64,000 bases of DNA, taken from the NCBI GenBank assembly GCA_021812985.1, contig JAKAMG010000001.1, positions 62,001-126,000 of the forward strand, written 5' to 3'. Below, one piece after another: positions 1 through 64,000 of the stretch (its first letter is position 1; the number at the start of each line of letters is the position of its first letter). The translations under genes and the position numbers were made by a program. The notes under the pieces are model-generated. The model was not told the origin of the DNA and made no database searches. It saw nothing but the letters and a program-made list of their open reading frames with translations. The stretch is from Bacteroidota bacterium. Lineage in GTDB: Bacteria > Bacteroidota > Ignavibacteria > Kryptoniales > JAKASW01.

Positions 1-3000
1 GAAGTCAGCTCGTACTGCCAATCCATTCCACCTTTCTGAGATGCGGGGAAGTTCGTCGTCCAGTAGTTGTTGAGAACCCATGAATAGATATAGGGGTTCT
101 TGACGGTGGAGACCTCCTGAAATTTGCCGAGGTTGATGTCCCCGAACTCCATGATGGGAATCTGCGGACTCACGAGGACGATCTGTCCTTCTCCGCTTCT
201 AACCGTCGCAAAGTTCTGTACTCCGTCCCAGTCCGAGGCGCTTCCGGGAAGCTGGTCCTTTCCTGGTACAACCGTTCCACCTTCCACTTCGAACGATATC
301 TGTCCCCCCTTCATGTCAAATGGGAACGAGACGTACACGCCTTCCGGGGACGTCACCGGGAGCTTCTTCATGGAGTAGGCGAGCTCAATCCGCTTCTCGG
401 TCTTGTAGAGTCTTATCTCGCAGGTGATACCGCTGTTGTCGGCGCAGGCCGGTACCTGGCCGGTGATATCGACGCTTGTCCAGAGCGGACCATCCACAAC
501 CTTTCCTATCTTTATGTCGCTCATCGTGGTGCGAGAGTAGTTCTTCAGGTCGTGTCGAGAGATCTGCTCCCTGTCAGAGAGGGTCTCGTAGATAAACTGT
601 CCAAGTTCCCAGGGAGCTTTGGCGTCCACAAGCTCCTTGCCAAGCGACTTATCGTATATCCCGCTTATCGCGCCCTTGACAGTGTCCACGGTGACTGTGT
701 AGTACTTGTTGTCCAGCTTCCCGTCGAAATTGCTCGTTCGGTACTGAGCCGAGGGTTTGTCGCCGACCTCAATTTCGTATGTTTTGTAGCCGAACGCGGG
801 GACGTCCTTCGCGTAGATAGCCCAGTAATTGCCTTCTGACCTGCTGCTGAGAATTTGCGCCGGGACGTCGTTTCCATTCGCGTCGACGAGCCTGAACTCC
901 TTCTCGGGAGGAAGTATTTGGTTATATATGAATGCCTTGGTGACTCCTGATCTGGCGGAGCTCATGGTGTTGAACACAGTTATCGTCGGCTTCTCCGCCT
1001 TGGGGACAAGGGGCTCGAACAAGCCGACGGCTTCATCCTGCAGTATGCCGTTGAGCCGGAAGGCGTTCCAGGCGAAAGCTCTCTTCTCATTCCATTGGAC
1101 CGTCGAATTCTCGCTCAGCGGATCAGAAATCGATTCGGCCGCCCCGAACGTGTGTTCATCGTAAAAGGCGTCGTCTTCATTCACAGTTGTCACGTGGTCT
1201 ATGATTGCCGGGCTTGGGTGCTCGCCGAGGAGCGTCGCCATCGCGAGAAGTCCCTGATTTGCGATCATGTCAGCCTGGACGTCCCTCACGTGAGCGGTTT
1301 CCTCCTCAGCCGAGCCGAAGCCGTCTATCCACCAGTCGGGCCAGGCCATCCTGTACGTGCTCAGCTTGCTACCGTATTTCTTCTCGATGTATGAAAAGAA
1401 CGTCGAGACCGTGGAAAGCTCGAGCTTAGGCCATTCGTATCTCGAATCCCACTCCCTGACGAGGTCGCAGGCCTTTGTCGAAGGGGGAGCGTTGTCCGTG
1501 AGGTAACCAAGAAACTGGACCTGGGCCCTGTCGTAAGGGAATCCCTTCGCCTCGAGGCTTGTCAGGTAACGGAACAGGTTTCCGCCAAGAGTGTTCATGT
1601 CTCCGCTTAGTATCCCCAGGTTGTCGCCGAACATGTAGTGCTCTCCTCTGTAGGCAAGTATCTTCTTGCCTGAGGGAGACTCCCACCAGAATGCCGTGGG
1701 CATCTTAAAGGGTTCCATGGCGCGGTCGGTGTTCTGGCCCATCGTGAAGTACTTTACGCCGGCGCTGGTCAGATAGTCCACGAGGCACCATGACGCTCCG
1801 TTAACGTCATCCTGCATCCCCGTCTTCACCGGGATACCTTTCGCTTTGAATTCCTTTATGGTCTCCATGAGATTGGAGAGAGTCGGTTCGTCGTACAGGT
1901 TGGACATGTTGAGGAACGCGCCTGTCACTTCGATTCGCCCTTCCTTGATGCGCTGGAGAAGACGCGCAACCTGTGAAGGCGGACGTGTTCTGATGTACTC
2001 CCTGACGGCCCAGGCGGTCTCGCATGTCCAATGGAACTGGGCGTATGAAGGATACTTGTCTGTCTCGTCGCAGTAATCGAGCGCCTTGTCTATGTAGTCG
2101 AGGTGCGCCGCGAGTATCTCGTTCTGCGGGCGCGTGTAACCTATGTCCGTGTGCGTGTGCTCTACGAAGTAGACGGTCCATTTGCGGACCGGCTTCACGG
2201 TGAAGTCGACTTTTGTCGTCCTGCCGTTCATCGCGACCGATGCCTTCATCTCTCTCGGCTGATCCACCACCGGGATTGTAAACTGAATTGAGTTGTAGCC
2301 CGGCTCGACGTTGAGCTCCTTTGTCTCGCCGTTCGCGAGAGATACCTTAGCGGTTGTGGGGCCGCCGAGATGGACAAGTCCGAATTGCGCGAGGCCGTAT
2401 TGCTTCCCCTTTTCCTTTACTATTGCCTCAAGCTGGGTGATTTGCATTTTCTCTCTGACAGGTGACTCGAAAGTCATGTACCATGCGGCGCTTCCCGCGC
2501 TCTCGCAAGTTATCTTTATCCGCTGCGCCTCTCCGGGCTTCACCACGCTTGCCGGCACCTTAAGTATCGCGTACCCCATAAGGTCGTCAAACTGATCTAT
2601 CATGGTCGGCATGAAGACGAGCTGCGAGCCGTCTGTGCCATCGATCGACCACGGACTCTTTGATGTCGCCCGCGGATTCCTGAAGGTAAGCAGCTGATCG
2701 CCGTTGAAATGGAGATAGAATTCGTGGCTGTCCGCGTTCACGTCGATTCCGAACATCCAGATGAAGTAAACGCTCTTCTTGTCGTAAGACTGCGGGACCT
2801 TCTCTGTGGCCCACTCGATATTGTCGGTCGAAACGAGCGACCGGATGAGCATGGCGGACGTGACCTCGGGTTCAGGGGAGTGATAGAGGAAGCCTCCGCC
2901 GTGTATCGTGGTTTCGTATCCGCTGAAGAATTTTTCCGGCCAGCTGAAGTTCCCGGTCTGACTGAAGGCGATGGCTGGAAACATCAGAAGCACGAGCAGC

Positions 3001-3020
3001 CTGGTAATCTTATTAATCAT
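1..3020 (-). CDS. Exported glycoside hydrolase family 38 alpha-mannosidase (C-terminus cut by window edge)
   Basis: The frame is open from an ATG at 3020 leftward to base 1, about 1006 codons without a stop, so the C-terminus lies outside. A signal peptide (MINKITRLLVLLMFPAIAFS, then Q) is followed by about 260 residues of beta-rich, sugar-binding-like sequence. The GH38 signature FVEHTHTDIGYT follows, with H290 and D292 as the likely zinc ligands. The MQDDVNGASW stretch holds the candidate nucleophile D405, in place of the family's DPFG. GH38 enzymes hydrolyse alpha-mannosides, including those of N-glycans, and this one should act in the periplasm. GGAG sits 5 bases before the start. It diverges from the GH92 gene across a shared regulatory gap. 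Family call firm; linkage specificity unknown. Confidence 0.88.
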   Translation of the reverse strand, partial: MINKITRLLVLLMFPAIAFSQTGNFSWPEKFFSGYETTIHGGGFLYHSPEPEVTSAMLIRSLVSTDNIEWATEKVPQSYDKKSVYFIWMFGIDVNADSHEFYLHFNGDQLLTFRNPRATSKSPWSIDGTDGSQLVFMPTMIDQFDDLMGYAILKVPASVVKPGEAQRIKITCESAGSAAWYMTFESPVREKMQITQLEAIVKEKGKQYGLAQFGLVHLGGPTTAKVSLANGETKELNVEPGYNSIQFTIPVVDQPREMKASVAMNGRTTKVDFTVKPVRKWTVYFVEHTHTDIGYTRPQNEILAAHLDYIDKALDYCDETDKYPSYAQFHWTCETAWAVREYIRTRPPSQVARLLQRIKEGRIEVTGAFLNMSNLYDEPTLSNLMETIKEFKAKGIPVKTGMQDDVNGASWCLVDYLTSAGVKYFTMGQNTDRAMEPFKMPTAFWWESPSGKKILAYRGEHYMFGDNLGILSGDMNTLGGNLFRYLTSLEAKGFPYDRAQVQFLGYLTDNAPPSTKACDLVREWDSRYEWPKLELSTVSTFFSYIEKKYGSKLSTYRMAWPDWWIDGFGSAEEETAHVRDVQADMIANQGLLAMATLLGEHPSPAIIDHVTTVNEDDAFYDEHTFGAAESISDPLSENSTVQWNEKRAFAWNAFRLNGILQDEAVGLFEPLVPKAEKPTITVFNTMSSARSGVTKAFIYNQILPPEKEFRLVDANGNDVPAQILSSRSEGNYWAIYAKDVPAFGYKTYEIEVGDKPSAQYRTSNFDGKLDNKYYTVTVDTVKGAISGIYDKSLGKELVDAKAPWELGQFIYETLSDREQISRHDLKNYSRTTMSDIKIGKVVDGPLWTSVDITGQVPACADNSGITCEIRLYKTEKRIELAYSMKKLPVTSPEGVYVSFPFDMKGGQISFEVEGGTVVPGKDQLPGSASDWDGVQNFATVRSGEGQIVLVSPQIPIMEFGDINLGKFQEVSTVKNPYIYSWVLNNYWTTNFPASQKGGMDWQYELT

Positions 3021-3416
3021 TTGAGCTCCGTTGGTTATTCCTCGGTGGGTTGTATGTCTGTCACTTTGTTGTCTGCCGTGGATTAGGAAATGCCGCTGTT
3101 ATTTCTTGGGGCGAATAAACATTTGCGAATTCAAGGCCATTAGGCCGATTCATGACTCGCTGAAAGCCATCTCGAGGGCTGTTTTTCAGCAATAATGGCG
3201 GTATTCAATATGATTTGGGGTGCCAGAATCCCTCGCTAGTTTGACGGGAATCGCTGATTGTTTTCGTTGAAAATATACAATCGGTTTCTTATAATGACAA
3301 GCATCTATTCTTTTTCTGTACCGGCTTCTTCATACAACTTAGGGCTTAGAATGGACAAAGCTTTTACCGACCAATTTTCTCAATCAGTAAACTTTTTTAA
3401 AACGGGGGAGAACCCA
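3021..3416. other. Divergent intergenic region between GH38 and GH92 genes
   Basis: This 396-base control region separates two divergent alpha-mannosidase genes. It holds a near-consensus rightward promoter (3267-3295), a GGCC-ATTA-GGCC palindrome near 3137-3148, and the 12-mer TGCGAATTCAAG at 3124-3135, which recurs at 10450-10461 upstream of the nagB fusion. An open frame runs through from 3258, but it begins before the promoter and has no ribosome binding site, so it is not taken as coding. Confidence 0.6.
3267..3295 (+). promoter_or_regulatory. Sigma70-type promoter for the GH92 gene
   Basis: TTGAAA (3267-3272), a 17-base spacer and TATAAT (3290-3295) give a near-perfect vegetative promoter. 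Transcription would start near 3302, leaving a leader of about 115 bases before the ATG at 3417. This rules out the upstream in-frame start at 3258, which would lie ahead of the transcript. Confidence 0.7.
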
Positions 3417-6377
3417 ATGAAGAGTTTTGCCGCTTCTGTCACCTTTCTTTTCTCACTCCTGCTGCTCTCTTTCTCTGCGATGGCGCAGGGATTCGATCCG
3501 GCGCAATATGTCAACCCAATGATAGGCACGGGTGGTCACGGCCACGTGTTTCCCGGTCCGACGATGCCTTTTGGCATGGTACAGCTCAGCCCCGATGAGG
3601 AGACGAGCGGGTGGGACTGGTGCTCCGGCTATAACTATTCATCGAAGACGATAATGGGATTCAGCTACACGCATCTCAGTGGAACCGGAGCGATGGACTA
3701 TGGCGACGTACTCTTCATGCCAACCGTCGGGGAGGTGAGACTGATCCCAGGCACCGACGACAATCCATCAGTCGGCTATCGCTCGTGGTTCAGCCATTCA
3801 TCTGAAACTGCATTGCCAGGTTATTACAGCGTTCTGCTTCAGCGGTATAATGTAAAAGTTGAACTTACCGCGACCGATCGCTGCGGTTTGCAGAAATATA
3901 CTTTCCCAGCGTCGGACAGCTCCAACGTCATCCTGGATCTCCAGCACGGCATAGGCAACACCTGTACCGGCGGCTGGGTTAAGATCGTGGGGGACAGATG
4001 GATCGAAGGAATGAGACGCTCTCATGGCTGGGCAAGCGACCGCTACGTCTATTTCGTCGCCGAGTTCTCAAAGCCTTTCGGCAAATTCGGCACTGCGGAC
4101 GGTGCATCGGTGAACGCCGGAAGCCGCTCCGCAAAGGGGGACAGCGTAAAGGCGTACGTTACATTCAAAACGACTAAGGATGAACCGATACTCGTCAGAG
4201 TCGGAATATCGGCCGTCAGCCTGGACGGGGCGAAGAAGAACCTCGCGGCGGAGATGCGCGATTTCGATTTCCCGAAATACAAAGAGGCGGCGCACAAGGC
4301 ATGGAACACCGCCCTCGGCAAGATACGCGTCGAAGGGGGAACCCATTCCGACCTGGTTACATTCTATACTGCGCTGTACCACACCATGATGGACCCGAAT
4401 CTTTTCCAGGACGTGGACGGGAAGTATTACGGAATGGACCACAAGATCCACACAGCCAAGGGGTTCACGAATTATACCGTCTTCTCTCTCTGGGACGTCT
4501 TTCGCGCGGAGATGCCGCTCATGAGCATCATAGAGCCGAAGCTGTATGACAACTTTGTCAAATCGATACTCCAGGAATACAAGGAGGCGGGGCTCCTCCC
4601 CGTTTGGCCACTCGCAGGGAATGAGACTTATACAATGATAGGTTATCCGTCAGTGCCCGTAATTTTCGACGCGTACATGAAGGGCTTCAGGAATTACAAC
4701 ATCGACACGGCATTCGCGGCCATGAAGCACAGCGCCGACCTTGACTGGCAGGGGCTCAGGTATTACAAGGAGCGCGGCTATATCCCCGCGGACAAGGAGG
4801 ATGCTTCCGTATCCAAGACTATGGAGTACGCGTACGACGACTGGTGCATAGCCCAGATGGCGAAGAAGCTCGGAAAGATGAACGATTACAGGCAGTTCAA
4901 CCAAAGATCGCTCTTTTACCGCAACGTATTTGACAGCTCCACCGGCTTCGTGCGCGGCAAGCTTGCCGATGGGCGGTGGATTACTCCTTTCGATCCATTC
5001 GCGGCAACCGGTCAGTACACAGAGGCTAACGCCTGGCAGTACACTTTCTTCGTCCCGCAGGATATCGGCGGGCTGATGAAGCTCTTCGGTGGCAAGGAGG
5101 CCTTTGCCGACAAGCTTGATTCGCTTTTCAACGCGCCCTCCGAGCTGGCGGGCCGGCCCGATCCGGACATAACGGGTTTGATCGGGCAGGACGCCCAGGG
5201 AGACGAACAGAGTCATCACGTTGGTTACCTCTACGATTACGCGGGTCAACCGTGGAAGACGCAGAACATAGTGCGCAAGATTATGACCGTGCTCTACACC
5301 GACAAGGTGGACGGTCTTTGCGGAAATGACGACTGCGGCCAGATGTCTGCGTGGTACGTCCTCAGCGCCCTTGGATTTTATCCGGTCACACCGGGGCAGA
5401 ATCTCTACGCCATCGGCAGTCCTCTTTTCCGGAAAGCGACTATCGAGACGGAGAAGGGTAAGGCCTTCGTGATAGAGGCCGAAGGCGCGTCCGATGAGGC
5501 CAAGTACATTCAGTCGGCGTCCTTTAACGGCAAGCCGTTCCACCATCCTTACGTCTCCCAGGAGCAGCTCGTCGAGGGAGGGACACTGCGGTTCAAAATG
5601 GCTGAGACTCCGAATAAGGAATGGGGACTCGATAACGCGGCCATGTTCTCCATGGAACCCGATGGCGACGTTGTCCCGATGGTGTCACTGAACTCCACGG
5701 GCGAAATCTTTTATGACTCCGCCGCTGTGGAGCTCTCATCCCCCAAGCCTGAAGCCGTCATAAGATACACAGTCAACGGGAAGGAGCCGGGACCTAACTC
5801 CCCCATTTATAAGTCCCCCGTGACGATACGGAAGGCGTGCACGTTGAAGGCGGTGGCTTTCCTCGGAAAGAACGAGAGCATGACCACAAGCGCCTCGTTC
5901 GTGAAGTCGCTTTATCCTCCCGCGACTTACAAGTATCCTTTCAGCATGCAGTATAACGGTGGCGGGGCGATGGCCCTTACCGACGGACGAGTCGGGACAA
6001 CGAACTACCAGGGAGGTCAGTGGCAGGGTTTCGAAGGTTCGGACCTCGACGCCGTCATAGATCTCACCAAGGAAAAGACTTTGAACGAGGTGTCTGCCGG
6101 ATTCCTCGAAGACACGCCGGTCTGGATCTTCCTACCTGAGTACGTGGAATACTATGTCTCCCAGGATGGCAGGACCTTCACTAAGGTGGCACACATCGCT
6201 AACGATGTTGACGCGCGCCAGCATGCCCTCGTGCTGAAGCACTTTACTGCCAAGCTTAATGGAGTCAAGGCCAGATACCTGAAGATAGTCGCGAAGAACA
6301 TCGGCATCTGTCCCCCCTGGCACGCAGGAGCGGGATACAAGGCGTGGATATTTGTCGATGAGGTGAAAATAAAGTAA
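3417..6377 (+). CDS. GH92 family alpha-mannosidase with C-terminal accessory domains
   Basis: A 986-residue exported exo-alpha-mannosidase of the calcium-dependent GH92 family, which trims mannose from N-glycans. Signal peptide MKSFAASVTFLFSLLLLSF..AMA, then Q. The GH92 core covers about residues 25-750: VNPMIGTGGHGHVFPGPTMP near the N-terminus, NETYTMIGYPS carrying the likely catalytic acid E403, and GNDDCGQMSAWYV. Then come a chitobiase/hexosaminidase C-terminal-like domain (about 754-835) and a discoidin-like module (about 838-986), which is also found at the end of the GH20 protein at 20953. The start is set by the promoter at 3267-3295 and by GGGGGAG before the ATG. An esterase gene follows after 20 bases. 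Confidence 0.93.
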   Translation: MKSFAASVTFLFSLLLLSFSAMAQGFDPAQYVNPMIGTGGHGHVFPGPTMPFGMVQLSPDEETSGWDWCSGYNYSSKTIMGFSYTHLSGTGAMDYGDVLFMPTVGEVRLIPGTDDNPSVGYRSWFSHSSETALPGYYSVLLQRYNVKVELTATDRCGLQKYTFPASDSSNVILDLQHGIGNTCTGGWVKIVGDRWIEGMRRSHGWASDRYVYFVAEFSKPFGKFGTADGASVNAGSRSAKGDSVKAYVTFKTTKDEPILVRVGISAVSLDGAKKNLAAEMRDFDFPKYKEAAHKAWNTALGKIRVEGGTHSDLVTFYTALYHTMMDPNLFQDVDGKYYGMDHKIHTAKGFTNYTVFSLWDVFRAEMPLMSIIEPKLYDNFVKSILQEYKEAGLLPVWPLAGNETYTMIGYPSVPVIFDAYMKGFRNYNIDTAFAAMKHSADLDWQGLRYYKERGYIPADKEDASVSKTMEYAYDDWCIAQMAKKLGKMNDYRQFNQRSLFYRNVFDSSTGFVRGKLADGRWITPFDPFAATGQYTEANAWQYTFFVPQDIGGLMKLFGGKEAFADKLDSLFNAPSELAGRPDPDITGLIGQDAQGDEQSHHVGYLYDYAGQPWKTQNIVRKIMTVLYTDKVDGLCGNDDCGQMSAWYVLSALGFYPVTPGQNLYAIGSPLFRKATIETEKGKAFVIEAEGASDEAKYIQSASFNGKPFHHPYVSQEQLVEGGTLRFKMAETPNKEWGLDNAAMFSMEPDGDVVPMVSLNSTGEIFYDSAAVELSSPKPEAVIRYTVNGKEPGPNSPIYKSPVTIRKACTLKAVAFLGKNESMTTSASFVKSLYPPATYKYPFSMQYNGGGAMALTDGRVGTTNYQGGQWQGFEGSDLDAVIDLTKEKTLNEVSAGFLEDTPVWIFLPEYVEYYVSQDGRTFTKVAHIANDVDARQHALVLKHFTAKLNGVKARYLKIVAKNIGICPPWHAGAGYKAWIFVDEVKIK

Positions 6378-6397
6378 GTCAGCTCCGAAATGGTGCT

Positions 6398-8959
6398 ATG
6401 AAAGATTTTTCAATGAACCTTCACACGAATGGGACGGCAAGAATGAAAACTCGTGGAACCGCGGGCCTGACGAGGGCTCTCTTTGTGATACTTCTGGTAT
6501 CCTTCTTCATCAAACCGGGCTTCGCTCAAGAGGGAATTAAATTCCTCGACCGCGGCCTGTTCCTAAAAATTCCCGACAGGACGATGGGTGATATGGATCC
6601 TGTGATGCAGCGGCTCATGGCCGGGGAGCGACTCGACGCGGAGAAGGGAGACAAGGTCTCCTTCCAGAACGGCAAGACCGAAGCCTGGGAGGAAGACACT
6701 GCCAATGGCGACCACTGGTTCAAGGGAAAATCGCTGAGGGGCGGGTACGCTCTCTTCGTGGTTAATTCCGAAAAAGAGCAGACGGCGATCCTCGAGGGCT
6801 ACAGCAATGATATGGTTTACGTGAACGGCGTCCCGCGTGAAGGAAACAAGTATGGCTACAAGGACACATACCCTGTGTGGGAAGCGTCATTCAATTACTC
6901 GAGGATTCCGATCGAACTCAGGAAAGGGCGAAACGAACTCCTCTTTGTCTGTTACCGGGGTCTCCTAAAGGCGGGGCTAAGTACGATCAAACCTCAGGTC
7001 CTGTTCAATACCGCCGACGTAACGGCTCCCAATTTCCTCGTCGGGGAGAAGATTGACTACTACGCGTCTGTCGTCGTCATCAACGCGACTGAGAAGCCTC
7101 TCGAGGGAGCGTATCTTCGCGCAGAAGGCCCATCAGGAGTTACAGGCGAAGGGAAGGTTCCCCTCATTCAGCCGATGAGCCTCAGGAAGGTCGCGTTCAA
7201 GCTGCGCGGTCCGGCTCCTACCTCGACCGATTCCGTAACGATTAAGCTTCAGATCCTTTCAGGTTCGAATAGCGATGCAAAAGAACTCGCGTCCGGCAGC
7301 TTCGACGTCGAAACCGTCCCTCCGACGGCGGTGCACAACGTGACGTTCGTGAGCGACATAGATGGAAGCATCCAGTACTACGCTGTTGTGCCGCCGCGCG
7401 GTCCGGACAACGGCAAGCCGAAGGCCCTCTTCTTGTCTCTCCACGGCGCGGATGTTATCGCCACAAACATGGCAAAGTCATACTACCCCAAGACATGGGG
7501 GTACATCGTCTGCCCGACAAACGGCGGACCTTACGGCTTTGACTGGGAGGACTGGGGAAGGATGAATGCTCTCCAGGTTCTGAATATTGCCAAGTCGACG
7601 TACAACATAGACCCCAATCGCATTTATCTGACGGGGCATTCGATGGGAGGGCACGGAACTGAAATCAACGGAGCCACCTACCCCGACCAGTTCGCCGCCA
7701 TAGGGGCCAGCGCCGGCTGGGTGACATGGTGGACCTACGTGTTCCATCATGATACACTTTCTTCTCCGATGAGCGATATGTTCCGGCGTGCCACCATGCC
7801 TCTCAACACTTACGCCCTGAAGTACAACTATAAACAACTCGGATTCTACATACTTCACGGAAGCGTGGACGACAACGTGCCCACGACTGAGTCGCTTCAC
7901 CTTGTGGACACGCTGAAGACTTTCGACAAGGATTTCACGTTCCACGAGCAGATGGGGGTCGGCCACTGGTGGAGTCTAAACGACCAGGCAGGGGCTGATT
8001 GCGTCGACTGGCCGCCGATGTTCGACTTCTTCGCGAGGCACGCCAGACCTGAGAAGTCGAGGATACTTGACATCGATTTCACGACGGCGAGCCCGGGTGT
8101 TTCCGCAAGTGATTACTGGCTCACGATCTATACACAGGAAAGACAACTCGAACCAAGCAGGGCCCAGGTCCGGTTCATACCTTCAAGAAACAAGTTCGTA
8201 GGCACGACGGAAAACATAAGGACCCTTTCGCTCGATCTTTCAATCGCCAATACTTCCGAAAAGTTTGTTGTGGACCTGGATGGGACGAACCTGGATAGCG
8301 TCCTGGTGGCCCCGGGGACCGACAGGCTTTGGCTGACGAAGGCGGATGGCAAGTGGGAGGCGGTCTCGGCACCCCCCTCCGGCGATAAGGATCCTGCGAG
8401 GTACGGAACATTCAAGGACGCTTTCCGCAACGATGTGGTCTTCGTCTACGGCACCCACGGTTCCAAAGATGAGAACAAGTGGGCGTTCGATAAGGCAAGG
8501 TTCGACGCGGAGTTCTTCTGGTACCAGGGCAACGGGTCCATCGATGTGGTTAGCGACAGGGAGTTCGATCCCACGGCCTGCGCCGACAGAAACGTTATCC
8601 TTTACGGCAACGAAGAGACCAACTCTGCCTGGGATAAAGTACTCGACAAGACGCCAGTTGACGTAAGGAATGACAGGATCGTGTTCGGCAATAAGGTCAT
8701 GAAAGGTTCTGACCTGGCATGTTTCATGGTCAGGCCTAAGAAGGGGAGCACGACCCTTAGTGTCGGTGTGGTGAGCGGCACCGGAATAAAAGGTATGAGG
8801 ATGACCTATGCGGTCCCGTATCTCCAGCCCGGCTTCGCGCTTCCTGATGTCACGGTACTTGACGGGAAGGAAGTGAACAAAGGGATGTTCGGCGCCAAGG
8901 TCGCCGGATTCTTTGGCCTTGACTGGTCATTGGACAACGCGGATCTGGTCTGGCGGTGA
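6398..8959 (+). CDS. Exported alpha/beta-hydrolase (prolyl oligopeptidase-like esterase or peptidase)
   Basis: An 853-residue exported protein. The signal peptide is best seen from the internal Met at 6443 (MKTRGTAGLTRALFVILLVSFF, ending GFA|Q), so 6443 is an alternative start; neither start has a clear Shine-Dalgarno. Residues about 30-310 are beta-rich. Residues about 320-560 form an alpha/beta hydrolase with LTGHSMGGHG, nucleophile S415, and a probable catalytic His in MGVGHWWS. The C-terminal 290 residues are not recognised. The family holds S9-type peptidases and carbohydrate esterases. Being 20 bases after GH92 suggests co-transcription and a role on glycan or glycopeptide substrates, such as removing acyl groups. 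That role is an inference. Confidence 0.8.
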   Translation: MKDFSMNLHTNGTARMKTRGTAGLTRALFVILLVSFFIKPGFAQEGIKFLDRGLFLKIPDRTMGDMDPVMQRLMAGERLDAEKGDKVSFQNGKTEAWEEDTANGDHWFKGKSLRGGYALFVVNSEKEQTAILEGYSNDMVYVNGVPREGNKYGYKDTYPVWEASFNYSRIPIELRKGRNELLFVCYRGLLKAGLSTIKPQVLFNTADVTAPNFLVGEKIDYYASVVVINATEKPLEGAYLRAEGPSGVTGEGKVPLIQPMSLRKVAFKLRGPAPTSTDSVTIKLQILSGSNSDAKELASGSFDVETVPPTAVHNVTFVSDIDGSIQYYAVVPPRGPDNGKPKALFLSLHGADVIATNMAKSYYPKTWGYIVCPTNGGPYGFDWEDWGRMNALQVLNIAKSTYNIDPNRIYLTGHSMGGHGTEINGATYPDQFAAIGASAGWVTWWTYVFHHDTLSSPMSDMFRRATMPLNTYALKYNYKQLGFYILHGSVDDNVPTTESLHLVDTLKTFDKDFTFHEQMGVGHWWSLNDQAGADCVDWPPMFDFFARHARPEKSRILDIDFTTASPGVSASDYWLTIYTQERQLEPSRAQVRFIPSRNKFVGTTENIRTLSLDLSIANTSEKFVVDLDGTNLDSVLVAPGTDRLWLTKADGKWEAVSAPPSGDKDPARYGTFKDAFRNDVVFVYGTHGSKDENKWAFDKARFDAEFFWYQGNGSIDVVSDREFDPTACADRNVILYGNEETNSAWDKVLDKTPVDVRNDRIVFGNKVMKGSDLACFMVRPKKGSTTLSVGVVSGTGIKGMRMTYAVPYLQPGFALPDVTVLDGKEVNKGMFGAKVAGFFGLDWSLDNADLVWR

Positions 8960-8969
8960 AGAATATCAG

Positions 8970-8997
8970 CGGAGGGCGGTGCACGCGCCGTCCTCCG
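8970..8997 (+). terminator. Hairpin after the GH92-esterase unit
   Basis: CGGAGGGCGG (8970-8979) pairs with CCGTCCTCCG (8988-8997), 10 pairs with one G-U, loop of 8. It lies 11 bases after the stop. There is no U-run, so it may be a weak or Rho-assisted terminator, or a 3' stabiliser. Confidence 0.45.
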
Positions 8998-9085
8998 GTT
9001 CGGCTACCGCTGTTGTACGTCAGCCTCCCGTTCTTTAATTTGAACCCAAAACGGATTGGTCATTTAGGCAGGCGAGGCATGTGCT

Positions 9086-10303
9086 ATGCAAACAGGTGAT
9101 TTGAAGCTCGTCAAGAGCATAAACGACAGACTTGTCCTGAATCTCATTCGGGTCAACAAGGTCATGTCGAGCTCGGAGCTTGTCAGGATAACCGGGATGC
9201 GTCCATCCACGATATTCAACATCCTGAAAGACATGGCGGCGCAGTCGTTGGTACTGAATCTCGGCAAGGGGGAATCGACTGATAAAGGGGGGAAGAAGCC
9301 GTACCTGTGGAGCCTGAACAACGAAGCGGCTTACGCCCTCGGCGTGGATGTCGAAGTTGGAGAGCTTACAGCTGTCATACTCGATTTCTCTGCTGAAATA
9401 GTCGCGAAGAAGATTTATCGAATTGACAAGTTCGAGACTATAGATGAGCTGGTACACCATATACTCGTCATCGTGGATGACATTCTGACCGAGTCGGGGA
9501 TTGACAGGTCGAAGGTGATTGGCCTCGGAGTAGGCATAGCCGGGGTTGTAAATGCCGAAAGCGGACACGTGGTCATGACGGACGTGTTTCAGGAAATGAA
9601 CGTCCCCGTCCTCGACGCACTTAAGAATCATTACTCGTTTCCCGTCGCGATAGAAAACAACGCCAACGCGGCGGCAGTCGGCGATAAGTGGGTCGGGGCG
9701 GCGCGCGAGAGCAGAAATTCGATGACGGTGCTGGTGGAGTTCGACAGGAACGTGCACGGGTTCGGTATCGGCGTTATCGTGAACGAGGAGCTCTACCGGG
9801 GTTCCTCATATTGCGCCGGGGAGTTGAACCTCCCGATGTCCGACCTGGGAGAGATGCTGACAAATGTCAGGAGCATGCTGCGAATCGGGCCAATCCTCAG
9901 CAAGTTTGACGGCTCCCCGATTTCCGTAGACACGCGCATCATGATAGATGCAGCCAGACAGGGGGACCCTGCCGCGATTTCTTTCTTCAACAGACTTGGG
10001 AGCTTCATCGGGAAGAGGATAAGTAGCGTCATCGGGGTTCTCAACCCTGACATGCTCATCATATCCGGAGATCTCGCCGAGCTTCAGGATCTTATCATAA
10101 GCCCGGTGAAGAACGCCATAGAGATGGAGACGCTTTCGATAACGAGCGAGGTGTTGAAGGTTGCCACGAGCTCGCACGGCCACTACTCAGTGGCGATGGG
10201 TGCCGCGTCAATCATTCTCGAGAGCCATTTCAAGGTGCCTGACGTAAGGTCTTTGAACTCTGTAGTGGGTAACGGATTCGGCGGCCGGACCGTAGAAATC
10301 TAA
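9086..10303 (+). CDS. ROK-family transcriptional regulator (NagC/XylR-like)
   Basis: A 405-residue protein. The N-terminal winged helix-turn-helix (about 5-70; SSSELVRITGMRPSTIFNIL) is followed by a ROK sugar-kinase-like domain (about 85-385) with GLGVGIAGVV and the sugar-site motif ENNANAAAVG. ROK regulators are usually repressors released by a sugar or sugar phosphate. The usual CxCGxxGCxE zinc motif is absent: only SSYCAGELNLP stands at that place. The gene lies between the mannosidase unit and the GlcNAc and fucose genes, so it is the obvious candidate regulator of the locus; the effector is unknown. The Shine-Dalgarno is poor (GCGAGG about 9 bases upstream). Confidence 0.9.
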   Translation: MQTGDLKLVKSINDRLVLNLIRVNKVMSSSELVRITGMRPSTIFNILKDMAAQSLVLNLGKGESTDKGGKKPYLWSLNNEAAYALGVDVEVGELTAVILDFSAEIVAKKIYRIDKFETIDELVHHILVIVDDILTESGIDRSKVIGLGVGIAGVVNAESGHVVMTDVFQEMNVPVLDALKNHYSFPVAIENNANAAAVGDKWVGAARESRNSMTVLVEFDRNVHGFGIGVIVNEELYRGSSYCAGELNLPMSDLGEMLTNVRSMLRIGPILSKFDGSPISVDTRIMIDAARQGDPAAISFFNRLGSFIGKRISSVIGVLNPDMLIISGDLAELQDLIISPVKNAIEMETLSITSEVLKVATSSHGHYSVAMGAASIILESHFKVPDVRSLNSVVGNGFGGRTVEI

Positions 10304-10837
10304 AGAAGCTTCTCTCTCTCTGGAATCTAACCTCCTTCTGACTCCCGCCAGGAGGGAGGAATAATTTTCAGGCAAAGCAAACCATACTGCGGTCTAAGCA
10401 AGTCTTCCAAAGCTTCCGCGCCTCACTAAGTCCGCCCACTTGAAATTTGTGCGAATTCAAGCGTCTGGGCTTCCATGGTACAATCGTAAGGGCTGACTTC
10501 GTTTTGGACGTTTGAACCGAAAGTTTTTGTTGCAAATAAACGCTTCTGGGATTAGATTGGGACGAATCGTAAATGAGGGAGATTGGTCTGTCAGTTTCGT
10601 GGCGGCCGTCGCCCGGATATGCATCGGCAAATTTGATTGCGGTTCCTTTCAGGGAATCCTGTTCTGTTTGAAACTCCGGTTCAGGCTCGGATCCGGCGAG
10701 AAATCCCATCCGATTTGTTTTGCCTCGTTCAGGAGTGATACCCCCGGACACCGATTCCCAGCGTCATCCTGCCGATCGATTTGATGTTCACGCGGAGCAA
10801 ATATGGTCCCCTGTAAAGCCTTGAGGTAAGGATTCCA
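10304..10837. other. Intergenic region upstream of the nagB fusion
   Basis: 534 bases with no credible gene. A small hairpin after the ROK gene (CTCCC/GGGAG around 10337-10358, followed by AATAATTTT) may be its terminator. The 12-mer TGCGAATTCAAG at 10450-10461 matches the GH38/GH92 divergent region and could be a shared operator. No convincing promoter was found by eye. Confidence 0.4.
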
Positions 10838-13186
10838 ATGTCAAAAAAAAGTGTCATGTCTAAAGTCGAAGAAAAAGCCCTGACTCAATCGGGTCAGAAG
10901 CTGATTTATTCTCCCACCGAGAAGGTGGGGGTAATAACCGTGGACAACTTCCCGATGCTTGGGAAGCTGACGGCACTGCGGTTCATCGAGTGGGCGCAGA
11001 ACAATCAGGGGGGCGTCGTCTCCCTCCCGACAGGAAAGACTCCTGAACACTTCATCAAGTGGGTGAAGCACTATCTCGATTCGTGGTCGCAGCCAAACGT
11101 CGCCCGGGATCTGGAGGCGAACGGCATCGATCCATCCAAGAAGCCAGACATGGCATCTCTTCATTTTGTACAGATAGATGAATTTTACCCGATTAATCCG
11201 GAACAGCATAACAGCTTTTTCTACTACGTCAATAATTTCTACCTTAGCGGATTCGGGTTCGACCCTAAGAAGGCAATGCTTATCGACTGCAACAAGATCG
11301 GCCTGCCGCAAGGGAAACGGCTTCAGGATGTCTGGCCGGACAACATTGTCGACCTCACGCTGAGATTTCGTCATGCAAAGACGGCGAGCGAAAGGATTCA
11401 GCAGGGCGTTCTGGAGAACATAGATCAATGGTGCGCCGAATATGAGGAGGAAACACGCAAGCTGGGTGGAATAGGCTTCTTCCTAGGAGGGATTGGGCCG
11501 GACGGACACATCGGTTTTAATATTCGCGGATCAGATCTCAATTCAACGACGCGATTGACACCGACGAACTATGAGACCCAAGCCGCGGCCGCGACGGATC
11601 TTGGCGGAATCGAAGTTTCAAGGGCCAGGCACGTTATCACCATAGGCTTGAGCACGATCACTTATAACCCGGAGTGTACTGCGATAATAATGGCGGCTGG
11701 CGAGGCCAAGGCCGGTGTGGTCGCGGATGCCGTCCAACACGAAAGACACGTCCGTTACCCCGCCACGGTGCTTCAGTCGCTCCCTAACGCAAGATTTTAT
11801 CTGACGCTCGGCGCCGCGAAACTCCTTGTGGAACGTCAGTACGAAAGGTTTACCAGGAAGGAAACGCTCTCCGAACAGGAGGTTGAGGAAGTTGTAATAA
11901 ACCTCGCGCTCGAAAAGCGGAAGAGGCTGCGCGATTTGACGCAGGCGGACTTCGAGGGGAACAGGTTCGCGGCCCGCGTCCTTCAAAAGAGATCGGAAGG
12001 CAGAGAAGAAATTACATCTGTGATCGAGAAGAGACTTGTTCAGAGAATAGAGAACGGCAGCAAATCAGAGCTGAACACGAGCTTCCTTCACACGGAGCCG
12101 CATCATGACGACATCATGCTCGGTTATCTGGCCTACGTCGTCCGTCGGGCAAGGGATGCTTCCAATAGGCATGTTTTCCTCACGCTGACGAGCGGATTCA
12201 ACGCCGTCACGAATTATCACATGCTGGATCAACTGGAGAACGCAGATCACTTTCTCCGAAGCGGTTCCTTCGACAAGCTCCTTGCGGAAAACTATTTCTC
12301 TCCGGAGGATGACCACAAGAAAAACCGCGACGTGTGGCAGTATCTGGACGGCGTCGCAGAGAACAACACCCACACCAGACGCGAGGGTGAAGCGAGACGC
12401 CTGCTGAGAAACCTCGTTGTCCTCTTCGGAGACTCCGGACGAGAGGCGCTCCTGAAGAAAGTCTCCGAGCTCAAAGAGTATTTCATCACCCAGTATCCGG
12501 GCAAGAAAGACCTTCCGCACATACAGCAGCTGAAAGGGATGATGCGCGAGTGGGAGGCTGAATGTCTTTGGGGATACTTTGGATTTAACTCCTCCTCGAT
12601 ACTTCACGCCAGGCTTGGTTTCTATAAGGGCGATGTGTTCACGGAGGACCCCAAGATCGAACGCGACGTGATACCGGTTCTCGAGACGCTTCGAAGAGTG
12701 AAGCCTGACGTGATAGGAGTCGCGCTCGATCCCGAAGCGAGTGGACCCGACACGCATTACAAGGTGCTGCAGGTGATGGCTGAGGCACTAAAGATGTACG
12801 AGGCCGAGTCAGGCAAGAAGAACCTGAAGGTTATCGGATACCGGAACATCTGGTACAGGTTCCACCCTTCGGAGGCAAATGTTTACGTCCCCGTGTCGCT
12901 GAATATGTTCTCCGTCCTAAGCGCGTCGTTCATGAATGCCTTCGCGTCTCAGAGAGGGGCATCCTTCCCGAGTTATGAATTGGATGGACCATTTTCAGAT
13001 CTGGCGCAGAAGATTCAGGTGAACCAGTACCAGATGCTTAAGACTTGTCTCGGGAGGGAGTTTTTCAATGAACACACGAGCCCGCTCATCAGAGCCACGC
13101 GCGGCTTCGTCTACCTCAGGTCGATGACTCTTCCCGAGTTCTACGAAACCTGTATTGCCCTGAAGAAATCGACCGAGGATTTGTAA
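10838..13186 (+). CDS. nagB: Glucosamine-6-phosphate deaminase fused to a PIG-L/LmbE deacetylase-like domain
   Basis: A 782-residue cytosolic fusion. The N-terminal part (about 20-350) is NagB-like: VQIDEFYP and GIGPDGHIGFN carry the catalytic Asp/His (D222, H224). It should convert glucosamine-6-P to fructose-6-P and ammonia. The C-terminal part (about 405-780) is PIG-L/LmbE-like, opening with EPHHDDIMLGY (H422-D425), a variant of the metal-binding PHPDDE motif. PIG-L enzymes remove the acetyl group from GlcNAc conjugates. No nagA lies in this window, so the second domain might deacetylate GlcNAc-6-P or a relative; this is inferred. Similar fusions are known in Bacteroidota. GAGGTAAGG precedes the ATG. 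Confidence 0.9.
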   Translation: MSKKSVMSKVEEKALTQSGQKLIYSPTEKVGVITVDNFPMLGKLTALRFIEWAQNNQGGVVSLPTGKTPEHFIKWVKHYLDSWSQPNVARDLEANGIDPSKKPDMASLHFVQIDEFYPINPEQHNSFFYYVNNFYLSGFGFDPKKAMLIDCNKIGLPQGKRLQDVWPDNIVDLTLRFRHAKTASERIQQGVLENIDQWCAEYEEETRKLGGIGFFLGGIGPDGHIGFNIRGSDLNSTTRLTPTNYETQAAAATDLGGIEVSRARHVITIGLSTITYNPECTAIIMAAGEAKAGVVADAVQHERHVRYPATVLQSLPNARFYLTLGAAKLLVERQYERFTRKETLSEQEVEEVVINLALEKRKRLRDLTQADFEGNRFAARVLQKRSEGREEITSVIEKRLVQRIENGSKSELNTSFLHTEPHHDDIMLGYLAYVVRRARDASNRHVFLTLTSGFNAVTNYHMLDQLENADHFLRSGSFDKLLAENYFSPEDDHKKNRDVWQYLDGVAENNTHTRREGEARRLLRNLVVLFGDSGREALLKKVSELKEYFITQYPGKKDLPHIQQLKGMMREWEAECLWGYFGFNSSSILHARLGFYKGDVFTEDPKIERDVIPVLETLRRVKPDVIGVALDPEASGPDTHYKVLQVMAEALKMYEAESGKKNLKVIGYRNIWYRFHPSEANVYVPVSLNMFSVLSASFMNAFASQRGASFPSYELDGPFSDLAQKIQVNQYQMLKTCLGREFFNEHTSPLIRATRGFVYLRSMTLPEFYETCIALKKSTEDL

Positions 13187-13616
13187 GAGCGGCGAAAAGA
13201 TGGAGGGGAGAGTTCTCCCCTTTTCATCGACAGCCGCGCTACGCTTTTGACCAGTTCTTGACAAATTGTTTCTTCGCATTTCCGGCCATTCCCGCAAAGG
13301 ATGGGGTCTGGACGAAAACCGAATGCTTTGGGTGTTGTCGTTGTGACGCCCACCGGGAGGAGATACTTAGTACCTTACATGATTGACCGCCGATCTATTC
13401 TCCCTCCCGGTCGGATAAATACACTCCGCTCAAGCCTTCTAACCGCCGAACGCGCAATGGCGTGGGAATTCGGGCGATTCATTTATATATAGTGCCAGTT
13501 TCGTTCAGGGCGCGTGCAAAGCGCTCCACCGTGTCGACTCAGCAACTCCCGTCGGACAAGCGGTAATAACCAAGTCTCATAATTGAATTAACAGAAAGCT
13601 GAGGAAGGGAAAGAGA
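13187..13616. other. Intergenic region upstream of the fucose module
   Basis: 430 bases with no credible gene. A perfect 9-base inverted repeat, ACCGGGAGG (13352-13360) and CCTCCCGGT (13403-13411), is separated by 42 bases and could be an operator pair or a long hairpin. An AT-rich TATATATAG at 13484-13492 may be a -10 element but has no recognisable -35. Confidence 0.4.
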
Positions 13617-15425
13617 ATGGGATTGTCGAAACGCTTAGGGGTATCGTTGTCGTTCATAATCGCTTCGGCTGCACCTGTGTTTGCGGAGACAAGTCATCGG
13701 ACGGCGGCACGTCTCCTTTCCATGGCGCCGATCGACTGGGTCATAATAATCCTCTATTTCGTCACTGTCCTCCTCATTGGCTTCTACCTGAGAAAGTACA
13801 CCACGACAGGCGAAGAGTTCTTCATGGCGGGGAGGAAGATGACGGCGTGGGTTGCAGGCTTGAGTTTCATCTCAGCCAACCTGAGTTCGCTTGAGACCAT
13901 GGGGTGGTCGGCTATGTCTTATCAGTACGGTATGCTGGGGGCGCATGCCTATCTTATCGGCGCGATACCGGCGATCCTTTTCCTCGCCGTCATAATGATG
14001 CCTTTCTATTACATCTCCAGGACCCATTCCGTGCCGGGTTATCTCAAGCTGCGATACGGCGAGGCGAGCCGGTCGCTGGCGGGAATTTCATTCACTTTCA
14101 TGACCATAATGGTATCCGGCGTCAACATGTTCGCGATGGCGAAAGTGATGCAGCTTCTCCTCGGTTGGAATTTTGACGTCTGCATCTGGGTGTCCTCCAT
14201 CACGGTCGCGGTGTACGTTGGACTCGGCGGACTCCTCTCGGCAGTGTTCAACGAGGTCATGCAGTTCTTTCTTATCTGGCTCGGACTACTCCTGATACCG
14301 ATACTCGGTCTCATTGAGGTCGGCGGGTGGCACAAGATGATGACTCTCATAAACGCCCAGCACCCCGGCGAGAACTTCACGAGCCTCTGGGCAAATCTCG
14401 GTTCCGCTTCGAGCAATCCTATGGGCATGCACTGGACCGGCATGGTGTTCGGCCTGGGATTCGCGGTGGCCTTCGGCTACTGGTGCACAGACTTTTTGCA
14501 GGTGCAGCGCGTAATGGCGGCGAAGAGTCTGAGGACGGCGCAAAACGGGACGATCATAGGAGCCGCGTTGAAGATGATGGTGCCGCTCATCGTCACCGTA
14601 CCAGGCCTCCTCGCGCTTGCCATCCTGACTCAGAAGGAGGGGATAACACTCGTGCCTGAGAGCGTGGCGCAGGCGACGGGCGCCCCGAGTTACAACGACG
14701 TGCTTCCCCTAATGATGGCGCGTTACCTCGGCCCCGGCCTCCTCGGCCTCGGCATTACCTCCATGATTGCCGGATTCATGTCCGGCATGGCGGGGAACGT
14801 CAGCGCATTCGCGACTGTATGGACCTACGACGTTTACCGGCCTCTCATTAACAAGAAGGCGAGCGATTCACATTACGTGAGCATGGGAAGGTGGAGCTCT
14901 GTCGTCGGGGTCTTCTTCGCGATATTAACGGCTTATGCGGCGAAGTTCTTCAGCAACATCCTTGTTTACCTTCAGGTACTCGTGATGTTTTTCATCATCC
15001 CTCTGTTTGGCGTCGTCATCCTCGGAATGCTTTGGAAACGGGCGACCTCTGCCGCGGGATTCTGGGGCTTCCTGGCAGGCATTCTGACTTCCGTCGGCGA
15101 ATTCATATATGTCCACGTCTTTCCGAGCGGATTCAACCCGACCCAGCTTAATCCCGCGCACGCGCAGTTAATCGCGCTCTCGCCGCTCGCGCAGGACATG
15201 GCCGTGAACATGTACAGCGCGTTGTGGTCCCTTCTTGTCAGCATGGCAGTCACCGTCATCGTAAGCATGTTCACAAAGCCAAAGAGCGACGAGGAGCTGA
15301 AAAACCTGGTGTACGGGTTGACAAAGATCCCGAACGAAGGTCCAACTCCGTGGTACAAGCATCCGAATTTCTGGGCGGCAGTCGTACTCGTCGTCCTTGT
15401 CGTTGTAAACATTATCTTTTGGTGA
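13617..15425 (+). CDS. Sodium/solute symporter (SSS family), probable fucose or related sugar importer
   Basis: A 602-residue inner-membrane symporter of the SSS (SGLT-like) family with 13-14 predicted membrane spans and a cleavable-looking N-terminal hydrophobic segment ending VFA. Typical core features are APIDWVIIILYFVTVLLIGFY, the early GEEFFMAGRKM loop and SANLSSLETMGW. A GAGGAAGGGAAAG ribosome site lies just ahead of the ATG. It heads a run of genes with a small membrane protein, class II aldolase, fucose isomerase and sugar kinase, so L-fucose is the likely substrate. SSS members cover many solutes, so the substrate is inferred from context alone. Confidence 0.9.
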   Translation: MGLSKRLGVSLSFIIASAAPVFAETSHRTAARLLSMAPIDWVIIILYFVTVLLIGFYLRKYTTTGEEFFMAGRKMTAWVAGLSFISANLSSLETMGWSAMSYQYGMLGAHAYLIGAIPAILFLAVIMMPFYYISRTHSVPGYLKLRYGEASRSLAGISFTFMTIMVSGVNMFAMAKVMQLLLGWNFDVCIWVSSITVAVYVGLGGLLSAVFNEVMQFFLIWLGLLLIPILGLIEVGGWHKMMTLINAQHPGENFTSLWANLGSASSNPMGMHWTGMVFGLGFAVAFGYWCTDFLQVQRVMAAKSLRTAQNGTIIGAALKMMVPLIVTVPGLLALAILTQKEGITLVPESVAQATGAPSYNDVLPLMMARYLGPGLLGLGITSMIAGFMSGMAGNVSAFATVWTYDVYRPLINKKASDSHYVSMGRWSSVVGVFFAILTAYAAKFFSNILVYLQVLVMFFIIPLFGVVILGMLWKRATSAAGFWGFLAGILTSVGEFIYVHVFPSGFNPTQLNPAHAQLIALSPLAQDMAVNMYSALWSLLVSMAVTVIVSMFTKPKSDEELKNLVYGLTKIPNEGPTPWYKHPNFWAAVVLVVLVVVNIIFW

Positions 15426-15434
15426 GATGAGAAA

Positions 15435-15662
15435 ATGATGAACAGGAAAATCGAGATTTGGTTCTTCATCGGGTCGCTCATGTCCATCTACGGACTCCTG
15501 ATTTTCGGAAGCGGAATCTACTACCTCTTCGTTCCCACCACGAGGCAGGTCGCACTGTCAGATCTGCATGCTGACATTTGGTGGGGAGCTCTCCTTTTGA
15601 TACTTGGAATAGTCTACTGCGTAAAATTTTGGCCGTTCGGCAATGACAAGAGCGCCGCTTAA
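15435..15662 (+). CDS. Small two-span membrane protein paired with the SSS symporter
   Basis: 75 residues with two hydrophobic spans (about 9-31 and 47-66) and a short charged tail. It starts 9 bases after the symporter stop, so it is almost certainly co-transcribed. Paired placement suggests an accessory subunit or stabiliser of the transporter, which is inference only. No known motif is recognised. An ATGATG pair gives two possible starts, one codon apart. Confidence 0.75.
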   Translation: MMNRKIEIWFFIGSLMSIYGLLIFGSGIYYLFVPTTRQVALSDLHADIWWGALLLILGIVYCVKFWPFGNDKSAA

Positions 15663-15754
15663 GTTTTGAGAAGCCGTCCTCCCGCCGCTGAAGTGGGGGG
15701 CATAATTAAGATCAAAGATTCGGAAAAATAGAGCAAAACCTCGGGAGTTTGGGA

Positions 15755-16438
15755 ATGAAAAGAAATCTCGGTCCGTTAAAGAAGGAAATTGTGCAAATCG
15801 GGAGGAGGATGTATGAGCGCGGATATGTTGCCTCCAACGACGGAAACATAAGTCTCAGGCTTGATGACGATTCCGTCCTGATCACGCCTACCGACGTCAG
15901 CAAAGGTTTCATGAAGCCAGAGGACATAATCGTGGTGGACATGAAGGGAAATCTTCTCGAAGGCAAAAAGAGACCTTCATCCGAGACGCACATGCACCTG
16001 CATATTTACAGAGACCGCCCTGACGTTAAGAGCGTATGTCACGCTCATCCCCCGTACACCACAGGTTTCGCCGTCGCGGGCTTGCCTCTCGATAAGATGG
16101 TCCTTCCTGAATTCGTGATACGTCTCGGCGTCGTGCCCCTGGTGGAATACGGCGAAGTCGGGACGGAGCGGCTTTACGGGGCAATATCGAGGTACATAAA
16201 GGATTACGATGCATTCCTTCTCGCCAACCATGGCGCAGTGACCGTCGGCAACAGCCTCCTCGGTTCATACCACAAGATGGAAACACTTGAACACACGGCG
16301 ATGATACAGTTTATCGCCCACCAGCTTGGCGGCGTGAAGACACTCAATAAGAGCCAGGTAGACCAGCTCATCGCCCAGCGCGCGAAGTGGGGGATCAGAC
16401 CGAATATCGGGTTAAAGAGACAGAAGAAATCAAGATGA
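15755..16438 (+). CDS. fucA: Class II aldolase, probable L-fuculose-1-phosphate aldolase
   Basis: A 227-residue zinc-dependent class II aldolase/adducin-family protein. Visible signatures are [11 protein letters not shown], the acid in SSETHMHLH, the metal ligands in CHAHPPYT and the third His in ANHGAVTVG. With fucI and a kinase beside it, it should split L-fuculose-1-phosphate into dihydroxyacetone phosphate and L-lactaldehyde. Rhamnulose-1-P aldolase activity is possible. GGGAG lies 7 bases before the ATG at 15755, which is preferred over an in-frame TTG at 15749. Confidence 0.88.
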
Positions 16439-16457
16439 ATATCGAAAGGAAAACGAA

Positions 16458-18287
16458 ATGAGCTCAGCCGCATCCGCGAAGCATCCCGCCATGAATATGA
16501 ACCCTCCTGTCAATCGACTCAAGGGGAGCATGCCCAAGATTGGAATTAGACCCGTTATAGATGGACGAATGAATGGCGTTAGGGAATCGCTTGAGAACCA
16601 GACAATGAACATGGCGAAGAACGCCGCCAGATTCCTTTCAGAGAACCTCCGCCACTCGAACGGCCTTCCGGTGGAATGCGTTATTTCGCGTACCACGATC
16701 GGAGGAGTGGCTGAGGCCGCGGAATGCGCGGAGCTTTTCGCGCGCGAGGGAGTTGGAGTCTCGCTGACCGTAACGCCGTGCTGGTGCTATGGGACCGAGG
16801 TCATGGATTCCGATCCGTTGATCCCAAAGGCAGTATGGGGATTCAACGGCACCGAGAGACCCGGCGCAGTTTACCTCGCCGCCGCACTCGCTGGATACTC
16901 CCAAAAGGGACTCCCGGCGTTCGGAATCTACGGAAGGGACGTGCAGGACAAGAACGACACATCGATCCCCGCTGACGTCCAGGAGAAACTTCTCCGTTTC
17001 GCCAAGGCGGCGCTGGCGGTAGCAACGATGAAGGGCAAGTCTTATCTGTCTATCGGCTCGGTTTCAATGGGAATCGCTGGCTCTGTTGTAGATCCAGCAT
17101 TCTTCTACGATTACCTCGGAATGAGGAACGAGACTGTGGACATGTCCGAAATTACACGGCGTATTGAAGAGAAGATTTATGACCACGCCGAATATGAGAG
17201 GGCGCTTCCCTGGACCAGAGCCTACTGCATCGAAGGCGAAGACGTCAATCGTGAGAAAGTATCCAGGGAACGTAAAGATCATGAGTGGGAAACTGTCGTG
17301 AAGATGGCGATGATAGCCAGAGACCTCATGGTTGGAAATCCGAGACTTGCGGAATTGGGATATGGCGAAGAGTCGCTCGGACACAACGCCATCCTTGCCG
17401 GCTTTCAGGGACAGCGACAGTGGACGGACCATTTCCCAAACGGCGATTTTCTGGAGACGATGCTCAATTCGTCTTTTGACTGGAACGGGATACGTGAACC
17501 GTTCGTGATGGCGACGGAGAACGACAGCCTCAACGGAACGGCGATGCTCTTTGGGCATCTTCTCAGCAACAGTGCGCAGATTTTTTCGGATGTCAGGACT
17601 TACTGGAGTCCCGCGGCGGTAAAGAGGGTTACCGGGAAGTCTCTGAATGGACGCGCCGCTCAGGGAATACTTCACCTCATAAACTCCGGTTCCACGACAC
17701 TCGACGGAACGGGAAGGCAGCGGCTGGCCGGAAAGTCCGCGATGAAACCCTTTTGGGACGTGACCTCACAGGAGGCGTATTCGTGCCTCGACGCCACCCG
17801 TTGGTGCCCGGCAGACAGAGAGTATTTCCGGGGAGGCGGCTTCTCTTCGCAGTTCCTGACTGACGGCGACATGCCAGTCACGATGAGCCGCATCAATCTC
17901 GTCAAAGGCCTTGGCCCCGTGATGCAGATCGCCGAGGGGTACACCGTCTCTCTCCAGCCGGATGTACACAGGACTCTTGACAGGCGGACGAACCCTACAT
18001 GGCCGACGACCTGGTTCGCTCCAGTCCTCACCGGAAAGGGAGCCTTCACGGACGTCTATTCGGTGATGGCGAACTGGGGGGCGAACCACGGCGCGATAAG
18101 TTACGGGCACATCGGCGACAAGCTCATAACCCTCGCTTCCATCCTGAGGATACCAGTCAACATGCACAACGTGGTGCCGGAAAGAGTCTACAGGCCGAGC
18201 GCGTGGAACGCTTTCGGCACGGATGACCCTGAAGGAGCCGACTACAGGGCCTGCAATAATTTCGGGCCGCTGTACGGAAAGGGCTGA
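16458..18287 (+). CDS. fucI: L-fucose isomerase
   Basis: 609 residues, close to the usual 590 of FucI, with an N-terminal extension of about 20. Typical stretches are [67 protein letters not shown] and the closing [20 protein letters not shown]. It interconverts L-fucose and L-fuculose in the cytosol using Mn2+; the acid residues in ATENDSLNG are the likely metal ligands. AAAGGA precedes the ATG. Its stop overlaps the next start (TGATG), so the two are translationally coupled. Confidence 0.95.
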
Positions 18288-19720
18288 TGTCCCTCCGTAA
18301 ATTCCTTGCCTTCGACCTGGGCGCGGCCAGCGGCCGCGCCATAATTGCAGCCATCGCCAACGGAAACATCGCGCTCGAAGAAGTGCACCGATTTCCGACA
18401 AGACAGGTGACGGTCGATGGACACCTCCGATGGGATCTCCCCTATCTCTTCGATGAGCTGAAGAATGGGCTCGCCCGCGCCGTCGAAAGGGGGCACGGAG
18501 ACATTGAGTCCGTTGGCATAGACACCTGGGGCGTCGACTTCGGCCTGATCGGGAAGGACGGCCTCCTTCTCGACCTCCCCTACGCCTACAGGGACCATCG
18601 GACGGACGGCATGATGGAGAAAGTCTTCGAGAGGATGTCGGGGGAAGAGATTTATTCCTCAACCGGCATACAGATGATGCAGATCAACTCCCTGTACCAG
18701 CTATTCGCGATGTCGCGGTCGAATCCTGAACTACTCGAATCGTGTGACAAGCTTCTGTTTATGCCCGACCTTCTCGTGTATCTCCTGACTGGCGAGAAAC
18801 ACTCGGAGTACACGATCGCATCGACCTCTCAGATGCTGAACGCGAAAGAGCGGCGATGGGAAGAAAAGATATTCTCGAGGCTGAATCTTCCGGTGGAAAT
18901 CATGCCGCCCATAGTTTATCCGGGGAAAGTGATCGGGACGATCCTTCCCGGGATTGTAAATGAAGTCGGGCTGAAGAAGGACGTGAAGGTCGTCGCCGTC
19001 GGCTCGCACGACACGGCGAGCGCCATTGCCGCGGTACCCGTCGCCGGTGAGAACTGGGCCTACCTCAGCTCGGGAACATGGTCACTTGTTGGGGTGGAGT
19101 CTGAATCGCCGATCATCAGAAGCGACCTTATGAATGAGTTTACAAACGAAGGAGGAGTTGGCGGAAAGATAACGTTCCTTAAGAACGTCACAGGTCTATG
19201 GCTCCTTCAGGAGACGCAGAGAAACTGGAAGGAAAAAGGAGAGGAATACAGCTTCAACCAGCTTGTGAAGATGGCCAGGGTATCCTCAGGCGTCGGCAGT
19301 ATCGTCGACCCGGACGATCCGTCATTTCTCAACCCTCCTGATATGCCGTCCGCGATCAAGGCTTACTGCAGGAATGCCGGCGCGCGGGTCCCTGAGAGCA
19401 ACGGTGAAATAGTCAGATGCATCTTTGACAGCCTCGCTGCTAAGTACGATTCGGTTCTCGCAAAAATCGGAGAGCTGACAGGGAGAAGAGTGGATGTTCT
19501 TCATATACTCGGCGGGGGATCTCAAAACGAACTCTTGAACCAGCTGACAGCGGATGCCTGCGGCATACCTGTCATGGCAGGGCCATCCGAGGCCACGGCG
19601 CTTGGCAACGTCATGGTACAGGCCATCGCGGCAGGCGAAGTCGATTCGGTCGCCCGTGGCCGCGAACTCGTTGCGAGTTCATTCCCCAGCAGACGGTTCT
19701 CACCCGCAGCTCCTCGTTGA
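18287..19720 (+). CDS. FGGY sugar kinase, probable L-fuculokinase (rhamnulokinase-like)
   Basis: A 477-residue ATP-dependent kinase. FDLGAASGRAI is the N-terminal phosphate loop, GIDTWGVDFGLIG is typical of rhamnulokinases, YAYRDHRTDGMMEKVF follows, and HILGGGSQNELLNQLTAD is the C-terminal FGGY motif. By sequence it looks more like RhaB than classical FucK, yet it overlaps fucI by one base and follows fucA. It therefore most likely phosphorylates L-fuculose, and L-rhamnulose may be an alternative substrate. Confidence 0.88.
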   Translation: MSLRKFLAFDLGAASGRAIIAAIANGNIALEEVHRFPTRQVTVDGHLRWDLPYLFDELKNGLARAVERGHGDIESVGIDTWGVDFGLIGKDGLLLDLPYAYRDHRTDGMMEKVFERMSGEEIYSSTGIQMMQINSLYQLFAMSRSNPELLESCDKLLFMPDLLVYLLTGEKHSEYTIASTSQMLNAKERRWEEKIFSRLNLPVEIMPPIVYPGKVIGTILPGIVNEVGLKKDVKVVAVGSHDTASAIAAVPVAGENWAYLSSGTWSLVGVESESPIIRSDLMNEFTNEGGVGGKITFLKNVTGLWLLQETQRNWKEKGEEYSFNQLVKMARVSSGVGSIVDPDDPSFLNPPDMPSAIKAYCRNAGARVPESNGEIVRCIFDSLAAKYDSVLAKIGELTGRRVDVLHILGGGSQNELLNQLTADACGIPVMAGPSEATALGNVMVQAIAAGEVDSVARGRELVASSFPSRRFSPAAPR

Positions 19721-19822
19721 TCGAGAATTTACCCAGTCCGGCCTTCTTGCCGGAATACATACCTTATGAATGCAGTCCGCAGAGCGGACACTGAGAAGCA
19801 AATGAAACATTTGGAGATCAAA

Positions 19823-20941
19823 ATGAAGAAGACGATACTCGGAATCATATTCTTGTCTGCGCTCAGCGCGTTTGCCCAAATGCCGTCCGGCCAGCAAACG
19901 TTTCCTGTTCCGCAAATACCATTCGCCCCAAAGCATTACGTCTGCTACAGAACTGACGGGCCCATCAGGATCGATGGAAAGCTCGACGAACCATCGTGGA
20001 AGAAAGCGGCCTGGACGGATTATTTCGTGGACATTCAGGGAAGCAGTCAGCCTGTTCCGAGGTACAAGACGAGAGTGAAGATGCTCTGGGACAGCAAATA
20101 TCTTTATGTCGGAGCGGAGCTTCAGGAGCCGAACCTTTGGGCCACTCTCAGGGAACGCGACACCGTGATCTTCCGCAACAACGACTTCGAAGTCTTCATC
20201 GACCCTAACGGATCCACGACGCCGTACTACGAGACAGAGATCAATGCTCTCGGGACGGTTTGGGACCTTCTTCTGAGGGCGCCGTACAGGGATATTGCCG
20301 GCGCGCCCATAAATGCCTTCGACATAACAGGACTCAAGGTCGCGGTCGGATTGCACGGTACACTGGACAATCCTTCGGATGTCGATTCGGGCTGGACGGT
20401 TGAAATCGCATTTCCATGGTCGATACTCGGTGAAGGTTCACTGACGGGGGCGCCTCCCGCACCCGGTTCGCAATGGCGGATAAATTTCTCGCGGGTCGAA
20501 TGGCACCTCAACGTGAAGAACGGAGTGTATGAAAAGGCCACCGACCCGAAGACGGGCAGGACTCTGCCGGAAGATAACTGGGTATGGTCGCCTCAGGGAT
20601 TGATCAATATGCATTACCCCGAGATGTGGGGATTCCTGCAGTTCTCTGACAAAGTCGTCGGCGATGGCAAGTCTGATTTTCTCTGGAATCCGGTCGAAGA
20701 TGCAAAGTGGGATCTGCGCCTCGTCTATTACGCGGAACGACAGTACTTCGAAAATCATGGTGAGTTCACTCCGGATCTTTCGAAGCTGGACCTGAAGGAA
20801 TTGCCGCTCTCCGGATATTCACTCCCGCCCAAAGTCTACGTCACACCAAGCCTTTTCGAGGGGATAATTCAAAACACGGACGGCAAGACCTCCGTTCATA
20901 TTGAGCAGGACGGTAAAACGTGGATTACCACAAACAAGTAA
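19823..20941 (+). CDS. Exported CBM9-like carbohydrate-binding protein
   Basis: 372 residues with a clear signal peptide (KKTILGIIFLSALSAFA|Q). Residues about 35-270 resemble the family 9 carbohydrate-binding-like fold: GPIRIDGKLDEPSWKKAAW, RVKMLWDSKYLYVGAELQEP and NNDFEVFIDPNGS. No catalytic site is evident. It probably binds glycan in the periplasm or at the surface for the neighbouring hydrolases. The start at 19823 is preferred to an upstream in-frame ATG because GGAG precedes it and the signal peptide begins there. It ends 11 bases before GH20. Confidence 0.85.
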   Translation: MKKTILGIIFLSALSAFAQMPSGQQTFPVPQIPFAPKHYVCYRTDGPIRIDGKLDEPSWKKAAWTDYFVDIQGSSQPVPRYKTRVKMLWDSKYLYVGAELQEPNLWATLRERDTVIFRNNDFEVFIDPNGSTTPYYETEINALGTVWDLLLRAPYRDIAGAPINAFDITGLKVAVGLHGTLDNPSDVDSGWTVEIAFPWSILGEGSLTGAPPAPGSQWRINFSRVEWHLNVKNGVYEKATDPKTGRTLPEDNWVWSPQGLINMHYPEMWGFLQFSDKVVGDGKSDFLWNPVEDAKWDLRLVYYAERQYFENHGEFTPDLSKLDLKELPLSGYSLPPKVYVTPSLFEGIIQNTDGKTSVHIEQDGKTWITTNK

Positions 20942-20952
20942 GGAGCTACTAG

Positions 20953-23193
20953 ATGATGAGGCACTTCGGCATACTTGTCGCCGTCTTCCTTATGACTTTA
21001 TCAACCGGGGCGGAAGCGCAGACGACTTTCAGCATTGTTCCTCAACCAGATTCCGTAAAGCTAGGGAGGGGAAATTTCGTCCTTTCGAACTCCACGGTCA
21101 TTGCCTCCGGAGGGGGCCTCGGCAGGCTGGCTGGATACCTAAAGGAGCAGATCGGGATTTTTACGCATCTCAAACTCAAGCAAACACACGCAGGCGCGAA
21201 GAACGCCGTCGTCCTCGTACTTGATAAGTCCTTCAGGGGACCCGATGCTGAGGCGTATTCGCTCGATGTGACTCCTGAGAAGGTCGTGTTGAAAGCCGGC
21301 GCCGAGGTAGGTCTCTTCAGGGGTATTCAGACGCTTCTGCAGATCATTCCACTGCCCGATTCATCGAAGAACGGATCGTTCATGATCCGGTCGTGCAGCA
21401 TAAAGGACCACCCGCTTTTCGGTTGGAGAGGACTCAACCTCGACTGCGTCCGCCACTTCATGACCAAAGATTTCATCAAGAGATACATCGACCTGCTTGC
21501 TTACTACAAGTTCAACGTCTTTCATTGGCACCTAACTGACGATCAGGGATGGAGGATACAGATAAAGAAGTATCCTCGCCTCACTGAAGTGGGTGCGTGG
21601 AGGACCGAGGCGGACGGACAGAAGTATGGCGGTTATTATACTCAAAAGGATATAAAGGAAATTGTAGCTTACGCGAAAAGCAGATACATCACAGTTGTGC
21701 CGGAGATTGAAATGCCGGGACACTGCCTGGCTTCGCTGGCATCGTATCCTGAGAATGCCTGTGTCCCGGGGCCGTTCCAGGTCGGCATCCAATGGGGAGT
21801 CTACAAAGACATATACGATCCCGCTAAGGCGTCGACCTACACATTTCTCGAGAATGTCCTGACCGAAGTCATGAAGTTGTTTCCGTCTCACTATATTCAC
21901 ATTGGCGGCGACGAGGTGCCAAAGGTGGAGTGGAAGGAGAACGCGGGCTGTCAGAAACTCATGAAGGAAAAGGGGCTCAAGAATGGAGAAGAACTTCAGA
22001 GCTACTTCATCAGGAGGATACAGAAATTTGTGGAGTCTAAAGGAAGACAAATTATCGGATGGGATGAAATTCTCGAGGGGAAAGGACCGGGACAGGGAGG
22101 CGTAGTCGAGTCATGGCGCGGCATCGATGGAGCGATACAAGCGGCCGCGGGCGGTCATTACACGATACTTGCTCCGGGTGAATACACCTATCTCAGCCGA
22201 GACCCTGAGGACCTAAGCCTCGACTCGGTATACTCATTCAATCCGGTCCCATCCGCGCTCACGCCTGCCCAGAGGAAGTATGTGATGGGAACTGAGGCGA
22301 GCATGTGGAGCGAGCACGCCCCGCAGGAAACCGTGGACAGCAAAATGTTCCCGCGCCTTCTTGCAATGGCCGAAGATGCCTGGACAGCCCAGGGCCGTAA
22401 GAATTATGCGGATTTCCACGAGAGGCTGCAGGCCCAGTACGCGAGGCTTACATATCTTGGCGTGGATTACGGACCCGAGAGAAAGGCGATCTCTTATAAG
22501 ACCACCTTCGACAAAGAGAAGAAAGAGTTCGTGATCACCCTTTCCCCGACTCAGGCTGGGATAGCGATTCGATATACTGTGGGAGACACGCTCGATTTGG
22601 CGGATTCGCATTTGTACACGCATCCGGTAGTGATCTCAAGCACCGCGACCTTTTTGACACAGGCCGAGATGAACGGTAGACTCGTGGGGAACCCGATTTC
22701 CCTGTCGTTCATCACCGACAAGGCACTCAACGCCGGCGTGAAGGTTGAGGAACCGTACGCCCCCCAGTACGCCGCGGGAGGCGTGGAATCGTTGGTCGAT
22801 GGCATCCGGGGAACGGTGAACTACAACGACGGACTTTGGCTGGGATACAAAGGGACGGACCTCAACGCGGTCATAGATCTTAAGAAGGAGGAAACGCTGT
22901 CCGAGGCCGGAGCCGGCTTCTATCAGTCGATAGGTTCATATATCTTTCTCCCGTCGAGCGTTCAGTTCCTCGTGTCGAAAGATGGAATTCGTTTTGAGAG
23001 TGTCGGCGTCGCACAAAACGTCGTCCCGGAAAAGGACCCTGATACGGTTATCAAGGATTTTACCGTGACTTTCAAGCCGACCGAGGCGCGTTATGTGAAG
23101 ATGATTGCAAAGAGTATCGGTGTGTGTCCTCCGTGGCACATCGGGGCCGGTCACAAAGCATGGCTCTTCATCGACGAGATCTTTGCTAACTGA
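20953..23193 (+). CDS. GH20 beta-N-acetylhexosaminidase with discoidin-like C-terminus
   Basis: A 746-residue exported enzyme releasing terminal beta-GlcNAc or GalNAc by substrate-assisted catalysis. Signal peptide ends AEA|Q; GH20b N-terminal domain about 25-145; catalytic barrel about 150-500 with WHLTDDQGWRIQIKKYP and IHIGGDEVPK, catalytic pair D320-E321. A chitobiase C-terminal-like domain (about 524-592) precedes a discoidin-like module (about 600-746), which is closely alike to the end of the GH92 protein at 3417. TAAGGAG lies 9 bases ahead of the start. In the locus it would remove antennary GlcNAc from N-glycans. Confidence 0.95.
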   Translation: MMRHFGILVAVFLMTLSTGAEAQTTFSIVPQPDSVKLGRGNFVLSNSTVIASGGGLGRLAGYLKEQIGIFTHLKLKQTHAGAKNAVVLVLDKSFRGPDAEAYSLDVTPEKVVLKAGAEVGLFRGIQTLLQIIPLPDSSKNGSFMIRSCSIKDHPLFGWRGLNLDCVRHFMTKDFIKRYIDLLAYYKFNVFHWHLTDDQGWRIQIKKYPRLTEVGAWRTEADGQKYGGYYTQKDIKEIVAYAKSRYITVVPEIEMPGHCLASLASYPENACVPGPFQVGIQWGVYKDIYDPAKASTYTFLENVLTEVMKLFPSHYIHIGGDEVPKVEWKENAGCQKLMKEKGLKNGEELQSYFIRRIQKFVESKGRQIIGWDEILEGKGPGQGGVVESWRGIDGAIQAAAGGHYTILAPGEYTYLSRDPEDLSLDSVYSFNPVPSALTPAQRKYVMGTEASMWSEHAPQETVDSKMFPRLLAMAEDAWTAQGRKNYADFHERLQAQYARLTYLGVDYGPERKAISYKTTFDKEKKEFVITLSPTQAGIAIRYTVGDTLDLADSHLYTHPVVISSTATFLTQAEMNGRLVGNPISLSFITDKALNAGVKVEEPYAPQYAAGGVESLVDGIRGTVNYNDGLWLGYKGTDLNAVIDLKKEETLSEAGAGFYQSIGSYIFLPSSVQFLVSKDGIRFESVGVAQNVVPEKDPDTVIKDFTVTFKPTEARYVKMIAKSIGVCPPWHIGAGHKAWLFIDEIFAN

Positions 23194-23277
23194 GAACGAG
23201 ACAGTGGATGGTTGTCTGTATGCTTCTCACAGGCGGGTTATGAAACTTGTTTTCAACAGATAAAAGAGAGAGATGAC

Positions 23278-24753
23278 ATGAAGAAGACTGTTCTATCACT
23301 TCTTGTGGTTCTATTAGCTTTCGGCGCGTCCTATGCCCAGGAGTATTTGCAGAAATACTATCCTGAAAAGGATACCCTTGTCCTGAAGAAACTTCACAAA
23401 TGGCACGACAACAAGTTCGGGCTCCTAATGCACTGGGGGACGTACAGCCAGTGGGGAGTCGTGGAATCGTGGTCCATCTGTTCGGAAGACGAAGGGTGGG
23501 AACGCAGGCGAGATTCCAACTACACCGATTACAAGGAGAAATATCAGAATCTCATAAAGACTTTTGACCCGGTCAAGTTCGACCCGAGCAAATGGGCAAA
23601 GGCCGCCAAGGAGGCGGGGATGAGGTACGTCGTCTTCACGACCAAGCACCATGACGGATTTTGTATGTTCGACACCAAGACGACGGACTACAAAATCACA
23701 AGCCCGGAATGTCCCTTCCATACCGACCCGAGAGCGAACGTGACAAAGGAGATTTTTGATTCGTTCAGGAAGGATGGGTTCATGATCGGGGCATACTTCT
23801 CGAAAGCAGATTGGCATTCCCCTGATTACTGGTGGCCGAATTTTGCAACGCCCGATCGCAATCCGAATTACAACATTTCTCTCCATCCGAACCGCTGGCA
23901 AAGATTCGTGAAGTACACACAGACTCAGATAAATGAGCTCATGTCCGACTATGGTCGCCTGGACATACTCTGGCTTGACGCGGGATGGGTGCGGACGAAG
24001 ACGCCGGAGGAAGTAATGCTCGAAAAGCTTACAGCCAAGTATCCGGCTTTTCCTCAGAGCCAGGATCTGGACATGCCTCTGATCGTCAAGGACGCACGGG
24101 AGAAGCAGCCGGGTCTCATCGTTGTGGACCGTGCCGTTCCGGGACCGTACCAGGATTATCTGACGCCGGAGAACACCGTCCCGGACAAGCCGCTTCCGTA
24201 TCCCTGGGAGACATGCATGCCCATGGCGACAAGCTGGTCGTATGTGCCACATGACCACTACAAGTCGGTGAACGAGCTGATACATCTTCTGGTAGACATC
24301 GTTTCGAAAGGGGGCAATTTCCTCCTGAACATCGGCCCGAACCCGCAGGGTGACTGGTCTCCGACGGCGTATGATCGTCTCAAGGGGATCGGTGAGTGGA
24401 TGAAGGTGAACAGCGAAGCGATATACGACACGCATCCTGTCGCCCCGTACAAGCAGGGGAAGGTCTGCCTGACACAGCTAGACGACGGGACAACGTTTGC
24501 CATTTACCTTGCGGACAAGGGGGAGACGACTCCGCCTTCGAGAATATGGATGGACAACATCCGTCCAGCCAGAGACGCGAAGGTCACGCTGCTCGGCTAC
24601 GGCGACACGCCCATAAAGTGGAACAAGGTCGGCGAGGGATTTGAGGCTGACGTGCCGAAGGAGTTCCAGGAGCATCCGCCCTGCCAGAACGCGTGGGTGT
24701 TGAAGATATCGAAGGTGGCTGGAAGTCCCCAGACGATGGATTCAAATTATTGA
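23278..24753 (+). CDS. GH29 alpha-L-fucosidase
   Basis: A 491-residue exported retaining fucosidase. Signal peptide MKKTVLSLLVVLLAFGASYA|Q. The GH29 barrel shows FGLLMHWGTYSQWGVVESW, FTTKHHDGFCMFDT and RLDILWLDAGWV, in which D234 aligns with the nucleophile. A beta-rich C-terminal domain begins near 390. It would release L-fucose for the fuc genes upstream. The start at 23278 follows a purine-rich AAAGAGAGAG and begins the signal peptide, so it is preferred over the in-frame start at 23212. A strong hairpin follows the stop. Confidence 0.93.
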   Translation: MKKTVLSLLVVLLAFGASYAQEYLQKYYPEKDTLVLKKLHKWHDNKFGLLMHWGTYSQWGVVESWSICSEDEGWERRRDSNYTDYKEKYQNLIKTFDPVKFDPSKWAKAAKEAGMRYVVFTTKHHDGFCMFDTKTTDYKITSPECPFHTDPRANVTKEIFDSFRKDGFMIGAYFSKADWHSPDYWWPNFATPDRNPNYNISLHPNRWQRFVKYTQTQINELMSDYGRLDILWLDAGWVRTKTPEEVMLEKLTAKYPAFPQSQDLDMPLIVKDAREKQPGLIVVDRAVPGPYQDYLTPENTVPDKPLPYPWETCMPMATSWSYVPHDHYKSVNELIHLLVDIVSKGGNFLLNIGPNPQGDWSPTAYDRLKGIGEWMKVNSEAIYDTHPVAPYKQGKVCLTQLDDGTTFAIYLADKGETTPPSRIWMDNIRPARDAKVTLLGYGDTPIKWNKVGEGFEADVPKEFQEHPPCQNAWVLKISKVAGSPQTMDSNY

Positions 24754-24768
24754 GAGAGACTAACCGTG

Positions 24769-24793
24769 ACGCGCGGCTCGGCGAGCCGCGCGT
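24769..24793 (+). terminator. Perfect 11-base-pair hairpin between GH29 and the DUF5703 gene
   Basis: ACGCGCGGCTC (24769-24779), loop GGC, GAGCCGCGCGT (24783-24793): a perfect, very GC-rich stem. No U-run follows, and the next ATG is only 23 bases away. It could be an intercistronic processing or stability element or a Rho-assisted terminator. It is symmetric, so it works on either strand. Confidence 0.5.
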
Positions 24794-24815
24794 GGCGGAA
24801 AGGCTTTAAGCTACC

Positions 24816-27161
24816 ATGAAGTCAAGTCGCGTAATAATAGCCCTCTCCACTCTTATCCTTCAGCTCGCAGTCTCCGCCGCGTGCGTTGCGCAGGTTAGGG
24901 AGCTCGATCGCTGTAATGTCGTTTGGACATCCCAAAGCGGTAACTCATCAGAGTCGATGCCGTGCGGGGGGCATGACATCGGGCTTAATGTCTGGGTCGA
25001 AAAGGGGGACCTTCTCTTCTACATTTCGCGCAGCGGAACGTTCGACGAGAACAACGGCCTCCCGAAACTCGGAAGGGTGCGCGTCAGGTTGACGCCGAAT
25101 CCTCTGAACGGCACGGACTTCAAACAGGAGCTTGTCCTTAAGGATGGTTCGGTTGAGATCTCGGGCTCCAGGGATGGCAGGTCGGCGCGAATCAGGGTGT
25201 GGGTCGAAGTCAATCGGCCCGTTATACATGTCGACGTAACGAGCGACGTTCCGCTCCAGGCGGAAGCTACATACGAGAGCTGGCGGTACAGGGACTTCAA
25301 GGAGCGGTCCGGCGAGAACTTCGAGAACTCTTACAGGTGGGGCCCGTATGAGCATCCCACAACTTTCCATGATAACATTTCATTCGATAAGGGGGGAGTT
25401 CTCTTCTTCCATCGCAACCACCCGAACACAGTATTTGACGTAACGGTCAAACAGCAGGGGCTCGATTCAGTAAAGAGCGAAATGTTCGACCCCCTCCGGA
25501 ATCTCACATTCGGCGGGTTAATGGAAGGGACTGGCATGCACCCCGATGGAAACGTATCAGGGCGGTATGTTGGTACAGAATACAAAGGTTGGATTCTCAA
25601 AAGCTCGAAACCTTCAGAGAAGCGCAGTATCAAAATTTATCTGCATACAGAGCAGTCCAATACTGTCGGTGAATGGAAGTCCGGCCTTGACAGTCTGGTT
25701 GAAGAAGCCGGGTCGGATGACAAAGAGGCAGAGGCGGCGGCCGCGATATGGTGGAGGAAGTTCTGGGATCGGGCATTCATATTCATCAATCCGGACTCCG
25801 CAGACAGCGCGTCCGCGGCATGGCAGGCGGGGAGAAACTACCAGCTGTTCAGGTACATGCTTGGATGCAACACCTACGGAGAATACCCAACCAGGTTCAA
25901 CGGCGGATTATTCACATTTGACCCCGTCTTTGTCGATTCGACGAAGCAATTTACTCCCGATTATCGCAATTGGGGAGGCGGTACGTTCACGGCACAAAAC
26001 CAGCGTCTCGTCTATTACCCGATGTTGAAAGATGGCGACTTCGATATGATGAAGCCGGCGTTCGATTTCTACAACCGCATCCTGAAAAACGCGGAACTGC
26101 GAACAAAGTTGTACTGGGGACACGATGGCGCGTGCTTCACCGAACAAATTGAAAATTTCGGCCTGCCAAACTCGTTCGAGTACGGCTGGAACCGCCCGCC
26201 AGGATTCGAGAAGGGACTACAGTATAATCTGTGGCTTGAATACGAGTGGGATACCTCACTCGAATTCTGTTACATGATCCTTCAGACGCAGCGATACAAC
26301 AATAGCGACATTTCACGGTACGTCCCGTTGATCGAGAGCTGTTTGACATTTTTCGACGAACATTACCAGTACCTTGCGAGGAAGAGAGGGCATGACGCCC
26401 TTACGCAGGATGGGAAGCTGATACTCTACCCGGGATCGGCGGGCGAAACTTATAAGATGGCTTACAATTCCAATTCGACTATCGCTGCATTGCGCACTGT
26501 GCTCACGGGGCTCCTCGATCTCCCCAACAAATATCTTACCCAAGCGGAGAGAAGCGAATGGGAGGCGATGCTCCGAAGGATACCATCCATTACCTACCGC
26601 GAGTGCGACGGTCACGTCACGATAGCGCCTGCGATCGTGTGGCAGCGCGTGCAGAACATAGAGACGATGCAGCTTTATCCCGTGTTCCCCTGGCGAATCT
26701 TCGGCATAGGGAGACCAGGGCTGGACACAGCAATAAACACCTGGAAGTATGACCCTGATGCGATAAGGTTCAGAAGCTACGTCGGATGGAAACAGGACAA
26801 CATCTGGGCGGCATGCCTCGGACTTACAAGCGAGGCAGCGGATCTCACGGTTAAGAAACTTGAGAACGGCAGGCTCCGCTTCCCGGCATTCTGGGGACCG
26901 GGTTTCGACTGGACTCCCGACCACAACTGGGGCGGGAGCGGGATGATTGGACTTCAGGAAATGCTCCTCCAGACAGAAGGGAGGAAAATTTTCCTCTTCC
27001 CGGTGTGGCCCGAAAAATGGGACGTCCATTTCAAGCTCCATGCGCCGTACGAAACTACCGTGGAGGGAATTGTCAGGGGAGGAAAGGTCCAGATGATTAA
27101 GGTGGTACCAGAATCACGGGCGGCTGACGTCGTGGATATGTTCGGTCGTTCAGGTCAATAG
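24816..27161 (+). CDS. DUF5703/GH95-like exported glycoside hydrolase candidate
   Basis: A 781-residue exported protein with a signal peptide ending CVA|Q. The N-terminal region (about 32-280) matches the DUF5703-type beta domain (NVVWTSQSGNSSESMPCGGHDIGLNVWVE). Residues about 310-700 look like an alpha-helical barrel of the GH95 type (AAIWWRKFWDRAFI, GSAGETYKMAYNSNSTIAAL), and a C-terminal beta domain follows. GH95 enzymes include alpha-1,2-fucosidases and alpha-galactosidases. Placement between two GH29 genes suggests a fucosidase or accessory activity, but the catalytic residues are not assigned here and the substrate is unknown. Confidence 0.78.
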   Translation: MKSSRVIIALSTLILQLAVSAACVAQVRELDRCNVVWTSQSGNSSESMPCGGHDIGLNVWVEKGDLLFYISRSGTFDENNGLPKLGRVRVRLTPNPLNGTDFKQELVLKDGSVEISGSRDGRSARIRVWVEVNRPVIHVDVTSDVPLQAEATYESWRYRDFKERSGENFENSYRWGPYEHPTTFHDNISFDKGGVLFFHRNHPNTVFDVTVKQQGLDSVKSEMFDPLRNLTFGGLMEGTGMHPDGNVSGRYVGTEYKGWILKSSKPSEKRSIKIYLHTEQSNTVGEWKSGLDSLVEEAGSDDKEAEAAAAIWWRKFWDRAFIFINPDSADSASAAWQAGRNYQLFRYMLGCNTYGEYPTRFNGGLFTFDPVFVDSTKQFTPDYRNWGGGTFTAQNQRLVYYPMLKDGDFDMMKPAFDFYNRILKNAELRTKLYWGHDGACFTEQIENFGLPNSFEYGWNRPPGFEKGLQYNLWLEYEWDTSLEFCYMILQTQRYNNSDISRYVPLIESCLTFFDEHYQYLARKRGHDALTQDGKLILYPGSAGETYKMAYNSNSTIAALRTVLTGLLDLPNKYLTQAERSEWEAMLRRIPSITYRECDGHVTIAPAIVWQRVQNIETMQLYPVFPWRIFGIGRPGLDTAINTWKYDPDAIRFRSYVGWKQDNIWAACLGLTSEAADLTVKKLENGRLRFPAFWGPGFDWTPDHNWGGSGMIGLQEMLLQTEGRKIFLFPVWPEKWDVHFKLHAPYETTVEGIVRGGKVQMIKVVPESRAADVVDMFGRSGQ

Positions 27162-27269
27162 GCAGGTCGATTTAAGTTAGCTGTTCGAGGGAATCGATGA
27201 GGCGGTCGCTCGCGGAAATCGTGCGTCGCGCATGTTCGGTTCCAATTTGAAAAATTATGGAGTGATCTT

Positions 27270-28814
27270 ATGAAAAAGAGTGTGGCTCTAATTGGTGCCT
27301 TCGTTCTGTCTCTCTCCATTTCTTACGCTTCCAAGGCGCAGGAACGGAAAAATTATGTTTTCATAAACCCGTCTGACACGAAGGAGGAGATTATTGCGAA
27401 AGCTGCCCGAGTTATCCCTTCTTCTCAGCAGTACGCCTGGCAAAGTTTGGAATTCACGGCGTTTGTCCATTTTGGAATGAACACGTTCGCTGACGTTGAG
27501 TGGGCGAAGGTGAAGGCGAGTCCGAAAATTTTCGATCCTAAGAAGCTCGACTGCGATCAGTGGGTGCGTGTACTGAAAGATGCCGGCGCCAGGCTGGCGA
27601 TTTTGGTAGCGAAGCATGAGGATGGCTTCTGTCTTTGGCCGAGCAAGTACACAAAGTACAGCGTAAAGTACAGCCCGTGGAAAAACGGGAAGGGAGACGT
27701 CGTTCGCGAGTTTGTCAACGCCTGTCACAAGTATGGAGTGAAGGTCGGCTTATATTTGTCTCCATGGGATCAGGCTGAACCAACGTACGGGACGCCCGCG
27801 TATAATAAGTATTTCGAGAACCAGCTGACAGAACTCCTGACAAACTACGGACGGATCTCCGAGGTATGGTTCGACGGCGGCATCGCGCGAGATTATCCGA
27901 AGAAACAGGTTTACGACTGGCAGGCATACTACCGCATCATAAGAAAGCTCCAGCCGAATGCCGTGATCGCCATTGGAGGTCCGGACGTTCGCTGGGTGGG
28001 CACCGAGTCTGGGTACGGCCGAGAGACGGAATGGGACGTTATCCCGATAAATCTGGCGCCTCTCACCCAGGCGGAGGCAATGAGCATGGCACACCCTCTT
28101 GATGAAGTGTTCAAGCCGCACGACATGATGGACCCCGATCTCGGAGGGCTTGACAAGATCGAGAAGGCGAAGGGACTGTTCTGGTATCCGGCCGAAACAG
28201 ACGTGACGATAAGGCCGGGCTGGTTCTACCATGCGTCCGAAGATACTTCCGTCAAGTCGGTGGGAAAACTTGTAGACATCTATTTCAGCTCGGTCGGGCG
28301 GAATTCCGTTCTCCTTCTAAACGTCCCTCCGGACAAGGATGGTCTTATCAGCAAGTACGATATCAAGTCACTTGAGGGTTTCCATGAGGTCATATCCGAA
28401 ACGTTCAGGCGGAATTTTGCGGCGAATGCCGAAGTTGCAATTGCAGGTGACAAGGGGAGCGCAAGAGCTTCCGCCCTGTTCGGTCGCGGGAAGTACTGGA
28501 AAGGAAAGGAGGGCGCAGACAGCTCTTCGCTGGTTTTCTCGCTCCCCAGTCCGGAGAAATTCGACGTCGCGATGCTCCAGGAAAATATCCTCGTAGGCCA
28601 GCGCATCTCCCGATTCAGGATAGATTACTGGGACGGGAAAGGGTGGGAGAAGCTGACGGAAGGTACGACGGTAGGATTCAAGAGGCTTCTGAGGTTCAAG
28701 CCCGTCACTGCAGATCGTGTCAGGCTGGTGATTGAAGACTCCCGGCTGACCCCGACATTGTCTGGATTTGGGTTATACGAGCTTCCTCCCGAGTATCTGA
28801 ACCTTGGGGAGTAG
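27270..28814 (+). CDS. Second GH29 alpha-L-fucosidase (GH29-B-like)
   Basis: A 514-residue exported fucosidase with a signal peptide ending ASKA|Q. LEFTAFVHFGMNTFADVEW, VAKHEDGFCLWPS and SEVWFDGGIARDY (nucleophile D202) mark GH29. The WFDGGI form and the NTFADVEW motif are typical of the narrower 1,3/1,4-fucosidase subgroup. A C-terminal discoidin-like domain (about 385-505) follows. It differs clearly from the GH29 at 23278, so the two probably cover different linkages, such as core versus Lewis-type fucose. GGAGTGATCTT precedes the ATG. Confidence 0.92.
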   Translation: MKKSVALIGAFVLSLSISYASKAQERKNYVFINPSDTKEEIIAKAARVIPSSQQYAWQSLEFTAFVHFGMNTFADVEWAKVKASPKIFDPKKLDCDQWVRVLKDAGARLAILVAKHEDGFCLWPSKYTKYSVKYSPWKNGKGDVVREFVNACHKYGVKVGLYLSPWDQAEPTYGTPAYNKYFENQLTELLTNYGRISEVWFDGGIARDYPKKQVYDWQAYYRIIRKLQPNAVIAIGGPDVRWVGTESGYGRETEWDVIPINLAPLTQAEAMSMAHPLDEVFKPHDMMDPDLGGLDKIEKAKGLFWYPAETDVTIRPGWFYHASEDTSVKSVGKLVDIYFSSVGRNSVLLLNVPPDKDGLISKYDIKSLEGFHEVISETFRRNFAANAEVAIAGDKGSARASALFGRGKYWKGKEGADSSSLVFSLPSPEKFDVAMLQENILVGQRISRFRIDYWDGKGWEKLTEGTTVGFKRLLRFKPVTADRVRLVIEDSRLTPTLSGFGLYELPPEYLNLGE

Positions 28815-28967
28815 GTGCGATTTATTCGAAGCCGCGCGCCTCATTGGCGGCGAGGCGATCGCCCCGTCCCGGATTCGCTTCAGATCAGCCGGGAGTCGGC
28901 TCGTCCTCGAGAATCGGTGCCGCGCTTTGAAGAAACAGGGATTTGAAAACTGAGGAAGGAAAGCGTT

Positions 28968-30845
28968 ATGAAATCATCTTCTGTCTCCGGAGTCGCAGGA
29001 AAATGGTGTGCGAGGTTTGTTCTTAGCGGACTCCTCGGCGTTTTCATGCTGTTGGCAGTTGGTTATGCCGGCATCCCGACTCACACATTCAGGATATCGA
29101 GGGATAACTTCCTCCTGGACGGCAAGCCATTTCAGATAATAAGCGGCGAGATGCACTTCAGCCGTATTCCGAGGGCTTACTGGCGACAGCGGCTGATGAT
29201 GGCGAAGGCCATGGGGCTCAACACTGTCTGCACTTATGTCTTCTGGAACGTTGAAGAGCCTCAAAAGGGGAAGTATAACTTCAAGGGAAATGCTGACGTC
29301 GGTGCCTTCGTCCGGCTTGCACAGGAGGTGGGGCTCTGGGTGATCGTAAGGCCGAGCGCCTACGCGTGCGCCGAGTGGGAATTCGGCGGCTATCCGTACT
29401 GGCTCCTCAACGAAAAAGATATGAAGGTAAGAAGCCGCGATCCAAAATTCATGAAGCTTATGAAAGCTTATTACGAGGAGCTCGGAAAAAATCTTGCGCC
29501 TCTTCAGGTGACAAAAGGGGGACCTATACTAATGGTCCAGATAGAGAACGAATACGGTTCATATGGAGACGACAAGGAGTATCTCCAAATGAACGAGAAG
29601 CTGATGCGGCAGGCAGGCTTCGACGTCCCCTTCTACACGCTTGACGGGATCAATATGGTTTCGCGTGGCTCGGTAGAAGGAGTCCTCCCCGCTGTCGATG
29701 GTTCAATCGACATACAGCAAATCAAAGACACCGTCGACGCGTACCACGGCGGGCACGGGCCGTATTTCGTTGGGGAATGGTATCCGGGCTGGTTCGATAC
29801 GTGGGGAAAACCTTTCAACACGGTTTCCGCGAAGGTGTGCGCGGAGCAGCTTGACACTATACTGGCACACGGTCTCTCCGTGAATATGTACATGGCGCAT
29901 GGTGGAACAACGAGGGGGTTCATGAACGGAGCCAATTACGGTGACAATCTCCCCTATTCGCCTCAGATAAGCAGCTATGATTACGATGCGCCTATAGATG
30001 AGGCCGGGCATTCCACTCCCAAATATTTCGCACTCCGAAAAGTCATTGAGAAGTTTCTCCCGGCGGGGGAGAGCCTCCCGCCCGTCCCTCAGGCAGAAAG
30101 TGTTGTAACCGTCCCTGACTTCAAGTTGAAGTACGCTTCGGGGCTCCTCAACCGACTTCCAAAGGCAGTTCGCTCCGACATGCCTCTTACCTTCGAAGCC
30201 CTTCAACAGGCTTACGGTTATGTGCTGTACAGGACGGATGTGAAGGGGCCGTCGAAGGGGAAGCTCGACATAGATCACCTCAGGGACTGCGGAATCGTCT
30301 TCGTCAATGGAAAGAGAGTTGCGGTCCTCGACCGAAGGCTTGGTCAGGAGACATGCGACGTGGATCTCCCATCAGAGGTGAACACGCTTGATATTTTTGT
30401 CGAAAATCTCGGGCGGATCAACTATGGGCCTTATATAAATGACAATCACAAGGGAATTACGAAGGAAGTGACTCTTGCAGGGAAGGTGCTAAAGGGTTGG
30501 AAGATGTTCGGCTTTCCATTCAGTTCGCAACCGCGGGCCACGTCGACGAGCGATATAGTTTCTGATTATCCAGTTGTAAGGGAGGGGAGCTTCATGTTGA
30601 GCAAAGTAGGGGACATCTTCCTCGACATGAGCGCGTGGGGAAAAGGAGACATCTGGATCAACGGTCACAACGCTGGAAGATATTGGAGCATCGGTCCCCA
30701 ACAGACTCTGTACGTGCCTGCCCCCTGGCTGAAGCGGGGGGAGAACAAGATTGTCATATTCGAGGAGCTGAGGACTGACCAGAAGACCGTTAAAACGAGT
30801 GAGAAACCTATTTTAAACCACTTGGCGAACGGGCAAGGAAGTTGA
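28968..30845 (+). CDS. GH35 beta-galactosidase
   Basis: A 625-residue exported enzyme that removes terminal beta-galactose. After the hydrophobic leader (ending GYAG), the barrel shows DGKPFQIISGEMHFSRIPR, NTVCTYVFWNVEEP and AEWEFGGYPYWLL. VQIENEYGSYG carries acid/base E195 and FVGEWYPGWFDTWG carries nucleophile E270. Jelly-roll domains follow from about 400. GAGGAAGGAAAG precedes the start. It is the last enzyme in the exported run begun by the CBM9 gene, and would expose inner GlcNAc on complex N-glycan antennae after fucose removal. Confidence 0.94.
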   Translation: MKSSSVSGVAGKWCARFVLSGLLGVFMLLAVGYAGIPTHTFRISRDNFLLDGKPFQIISGEMHFSRIPRAYWRQRLMMAKAMGLNTVCTYVFWNVEEPQKGKYNFKGNADVGAFVRLAQEVGLWVIVRPSAYACAEWEFGGYPYWLLNEKDMKVRSRDPKFMKLMKAYYEELGKNLAPLQVTKGGPILMVQIENEYGSYGDDKEYLQMNEKLMRQAGFDVPFYTLDGINMVSRGSVEGVLPAVDGSIDIQQIKDTVDAYHGGHGPYFVGEWYPGWFDTWGKPFNTVSAKVCAEQLDTILAHGLSVNMYMAHGGTTRGFMNGANYGDNLPYSPQISSYDYDAPIDEAGHSTPKYFALRKVIEKFLPAGESLPPVPQAESVVTVPDFKLKYASGLLNRLPKAVRSDMPLTFEALQQAYGYVLYRTDVKGPSKGKLDIDHLRDCGIVFVNGKRVAVLDRRLGQETCDVDLPSEVNTLDIFVENLGRINYGPYINDNHKGITKEVTLAGKVLKGWKMFGFPFSSQPRATSTSDIVSDYPVVREGSFMLSKVGDIFLDMSAWGKGDIWINGHNAGRYWSIGPQQTLYVPAPWLKRGENKIVIFEELRTDQKTVKTSEKPILNHLANGQGS

Positions 30846-31004
30846 TCGGACTTCAGCCGAATTTGGTGTTCAAAAACTCTCAAAAACGCGTTCAAACGGC
30901 TCGATATTTCACGTGGAAAATCAACCGTCGATTTGTGCGTTTCCGAATATTTTCAAATAACCTCTAAATCGGACATACTGGGGGTGTTTGATTGAAAGAA
31001 AGGC

Positions 31005-31033
31005 TTGACATTACACGCAAACTTATTTATTAT
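31005..31033 (+). promoter_or_regulatory. Near-consensus sigma70-type promoter upstream of the TonB receptor
   Basis: TTGACA (31005-31010), exactly 17 bases, then TATTAT (31028-31033). Start expected near 31040. The transcript would reach a terminator-like hairpin about 270 bases on, before the receptor gene. Confidence 0.7.
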
Positions 31034-31083
31034 AGGTTGGTTTTTTCGAGCAACTAACAAACCCATCAAGGAGATCGTGAAAG

Positions 31084-31299
31084 TTGGAAGTGGACTCGGA
31101 AATCGTATTGGCAATTACCTCCTCCCCCGGGATGCTATGTATTCGGTGGAACGGGAATGCGTATGTGAAGCTAGGTTCCGCAGATTGTGATTGCCGCTAT
31201 CAAACACGATCTCATTCCGGCTTTGTTGAGCACACAGTGTCGGCTCATTCGTGGCATATACTCATTAGCAACTCTATATCAGCGCTAAATAAATCTTAG
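31084..31299 (+). CDS. Possible small protein between promoter and terminator
   Basis: A 71-codon frame opening with TTG, 10 bases after AAGGAG (31068-31073). Its stop lies just ahead of the terminator stem at 31306. The tight fit of promoter, ribosome site, frame and terminator is the only support. Third-position GC, about half by hand count, gives no strong coding signal. The product has four cysteines and matches no family I know. It may instead be a non-coding RNA. Confidence 0.25.
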   Translation: MEVDSEIVLAITSSPGMLCIRWNGNAYVKLGSADCDCRYQTRSHSGFVEHTVSAHSWHILISNSISALNKS

Positions 31300-31305
31300 A
31301 TGGTC

Positions 31306-31339
31306 CGGGGCCATTCCTGAAGGAATGGCGTCCCGTTTT
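31306..31339 (+). terminator. Strong intrinsic terminator or attenuator upstream of the TonB receptor
   Basis: CGGG plus GCCATTCC (31306-31317), tetraloop TGAA, GGAATGGC (31322-31329), a 2-base bulge and CCCG (31332-31335), then TTTT (31336-31339). Twelve pairs followed by a U-run is a classic Rho-independent terminator. It stands 124 bases before the receptor start. Confidence 0.7.
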
Positions 31340-31462
31340 GCTGTACAGTTCTTTGATTGATAAATGCAAAGTGCCGATCTCTCTGTACGAAAGATCGCGA
31401 GTTATTCAACCAATAAATGAGGAGTCATTTCTCATAGAACTTGATAATTCAAGGAGTGTATA

Positions 31463-34435
31463 ATGCCCCGAATATTTTTTAAGGTTCTGGCTTTCCTGTT
31501 TCTATTCTCCCCCTTCATGCTTTCCGCAGTCTATGCGGCCGAGAGCGGAACGGTACAGGGCGTCATAAAGGATTCGCAGACAGGTGATGCGCTTCCGGGC
31601 GCAAACGTGTTGCTCCAGGGCACGAGCCTTGGTGCTGCGACAGATCTCAACGGCAATTTCGTGATACGTAGTGTTCCTGCCGGTTCATATAAAATGCGCG
31701 CTACCTATATAGGCTATAATAACAAAGTTGTGGACGTGGTGGTGCGCCCCGGCGCGACTGTCAGGTTGACCGTCGAACTCGAAGCCGTGGGAATAAAAGG
31801 CAAGGAAGTTGTCGTCACCGCACAGGCCAGCGGTCAGAGCAATGCCATTAACCAGCAGTTGTCGTCCGTTCAGATTACGAACGTCGTCTCGGCTGCCAAG
31901 ATACAGGAACTACCCGACGCGAACGCGGCGGAATCAGTCGGAAGACTTCCCGGTGTCTCCCTAATCAGGCAGGGAGGTGAAGGTTCGGAAGTCGTTATCC
32001 GCGGTCTTTCTCCTCAGTATAACCAAGTGACCATCGACGGCGTCGAGATGGCAAGCGATGTCGCTTCGGCGAACAATCTCACAGGTACTGATATTAACAA
32101 CACAACAAACAGCCTGATGGGTGACAGAGGCGTCGACCTCAGTATGATCTCCTCGAACAGCCTTGGCGGCATCGAGGTGATAAAGGCCATCACGCCGGAT
32201 ATGGATGCCGCGGTTCTCGGCGGCGTCGTTAACTTCGAAATGAGAAAAGCCGTGAAGAGCACGCACGATTGGGCGCCAAACCTTGGCCTGCTGGCTCAGG
32301 GCGCTTACAACCAGCTCAAGAACTCACACAACGACTACAAGTTTGTCGCTTCGCTTGAAAACCGCTACTTCAACGGCGCGTTCGGCGTCTATGCCGAAGC
32401 CTCGGCCGAGAGACGCAATCTTAGCGATAACGAACTGGGCGTGAGCTACAATTTGAACGACAAGACGCACGGAGACGCAGGCATACCCGACCTTAACTCA
32501 CTGACTTTGCAGGATGCGTACAGGATCCGGCAGCGCTACAATGGAACTCTCGTCATGGATTATAAGGACGAGAATACCTCGATCGGCTTCATGAACTTTT
32601 TCAGTTCGGGAGACACCAAGGCGACCTACAGAAGCGAGACGGCGTATATCTTCAACGCGTCGAGAGAGCTTAACTACGGATTGACGGGCGCGGACACGAA
32701 GCTGAACGTCATGACGAACCTCCTCAGCGTGAAGACTTCTATCCCGTTCTTCCAGGTCGACATGAGGCTGTCTCACTCGCTGTCCATGAATGTCGATCCA
32801 GGAGACGCCACGTTCAACTTCGTTCAGGATTACGGCGGGTTCACCGGCGGCGTCGGGACGGCGGTTTCCAAGCTTCCCCCGAACAAGATTGCCGCTTTGA
32901 TTACACCCAACGACACGACGGCGTGGTTGGATAACATCAGCAACGCGACGAATTCGACGCGAGAGCAAATCCTCCAGGGTAAGATTGACCTGGAACACGA
33001 CTTCAATATTTCCAACATGCTCACCGCGAAGTTGAAATTCGGAGGCATGTACCAGGACAGACGCCGCAGCTATATGCTTAGCCAGAGAAGCGGCTCCACG
33101 ATATATGACGGCGGTGACGCGGTCGTACAGGCCTTCCTGTTCGCCTACCCCAATTTGCATACGAATGCGGTGGGGCTCAGCATGGACAATTTCGTCTACA
33201 ACGGTTACAGCTACGGCAACTTCCTCAACGGCGACTACACGATGGCGTATCCGCTGAACGACGGCCTCATGTGGCAGCTCATGCCGATCACGCTGCAAAA
33301 GACTTCAGGAACCGTGATAGGTGGCGGGTTCAAGGCTAACGACCTCGCTTCCAAGATCAACAATTATTCGGGCGATGAAATGCGAAGCGCCGGCTATGCC
33401 ATGCTGACTCTGAACATCGGCGATCAGCTGACTCTCCTCCCCGGTGCCAGGTACCAGAACCTGACTGCTAATTATACGGGTGTCAGGGGTGATATGACCG
33501 TGCCCGGCGGTAACTTCAGCGACACTACTGTCACCGAGACCCACGGCTACCTTCTCCCCATGGTTCATTTGATTTACAAGCCGCTGGATTGGCTCCAGGT
33601 TCACCTCGCTTACACCAACACTTTGAACTATCCAGACTACAGCGCGGTAACCCCGAGGTATATGATAACCAACGGTTCGGTGGTCGTAAACAACACCAAC
33701 CTCAAGCCAGCGACATCGCAGAACTTCGACGTGGTTGTCTCCGCCTACTCAAACACGCTTGGGTTGTTCACGCTTGACGGTTTCAACAAGAACATAAAGA
33801 ACCTCGTGTTCTATTCGCAGACATGGGTGACGAGTTTGGCGGGCTATCCTCAGCTCCCGCAGAAGCCAGGGAACCTGTGGGTGCTGTCGACTTACATAAA
33901 CAGCCCATACACCGTCAACCTCTACGGCCTGGAGTCCGACTGGCAGACCCACTTCTGGTATCTCCCCGGTCCTCTTTCGGGACTCATACTCAGCGTGAAC
34001 TACACGCACATTTTTTCGCAGGCGCACTACCCGAAGTCGATGTACAATGTTACGTATGACATAGATGGAAACGCGGTAATTCAGATAGTCGATACGTCGT
34101 ACACAGACAGGCTTCTGAACCAGCCCAACGACATCGTTAACCTTTCGATGGGCTATGACTATAAGGGCTTTTCCGTCAGGGCCTCGATGCTCTATCAGGA
34201 CAATGTTTTCAAACAGCCAAGCTTCTGGATGCAGGAGCGAGTGTTGTCGGCAAAGTTCACACGTTGGGACGTTTCAGTTAAGCAGGACCTTCCCTGGTCC
34301 GGTCTGCAGGTGTATCTGAACCTCAACAACCTGACGAGCGCGAACGACGTCAGTATCAACCAGAAGACAAGCTATCCGCAGTCTGAACAGCGGTACGGCT
34401 CCGAGGTTCAGCTCGGTTTACGCCTAAAGCTTTGA
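31463..34435 (+). CDS. TonB-dependent outer-membrane receptor
   Basis: 990 residues: signal peptide (ending VYA|A), a carboxypeptidase-regulatory-like beta domain (about 30-115; GDALPGANVLLQGTSLGAAT), a plug (about 135-250; ESVGRLPGVSLIRQGGEGSE, VVIRGLSPQYNQVTIDGVE) and a 22-strand-type barrel to the end. It should import glycan across the outer membrane using TonB energy. No SusD-type gene follows. Instead the next gene encodes a T9SS-exported protein. AAGGAG precedes the ATG. The long leader with a terminator-like stem suggests regulation before translation. Confidence 0.93.
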   Translation: MPRIFFKVLAFLFLFSPFMLSAVYAAESGTVQGVIKDSQTGDALPGANVLLQGTSLGAATDLNGNFVIRSVPAGSYKMRATYIGYNNKVVDVVVRPGATVRLTVELEAVGIKGKEVVVTAQASGQSNAINQQLSSVQITNVVSAAKIQELPDANAAESVGRLPGVSLIRQGGEGSEVVIRGLSPQYNQVTIDGVEMASDVASANNLTGTDINNTTNSLMGDRGVDLSMISSNSLGGIEVIKAITPDMDAAVLGGVVNFEMRKAVKSTHDWAPNLGLLAQGAYNQLKNSHNDYKFVASLENRYFNGAFGVYAEASAERRNLSDNELGVSYNLNDKTHGDAGIPDLNSLTLQDAYRIRQRYNGTLVMDYKDENTSIGFMNFFSSGDTKATYRSETAYIFNASRELNYGLTGADTKLNVMTNLLSVKTSIPFFQVDMRLSHSLSMNVDPGDATFNFVQDYGGFTGGVGTAVSKLPPNKIAALITPNDTTAWLDNISNATNSTREQILQGKIDLEHDFNISNMLTAKLKFGGMYQDRRRSYMLSQRSGSTIYDGGDAVVQAFLFAYPNLHTNAVGLSMDNFVYNGYSYGNFLNGDYTMAYPLNDGLMWQLMPITLQKTSGTVIGGGFKANDLASKINNYSGDEMRSAGYAMLTLNIGDQLTLLPGARYQNLTANYTGVRGDMTVPGGNFSDTTVTETHGYLLPMVHLIYKPLDWLQVHLAYTNTLNYPDYSAVTPRYMITNGSVVVNNTNLKPATSQNFDVVVSAYSNTLGLFTLDGFNKNIKNLVFYSQTWVTSLAGYPQLPQKPGNLWVLSTYINSPYTVNLYGLESDWQTHFWYLPGPLSGLILSVNYTHIFSQAHYPKSMYNVTYDIDGNAVIQIVDTSYTDRLLNQPNDIVNLSMGYDYKGFSVRASMLYQDNVFKQPSFWMQERVLSAKFTRWDVSVKQDLPWSGLQVYLNLNNLTSANDVSINQKTSYPQSEQRYGSEVQLGLRLKL

Positions 34436-34599
34436 GAGCGTATTGGCTCAAAATTAGTTTATCGGTCACTATAGCACGCAAAGGAGGTGGTAAGGAGGTT
34501 ACGAGATCGAATTTGGAAGTAGTAATGGAGTCAAGGTTTTTGACGAGAATATCGTCGTACAATGTTTAGATTCATCAATTAACCAAAAAGGAGAAACAA

Positions 34600-36444
34600 A
34601 TGAGAAGATTGCCATGGTCTATCGCTTTGATGACGGCGGCATTCCTTGCAGTAGCGACTCAGCTGTTCGCGCAGTCCGCGGACACGCTCAGGATTTACCC
34701 GAGCACTACTCCTGGAGTTGTGAACACTATCATCAATGGCGATACGCTCAGCGGAGGCCTCAGGGCGCATCCGAATCGGGTGTATGTCCTTTCACGCGGA
34801 GCTGTTTATCAGGTCACAGAGACCTTCAAGATCGACGGCTCGGTTACGATTGTCGCCAACGACACGACCGCCGGGCTCCGTCCGCCCGTGCTCGCGCCGG
34901 CCATCCTTTCCGATAACTCTTCAATCGGAAACTACTTTTCCCTCAACGGGAAAGGCGGAAAGGTGACACTAAAGAACATCTACATCACCGCAATCCGTGC
35001 CGACCAGAACGCGCTCGGCTGGGCTGATGGAATCGATGTGAACGCCGACAGCGTGGACCTCACTCTGGATGGGGTCATTTTTGACGGTTTCACGCATACC
35101 AACATCCAGGTAAGCGGCCAGTGGAACAAAGAATTGGTGGAGAATTGCGTGTTCAGAAACAACATGCACGGCAGCTCCTACTTCGGCGGCGGCTCGATGC
35201 TTTCGAACTACCCCGTCAACATGGACACCACCATCTGGGTGAACAACACCTTCTTCTGCAACAACTCCTATCTGTGGTCAATCCGCGGATATGCCCCTGT
35301 TGCGGTGTTCTCGCACAACACGGTAGTTTACGGAACGGTCAACCCCTTCCTGATGAGGCAGGGCCAGTTCATGAATCTCGATAACAACCTCTTCTACGGC
35401 GTACACGCTTATGGCGGTATTCCTGAACAGGTCATTCAGTCCTGGTTCCTGAACTATCCTGACACGGCTTCGACCAGCATCATGAGGGTGCGCGCGATGG
35501 ACACGACGAGCGCTTGGACAAATCTGTGGGCGGCGCACATCACCGGACCCGAGGTATTCATCGGTACGGGCGGTACTGGCAACGTCCAGGTCACGGCTGG
35601 GATGGTCGACCCTGCGAAGCGTCACGTCACTGCCAGAAACAACGACGACTTCTATCCGGCTGATTACTATAACTTCATAAAGGCTTACAACGACACCGTC
35701 ACTCAGTCTGATAGCGTCGACATACCAGTTGCTGGCAACCCCAACGGCGGAAAGGCGCTGATGGTCAGAAGGTTGTACTATCCGACCTGGTGGAGCGAGT
35801 ACGCAAAGTACTCAATCGCCAAGATCGACAGCAACGGCGGTCTCGTCGACACGAACGGCACGATGCGCGTGGATCCGCAATTCTCACAGAGCGATGTCGT
35901 CAATCAGATGGACAGCCTCGATGCATACATACTCAAGATCGCGGACAACAAGCTCGATCATCCGTGGTACTATCATCCGGCATCGGTCAACAGCGGCAAG
36001 CTCTATCCGCCGCAGTGGCCTCTCAACGAGAACCTCGCGTACACGAACTCCGCGTTGATGAACGCTGGCACCGATGGCTATGCGCTTGGCGACCTTAACT
36101 GGTTCCCGACGCAGAAGGCGGCCTGGCTTGCGGCCGGCGGTCTTGCCACCGGAGTGAAGGCTGCACCCAACAGCGTGCCGACTAAGTTCGATCTCAGCAA
36201 CAACTATCCCAATCCTTTCAACCCGACGACCGATGTCAGGGTTAGCCTGAAGCAGGCCGGCGTAATGAGCCTCACCGTTTACAACGTGCTTGGCCAGGTT
36301 GTGCAGGTTGTGGATCAGGGTTACAAGCCCGCAGGCGATTATGTCTACAACGTCAACATGGACAGGTTTGCCAGCGGCGTTTACTTCTACACGTTAAGGC
36401 AAGGGACTAACTCAATAACCAAAAAGATGCTTCTCCTTAAGTAG
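34600..36444 (+). CDS. T9SS-exported protein with beta-helix-like repeats
   Basis: 614 residues with a signal peptide ending LFA|Q. Residues about 60-300 hold repeated short strands rich in N, T and V (VTLKNIYITAI, LTLDGVIFDGF, LVENCVFRNNM, TTIWVNNTFFCNN), typical of a right-handed parallel beta-helix. A linker leads to a T9SS type A sorting domain at about 530-614 (NNYPNPFNPTTDVRVSLKQA, VYNVLGQVV, GVYFYTLRQG). It is therefore secreted or anchored on the cell surface. Beta-helix proteins include lyases and binding proteins; no catalytic residues can be assigned. AAAAGGAGAAACAA precedes the ATG. It probably works with the receptor upstream. Confidence 0.88.
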   Translation: MRRLPWSIALMTAAFLAVATQLFAQSADTLRIYPSTTPGVVNTIINGDTLSGGLRAHPNRVYVLSRGAVYQVTETFKIDGSVTIVANDTTAGLRPPVLAPAILSDNSSIGNYFSLNGKGGKVTLKNIYITAIRADQNALGWADGIDVNADSVDLTLDGVIFDGFTHTNIQVSGQWNKELVENCVFRNNMHGSSYFGGGSMLSNYPVNMDTTIWVNNTFFCNNSYLWSIRGYAPVAVFSHNTVVYGTVNPFLMRQGQFMNLDNNLFYGVHAYGGIPEQVIQSWFLNYPDTASTSIMRVRAMDTTSAWTNLWAAHITGPEVFIGTGGTGNVQVTAGMVDPAKRHVTARNNDDFYPADYYNFIKAYNDTVTQSDSVDIPVAGNPNGGKALMVRRLYYPTWWSEYAKYSIAKIDSNGGLVDTNGTMRVDPQFSQSDVVNQMDSLDAYILKIADNKLDHPWYYHPASVNSGKLYPPQWPLNENLAYTNSALMNAGTDGYALGDLNWFPTQKAAWLAAGGLATGVKAAPNSVPTKFDLSNNYPNPFNPTTDVRVSLKQAGVMSLTVYNVLGQVVQVVDQGYKPAGDYVYNVNMDRFASGVYFYTLRQGTNSITKKMLLLK

Positions 36445-36961
36445 TGGTTTAGTCCCATTACTGCGCGGGACTGCTGACGAAGGTTCGACTTTGTCGAGAC
36501 GGGTCGGCAGTCCCGTATTGATTCCGGTCAGACGAAAACTCATTCTTCATGATAAATCGCGCAAAAGGGTTGTGTATCCAGATTCAGATGTCATTCCGAC
36601 GGGCAGATTCTACGACAAGAAGATGGTCACTGTTCCCCTCGCGCGCGTCGTTTCCGACAGGGAGGAACGGGCTGTAAGTCGCCGGGCGAGCAGGGGTGCT
36701 GCGGCTCGGTTTTACGATAGGGTACAATTTCAAACTCTCAATGAGATTCACAATAAGTCAGTGCTCTCCGTGATGCGCGGTTCACTGGCCCAATATCCTC
36801 ATGTTGCCGGCGCGCGTGCTGCGGGTTACGGGATTCACTTTACCGCGGCTTCGGGAGGATCGAATGAAGAAATTGCTCTCGCCACACATGGTTGCTTCAG
36901 CCGTTTCAATCCTACCTCAGGCATCATAAACCATTGATAACTTCAGGAGCGCTATAGGTCG
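36445..36961. other. Intergenic region after the T9SS gene
   Basis: 517 bases. It opens with a terminator-like hairpin (36466-36515). A 148-codon frame starting with TTG at 36491 begins inside that stem, lacks a ribosome site and resembles nothing known, so it is not called. No clear promoter was seen for the MFS gene at 36962. Confidence 0.45.
36466..36515 (+). terminator. Two-tier hairpin after the T9SS gene
   Basis: CGGGACTGC (36466-36474) pairs perfectly with GCAGTCCCG (36507-36515). An inner CGAC-TTT-GTCG stem sits in the loop. It lies 22 bases after the stop. A short TATTGATT follows rather than a real U-run. Confidence 0.5.
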
Positions 36962-38245
36962 ATGAAGAAGACGACTCCGGCTTTCTGGGTCCCGACCCTC
37001 TACTTCGCGGAAGGGCTTCCTTTCGTCACTATAAACGTCGTTTCGGTGCTGATGTACAAGTCTCTCGGGATTTCCGACGCCGATATCGCGTTCTTCACGA
37101 CACTGGTCATACTCCCATGGACGCTCAAGCCGTTATGGGGACCTGCGCTTGAAATGTTTAAGACGAAGAAGTATTTCGTCCTGGCGACTCAGTTCATAGG
37201 CGGTATCGGATTCGGCGTGCTCGCCCTTTCGCTTAAACTTCCCTCCTTCTTCCAGTATTCCATAGCGCTCCTCGGCATCATAGCGTTCAACGGGGCAACC
37301 CATGACATCGCGGCAGACGGTGTCTATATCAACGCGCTTACCGGAAAAGAACAGGCAGAGTACGTGGGTTGGCAGGGTGCGTTCTACAATGTGGCGAAGG
37401 TCCTGTCGCAGGGAGCCTTCGTATATTTAGCCGGCACGCTCGAACACTCAATCGGCGTGGTGCACGCGTGGATGGTTGTCATGGCGATGTTCGGGGCGAT
37501 CATGATCATCCTCAGCATCTACCATGCGAGAGTCCTTCCGACGGGAGGAACTGCCGGACAGGTGAAGACTGCGAAAGAAGCGTTCGGCACATTCTGGGAT
37601 GTGGTTAAGACTTTCTTCGAAAAGAAATACATCGGTTGGGGAATCGCTTTTATAATACTTTACCGATTCGCCGAGGGACAGGCGATGAAGATCGTGCCGC
37701 TTTTTTTCAGGGCAGACAGAGCGGCAGGGGGGCTGGGGCTGTCAACAGCGCAAATTGGAATTCTCTATGGGATCTTCCCGCCGATCGCGTTCATACTTGG
37801 TTCTATACTGGCGGGTTATTTCACGGCGAGGAAGGGCCTGCGCAAATCGCTTCTCATCCTTTGCGCCTTCTTTAATATCCCGTTCGCCGTATATACTTTC
37901 CTTGCCATCGCGACTCCCACGAGCCTGGTTACCATCGGGACCGCCGTCGTCTTCGAGTATTTCGGCTATGGCTTCGGCTTCGTGGGACTGACACTCTATA
38001 TGATGCAGCAGATCGCCCCGGGCAAATACAAGATGGCACACTATGCCTTCGCCACCGGAGTCATGAACCTTGGGCTCATGATACCATCCGCCCTGAGCGG
38101 GTTCATAAGCGATTACCTTGGCTACAGGCACTTCTTCATCTGGGTTTTGATCGCTACGATCCCTTCTTTCCTCGTCACCTGGCTCGTTCCGTTCAGGGAA
38201 GTCGAGGAGGAAGTTTCACCGGCAATTCCCGTTCAGCAGGAGTAG
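36962..38245 (+). CDS. AmpG-like MFS transporter, probable chitobiose or GlcNAc-saccharide importer
   Basis: A 427-residue inner-membrane protein with about 12 spans. The opening FWVPTLYFAEGLPFVTINVV, the HDIAADGVYINAL loop and WQGAFYNVAKVLSQGAFVYL resemble the AmpG branch, whose known members import GlcNAc-anhydromuropeptides. It ends 58 bases before the GH94 chitobiose phosphorylase gene, so diacetylchitobiose is a reasonable substrate; this is contextual inference. AGGAG is 14 bases from the ATG, longer than usual. Confidence 0.85.
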   Translation: MKKTTPAFWVPTLYFAEGLPFVTINVVSVLMYKSLGISDADIAFFTTLVILPWTLKPLWGPALEMFKTKKYFVLATQFIGGIGFGVLALSLKLPSFFQYSIALLGIIAFNGATHDIAADGVYINALTGKEQAEYVGWQGAFYNVAKVLSQGAFVYLAGTLEHSIGVVHAWMVVMAMFGAIMIILSIYHARVLPTGGTAGQVKTAKEAFGTFWDVVKTFFEKKYIGWGIAFIILYRFAEGQAMKIVPLFFRADRAAGGLGLSTAQIGILYGIFPPIAFILGSILAGYFTARKGLRKSLLILCAFFNIPFAVYTFLAIATPTSLVTIGTAVVFEYFGYGFGFVGLTLYMMQQIAPGKYKMAHYAFATGVMNLGLMIPSALSGFISDYLGYRHFFIWVLIATIPSFLVTWLVPFREVEEEVSPAIPVQQE

Positions 38246-38303
38246 GTTGGCATGAGAACGATTCGTATTTCAAGAATTAAAATTTACAGCTGAGAAATTA
38301 CAC

Positions 38304-40727
38304 ATGCGTTACGGCTACTTTGACGACAAGAACAGAGAATATGTAATAGAACGACCGGACGTTCCGGTTTCCTGGACCAATTATCTCGGAGTGAAGGACC
38401 TCTGCACGGTGATTTCGCACAATGCCGGCGGATATACGTTCTACAAATCGACAGAGCACCACAGGATAACAAGGTTCAGGCAAAACGGAGTGCCGCTTGA
38501 CAGGCCGGGTCACTACGTCTACATAAGGGACGACGAGACAGGCGAATTCTGGTCAGTCTCATGGCAGCCGGTCGGCAAGGAATTTAGTTCGGACTCTGCG
38601 TCCGACGGGAAGGCGAAATACGTTTGCCGCCACGGGCTCTCCTATTCAAGGTTCCAGTGCGATTACAACGGCATAGACGCCGAACAGAAGATGTTCATAC
38701 CCGTCGACGATGATGTCGAGCTTTGGGACGTGTCTATCAGGAACAAGAGTGGGAAGCCGAGGAAGCTCAGCGTTTTCTCCTATGTCGAGTTTTCGTTCCA
38801 CCACATAGAGATCGACAATCAGAACCTGCAAATGAGTCTCTATGCCAGCGGCACGAACTACAAAAAGGGCGTGATAGAATACGACTTCTTCTATGAACCT
38901 TGGACCTTTCACTTCTTCGCGTCCAGTTTCGAGCCGGACAGTTACGATTGCGTGAGAGACTCATTCATTGGCACTTACCGCACCGAGACGAATCCCGCGG
39001 CTGTGGAACGTGGAAGCTGTTCGAACAGCACGGAGCTTGGCGGGAACCACTGCGGAGCTCTTCACAAGAAGCTCACTCTAAAGCCTGGCGAGTCGACGCG
39101 GCTGATCTTTATGCTCGGAGTCGGAGGGCGGGATGATAAAGGGCTCGCAACCAAGAAGAAGTATTCAGACCTGAAGAACGTCGATTCTGCATTCGAAGGG
39201 ATAAGGAAATACTGGGACGAAAAAACCTCCGTCTTTCAGTGCAAGACCCCGAGCGATGGGATGAATACCATGGTGAACACCTGGACGCTGTACCAGGCTG
39301 AGACATGCGTCGTATGGTCCAGATTCGCGTCGTTTATCGAGGTCGGCGGCCGGGTGGGACTCGGTTATAGGGACACTTCACAGGACGTCATGGCTGTTCC
39401 GCACACCAATCCAGTCAAGGTGAAGGAGAGAATCAGAGAGATACTGCATGGTCAGGTGAGTAAAGGATATGGCCTCCATCTCTTCGATCCGGATGTGTTC
39501 AAGCCAAAGGAGGACAGGCTTCCTGGCGTGAAACTCCCGACGGTGGTTCCTACTCCCAGTCCAGAGTCCATTATCCACGGTATGGCCGACGTCTGCTCCG
39601 ACGACGCGCTATGGATTGTAGGTTCAGTATGTGAGTACGTCATGGAAACGGGAGACCTCGAGTTCTTTAAAGAGGAAGTGCCCTTTGCCGACAAGGGAAG
39701 CGCAACAGTCTATGAGCACCTGAAACGGGCGCTCGATTTCACCGCCGAGCAAACGGCAAGAAACGGCATATGTCTGGGGCTTAGGGCAGATTGGAACGAT
39801 TGTCTGAATCTCGGCGGAGGCCAGAGCGCCATGGTTTCTTTCATGCACTACTGGGCACTCCGCTATTTCATTGAAGCCGCAGAAATGCTCGGCTATGAGA
39901 ACGAGGTGCAGGATTATTCCAAATTGTCCGAAGCGGTCCGCGAGTCGGTCGAGCGGGAACTTTGGGACGGGGAATGGTACGCCCGTGGCGTCACGCGCGC
40001 CGGAATAAAGATAGGAGTCAAGGACAACGAGGAGGGTAAAATCTTTCTCGAGAGCAACAGCTGGGCCGGTATGTCCGGCGCGGCGGCACCTGAAAGGGCC
40101 AAGAGCGCAATGGATGCCGTCCATAAGTACTTGGCCTCTCCCTACGGCATTCATCTGAACTGGCCGAGCTATTCCGAACCCAATGACGATATCGGGTATG
40201 TCACTCGAGTGTACAAGGGAATAAAGGAGAATGGCTCGATTTTCAGTCACCCCAATCCCTGGGCGGTTATCGCGGAATGCAAGATAGGGAGGGGAAACAT
40301 GGCGATGAAGCTGTATGACGCCCTCCTTCCGTACAATCAGAACGATATCATCGAGGTCCGTCAGGCTGAACCGTATGTCTACTGCCAGTTCATCATGGGT
40401 AGAGATCATACGGCGTACGGCCGCGCACGCCATCCCTGGTTGACCGGGAGCGGCGGCTGGAATTATACCGCTGCCACCAAATATATACTTGGCATCCGCC
40501 CCGGTTATGAGGGACTCACAATCGATCCCGCTATACCTGCTGAGTGGAACGGCTTTGAGGTTGTCAGGAAGTGGAGGGGAGCGAGGTATAATATCAGGGT
40601 GAGCAATCCTGACCATGTCGAAAAGGGTGTCAAGTCGATTCTTCTCAACGGCAAACCAGTGAAGGGACCAGTCCCCGCTCAGCCTGCGGGTACAGAGAAT
40701 CAGGTCGAAGTTGTGATGGGGAAGTAG
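38304..40727 (+). CDS. chbP: GH94 N,N'-diacetylchitobiose phosphorylase
   Basis: 807 residues without a signal peptide, so cytosolic. It matches Vibrio chitobiose phosphorylase from memory along its whole length: YGYFDDKNREYVIERPDVPV, TVISHNAGGYTFYKS, FRQNGVPLDRPGHYVY, ETCVVWSRFASFIEVGGR, GLRADWNDCLNLGGG (general acid D499) and NHPWLTG-like HPWLTGSGGW. The enzyme splits (GlcNAc)2 with phosphate into GlcNAc-1-P and GlcNAc, saving ATP. It follows the AmpG-like importer and precedes the GH125 gene. In an N-glycan pathway the substrate would be the chitobiose core. Cellobiose phosphorylase is less likely. Confidence 0.92.
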   Translation: MRYGYFDDKNREYVIERPDVPVSWTNYLGVKDLCTVISHNAGGYTFYKSTEHHRITRFRQNGVPLDRPGHYVYIRDDETGEFWSVSWQPVGKEFSSDSASDGKAKYVCRHGLSYSRFQCDYNGIDAEQKMFIPVDDDVELWDVSIRNKSGKPRKLSVFSYVEFSFHHIEIDNQNLQMSLYASGTNYKKGVIEYDFFYEPWTFHFFASSFEPDSYDCVRDSFIGTYRTETNPAAVERGSCSNSTELGGNHCGALHKKLTLKPGESTRLIFMLGVGGRDDKGLATKKKYSDLKNVDSAFEGIRKYWDEKTSVFQCKTPSDGMNTMVNTWTLYQAETCVVWSRFASFIEVGGRVGLGYRDTSQDVMAVPHTNPVKVKERIREILHGQVSKGYGLHLFDPDVFKPKEDRLPGVKLPTVVPTPSPESIIHGMADVCSDDALWIVGSVCEYVMETGDLEFFKEEVPFADKGSATVYEHLKRALDFTAEQTARNGICLGLRADWNDCLNLGGGQSAMVSFMHYWALRYFIEAAEMLGYENEVQDYSKLSEAVRESVERELWDGEWYARGVTRAGIKIGVKDNEEGKIFLESNSWAGMSGAAAPERAKSAMDAVHKYLASPYGIHLNWPSYSEPNDDIGYVTRVYKGIKENGSIFSHPNPWAVIAECKIGRGNMAMKLYDALLPYNQNDIIEVRQAEPYVYCQFIMGRDHTAYGRARHPWLTGSGGWNYTAATKYILGIRPGYEGLTIDPAIPAEWNGFEVVRKWRGARYNIRVSNPDHVEKGVKSILLNGKPVKGPVPAQPAGTENQVEVVMGK

Positions 40728-40842
40728 GCGGTTCGGCTGCCGCAGTTTCGTTAGAAAAGCCAGACCGGCGAGCGGCACTGCGGCTATTCGATTCGTACTG
40801 CCGGCAAATCAATTCACCGAAGTAAAATATCCGGAAATTCGA

Positions 40843-42279
40843 ATGGCGACAAGAAGAGACTTCCTGAAGACGACAGGCCTTGCGGTTGCAGGCTATTCCA
40901 TTCTTAGCAACGGCGGGCTCAGCGCCGGAGTGCTCTCCGCTGCGGATGCCGGCTTCGCGAGTAAAAGACCTCCCGCTGCGAAGAGGAAATTCGTGAGCCA
41001 GGCTGTCGATGACGAAATCTCAACCGTTCAGGCTTCAATTGGAAACAGGGAGCTCGCCTGGATTTTCGGGAACTGCTATCCAAATACGCTCGATACGACC
41101 GTCCGCTTCGGGAAGATTGACGGAAGGCCTGATACCTTCGTCATCACAGGAGACATTGACGCGATGTGGCTGCGCGATTCAAGTGCGCAGGTGTGGCCCT
41201 ATCTTCCGCTCGTAAACAAGGACGACAAGCTCAAGGAGCTGATCGCCGGCGTCATAAACAGACAGGTGAAATGCATTCTCCTCGACCCGTACGCGAACGC
41301 GTTCAACTACGGACCTACTGGTAGCGAATGGGACAAGGACCTGACGGCAATGAAGCCGGGTCTTCACGAGAGGAAATGGGAGGTCGATTCCCTCTGTTAT
41401 CCGATAAGGCTCGCTCACGGCTATTGGAAAGAGACGGGGGATGTCTCCTGCTTTGACGATAAATGGCAGTCGGCGATGAAACTCGTCGTGAAGACCTTCA
41501 GGGAGCAGCAGCGAAAGGACGGGCCGGGCCCTTACAAGTTCCAGAGACTTACCGCCGTGCAGACAGATACAGTGCCTGGTGGTGGATACGGGAATCCCAT
41601 TAAGCCTGTCGGGCTGATAGTCTCCATCTTCCGCCCTTCCGATGACGCGACCATCTTCCCGTTCCTCATTCCTTCGAACCTGTTCGCGGTGACTGTCCTG
41701 AGGCAACTCTCCGACATGTTCAACGAGATCGTGCATGACAAAGAATTTGCGGGTGAATGCTCCTCCCTGGCCGATGAGGTGTACCAGGCGGTCCAGCGAT
41801 ACGCGATCTCCAGTCATCTTGATTACGGGAATATCTTCTCTTACGAAGTGGACGGATTCGGAGACAGGCTATTCATGGATGACGCGAACGCACCCAGCCT
41901 TCTTTCGCTTCCCTATCTCGGATGCGTTCCTGAAGATGACCAGGTTTACCAGGATACTCGGGCGTATCTCTTTAGCGGAAATGATCCATATTATTTCACC
42001 GGCAAGGCCGGCTCCGGTATAGGGAGTCCACATACCGGACCGGGTAAAATCTGGCCGATAGGAATAATCATGCGCGCGCTTACGAGCCGGGATGACACCG
42101 AGATATCCACTTGCCTTTCCACTCTGGTCAAGGCAAGCGCTGGTACGGGCTTTATGCATGAGTCCTTCGACAAGGACAATCCAAAGAAGTTCACGAGGAG
42201 CTGGTTTGCCTGGGCCAACACACTCTTCGGAGAACTCATAATAAAGCTCCACAAGGAAAGGCCTTACCTCCTCTCCTGA
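40843..42279 (+). CDS. Tat-exported GH125 exo-alpha-1,6-mannosidase
   Basis: 478 residues with a twin-arginine signal (ATRRDFLKTTGLAVAGYSIL), so it is exported folded. The GH125 core has TGDIDAMWLRDSSAQVWPYL, NYGPTGSEWDKDLTAMKPGL, WEVDSLCYPIRLAHGYWKET and FTRSWFAWANTLFGELI. GH125 enzymes are inverting exo-alpha-1,6-mannosidases that remove the 1,6-arm mannose of N-glycans. With GH38 and GH92 it makes three alpha-mannosidase families in one locus. The ribosome site is weak (GGAA about 6 bases upstream). Confidence 0.93.
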   Translation: MATRRDFLKTTGLAVAGYSILSNGGLSAGVLSAADAGFASKRPPAAKRKFVSQAVDDEISTVQASIGNRELAWIFGNCYPNTLDTTVRFGKIDGRPDTFVITGDIDAMWLRDSSAQVWPYLPLVNKDDKLKELIAGVINRQVKCILLDPYANAFNYGPTGSEWDKDLTAMKPGLHERKWEVDSLCYPIRLAHGYWKETGDVSCFDDKWQSAMKLVVKTFREQQRKDGPGPYKFQRLTAVQTDTVPGGGYGNPIKPVGLIVSIFRPSDDATIFPFLIPSNLFAVTVLRQLSDMFNEIVHDKEFAGECSSLADEVYQAVQRYAISSHLDYGNIFSYEVDGFGDRLFMDDANAPSLLSLPYLGCVPEDDQVYQDTRAYLFSGNDPYYFTGKAGSGIGSPHTGPGKIWPIGIIMRALTSRDDTEISTCLSTLVKASAGTGFMHESFDKDNPKKFTRSWFAWANTLFGELIIKLHKERPYLLS

Positions 42280-42508
42280 CGCTGACAATCGGGTCGGGCA
42301 GAGTCTTTCCTGTCAGCTCCATCGGCGCTCTTCCTGAACCGGCAGAGACGCTCACCTCATGCAACGGTTCTCTCCGGGTACAAAATTAACTTCGTTGTCG
42401 GGTCGCACGGCGAATCTTTCCATCCGGCTGGTTGAAATAGCAGGGATTTCAGCAGAAGCACTTAACTGCAATGATATAGAGTTAAGTGAAATTCTATCTG
42501 GAATCAGC

Positions 42509-42712
42509 ATGAAAGAAAATGACAAGTTCGGGCTCTGTCCTTCCTGTGGGTACTTTGAAGAGCTCGATCCGGGTTCGACGTACTGCCGTCGATGCGGAAG
42601 AAGATATCTGGAGCAGTGCCCGGAGTGCCATGAACCAATCTATTATCCAACAGCCAGGTTTTGTCCGGGTTGCGGTCATGAATACAGAGCGACGGGGCAT
42701 GAGTGGACATGA
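42509..42712 (+). CDS. Small double zinc-ribbon protein
   Basis: 67 residues with four CxxC pairs (CPSC, CRRC, CPEC, CPGC), enough to bind two zinc ions in the double zinc-ribbon manner. Little else is present, so function cannot be told; such proteins often mediate protein contacts. The frame extends upstream to 42359, but that part looks non-coding and the ATG at 42509 fits the domain. The Shine-Dalgarno is weak, and the start is therefore uncertain. Confidence 0.65.
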   Translation: MKENDKFGLCPSCGYFEELDPGSTYCRRCGRRYLEQCPECHEPIYYPTARFCPGCGHEYRATGHEWT

Positions 42713-43014
42713 CTTAGACCCAATGTGTGCCGGAACTCGGCGAATGCATGGTAAGCGCTCCGGGAAAGAATAAATCCCCGGAATTCCTCCTCGCCGTTCG
42801 TCCGAGCAGACGCACCCGCTTTGTACTCGAACGTGCTTCGTTTGAGTTTGTCCCATCCCTTTGTCTCCCCCAAGCGCAACACGCCTTTAGGCCGGCCCCT
42901 TGAGCATTTTCTGCCGATGTCAAAACTTCAATTGGAGTTTTTTTGTTACATTAGTAGAGTTCACATCACAGAGGCTTGAGAAAGCCCCCACGAAATCATG
43001 AAGGAGCGTGTTAA
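42713..43014. other. Intergenic region before rpiB
   Basis: 302 bases. A small stem, TCCGGG/CCCGGA around 42759-42783, and a T7 run near 42941-42947 are the only structure seen. Overlapping open frames run through on the minus strand, but none has a ribosome site and none resembles a known protein. Origin unclear; a dispersed repeat is possible. Confidence 0.3.
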
Positions 43015-43473
43015 ATGCGGATCGGGATAGCCTGTGACCACGGCGGATTCGGACTTAAAAGGGAATTGACGGAGCGCCTGAGGAGTCTGAACCATCAGGT
43101 GGTGGACTTTGGCGCGACGAAGCTTGACAACGATGATGACTATCCCGACTACGTCGTACCACTTGGCAAAGCGATTGCGGCCGGTGAGGTAGATAGGGGC
43201 ATTGCGGTCTGCGGGAGCGGAGTCGGCGCGTCGGTGGTGGTGAATAAAGTCAAGGGGGTGCGAGGGGCGCTGATCCATGACACGTTTTCCGCCCACCAGG
43301 GAGTTGAAGACGATGACATCAACGTGATTTGCCTCGGAGGGAGAGTGATAGGGGGCGAACTCGCCTGGGAGATCGTTAAGGTGTTTCTGAACGCGTCATT
43401 TTCCGGAGCTGAGAGACATCGGCGCCGGCTGGCGAAGGTAGCATTGTTAGATGACAAGGGGAAGGACAAATGA
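43015..43473 (+). CDS. rpiB: Ribose-5-phosphate isomerase B
   Basis: A 152-residue RpiB/LacAB-family enzyme interconverting ribose-5-P and ribulose-5-P. The signatures IACDHGGFGLK, YPDYVVPLGKAI, AVCGSGVGASVVVNKVKGVR and NVICLGGRVIG are complete; the Cys in AVCGSG is the catalytic base. The second half is slightly longer than usual. AAGGAG precedes the ATG. The end overlaps the next gene by four bases (ATGA), linking it to transaldolase-phosphoglucose isomerase in a pentose-phosphate unit. Confidence 0.95.
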   Translation: MRIGIACDHGGFGLKRELTERLRSLNHQVVDFGATKLDNDDDYPDYVVPLGKAIAAGEVDRGIAVCGSGVGASVVVNKVKGVRGALIHDTFSAHQGVEDDDINVICLGGRVIGGELAWEIVKVFLNASFSGAERHRRRLAKVALLDDKGKDK

Positions 43474-46301
43474 AAACAAATCAGCTCATAAATCTTGAAA
43501 AACTCGGTCAAAGCGTCTGGATGGATTTCATCCGACGGGGAATGTTGGCATCCGGTGAGCTCTCACAGCGAATTAGTGACGATGGAATAACCGGAGTCAC
43601 ATCTAATCCCTCAATCTTCGAAAAGGCAATATCCGGAAGTCATGACTATGACGATTCTGTCCGTGCCATGGCGCTGGAGGGGAAGAGCGTCGAAGGGATT
43701 TACAGGGAATTGGTCATTGAAGATATCCGCAGGGCCGCGGACTCTTTTCTCCCAATCTACGAGCGCACAAAAGGGGGGGACGGATATGTCAGCCTGGAAG
43801 TTTCTCCCAAACTGGCACGCGATTCGGAGAGGACGGTTCGGGAGGCGCGTGAGCTCTGGCAGGCCGTAAATCGCCCTAATGTTTATATAAAGGTCCCCGG
43901 GACAACTGAAGGGGTGAACGCGGTGCGCGACCTGATTTCTGAAGGCATCAACGTTAACGTTACGCTTCTCTTCAGCGTCAGGCGCTACACAGAAGTTGCC
44001 GAGGCGTACCTCGCGGGACTCGAGTCAAGGCTTGAGAAAGGGCTCGGCATTGGAAGCGTCTCCTCCGTCGCGAGTTTCTTTCTAAGCAGGATAGACAGCG
44101 CGGTGGACAAATTACTGGAAGAGAAAGAAGCTATGGGTGAGACCGACGCGGCCAGGGCCGCTTCCGCACGCGGTCAGGTCGCAATCGCGAGCGCAAAACT
44201 CGCGTACGAGGCGTTTAGCGCTCTTCTGGCGAGCGACAGGTTCAGGAAGCTGGCTTCGAAAGGGGCCAGGCCTCAGAGGCTTCTCTGGGCCAGCACAAGC
44301 ACCAAGAATCCTGCTTACAGTGACGTGAAGTATGTGGAGGCTTTGATCGGGACCGATACGATAAACACCCTCCCGCTCGAGACGATGAACGCTTATAGAG
44401 ACCATGGCAACCCAGCCGCGAGACTCGGCGTAGACATGAGCGCCGCGAAGAATGTGATGGAGCACCTCCCCAAGCTGGGCGTGGATATAGAAAGTATCGC
44501 CAGGGGTCTCGAAGAGGAAGGAATACGGAAATTCGAATCCGATTTTGATTCGCTCATGAAGGCCCTTGCGGCGAAACGCGGTGCGGCCCTGAAGGAGCCG
44601 GTTGATTCGCAGAGGTTTTCACTCGGCTCGTTCGAAAAGGATGTCAGAGATCGCGTGGCTCTCCTGAAAAAGGAGAACTTCATTCCTCGTTTGTGGATGA
44701 AAGATGCCTCGCTCTGGAAGGACGACGATCCGAATGTAAGGATAATCAAAAACTCGCTCGGCTGGCTCCACGTGGCAGATAAGATAGAAGAGGTCATGGA
44801 GGATCTTAACGGCTTTGCTGCGGAAGTGAAGAAGGCAGGATTCAAGCACGCTGTTCACATGGGAATGGGCGGGAGCAGCCTGGCGCCTCTCGTCCTGCAG
44901 GAATCCTTCAAACAGACTGAAGGAGGAATACCGCTCACCGTGCTGGATACTACAGATCCCGCGACGATTCTGAAGATAGAGAGGGAGGTCCCGCTTGCAG
45001 AAACGCTTTTCATCGTAGCGAGCAAATCAGGGACGACGGCGGAGCCTAATGCCTTTGGAGACTATTTCTACGACAGGGTCAAGTCGATCAGGGGGGCGAA
45101 AGCTGGGGATAATTTCGTTGCCATCACGGATCCCGGCTCAAAGCTCATCGACATCGGGAAAGAGAGACACTTCAGGAGAATATTCCTGAACTTTTCTGAC
45201 ATAGGAGGGCGCTATTCCGCGCTGTCATACTTCGGGCTTGTCCCGGCCGTCCTTTACGGCATCGACGTCAGGGAGTTCCTCGCGCGGGCGCTCCGGATGT
45301 CCCATGCGTGCGATTCCTGTGTCCCGGCCGAACTGAATCCCGGCCTCGCCCTTGGCGCGGCGATGGGGGAGCTCGCTCTGAAGGGAAGAGACAAGGTGAC
45401 GTTTGTCGTTTCGAAGAAGATAGCCACTCTCGGACTGTGGCTCGAACAGCTGATTGCAGAGAGCACCGGCAAAGAGGGGAAAGGGATACTCCCTGTCAGC
45501 GATGAGCCTCTTCTCGAATCAGCTGCCTATGGAAAGGATAGACTTTTCGTTCGAATGAAGTTCAGATCTGAGGCGGACGCCGATGTTGACGGCCGTCTGA
45601 TGAAACTGCACGATGCAGGGCACCCAACGGTCACCGTCGAGCTTGAAGACGAATTCGATCTTGCCCAGGAGTTTTTCAGGTGGGAAATCGCTACCGCGGT
45701 CGCCGGCGCGGTAATTGGAATAAATCCGTTCGACCAGCCGAATGTCCAGGAGAGCAAAGACAACACTAACCGGCTCCTTGCCGAGGTGCGTTCAACAGGC
45801 AAGCTTCCTGAAGAATCTCCGGCTGTGACGGACGATGGGGTAAGAGTCTTCGGAGAGGTCAGGGGAAGTACGCTCGCCGAAGCTATGAGATCATTCCTGA
45901 ACCTTGCAGGCGAGGGTGACTATGTCGCTTTCCTTGGGTATCTCCCATTGAGCGGAAGAACAGACGAACAGATGGAAACCGTCCGCGCCCTGGTCCAGCA
46001 GCGCCTACGCGTCACCACGACTTTCGGCTACGGACCAAGGTTCCTGCACTCAACGGGGCAGTATCACAAGGGAGGACCCAACACCGGGCTGTTCATTCAG
46101 CTTACGGCTGGTGACCTCGCCGATGCCCAGCTTCCGGGACAGCCTTACAGCTTCTCAGTCTTTAAGAGGGCCCAGGCATTTGGTGATCTTGAGGCCTTAA
46201 AGAAACACCAAAGGCGCGCCATACGAATAGATCTCGGCAAAGACGTTGCCGCAGGTCTCTCACGGCTTCAAAAAGCGATCTCTGACTTGCCGAAGAAGTG
46301 A
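43470..46301 (+). CDS. Bifunctional transaldolase / glucose-6-phosphate isomerase
   Basis: A 943-residue fusion. Transaldolase occupies about 1-375: DGITGVTSNPSIFEKAI, the Schiff-base lysine K141 in NVYIKVPGTTEGVNAV, and LLWASTSTKNPAYSDVKYVE. The glucose-6-phosphate isomerase part covers about 395-935: HMGMGGSSLAPLVLQESF, VASKSGTTAEPNAF, GGRYSALSYFGLVP and the C-terminal HSTGQYHKGGPNTGLF. It joins the pentose-phosphate pathway with glycolysis at fructose-6-P, which is also the product of the NagB domain at 10838. Such Tal-Pgi fusions are known in other bacteria. Confidence 0.95.
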   Translation: MKTNQLINLEKLGQSVWMDFIRRGMLASGELSQRISDDGITGVTSNPSIFEKAISGSHDYDDSVRAMALEGKSVEGIYRELVIEDIRRAADSFLPIYERTKGGDGYVSLEVSPKLARDSERTVREARELWQAVNRPNVYIKVPGTTEGVNAVRDLISEGINVNVTLLFSVRRYTEVAEAYLAGLESRLEKGLGIGSVSSVASFFLSRIDSAVDKLLEEKEAMGETDAARAASARGQVAIASAKLAYEAFSALLASDRFRKLASKGARPQRLLWASTSTKNPAYSDVKYVEALIGTDTINTLPLETMNAYRDHGNPAARLGVDMSAAKNVMEHLPKLGVDIESIARGLEEEGIRKFESDFDSLMKALAAKRGAALKEPVDSQRFSLGSFEKDVRDRVALLKKENFIPRLWMKDASLWKDDDPNVRIIKNSLGWLHVADKIEEVMEDLNGFAAEVKKAGFKHAVHMGMGGSSLAPLVLQESFKQTEGGIPLTVLDTTDPATILKIEREVPLAETLFIVASKSGTTAEPNAFGDYFYDRVKSIRGAKAGDNFVAITDPGSKLIDIGKERHFRRIFLNFSDIGGRYSALSYFGLVPAVLYGIDVREFLARALRMSHACDSCVPAELNPGLALGAAMGELALKGRDKVTFVVSKKIATLGLWLEQLIAESTGKEGKGILPVSDEPLLESAAYGKDRLFVRMKFRSEADADVDGRLMKLHDAGHPTVTVELEDEFDLAQEFFRWEIATAVAGAVIGINPFDQPNVQESKDNTNRLLAEVRSTGKLPEESPAVTDDGVRVFGEVRGSTLAEAMRSFLNLAGEGDYVAFLGYLPLSGRTDEQMETVRALVQQRLRVTTTFGYGPRFLHSTGQYHKGGPNTGLFIQLTAGDLADAQLPGQPYSFSVFKRAQAFGDLEALKKHQRRAIRIDLGKDVAAGLSRLQKAISDLPKK

Positions 46302-46347
46302 CATGTAAGAGAGGTGCTCATCGTCGGAACTGAAATTGAGGAGAACC

Positions 46348-46968
46348 ATGCAGGAGACTAAGAGACCATCGACGCTCTTCCTCGATATAGGAGGGGTACT
46401 CCTTACCAATGGGTGGGATCATAACTCGCGCAAAGCGGCGGCGGAGAGTTTCGGACTCGACTTCGAAGAGCTAAACGAACGCCATCACTTGACGTATGAC
46501 ACGTACGAGTCCGGAAAGCTGAGCCTCAATGAGTATCTCGACAGGATTGTGTTCTATGAAAAGAGGGAATTCTCCCACGATGATTTCAGGGAGTTCATAT
46601 TCGCGCAGTCCAAACCGTTCCCTGACATGATAGACATGGTAAGAGAGCTAAAGCAAAAATATGATCTCAAGATCGGCGTGATCAGCAACGAGGGGCGCGA
46701 GGTAAACGAATACAGGATCAGGACCTTCCGACTCGCCGAGTTCATCGACTTCTTTGTCTCGTCTTGTTTCGTGCACTTCAGAAAACCTGACAGGGATATC
46801 TACAGGATAGCTCTGGATGTCGCGCAGGTATTGCCGGGCGACTCAGTGTACGTGGACGATCGCGCAATGTTCGCCCGCGTGGCGGCGGGGCTTGGCCTCA
46901 GATCAATTAACCACAGAAGCTACAATGAGACGAGAGCCGCGCTCGCCATGATGGGACTGGAACTTTAA
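46348..46968 (+). CDS. HAD-superfamily hydrolase
   Basis: 206 residues. Motif I is FLDIGGVLL, with the second Asp of the DxD pair replaced by Gly, as in many haloacid-dehalogenase or epoxide-hydrolase-type members. Motif II is GVISNEG and the late acidic motif is SVYVDDRAMF. The substrate cannot be told from sequence. GAGGAG lies 4 bases before the ATG at 46348, preferred over an in-frame TTG at 46336. It follows tal-pgi after 46 bases and may share its transcript. Confidence 0.85.
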   Translation: MQETKRPSTLFLDIGGVLLTNGWDHNSRKAAAESFGLDFEELNERHHLTYDTYESGKLSLNEYLDRIVFYEKREFSHDDFREFIFAQSKPFPDMIDMVRELKQKYDLKIGVISNEGREVNEYRIRTFRLAEFIDFFVSSCFVHFRKPDRDIYRIALDVAQVLPGDSVYVDDRAMFARVAAGLGLRSINHRSYNETRAALAMMGLEL

Positions 46969-47029
46969 AGATGGGCCTTCTCCGGATGCCTCGCGATCCT
47001 GGGTCTAGAGGCGTGAAATACACAGCGCG

Positions 47030-47047
47030 TAGCCTCGGCGAGGGCTA
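47030..47047. terminator. Small hairpin between convergent genes
   Basis: TAGCCT (47030-47035) pairs with GGGCTA (47042-47047), six pairs with one G-U, loop CGGCGA. It overlaps the stop of the methyltransferase gene, between two convergent genes, and is followed by TTTCCCC on the plus strand. Possible bidirectional terminator; weak. Confidence 0.3.
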
Positions 47048-47827
47048 TTTCCCCTTTCTGAATTGCAGACAGAAGTAGAGCCCGTCCCTTATTTCAGTAA
47101 GCTTTACCCCCTCCGCCTCTTTGGGCAGGTAATCCCTCGGGGACCTGGACGACGGCTCTGAGGAGTTGAAGAAGCCGCGGTAGATCGGAAGCTTATTGTG
47201 TGAACGTGCGGCCTTCTCTGTCTCGTCGGCGATCATCATTCTCGCGCCAGGCTTCGCTACCCTGAACATCTCATCGATCGCCTTCGCCTTGTCTTCGAAG
47301 TAGTTTATCGAGCCGACGTTGAACACCACGTCGAAAGCTTCATCGCGAAATGGAAGCCGCTCGGCCTCTCCCTGGTACACTTCGACATCAAATCCGTATC
47401 TGCTGCCGCTGGCTAGGCATCTCTTGAGCTGTCCCCAGGAGACGTCTATCCCGAAGTATTCCGCGGTTCGGGGAAGGTACCGGACATTCACTCCGTTTCC
47501 GATTGATACCTCAAGTACCTTGTCTCCCGGGCGGACGTCGACGAATCTGAGATACTCGTTTCTTGATTCCGCCTCGCCCCCTTTCACGCGGAAGTATATG
47601 GACTGGGTAAATTCGTAGAAGGGGGAGAGGATGTCGTAGAAGCGGCGGCTCTTCGCGTCCGCCTCGGTCAGCTTGTCAGTGTCTATGAATACGGGGATTC
47701 CGTCCTTTATCCTGAAAAGCTCGCCGCTTTCACTTCCGGCGAGAAAAGTGCCGCCGGGTGTCTCCCTGATTTCGAGGGCTTCATGGTTGAACGGATTCCG
47801 CAAAAGCGAAAGGTGCTTCATGTCCAT
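47045..47827 (-). CDS. Class I SAM-dependent methyltransferase with Trm112-like N-terminus
   Basis: 260 residues. The N-terminal 50 (LLRNPFNHEALEI..LFRIKDGIPVFID) look like the Trm112 beta domain without its zinc cysteines. The Rossmann methyltransferase spans about 90-215: VLEVSIGNGVNVRYLP is the SAM glycine loop, EYFGIDVSWGQLK the acidic ribose loop, and FDVVFNVGSINYFEDK follows. Small-molecule methylation such as quinone or lipid is common for this family, but the substrate is unknown. It diverges from tyrosine phenol-lyase. A second ATG lies two codons in. Confidence 0.88.
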   Translation of the reverse strand: MDMKHLSLLRNPFNHEALEIRETPGGTFLAGSESGELFRIKDGIPVFIDTDKLTEADAKSRRFYDILSPFYEFTQSIYFRVKGGEAESRNEYLRFVDVRPGDKVLEVSIGNGVNVRYLPRTAEYFGIDVSWGQLKRCLASGSRYGFDVEVYQGEAERLPFRDEAFDVVFNVGSINYFEDKAKAIDEMFRVAKPGARMMIADETEKAARSHNKLPIYRGFFNSSEPSSRSPRDYLPKEAEGVKLTEIRDGLYFCLQFRKGK

Positions 47828-47927
47828 CCGGAAAGTCTCCGCTCAACTGCTGGAAACAGAGTCGTCATGGCTATAATTTAACAATTCATACGAACGAATC
47901 GACGCGAAAAACAGAGCGCTATTGACG

Positions 47928-47956
47928 TTGAAAGTATGAGTCGGAGCCGATAAATT
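47928..47956 (+). promoter_or_regulatory. Possible promoter for tyrosine phenol-lyase
   Basis: TTGAAA (47928-47933), 17 bases, TAAATT (47951-47956). Start expected near 47963, about 50 bases ahead of the ATG. A TTGACG lies just upstream, but its spacing is too long. Confidence 0.45.
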
Positions 47957-47962
47957 TCCTAA

Positions 47963-49405
<1,443 letters not shown>

Positions 49406-49414
49406 TGAAACAAG

Positions 49415-50677
49415 ATGCGGAGCCGGACGGCATCCCGGCCCCGCTCTAAATCCCACCCACGAGTGTACAGAGCAGCACAAGCAGACAGAGATAAAACAAG
49501 GGGCGTCCTCCTTCTTGCCGTTTCACGGTTTGCCAGGAGCATAGCAGCAGGGATGATCAACGTCGCATTCCCATATTACATCCTGACAACCTTGCGCTAT
49601 GGCGCGTTCGTGATAGGGCTGATATACGTCTCGGCCACGATAGCCACGGCTGTGCTCGGATTCTTTTCCGGGATCACAACTGACGTTTGGGGCAAGCGCG
49701 GGACGCTTATCATCGCGAGTGCGCTCCTTCCGCTCAGCGCCATCCTGGTTTATCTCTCTCCAAGTCTGTGGATCATCGTGCCGGCGGCGATGCTGGGCGG
49801 CTACTCAGCGACAGGATCGCTCGCGGGAGGGGGGATTGGGGGAGCGGTCCAGCCTATCCAGAGCGCGGTGTTAGCAAACCTCGCCCCCAACGACAAGCGG
49901 ACGAAATATTTCTCCGTCTTCACGTTCCTTTCCGGTGTCACGGCCGCCCTCGGGGCCCTCCTCTCAAAGGCTTTCAATGTCCATGACATATTCCTTGCGT
50001 CGGCCGTAATCTCAGCGCTGGGTGTGCCCGGCTTGTGGTTCCTGAAAGTGCCGGAAGCGAAAGGGAAAATAGGGAAGCTTAAAACGAAGTCAACTATCGG
50101 CAAGTTTACATTGACCGGTATGCTGAACGGCTTCTCCCAGGGTTTAATTGTCCCCTTTTTGATACCATTCTTCGTCCTCGTGTACCATGTTCCTAAAAAC
50201 CAGATGTCCGAATACGCGTTCGCCAGCGGGGCGCTCGGTTCGTTTGCCATATTGGGCGCGCCGCTCCTCGAAAAATACTTTGGATTCGTGAAGAGCATAG
50301 TCTTCACGCGGGGACTCGGGACAATACTCTTCGTGCTCTTTCCGATTATCAGGTTCCTGCCGTTCTCAATCTTCATCTATATCATCGGCCCCGCCCTGAG
50401 GGTGGCGGCCCTCCCTATCCAGCAGTCTGAGCTCACGAAGCGGGTTGACGAAGAGGAGATGGGGCGAGCGCTTGGAATAAACCAGGTGGCCCGACTCGCG
50501 GCCTCCTCGACCGGCACCGGTTTGAGCGGCTACCTCATGGACACAGCACTTTTCGAGATCCCGTTCTTCGCCTACGGTGCGATCATGCTCGCCAACCTTT
50601 ATTTGTACATAAGGTTCTTCGGTGAAAAGAAACCGGGGATTGAAAGCGAGATCGACGGCGAGTCAGAGACGAAGTAA
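49415..50677 (+). CDS. MFS transporter downstream of tyrosine phenol-lyase
   Basis: A 420-residue inner-membrane protein with about 12 spans: GAFVIGLIYVSATIATAVLG and the MFS loop motif DVWGKRGTLIIAS between spans 2 and 3 are seen. The first 35 residues are Arg-rich and hydrophilic and no ribosome site precedes the ATG, so the true start may be further in. Its closeness to tpl (9 bases) suggests co-transcription, with tyrosine uptake or phenol efflux as guesses. It converges on the bacilliredoxin gene. Confidence 0.85.
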   Translation: MRSRTASRPRSKSHPRVYRAAQADRDKTRGVLLLAVSRFARSIAAGMINVAFPYYILTTLRYGAFVIGLIYVSATIATAVLGFFSGITTDVWGKRGTLIIASALLPLSAILVYLSPSLWIIVPAAMLGGYSATGSLAGGGIGGAVQPIQSAVLANLAPNDKRTKYFSVFTFLSGVTAALGALLSKAFNVHDIFLASAVISALGVPGLWFLKVPEAKGKIGKLKTKSTIGKFTLTGMLNGFSQGLIVPFLIPFFVLVYHVPKNQMSEYAFASGALGSFAILGAPLLEKYFGFVKSIVFTRGLGTILFVLFPIIRFLPFSIFIYIIGPALRVAALPIQQSELTKRVDEEEMGRALGINQVARLAASSTGTGLSGYLMDTALFEIPFFAYGAIMLANLYLYIRFFGEKKPGIESEIDGESETK

Positions 50678-50779
50678 ACTTCACCCTGGCCGGTGGTCAG
50701 GCGTTCCTCTCTTTCACTTACGCTCTAGTTCGTCGGGCTCACGGGGGTGAAGCCACCTCGGGAGGCAGGCTAACCGCGC

Positions 50780-51196
50780 TCAGCAGAACTCCTCGAAAGT
50801 TTCGGCAAGCAGCCTGGCCACCGCCTCAGGTACCCTCCCCTCAATCTCGCTCCGTGGTATCATTCTGACGAGCGTTCCTTCCTTCATCAGTGCGAAGGAT
50901 GGGGATGAGGGGGGCTGGTTGGTGAAGTAGCTTCTCGCGCGATCGGTCGCCTCTCTGTCTTGTCCCGCGAAAACCGTGGCAACGCGGTCGGGAAGCTTGC
51001 TATCCTTCAGCGCCAAGGAGAGGGCGGGCCTTGCTATCCCGCCGGCACACCCACACGTGGAATTCACGAAGACCAGCGTCGTGCCGCTCAGCTTAATCAC
51101 CTCGTCCACCTCCTCGGGAGTCCTGAGTTCTCTCGCTCCGAGTGACTTCACTTCTTTGCGCATTTGATCTATGAATAAATCGAAAGTATCGAACAT
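50780..51196 (-). CDS. BrxA/BrxB-type bacilliredoxin
   Basis: 138 residues, the normal length for the YphP/YqiW family. The active site is the unusual CGC (C48 and C50) in FVNSTCGCAGGIARPA, with PSSPSFALMKEG later. In Firmicutes these proteins remove bacillithiol from oxidised proteins. Its presence hints that this organism makes bacillithiol or a related thiol, which is inference. It lies 129 bases downstream of the phosphohexomutase on the same strand. Confidence 0.92.
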   Translation of the reverse strand: MFDTFDLFIDQMRKEVKSLGARELRTPEEVDEVIKLSGTTLVFVNSTCGCAGGIARPALSLALKDSKLPDRVATVFAGQDREATDRARSYFTNQPPSSPSFALMKEGTLVRMIPRSEIEGRVPEAVARLLAETFEEFC

Positions 51197-51325
51197 TAGT
51201 AGCTCCTGGTTATCTCTTTCTAAACACCGAAGAGGTTGATTTAGGTTTCCGGCGGGTGGAGGGAAGGGAGGGAAATTAGGGGCGCGAGTCGTGCGAGTGC
51301 AGGCTCCCGCGCCCCGGTATTGAGA

Positions 51326-52726
51326 TTACAGGTTTGTGATAGCTTCGAGAATCCTGTCGACCTTTTCCTTTGAATCAGCCTCGCAGTAATAACGAATGAG
51401 CGGCTCCGTGCCAGAAGCACGGACGAGCATCCACCCGCCGTCTGCAAAGAAGTACTTGTAACCGTCGATCTTAAGAACGTGGTCAATCCTGTGTCCGGCG
51501 ACATCTTTCAGCCCCTTCTTCAGCCTGGCCAGCACTTTCTGCTTGTACTTCTCCGTGGTGCGGACGTCAATCCTCCGGTACACGTGCGGTCCGACCTGAT
51601 CGAAGAGTTCTTTCACCAGCTCACCGAGAGTTCGTCCACGCTTCACCATCATCTCGCAAAGCGTGAGGCCGAGGAAGAGTCCGTCGCGCTCAGGTATATG
51701 TCCCTTCAACCCGACGCCCCCGCTTTCTTCGCCTCCGATGAGGACGTCTCTGGAAACCATGAGCGATGCGACGTGCTTGAAACCTACGGGGAGTTCGGTC
51801 AGCGGAAGATTGTATATCTTCGCGAGCTTGTCCGGCATTTCCCCGACTGATACCGTCTTGACGACTTCTCCCCTCATTCCCTTGGTTTCGTAGAGATACT
51901 TCAGAAGAAGCGCGTAGACTTCCTGCGGTCCGACGAAGTTCCCATGTTCGTCGACGGCCCCGATCCTGTCGGCGTCGCCGTCAGTCGCGAGACCGACGTT
52001 GTAATTCCCTTGCGGGACAAATTTCATAAGCTCCGGGATGTGTGACGCGATAGGTTCCGGGTGTTCGCCCCCAAACGAGGGATTGAATTCGTTGTGTATA
52101 ACCACCGCGTCCTCGATTATTTGCTGGAGGATTCCCTGTCCGGCGCCGTACATGGCATCATGTGCGATCCTGAGCCTCGCGCTCTTGATTGCCGCCACGT
52201 CTATCTTCTTCTTCAAGTCGTCTATGTAAAGCTGGCGCAGGTTCGCTTTCCTGATCATTCCTTTCTTGCTTAGCTCCTCGAAGCTTTTCTTGACTACGGA
52301 CAGAGCCTTCTCAGATGTTTTGTTCGCTTCACGCTCGACCTTATTGACGATCTCCACATCCTCCGGTCCGCCGAAGTCCGCCTTGAGCTTGAAGCCGTTG
52401 TACTTCGACGGATTGTGGCTGGCAGTTATGACGACGCCTGCGGCCCCCTTGTATTCCGGGATAGCCAGCGAGAGTGCCGGTGTGGGGCAATAGCCGTCGG
52501 ATAAAGTCACCTTCAGTCCGGTGTTGGCGATTACCTGCGCGGCCCGTTCTGCGAATTCGGCCGAGAGAAACCTGGTGTCATAACCGATTAGTATGCCGTT
52601 TCTCGCCCTCTTGTGCTTCTTGTAAAACCTTCCCGTGGCAAGTGCGACTCTGGAGACATTGCTGAATGTATAGTCCTGCGCGATCACGCCGCGCCAGCCA
52701 TCGGTGCCGAATTTGATTTTTTCCAT
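51326..52726 (-). CDS. Phosphoglucomutase/phosphomannomutase-family phosphohexomutase
   Basis: 466 residues of the alpha-D-phosphohexomutase family. FGTDGWRGVI opens the protein, VITASHNPSKYNGFK holds the phosphoserine, GLATDGDADRIG the metal loop, GGEESGGVG the sugar-binding loop and VRASGTEPLIRYYCEA the phosphate loop. It moves phosphate between C1 and C6 of a hexose. It could turn the GlcNAc-1-P made by the GH94 enzyme into GlcNAc-6-P, or act on mannose or glucose phosphates; sequence alone does not decide. The start at 52726 has GGAAGG upstream and is preferred to an in-frame TTG at 52786. Confidence 0.9.
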   Translation of the reverse strand: MEKIKFGTDGWRGVIAQDYTFSNVSRVALATGRFYKKHKRARNGILIGYDTRFLSAEFAERAAQVIANTGLKVTLSDGYCPTPALSLAIPEYKGAAGVVITASHNPSKYNGFKLKADFGGPEDVEIVNKVEREANKTSEKALSVVKKSFEELSKKGMIRKANLRQLYIDDLKKKIDVAAIKSARLRIAHDAMYGAGQGILQQIIEDAVVIHNEFNPSFGGEHPEPIASHIPELMKFVPQGNYNVGLATDGDADRIGAVDEHGNFVGPQEVYALLLKYLYETKGMRGEVVKTVSVGEMPDKLAKIYNLPLTELPVGFKHVASLMVSRDVLIGGEESGGVGLKGHIPERDGLFLGLTLCEMMVKRGRTLGELVKELFDQVGPHVYRRIDVRTTEKYKQKVLARLKKGLKDVAGHRIDHVLKIDGYKYFFADGGWMLVRASGTEPLIRYYCEADSKEKVDRILEAITNL

Positions 52727-52836
52727 CCGAAGAATCCTTCCAGTTTTGGTGTTATCAGAGAAAAATCGTTCAGGAGCCTCGCTCAATTAACATTAAAATA
52801 AATGCCAGGGAGTTAAGTTTCAAAGATACGAAACCG

Positions 52837-52865
52837 TTGATATTGCAGCGGCAGGGGTTTATATT
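52837..52865 (+). promoter_or_regulatory. Sigma70-type promoter for the OPT transporter gene
   Basis: TTGATA (52837-52842), 17 bases, TATATT (52860-52865), giving a start near 52872 and a leader of about 145 bases. Confidence 0.55.
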
Positions 52866-53015
52866 CTCCGAGTCAATTCAATGTCCGAACTAATAACTAC
52901 GCGGTGCTGCCAGTCAATATAGATGCGACAGGACAACTTCGTCTTTCAATCGATCACCAATCAGGAAATCCTCAAACCAAAACACCGGAGTGTCCCTTCG
53001 GGAAAGGAGTAATCC

Positions 53016-55037
53016 ATGGCTGAGAACAAGCAGGCGCCCGGCACGGGCTTCCAGACCTATGTGCCTGCTGAAACCACGATGAGGGAGTTCAGCGTCAGAG
53101 CGCTCTTGCTGGGATTGATCATGTGCGTCATTCTTGGCGCAGCAAACGCGTACCTCGGTTTGAAGGCAGGCATGACTATCGCGGCGACATACCCCGCCGC
53201 CGTTATCGGCATGGCAGTCCTGCGCCTCATGAAGGGGAGTCTTCTCGAGGAAAATTTCGCCAGAACGGTCGGAGCCATCGGCGAGTCGATCGCCGCGGGG
53301 GCGGTCTTCACAATCCCTGCCTTTTACATCGCGGGGATATGGAAGCACTTCGACAGCAGCCACTACCTCGAGGCGACCGCGATCATGTTCGTCGGAAGCG
53401 TGCTCGGGATTCTATTCGTCACCATACTGCGCCGCGTCATGGTTGAAGACAAGGAACTGCCGTTTCCCGAATCTGTCGCCGCCTCTGAGATACACAAGGC
53501 GGGACGCTCGGGCGGGACGGGAGCCAAATATCTTTTCAGCGCGATGGGGCTTGGCGGCATAATACAGGCCCTCGGTCAGCTGAACTTTTTCGCGGCAGCA
53601 TGGGAGAGATTCATAAAGTTCACTCCTCTTTCGCTGTCGCTGGACAACGGAACCGGAAGCTCCGCAGTGCAGTCAGGTGGCGGCGCTCTCATCACAACGC
53701 CCGGAGTGAGTCCAGCTTACGTCGGCGTAGGCTACATCATAGGCCCTCGGCTTGCCGCGCTTAACTTCAGCGGCGGAGTCCTCGCGTGGGGACTTTTCGT
53801 GCCGTTGCTTCTCTACTTTGTCGGCCCGACTTCGCTCCCCGCCAACGCATCACAGAGCGCGTGGATTGCACTAAGCTACTCGGTATGGCTCACGCTCGTC
53901 CGCCCAATCGCGATCGGAGGAATGCTGTTCAGCGCCGCTTACACGCTCTATAAGATGAGGAAGAGCCTGAGCGTAGGACTCGGGAGGGCGGTCGGCGATG
54001 TCAGGAAAGCGGCTTCTGGCGGGAAGGTTGAAATTCGAACCGAGCGCGACATGGATTTCAGATACGTGGGAGGCGGAGTCATACTAGCCGGGATCGCCAC
54101 TTTCTTCATCTATAATTACTTTGCACAGAACGTCTCTGCGGCTTTGACGGCCACCGTCGTCATGCTCATCACCGGCTTCTTCTTTGCCGCAGTTTCAGGG
54201 TACCTGGTCGGCATAATCGGGTCGAGCAATAACCCAGTCAGCGGTCTGACGATATCTACTCTCCTCATAGCCGCCGTTCTTATGGTGATACTCGGCGAGA
54301 CAGGCATCACGGGCGTCGCGGCTGTTCTTGGAGTTGCGGCGGTTGTCTGCGTCGCTGCTGCGGTTGCAGGAGAGATGCTCCAAGACCTTAAGGTCGGACA
54401 CCTGCTCGGCGGCACGCCGTGGAAAATGCAGGTCGGCGATCTGCTTGGTGTCTTCGCCGGTTCGGCCGTGATGTTCGTGCCGCTTATGATTCTGAATCAG
54501 GGCGACATCAATCAAGGTGGTATCGGCTTTGGCGGAAGAAACCTTCCCGCACCGCAGGCCGGCATGATGGCCGCCCTCGCGCAGGGAATCGTCGGAGGAC
54601 ACATGGCGTGGCCCCTCGTCATAGTCGGAATGATAATGGCGTTCGGATTCATCATAAGCGGCGTCAGAAGCCCGATGCTCGTGTTCGTCGGAATGTACCT
54701 CCCCTTCGGGACGGTATCTGCAATATTCGTTGGCGGGCTCATTCGTGGAATAGTCGACATATTCGTCAGACGCCGGAAGTACAATGAAGCACAGGGCGCG
54801 AGGGTCGAAAATACCGGCATACTTCTCTCGTCTGGCTTTATAGCGGGCGAAGCCTTGACCGGGCTCGTCTTTGCCGCCCTGGCCTTCTACGACATCAAGT
54901 GGCCGTCAATATTCGCTAATCCGAACTTCGGGGTAAGTTTACTTGTCTTCCTCGTCCTTGCCCTGGTGCTCATCTACTTCCCGCTGAAGAACGCGGGTTC
55001 GCCGGATCAGCCGGCACCTCCCAAGGCGGCGATGTAA
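53016..55037 (+). CDS. OPT-family oligopeptide transporter
   Basis: A 673-residue inner-membrane protein with about 15-16 spans. The opening EFSVRALLLGLIMCVILGAA, AYLGLKAGMTIAATYPAAVI and the later GSSNNPVSGLTISTLLIA are typical of bacterial OPT transporters, which take up oligopeptides or metal-chelate compounds with protons. Peptide uptake would fit glycoprotein use elsewhere in the window and tyrosine phenol-lyase nearby. AAAGGAG precedes the ATG. A strong terminator follows, so it is probably a single-gene unit. Confidence 0.93.
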   Translation: MAENKQAPGTGFQTYVPAETTMREFSVRALLLGLIMCVILGAANAYLGLKAGMTIAATYPAAVIGMAVLRLMKGSLLEENFARTVGAIGESIAAGAVFTIPAFYIAGIWKHFDSSHYLEATAIMFVGSVLGILFVTILRRVMVEDKELPFPESVAASEIHKAGRSGGTGAKYLFSAMGLGGIIQALGQLNFFAAAWERFIKFTPLSLSLDNGTGSSAVQSGGGALITTPGVSPAYVGVGYIIGPRLAALNFSGGVLAWGLFVPLLLYFVGPTSLPANASQSAWIALSYSVWLTLVRPIAIGGMLFSAAYTLYKMRKSLSVGLGRAVGDVRKAASGGKVEIRTERDMDFRYVGGGVILAGIATFFIYNYFAQNVSAALTATVVMLITGFFFAAVSGYLVGIIGSSNNPVSGLTISTLLIAAVLMVILGETGITGVAAVLGVAAVVCVAAAVAGEMLQDLKVGHLLGGTPWKMQVGDLLGVFAGSAVMFVPLMILNQGDINQGGIGFGGRNLPAPQAGMMAALAQGIVGGHMAWPLVIVGMIMAFGFIISGVRSPMLVFVGMYLPFGTVSAIFVGGLIRGIVDIFVRRRKYNEAQGARVENTGILLSSGFIAGEALTGLVFAALAFYDIKWPSIFANPNFGVSLLVFLVLALVLIYFPLKNAGSPDQPAPPKAAM

Positions 55038-55094
55038 TTGCCTCTCAGGAAGTGAAGTAGAAGTTCAAGAGCAGGAATATATTATTGTTGGCTC

Positions 55095-55125
55095 AAGGGG
55101 CGGCTTCACGGCCGCCCTTTTTATT
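55095..55125 (+). terminator. Rho-independent terminator after the OPT gene
   Basis: AAGGGGCGGC (55095-55104), loop TTCACG, GCCGCCCTTT (55111-55120), ten pairs with one G-U, running into TTTTTATTT. It is the clearest terminator in the window. Confidence 0.9.
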
Positions 55126-55224
55126 TGTTGATTGTCGGACTCTTTGCCCCTTATAGCTTTTGACCCGATGCGCTATATTGCTCAACAGAGCTTCAATTGC
55201 ACAGAAAATAAGGAATCCCAGACG

Positions 55225-58200
55225 ATGAAACGTTCACTCGTTCTCTTCTTCTACCTGCTGCTGGCAGTTTCCATTCGGGGAATTGCCGGCCAGAAATCGA
55301 ACTCCGATTCCCTCATGACCCCTTCCACTTTCAGCGGCCTTTCCCTGCGGGCGATCGGACCCGCGGTCACTTCGGGGAGGATAGTGGCTATTGCGGTCGA
55401 CCCACGCAACCGGGCGCACTATTATGTCGGTGCCGCCTCCGGTGGAGTGTGGGAGACAAACAACGATGGAACGTCATGGACACCAGTGTTCGAGCATGAG
55501 CCGGTTTATTCGATAGGCGCGATTGCCATCGATCCAAATAATCCCTTCATCGTTTGGGTCGGGACAGGGGAAGCTAACAGCCAAAGAAGCGTCGGTTACG
55601 GTGATGGAATTTACAGGAGTGACGACGGCGGCAAGCACTGGATGAACATGGGGCTTAAGACATCCGAGCACATAGGCAAAATACTCATCGACCCTCGGAA
55701 TCCTGACGTCGTTTTTGCCGCCGCGCAGGGGCCTCTTTGGAATTCGGGAGGTGACCGCGGACTTTTCAAAACTACAGACGGCGGTAAGACGTGGAAAAAT
55801 GTTCTCAAGATAAGTGAGAACACCGGAGTCAATGATGTCGAGATGGATCCAGAAAATCCGAACGTGATGTATGCGTCCGCATACGAGAGACGGAGGCACG
55901 TCTGGGGATTCATAGATGGCGGCCCGGAAAGCGGTATCTATAAGTCTACCGATGAAGGAGAGACATGGCGTAAGGTGACGAACGGCCTCCCCTCCGCGGA
56001 TATGGGCAAGATCGGTATGGCGATTTCTCCTGTAGAGCACAACGTGGTCTACGCGACAATCGAGGCCGCTGAAGGACAGGGCGGCATATTCAGGTCAACC
56101 GATTTCGGAGAGACCTGGCAGAAGATGAACAGCTACAATGAAACCGCAATGTACTATGCGACGATCTATGCCGACCCCAAAGACGTGAACAGGATCTATC
56201 TGATGGGGACTTTCCTCATGTACTCGGATGACGGCGGGAGGACGATGCTCCACTTGAACGAGAAATGGAAGCACGTCGACACGCACGTCATGTACATAGA
56301 TCCGCGCGACCCGAAATACTCCCTGGTCGGATGTGACGGTGGATTGTATGAGACTTACGATCGTGCAAAGACGTGGAACTTCAAGAGCAATCTTCCCATA
56401 ACGCAGTTCTATGACGTAGATGTAGATAATTCAAAGCCCTTCTATTACATCTATGGTGGAACGCAGGATAATAATTCCGTCGGAGGTCCCTCCCAGACCA
56501 TGAGTGCGTCCGGGATCGTAAACTCCGATTGGTTTGTCACCGCCCAGGGCGATGGGTTCCAGTCACGCGTCGACCCGGTAGATCCTAATACTGTGTATGC
56601 GGAGAGTCAGTACGGAGGCCTTGTGCGCTTCGACAGGAGCACTGGGCAGATGGTCGGCATCCAGCCGCAGCAGGGGAAGGACGAGCCTCCTCTAAGGTGG
56701 CAGTGGGATTCGCCCATCATGATCAGTCCATTCGATCACAACGATGTCTACTTTGGCGCGAACAAGCTGTTCAAGAGTACTGACCGGGGAGACAGCTGGA
56801 CTGAGATCAGCGGTGACTTAACGCGTCAGATTGACGTGAACAAGTTGAAAATCCTTGACCGTGTTTGGGGACCGGACGCCGTCGCGAAGAATGCATCCAC
56901 GACATTCTATGGAACGACCACGAATATTTCCGAATCTCCGCTGAAGCGCGGGCTCTTATATGTCGGAACGGACGATGGACTCATTCAGGTGACCGATAAC
57001 GACGGAAAGGTGTGGAGGAAGATCGAGAGGTTCCCCGGCGTACCGGAAATGACATATGTCTCGCGTCTCGCCGCTTCCAAGCATGATGTAAATACGGTCT
57101 ATGCTGCGTTTGATAATCACAAGAACGGAGACTTCAGGCCGTATCTCCTGAGAAGTACCGACCAGGGTAGGAGCTGGAAATCAATAACTTCAAACTTGCC
57201 GGCCAACGGTCCAGTCCTCGCGTTCGCCCAGGATTATCAGGACCCAAATCTTCTCTTTGTCGGCACGGAGTTTGGCCTGTTCTTTTCGAACAATGGCGGC
57301 GAAAAATGGGTGCGGCTGGAAGGCAACTTCCCGACAATTCCCGTGCGCGACCTCGCGATTCAGAAGGAGTCCTGCGATTTGGTGGTAGCCACATTCGGAA
57401 GAGGTTTCTATGTGTTTGACAATTATTCTCCTTTGAGGACCGCGGATGAATCGATGCTGTCGGATGCGGCGTCGCTTTTCCCCGTCAGGAATGCGGCTGA
57501 ATATGTGCTGAAAGAACCGCTGGGTGATGTGGGAAAAGGGGCGCAAGGAGAGTCTTATTTTACGGCGCCCAATCCCCCATTCGGAGCCACTTTCACTTAC
57601 TATCTCAAGGAGAGCATCCGGACTCAAAAGGAAATCAGGCAAGCTGAGGAAAGCAGCGTCGAAAAGAGCGGAGGCACGTTGAATTATCCGACCTACTCGC
57701 AGCTGACCGCAGAGGCGATGGAGTCCATGCCGAGGGTCGAGCTGAAGGTGATGGATGAGAGTGGGAATGTCGTGAGAAGGCTCGAGGGTCCGACCGCTTC
57801 CGGTTTCCACCGTGTGGCCTGGGATCTCAGATATCCCGGCATGATTGTCAGGCAGAATCATTCTCGGAATGATGATGAGGCGGGACCGTTCGTGATGCCT
57901 GGTGCTTATTCCGTCGTTCTCTGCGAGGTGGCCGATGGAAGGACCGAAGAGCTATCCGCACCGCAACGCTTCATGGTCACCGTCGCGGGGGAGGATAAGA
58001 TGCCGCCTCAGGTCCGGTCCGAACTTGTAGCGTTTCAGCGAAAGGTCGTAAGGCTTCACGGCGCCGTATACGGTGCGCTGCAGACCGCGAGGGAACTTGG
58101 TCCCAGGCTGGCACTAATCGGAAGAGCCCTGGATCAGTCGGACACCAGCGTCGAGACTCTGAGGGTGGAGGTTAACGCGATGAAGATGGAACTCGATTCC

Positions 58201-58488
58201 ATACTCATAAGCCTGCGCGGGAATGAGACACTCCGTGCCTTGAGCGTGAACACACCCATATCGATAAGTGAACGCGTGGAGAACATACTGTCGAACGAAG
58301 CTATGTCCACCCACCGTCCTCCGCAGACTGATGTCGAGTCGTACCAGATCGCGAGTGACGAGTTCACTCATCAGCTTGGTCTTCTGAGGAGACTGGTAGA
58401 AGTCGATCTGCGAAACTTGGAGTCGTCGATGAGCGCGTCCGGCGCTCCATGGACGCCCGGCACCCTGCCGCAGTGGAACGGAAAGTAG
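55225..58488 (+). CDS. Exported sortilin/VPS10-like beta-propeller protein (BNR repeats)
   Basis: 1087 residues with a signal peptide (KRSLVLFFYLLLAVSIRGIAG|Q). Many Asp-box/BNR repeats (GIYRSDDGGKHWMNM, GLFKTTDGGKTWKNV, GIYKSTDEGETWRKV, LLRSTDQGRSWKSI) form one or two propellers over about 40-760, as in VPS10/sortilin-like bacterial proteins. A C-terminal 300 residues hold a small beta domain and a helical tail. No sialidase catalytic set is seen, and no T9SS domain. Function unknown: binding, or peptide-linked processing. The start at 55225 fits the signal peptide and is preferred over 55132. Confidence 0.85.
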   Translation: MKRSLVLFFYLLLAVSIRGIAGQKSNSDSLMTPSTFSGLSLRAIGPAVTSGRIVAIAVDPRNRAHYYVGAASGGVWETNNDGTSWTPVFEHEPVYSIGAIAIDPNNPFIVWVGTGEANSQRSVGYGDGIYRSDDGGKHWMNMGLKTSEHIGKILIDPRNPDVVFAAAQGPLWNSGGDRGLFKTTDGGKTWKNVLKISENTGVNDVEMDPENPNVMYASAYERRRHVWGFIDGGPESGIYKSTDEGETWRKVTNGLPSADMGKIGMAISPVEHNVVYATIEAAEGQGGIFRSTDFGETWQKMNSYNETAMYYATIYADPKDVNRIYLMGTFLMYSDDGGRTMLHLNEKWKHVDTHVMYIDPRDPKYSLVGCDGGLYETYDRAKTWNFKSNLPITQFYDVDVDNSKPFYYIYGGTQDNNSVGGPSQTMSASGIVNSDWFVTAQGDGFQSRVDPVDPNTVYAESQYGGLVRFDRSTGQMVGIQPQQGKDEPPLRWQWDSPIMISPFDHNDVYFGANKLFKSTDRGDSWTEISGDLTRQIDVNKLKILDRVWGPDAVAKNASTTFYGTTTNISESPLKRGLLYVGTDDGLIQVTDNDGKVWRKIERFPGVPEMTYVSRLAASKHDVNTVYAAFDNHKNGDFRPYLLRSTDQGRSWKSITSNLPANGPVLAFAQDYQDPNLLFVGTEFGLFFSNNGGEKWVRLEGNFPTIPVRDLAIQKESCDLVVATFGRGFYVFDNYSPLRTADESMLSDAASLFPVRNAAEYVLKEPLGDVGKGAQGESYFTAPNPPFGATFTYYLKESIRTQKEIRQAEESSVEKSGGTLNYPTYSQLTAEAMESMPRVELKVMDESGNVVRRLEGPTASGFHRVAWDLRYPGMIVRQNHSRNDDEAGPFVMPGAYSVVLCEVADGRTEELSAPQRFMVTVAGEDKMPPQVRSELVAFQRKVVRLHGAVYGALQTARELGPRLALIGRALDQSDTSVETLRVEVNAMKMELDSILISLRGNETLRALSVNTPISISERVENILSNEAMSTHRPPQTDVESYQIASDEFTHQLGLLRRLVEVDLRNLESSMSASGAPWTPGTLPQWNGK

Positions 58489-58641
58489 AATCGGAAGACT
58501 GTGCCAAGTGTGAGTCTGATCCGTTTCGGACACTGCATGGAGGCGAAACTTTCTGCAAGGAATTAGAGTCAATATAACCGGACCCTGACGCGACCCGCGG
58601 AGTCGTTGGGACGGCTTTAAGCAAACATGACGGAGCATACA

Positions 58642-61308
58642 ATGAGAAGTATCAAAACCTTGATGTCACTTTTGTCCTCCCTGGTCTTGTTGATGAATGT
58701 TGCTCTGGCTCAGAGCAATGACGATGCCCTCGTAAGCAGATCGAAGGGGAAGGAGAACGTGATGGAATTCGACGAGCCGGGAAGCGAGAACGTGCTAAAC
58801 CGGCAATTGTGGGAATATGCGAAGGGTACTTCCTACAAGTCAGTCGAGGCCTACGTGGCGAAAAAGCAGGCTGAGTCGCGCGCTTCAATGTCGGATGAAG
58901 TCGAGCTTCCGACGGGTTGGAGGATCAGCCCCGCGGGACGGCAAATACCGGTCGGCCATTTCCCTTACGAGGCCATCATCTATGAGGGGAAGCTGGTCGT
59001 CCTCAATACGGGCTATTACGAGTCCAACGCGGGTAATCCGGCCGAAGACTCTCTCACGCCGCGGGGGATATCGATTATAGACCCGGCTAAGGGGAAAATC
59101 GAGAAGAGCTTCGCGTTGAATGATGTCTTTCCGAGCGCTGTCATCGGAAAGGACGGCGACCTATACGTTAGCGGCGGGTTTGACTCCACCGTCGACAGGT
59201 TTGGACCGGATTTCTCGCTCAAGCGCGTGTTTAAGCTCCGCGGCTACACCGCCGGTATCACACCGGTCGACGCGCATCATCTTGCAGTCCTTTATCTCGT
59301 CACGACCGATACCTCCGTCACTCCCCGCGATCCTTTCGGTAACGGACACTACGTGAAGGGGGGGATAGCTCTCCTGAACCTCACGACTGGGCGGATAGAC
59401 AGGGACGCTGTCGTCGGTTATTTCCCCTACGCTGTCCAGTACGCAGATGGTAAGCTGTTCGTCAGTGTCCTGGGTGAAGGCAAGGTAAATGTTTACGATA
59501 CACGTTTTCGGGAATTGAAATCTATAGAGGTCGGGACTGCACCCGCGGACATCTTGCTTGACGGCGGTGACCTGTATGTTGTGAACACGACTTCGGACGA
59601 GATAAGCGTGATTAACGCAAAGAGTGAGAGAGTTGTCCGGAGAATTTTCGTTGGGAAGAAGGGATATAATTCAGGAGTCTCCCCGACATCCTGTGCGGTC
59701 AGCGGAGGTAACCTGTATGTAAGCGAGGCGACACTGAACGCGGTCGCAGTATACAACCTGGCCGACGGGAGGCTTCTCGGATACATACCGACAGGATGGT
59801 ACACGACCAAGGTGCTCGCGGACAAGAGTAATCTCTACTTTCTCAGCGCCAAGGGGATACTTCCAAGGCGTCCCAATCCGAACGGTCCTTCTCCGGTCGT
59901 CGAAGGTCACAGGGAAGATTATGTGCTTAATCTTCTGCGTGGTACGGCGGGAATTGTTCCGCTAAGTTCGGTCGAGAAAAATCTGAAGGAATGGACGACG
60001 CAGGTTGAGAACGGATCACCGGTCTACAGCGGTAGCGAGGGGCTGAAGCTTCCGATCAAGCACGTGTTCTATATCATAAAGGAAAATCGTTCCTACGACC
60101 AGGTGCTTGGAGATCTTGGCAGGGGAAACGGTGATTCAAGCCTTACTATTTTCGGCAGGGGAGTAACCCCGAACATCCATAAACTTGCGACTGACTTCGT
60201 GGACCTCGATAATTTTTACGCCGATGGCGAGATCAGCGTGCTCGGTCATAGCTTCACGACCAGCGGGTATGCTAGCCCCTTCCTGGAATGGCTCGGGAAT
60301 GCGGCGTACAGCGGGAGATACAGAGGCTATCCGTTTGGCACGGTCCCGGCGGTCTTCTCGAAAACCTATATATGGGACGCCCTCGATGCCAAGGGGGTCG
60401 ACTACAAGATTTTTGGCGAACCGTACTATCTCATGACGGCCGCTTACAAGGTCATAGACAAATTCTACGGGGCAAACAGCGAACTGGCGCGCAAATTCTA
60501 CGCGAACAGCATGGCCCTCGCGGGGGAGGTCGACCGCGGAGCCGAATTCAGCGAGTTCGTCCAGTCGTACTATGGCAAAGCGAATACGCCTCAGGACGCG
60601 TTTACCCTTCTGGGGAACAGCGTCTTCACCAACGGACTTTCCAGAATATTCACGGGAGGCCCGGCTCTCGGCGACGCATTGAAGGAGAACGTGAAGTTTC
60701 GAAGAGCCTTTGCTACCTTCCTGTACCATTACTCGTTCAGCTACTGGACCTGGGACCTCTGGTATTCAGATCTGCACAGGTTCACGGACTGGAAGGAGGA
60801 TTTTGACCACCAACTGAAATCCGGTAACGTCGTGCCGTTCGAATATATCTGGCTCCCGAACGATCACACCGGGGGGCTCAACAGAAATTACCAGAACCCG
60901 TACCAGCTTGTGGCCGAGAACGACATCTCGCTTGGACTCATCGTGGAGACGATCGCCAACAGCCCGATCTGGAAGAACAGCCTCATACTCGTTGAGGAAG
61001 ATGACGCCCAGAACGGACCCGACCATGTAGACGCGACGAGAACGGAAGCTCTCGCCATTGGACCTTACGTGAAACGCGGGGCGGTGGTACACGACAGGTA
61101 TGACCAGCTGAGTATGCTCCGAACTGTGGAATTGATTCTGGGACTTAATCCATTGAACTTTGACGACGCGATGGCGGTCCCGATGTTCGGCGTGTTTTCG
61201 TCCAGACCGGATTTCAGTAAGTATGTTGCAGCGCCGGCGTCTGACAGCCTGTCAGCTTCAGACAAATTCATCCTTGAAGGAATCACCAAATCGGCAGAGG
61301 AGAAGTAA
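58642..61308 (+). CDS. Exported YncE-like propeller fused to a phosphoesterase domain
   Basis: 888 residues, signal peptide ending ALA|Q. A YncE-type seven-bladed propeller (about 75-435; [33 protein letters not shown]) is followed by an alkaline phosphatase-superfamily phosphoesterase domain (about 450-850) opening [20 protein letters not shown], with [20 protein letters not shown] near the end supplying likely metal ligands. Similar fusions are common in Bacteroidota and related groups; the substrate is unknown. GGAG lies 7 bases before the ATG at 58642; an ATG at 58627 is an alternative. The stop overlaps deoC. Confidence 0.87.
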
Positions 61309-62003
61309 TGAGCACCGAGAAGAAGCTTTCCCCGAAAGAGCTTGCTTCGTTCATCGACCACACTATATTGAAACCTGAAGCCACTAACGCCGAGGTAGAG
61401 AACCTCTGCCGCGAGGCTTCCGAGTACGGCTTTGCAAGCGTCTGCGTGAACCCTTCTTTCGTTAGTCTCGTGAAGGAGAAGCTACGCGGGACGAATGTCA
61501 AGGCGTGTGCTACGATTGGTTTTCCCCTCGGCGCCACGACCACGGCAGCGAAGGTGAGCGAGGCTAAGGAAGCTGTCGCGAACGGAGCCGCCGAGGTTGA
61601 CATGGTGATAAACGTCGGGCGGTTGAAATCGGGAGATATCGATTACGTCGGTCGAGACATCCGTTCGGTCGTTGAAGTGGGGCATGCAGGGAAGGCGCAC
61701 GTCAAGGTTATCATTGAGACTTGTCTCCTAACAGACGAGGAGAAGAAGTTGGCATGCGAGATAGCAAAGCGAAGCGGCGCCGATTTTGTGAAGACGTCTA
61801 CAGGTTTCAGCAAAGGAGGAGCGACGGCCGACGATGTCGCTCTTATGCGGCGGGTTGTTGGTGATTCTGTCGGAGTAAAAGCCTCGGGAGGGGTCAGGAC
61901 GCTCGCGGACGCGCTTCTGATGATCAGGAGCGGCGCGACCAGGATCGGTACAAGCTCGGGCGTGAAGATCGTGATGGAATGTATGCAAAATCAGATTCGG
62001 TGA
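61308..62003 (+). CDS. deoC: Deoxyribose-phosphate aldolase
   Basis: 231 residues. It cleaves 2-deoxyribose-5-P to glyceraldehyde-3-P and acetaldehyde. [56 protein letters not shown] and [15 protein letters not shown] with Schiff-base lysine K162 are all present. Its ATG overlaps the stop of the phosphoesterase gene (TAATG), showing translational coupling even though the functions seem unrelated. A hairpin lies about 50 bases after the stop. Confidence 0.95.
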
Positions 62004-62502
62004 CAGTCAAAGTGCTTCCCGATAGAATTTTAGTTTAAAATTTAATTATCCACGGCGCCAACCTACTAGGCTTGGCGCCTCTCTCACCCCAAATCCGCTG
62101 AAATATTCAGCAAGTCGTGCTGAGATTTGCAACAGCGTTAACCCTCAATAAGTAGCCCGTCTATAAGTAGATTCAACAGCTTTCCCAAGTTGGCTGTAGA
62201 GTCATTCAACAGTGTGCCGCATACGGTCAATTGTATGCGGCTCCCTCCGTCGGAGCCCTGACGTAATTCATTGAAGCGTTGATGGTTATGCCGTCAATAA
62301 TAATAGCGGGTTCTGCCTGGTTTGGAACGCGTATTGATCTCTATTAGAAAGAAAGCTTGAACAAAAATATGAATGAGAAGATGTCAAAGGAGTACGGCAA
62401 ACTGAACGCTCCTCGATTTTCGGGGAGCCAAGGATACGCTTAAGACGCATCGTCGGTTCGGAATACTCCCGCGATTTTCTGCAAAACACCAGGAGGTAAA
62501 AA
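62004..62502. other. Intergenic region between deoC and the GcvH-like gene
   Basis: 499 bases, AT-rich in its first part. It contains the hairpin at 62054-62079 and, in the probable leader of the next unit, a stem GCTCCTCGA (62408-62416), loop TTT, TCGGGGAGC (62420-62428). No protein-coding frame or tRNA was seen, and no clear promoter could be fixed by eye. Confidence 0.45.
62054..62079 (+). terminator. Hairpin after deoC
   Basis: GGCGCCAA (62054-62061), loop of 10, TTGGCGCC (62072-62079): a perfect 8-pair stem, followed by TCTCTC rather than an unbroken U-run. It probably ends the transcript of the phosphoesterase and deoC genes. Confidence 0.55.
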
Positions 62503-63210
62503 ATGGTAGCGTTATTTGTGGTTGCGACGATAATTGTTTTTTTAGTCGCCGATTATTTCGTCCAACGCGCAGCCAAAAGAAAGGCAGCGCTTTCTCCAGT
62601 CCCGACGCTCGCTCAGAAACCGAGATTCATCATACCAAAGGGGTACTTCTTCGGCAAGGGGCACACGTGGGTCGAACTCCTTCCCGACGGCTCAACGAGG
62701 GTCGGCCTTGATGACTTCGTCCAGAAGATACTTGGTCCGGTAGGCGAGATTGCCCTCGTCTCTTCGGGCGAATATGTCAAGCGGGGCGACAAGTTGTTCC
62801 TCGTGAGGCAGGAGGGGAAGGAGATGGCGTTCCGCGCGCCGGTGTCAGGAAGGGTAATAGCGTTCAACGAAGAGCTCAAGCACTCGCCCGAGGCGGTCAG
62901 GCGTGAGCCATACAGAGCGGGATGGATAGCGATGATTGAGCCGACTGACATCGCGACGGAAATAAAACAGCTCTCAATTGGCAACGATGCCGCGTTGTGG
63001 CTCAGGGACGAAATCAAGAGATTCAGAAACTTCATCACGGAACAGGTTCGCGCTCTCGCTCCTGTTGGTTCTCCTTCGCTCGCCGGGGTGACACTCATGG
63101 ACGGTGGCATACCGGTTAATGATGTCATGGAACACTCTCCACAGGAAATATGGCGGAATTTCGAGAACGATTTCCTCGCGTCTGACAAAAAAGCCAAGAC
63201 GGACTTTTAG
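62503..63210 (+). CDS. Membrane-anchored GcvH-like protein lacking the usual lipoyl lysine
   Basis: 235 residues: an N-terminal membrane helix (about 2-20; VALFVVATIIVFLVADYFV), a glycine-cleavage H-like fold (about 45-150; GKGHTWVELLPDGSTRVGLD, APVSGRVIAFNEEL, REPYRAGWIAMIEPTD) and an extra C-terminal region of about 80 residues. In H proteins the lipoylated Lys lies seven residues before the APVSG alanine. Here that place is G105, with K106 next to it, so lipoylation is doubtful. It precedes a HybA-like ferredoxin by 26 bases, suggesting a membrane redox complex rather than glycine cleavage. AGGAGG precedes the ATG. Confidence 0.85.
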   Translation: MVALFVVATIIVFLVADYFVQRAAKRKAALSPVPTLAQKPRFIIPKGYFFGKGHTWVELLPDGSTRVGLDDFVQKILGPVGEIALVSSGEYVKRGDKLFLVRQEGKEMAFRAPVSGRVIAFNEELKHSPEAVRREPYRAGWIAMIEPTDIATEIKQLSIGNDAALWLRDEIKRFRNFITEQVRALAPVGSPSLAGVTLMDGGIPVNDVMEHSPQEIWRNFENDFLASDKKAKTDF

Positions 63211-63236
63211 CAGCTAACTGAAAAAGGAGAACCGTG

Positions 63237-64000
63237 ATGAAGAAGCAATCAGGAATATTAGTCGATACGACCCTTTGCGTCGGGTGCATGTCGTGCGAGG
63301 AGGCATGCGCCGACAGATGGGGGTTCCCCAAAACCGATGTCCACGAACTTACATGCGAGAAGAACACCGTCGTGCAGCAGTACGGAGACACCTATGTCCC
63401 GCGTCTCTGCATGCACTGCGAGGACCCGACATGCGCTTCGGTGTGCCCCGTCGGTGCACTGCATAAGACCGCAGAGGGCCCTGTCGTCTACGACGCAGAC
63501 AAATGCATAGGTTGCCGCTACTGCATGCAGGCATGTCCCTTCCAGATACCTAAGTACCAGTGGAACAAGGCCAACCCGAAGGTCACCAAGTGCGACATGT
63601 GCTTTGACCGGCAGCAGGAGGGCAAGCAGCCTGCTTGCGTGGAAGCATGCCCGGCACAGGCCAGAATATTCGGATGCAGGGACGACTTGATCGAAATCGC
63701 GAGGAAACGCGTGGGCGATAACCCGGGCGGTTATGTCCACCACGTTTTTGGCACTACCGAGATTGGGGGGACCTCAACCATGTATCTCGCGGGGGTGGAT
63801 TTCCCGAAGCTTGGATTCCCGTCGAACTTGCCGAAACGGGCCCTGCCGCAGTACACGATGGACATCATGGAGAAGATTCCGGACTACTTCGTCTGGGGAA
63901 GCACGATGATGGCTGGCTTCTGGTGGCTTACGAACAGGAAGAAGAAGGTCGCGGAGTACGAGAGAGATATGAAGCGCGACCGATCGCAAGACGACACTCA
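63237..64000 (+). CDS. HybA/FdnH-like ferredoxin with four [4Fe-4S] motifs (cut by window edge)
   Basis: The frame is open from an ATG at 63237 to the window end, at least 254 codons. Cysteine groups are CVGCMSCEEAC (from residue 14), CMHCEDPTCASVCP, CIGCRYCMQACP and CDMC..CVEACP, the four-cluster pattern of electron-transfer subunits of formate dehydrogenase and hydrogenase complexes. A membrane-like segment (DYFVWGSTMMAGFWWLT) near 220-235 resembles the C-terminal anchor of HybA/FdnH. An NrfD-type or catalytic subunit would be expected next, outside the window. AAAAAGGAGA precedes the start; a GTG one codon earlier is an alternative. Confidence 0.88.
   Translation, partial: MKKQSGILVDTTLCVGCMSCEEACADRWGFPKTDVHELTCEKNTVVQQYGDTYVPRLCMHCEDPTCASVCPVGALHKTAEGPVVYDADKCIGCRYCMQACPFQIPKYQWNKANPKVTKCDMCFDRQQEGKQPACVEACPAQARIFGCRDDLIEIARKRVGDNPGGYVHHVFGTTEIGGTSTMYLAGVDFPKLGFPSNLPKRALPQYTMDIMEKIPDYFVWGSTMMAGFWWLTNRKKKVAEYERDMKRDRSQDDT

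What the first reader, a model, noticed from the sequence alone, without database searches (positions are those of the whole stretch)
62503..64000. Membrane-anchored GcvH-like protein without the lipoyl lysine beside a HybA-like ferredoxin
The H-protein fold is clear, but the position of the lipoylated Lys is Gly (G105), a membrane helix leads the protein, and about 80 extra residues follow. The next gene encodes a four-cluster ferredoxin with a C-terminal membrane segment. This suggests the GcvH fold has been reused as a structural or electron-transfer part of a membrane oxidoreductase. I know of no assigned function for such a pair.
Basis: partly seen in the sequence, partly recalled or inferred. 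Interest (0 to 1): 0.62.

Follow-up and report, generated by a model that had tools for sequence, protein, structure and literature searches.

The report
Lipoate-free GcvH partner of quinone complexes
A protein that looks like the glycine-cleavage H protein but cannot carry lipoate heads a widely conserved gene cluster that couples a respiratory quinone complex to a heme-sensing two-component system, so it is probably a regulator or adaptor of respiration that has not been described.

Summary
Window 62503-63210 encodes a membrane helix, a true GcvH fold with Gly at the lipoyl-lysine position, and a conserved tail. Next comes a four-cluster HybA/HmcB-like ferredoxin.

Beyond the window the operon continues: HybB/HmcC-like NrfD quinone subunit, a second lipoate-free GcvH with a four-Cys motif, a histidine kinase with two heme-c motifs, a sigma54-type response regulator and an archaemetzincin. 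There is no hydrogenase, molybdopterin or gcvP/gcvT gene. The layout recurs across about ten phyla; lysine stands at the lipoyl column in only 18 of 140 domains. A related module accompanies QrcABCD.

In one lineage both GcvH-like proteins are fused to intact receiver domains directly behind the kinase. Those forms lack the usual G-x-T-L-x-D-G-G tail, and their genomes lack archaemetzincin (0 of 13, against 17 of 17 genomes with the tailed form, in genomes picked without knowing this).

Best reading: a phospho-regulated adaptor or regulator of an NrfD-type quinone oxidoreductase. No publication describing the system was found. Function is inferred, not shown.

The parts
62503..63210 (+). GcvHa: membrane-anchored GcvH-like protein, 235 aa
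62506..62592 (+). N-terminal membrane helix (residues 2-30, MVALFVVATIIVF...; positive residues after it suggest the GcvH domain is cytoplasmic)
   Evidence: model; conserved MVA[LI]FV start; orientation by the positive-inside rule is inference
62632..62973 (+). GcvH domain (residues 44-157)
62815..62817 (+). G105, at the position of the lipoylated lysine
   Evidence: pairwise alignments; family column
63085..63108 (+). Tail motif GVTLMDGG (residues 195-202), shared with GcvHb and with small TM proteins of related loci
63234..64000 (+). HybA/HmcB-like four-cluster ferredoxin without a Tat signal, with a C-terminal hydrophobic helix; continues to 64016 outside the window
62004..62502 (+). Non-coding stretch between deoC and the operon; no sigma54-type promoter found here although the operon encodes a sigma54-type regulator

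Best explanation
GcvHa and its partner GcvHb are a lipoate-free branch of the H-protein fold that acts as a regulatory adaptor of an NrfD-family quinone oxidoreductase (HybA-HybB, Hmc-like). Proposed working: (1) HybB exchanges electrons between quinone and the HybA clusters and takes up protons from the cytoplasm (inferred from conserved residues). (2) A histidine kinase with a di-heme-type periplasmic sensor reads the redox state of the periplasm or of c-type cytochromes (inferred). (3) Its signal reaches the GcvH pair at the cytoplasmic face. In the Ignavibacteria-type version this is direct, because both GcvH proteins carry an intact receiver domain. In the window's version it goes through a separate sigma54-type response regulator, with an archaemetzincin that may act on the DGG tail of the GcvH proteins. 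(4) The GcvH domain docks on the complex and gates or assembles it. Shown by sequence: gene content, missing lysine, fold, fusions, conserved HybB residues, mutual exclusion of receiver domain and DGG tail plus archaemetzincin. Inferred: kinase signal, direction of electron flow, docking, effect on activity, and proteolysis.
For: Operon GcvHa-HybA-HybB-GcvHb-HK-RR-AMZ, recurring in 75 distinct GcvH-like loci, many on partial contigs: HybA 56, HybB 56, HK 54, RR 42, AMZ 40. Hosts include Kryptoniota, Ignavibacteriota, Chlorobiota, Bacteroidota, NC10, Poribacteria, Schekmanbacteria, Neomarinimicrobiota, Gemmatimonadota, Acidobacteriota and Myxococcota. Lys at the lipoyl column in 18 of 140 domains. 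Receiver-GcvH and TM-receiver-GcvH sit directly after the kinase; all 16 have the acidic pair, phospho-Asp, Thr/Ser and Lys. They form two separate clades in the tree, so both members of the pair carry a receiver. A PstS-like domain-TM-GcvH fusion occurs in Prolixibacteraceae. Kinase sensor: CXXCH in 56 and CX4CH in 55 of 59. Archaemetzincin tracks the DGG-type GcvH: 47 both, 2 and 3 one only, 48 neither among 100 relatives. In genomes chosen without knowing it: 17 of 17 with DGG type, 0 of 13 with only receiver-GcvH. Sigma54 promoters upstream in 14 of 51 loci at p<0.05, and a perfect one upstream of the second GcvH locus of the same genome. HybB keeps E. coli HybB quinone-site and proton-path residues D58, S129, Y99, Y141, E148, H184 in 60 of 60. 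A GcvH/HK/RR/AMZ set also accompanies QrcABCD.
Against: No direct evidence of binding, phosphorylation or an effect on activity. GcvHa in the window has no receiver itself, so the phospho-signal is transferred by analogy from a relative. Some loci have HybA or HybAB plus GcvH without a linked kinase (L157, L060, L108), though several such loci lie on partial contigs. The window operon has no recognisable sigma54 site. Gene neighbourhood cannot separate a regulatory from a structural subunit. The genomes sampled are related, so counts overstate independence.
Confidence: 0.45

Rival explanations
1. Structural or assembly subunits: the GcvH-like proteins are fixed parts of the oxidoreductase that hold HybA on the cytoplasmic face of HybB, with no signalling role; kinase and regulator only control transcription of the operon.
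For: GcvHa and GcvHb flank hybA-hybB in most loci. HybA of the window type has no Tat signal, so an extra cytoplasmic anchor would make sense. Sigma54 sites upstream of some operons fit purely transcriptional control. A Fer2-Fer4-GcvH fusion lies beside NuoE/NuoF-like genes in L160.
Against: HybAB pairs without GcvH exist, one with a 74%-identical HybB. The fusions to receiver and PstS-like domains are not expected of a passive subunit. GcvHc39 sits beside the kinase system without HybAB in the window's own genome.
Confidence: 0.33
2. Electron carriers: the GcvH pair passes electrons, using the four-Cys motif of GcvHb (C-x-W-x2-A-G-x3-Y-K-x-C-x4-C-x2-C) as a metal or Fe-S site.
For: The motif occurs in 35 of 143 GcvH-like proteins, and in L160 it follows Fe-S domains in one polypeptide.
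Against: GcvHa, the finding itself, has no such motif. Several GcvHb relatives lack it (L040, L055, L085, L097). The region is predicted with low confidence.
Confidence: 0.1
3. An ordinary lipoylated H-protein in which K106 takes the lipoyl group.
For: K106 is next to the canonical position and the fold is right.
Against: Position +1 is Arg 40, Lys 36, Gly 28 and others in 140 domains, and the E-S-x-K context is missing. The genome has its own intact GcvH. No gcvP/gcvT neighbours.
Confidence: 0.02
4. Proteolytic switch: the archaemetzincin cleaves or binds the G-x-T-[LM]-x-D-G-G tail, and this, not the GcvH domain, is the regulated element.
For: The tail is shared by GcvHa, GcvHb and 77-140 aa TM proteins without a GcvH domain in three C39-type loci, plus a longer ORF with the same end in L073. 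The metalloprotease is present where the tail is and absent where receiver-GcvH replaces it. Its active-site motif is intact in 39 of 40.
Against: Operon linkage alone could produce the correlation; substrate preference was not tested. G105 (Schekmanbacteria) has GcvH-like genes but no archaemetzincin.
Confidence: 0.1

Closest known systems
Glycine cleavage H-protein (GcvH)
   Same: Fold and H-x-W, G-x-D, P-V-S-G core; TM-score 0.89 to E. coli H-protein
   Different: No lipoyl lysine, added membrane helix, conserved DGG tail, no gcvP/gcvT; scores 58 against a cut-off of 116
LbpA lipoate-binding proteins of the sHdr pathway (PMC6067878)
   Same: GcvH-like proteins recruited to a redox enzyme system
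   Different: All 95 LbpA in that study keep the lysine; here it is absent and no hdr genes are nearby
HybAB of hydrogenase-2 and HmcBC of the Hmc complex
   Same: Ferredoxin and NrfD-type subunit with conserved quinone-site and proton-path residues
   Different: No HybO/HybC or HmcA; HybA of the window type lacks the Tat signal; GcvH pair, kinase, regulator and protease added
QrcABCD menaquinone reductase (PMC6303296)
   Same: Related NrfD module; in L073 a Qrc operon carries the same GcvH/kinase/regulator/archaemetzincin set
   Different: The window operon has no QrcA or QrcB-like genes and this genome has no QrcD over cut-off
NqrA/RnfC barrel-sandwich hybrid domains
   Same: Non-lipoylated carrier-like fold used in a respiratory complex; weak NQRA_N hit to GcvHa, 20 bits against a cut-off of 25; RnfC from general knowledge
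   Different: GcvHa is a full H-protein fold, not only the hairpin region; no Nqr/Rnf genes in the operon

Membership tests
Glycine cleavage H-protein | H-protein fold | tested here: met
Glycine cleavage H-protein | Lipoyl-accepting lysine | tested here: not met
   G105 in the window; K in 18 of 140 relatives
Glycine cleavage H-protein | Score over the curated equivalog cut-off | tested here: not met
   TIGR00527 58.4 bits, cut-off 115.85
Glycine cleavage H-protein | Linked P, T or L protein genes | tested here: not met
LbpA (sHdr lipoate-binding protein) | Conserved lysine, hdr-like gene neighbourhood | tested here: not met
   family definition from PMC6067878
GcvH-related protein NF045810 | Score over curated cut-off | tested here: not met
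   36.6 bits against 150
HybAB / HmcBC quinone module | Four-cluster ferredoxin plus NrfD-type subunit with quinone-site residues | tested here: met
HybAB / HmcBC quinone module | Equivalog cut-offs and a catalytic partner (HybOC or HmcA) | tested here: not met
   HmcB 242 of 420, HybA 203 of 263, HmcC 319 of 550 bits; no partner gene in 20 kb
Two-component response regulator | Receiver domain with phospho-acceptor Asp | tested here: not met
   Absent in the window protein; present and intact in 16 relatives with GcvH fusions
Archaemetzincin (the operon's protease) | HExxHxxGxxHC...C-x-M...CxxC | tested here: met
   39 of 40 short motif, 38 of 40 full motif; window-genome copy intact; NF033823 over cut-off
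Di-heme sensor kinase | Covalent heme attachment | not testable with these tools
   Only CXXCH and CX4CH motifs were counted

The most novel reading that the evidence does not exclude
A lipoate-free GcvH domain is a previously unrecognised output domain of two-component signalling that directly gates membrane quinone oxidoreductases: a heme-sensing kinase phosphorylates receiver-GcvH adaptors, or in the window's version an archaemetzincin and a sigma54 regulator act through a DGG tail, to switch respiratory electron flow in about ten bacterial phyla.
Probability: 0.3. Interest if true: 0.85.

Novelty: new variant of a known kind. Interest (0 to 1): 0.62.

Why it matters
Control of respiratory complexes in bacteria is usually described as transcriptional (general knowledge). 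If GcvH-like adaptors gate NrfD-type quinone complexes, this would be a direct route from redox sensing to electron flow, in lineages some of which have large multiheme cytochrome sets. It also gives archaemetzincin, a protease of whose biological importance very little is known (PMC3427221), a gene context and a testable candidate substrate, and it warns that many genes annotated as glycine cleavage H protein are something else.

Tried and rejected
Lipoylation at K106: rejected on family variation. Hydrogenase, molybdopterin or glycine-cleavage partner genes downstream: none. Inverted HybB topology to explain the Tat-less HybA: loop charges give N-in for both HybA types, so no inversion. Sigma54 promoter in front of the window operon: not found. 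PDB relative of HybB by sequence: none. Pfam name for the four-Cys motif of GcvHb: none credible. Literature for GcvH with NrfD, receiver domains, archaemetzincin or Qrc: nothing describing this system; only open-licence papers were searchable.

Full report
Observation. The window protein (62503-63210) has a membrane helix, an H-protein fold and a tail of about 80 residues. Its model matches E. coli H-protein with TM-score 0.89, and the lipoyl lysine aligns with G105. The neighbour at 63234 is a four-cluster ferredoxin, like HmcB/HybA by profile (242 and 203 bits, both below the equivalog cut-offs). The window's genome also has a normal GcvH on another contig with the lysine intact, so this is an extra paralogue, not a degraded H-protein.

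The whole operon. The region right of the window was fetched. Downstream of the ferredoxin come a HybB/HmcC-like NrfD protein (NF045714 319 bits), a second GcvH-like protein with an N-terminal motif CIWAEAGLVSYKLCDRGFECDDCPFD, a histidine kinase with CXXCH and CX4CH in its sensor region, a receiver-sigma54 regulator, and an archaemetzincin over its NCBIfam cut-off. There is no hydrogenase, molybdopterin or glycine-cleavage gene. In HybB the residues named for E. coli HybB as quinone site and proton path (PMC8076601) are largely kept: D58, S129, Y99, Y141, E148 and H184 are identical in 60 of 60 relatives. HybB is therefore expected to be a working quinone subunit.

Distribution. The gene was found in 98 of 100 relatives at E below 0.001, but that count includes ordinary GcvH; the membrane-anchored form (E below 1e-30) is in about half. 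A scan of genome contigs found it in Kryptoniota, Ignavibacteriota, Chlorobiota, Bacteroidota, NC10, Poribacteria, Schekmanbacteria, Neomarinimicrobiota, Gemmatimonadota, Acidobacteriota and Myxococcota. Of 75 distinct GcvH-like loci, many on partial contigs, 56 carry HybA, 56 HybB, 54 the kinase, 42 the sigma54-type regulator and 40 the archaemetzincin; most have two GcvH genes. Converse control: HybA-HybB pairs without GcvH do exist (L164-L166, L172), so GcvH is linked to particular complexes and is not part of every one.

Lipoyl site. Across 140 GcvH-like domains the lipoyl column holds G 34, D 21, K 18, N 17, E 15, S 14 and others. There is no lysine conservation, and the E-S-x-K context is absent. 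The published lipoate-binding LbpA proteins keep the lysine in all 95 cases (PMC6067878), so the family is distinct from them.

Fusions. In Ignavibacteria-type genomes the order is HybA (with Tat signal), HybB, a 13-heme cytochrome, the kinase, then a soluble receiver-GcvH and a TM-receiver-GcvH. Receiver residues are intact in all 16 proteins. In the tree the two receiver forms are separate clades, so both members of the pair carry a receiver. In Prolixibacteraceae the membrane GcvH carries a PstS-like domain in front of the helix. In one genome from the phylum sampled around G100 (L160) a GcvH domain is fused to 2Fe-2S and 4Fe-4S domains beside NuoE/NuoF-like genes (the neighbour names are read from sequence and not profile-tested). 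These fusions tie the GcvH domain both to signalling and to redox enzymes.

Module exchange. GcvHa, GcvHb and small membrane proteins of related loci share the tail motif G-x-T-[LM]-x-D-G-G; receiver-GcvH proteins do not have it. Among 100 relatives 47 genomes have both the DGG-type GcvH and archaemetzincin, 2 only the former, 3 only the latter and 48 neither (Fisher p 5e-22). This table was read from the match lists by hand. Thirty further genomes of the class were taken from the list before their archaemetzincin status was known: 17 of 17 with the short type have it, 0 of 13 with only the receiver type do (p 8e-9). The receiver type was confirmed by reading the sequence in all 13, and the short DGG form was read directly in 7 and, through shorter loci, in most of the remaining 10. 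Within family f10 alone the split is 5 of 5 against 0 of 11. Relatedness means the p values overstate independence. The pattern reads as two versions of one control circuit: receiver domains on the GcvH proteins, or a separate regulator plus archaemetzincin with DGG tails.

Regulation. Near-consensus sigma54 promoters lie upstream of 14 of 51 operons at p<0.05 by base shuffles, with perfect consensus sites in L056, L095 and L157. In the window's genome the main operon has none, while the second GcvH locus (L006) has a perfect site at 8066, upstream of a small DGG protein and GcvHc39. A related GcvH/kinase/regulator/archaemetzincin set accompanies a QrcABCD operon in L073, where QrcA and QrcD pass their cut-offs.

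Mechanism and limits. The best reading is a regulatory adaptor of an NrfD-type quinone oxidoreductase. A structural subunit is the main rival, and neighbourhood data cannot separate the two. The site of contact is inferred: GcvH domains are predicted cytoplasmic, and HybB has the same N-in topology in both HybA types, so the cytoplasmic face of HybB is the only surface available in both. An unexplained point is that HybA of the window type lacks any Tat signal although its tail helix has positive residues after it, as in the exported type.

Known or not. No paper describing such a family was found in the open-licence library. Absence there is not proof of novelty.

Noticed in passing
L006:8066-13112 (same genome, contig C39): Second GcvH-like locus with no HybAB: perfect sigma54 site, small TM protein with a DGG tail, Cys-rich GcvHc39, and a divergent kinase, regulator and archaemetzincin. 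Its relatives in other genomes sit beside QrcABCD genes.
   Followed up: partly
63234-64000 and HybA relatives: HybA splits into a Tat-less type (34 loci, window) and a Tat-bearing type (20 loci), yet HybB topology is the same and the tail charges suggest C-in. How the Tat-less HybA is oriented is unexplained.
   Followed up: partly
L160:7023-8318: GcvH domain fused to 2Fe-2S and 4Fe-4S domains and the four-Cys motif, in a cluster with NuoE/NuoF-like genes (possible bifurcating hydrogenase); gene names not profile-tested.
   Followed up: partly
L099:5031-6722 and similar-length proteins in L098, L100-L102: PstS-like binding domain, membrane helix and GcvH in one protein in Prolixibacteraceae (domain call made on L099 only; the others inferred from length and identity).
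   Followed up: partly
L090:9357-11594, L158:8859-10808, L165:7819-9732: NrfD-type HybB fused to 6 or 10 heme c motifs, in some cases without GcvH genes nearby.
   Followed up: no
58627-61308 and L005:17658-20000: Two similar proteins with repeat-propeller and phosphoesterase-like ends on both sides of the operon; look like paralogues, not analysed.
   Followed up: no
N-terminus of GcvHb (L005:5298-5450): Motif C-x-W-x2-A-G-x3-Y-K-L-C-x4-C-x2-C-P-F-D in 35 of 143 GcvH-like proteins, no Pfam family; possible metal site.
   Followed up: partly
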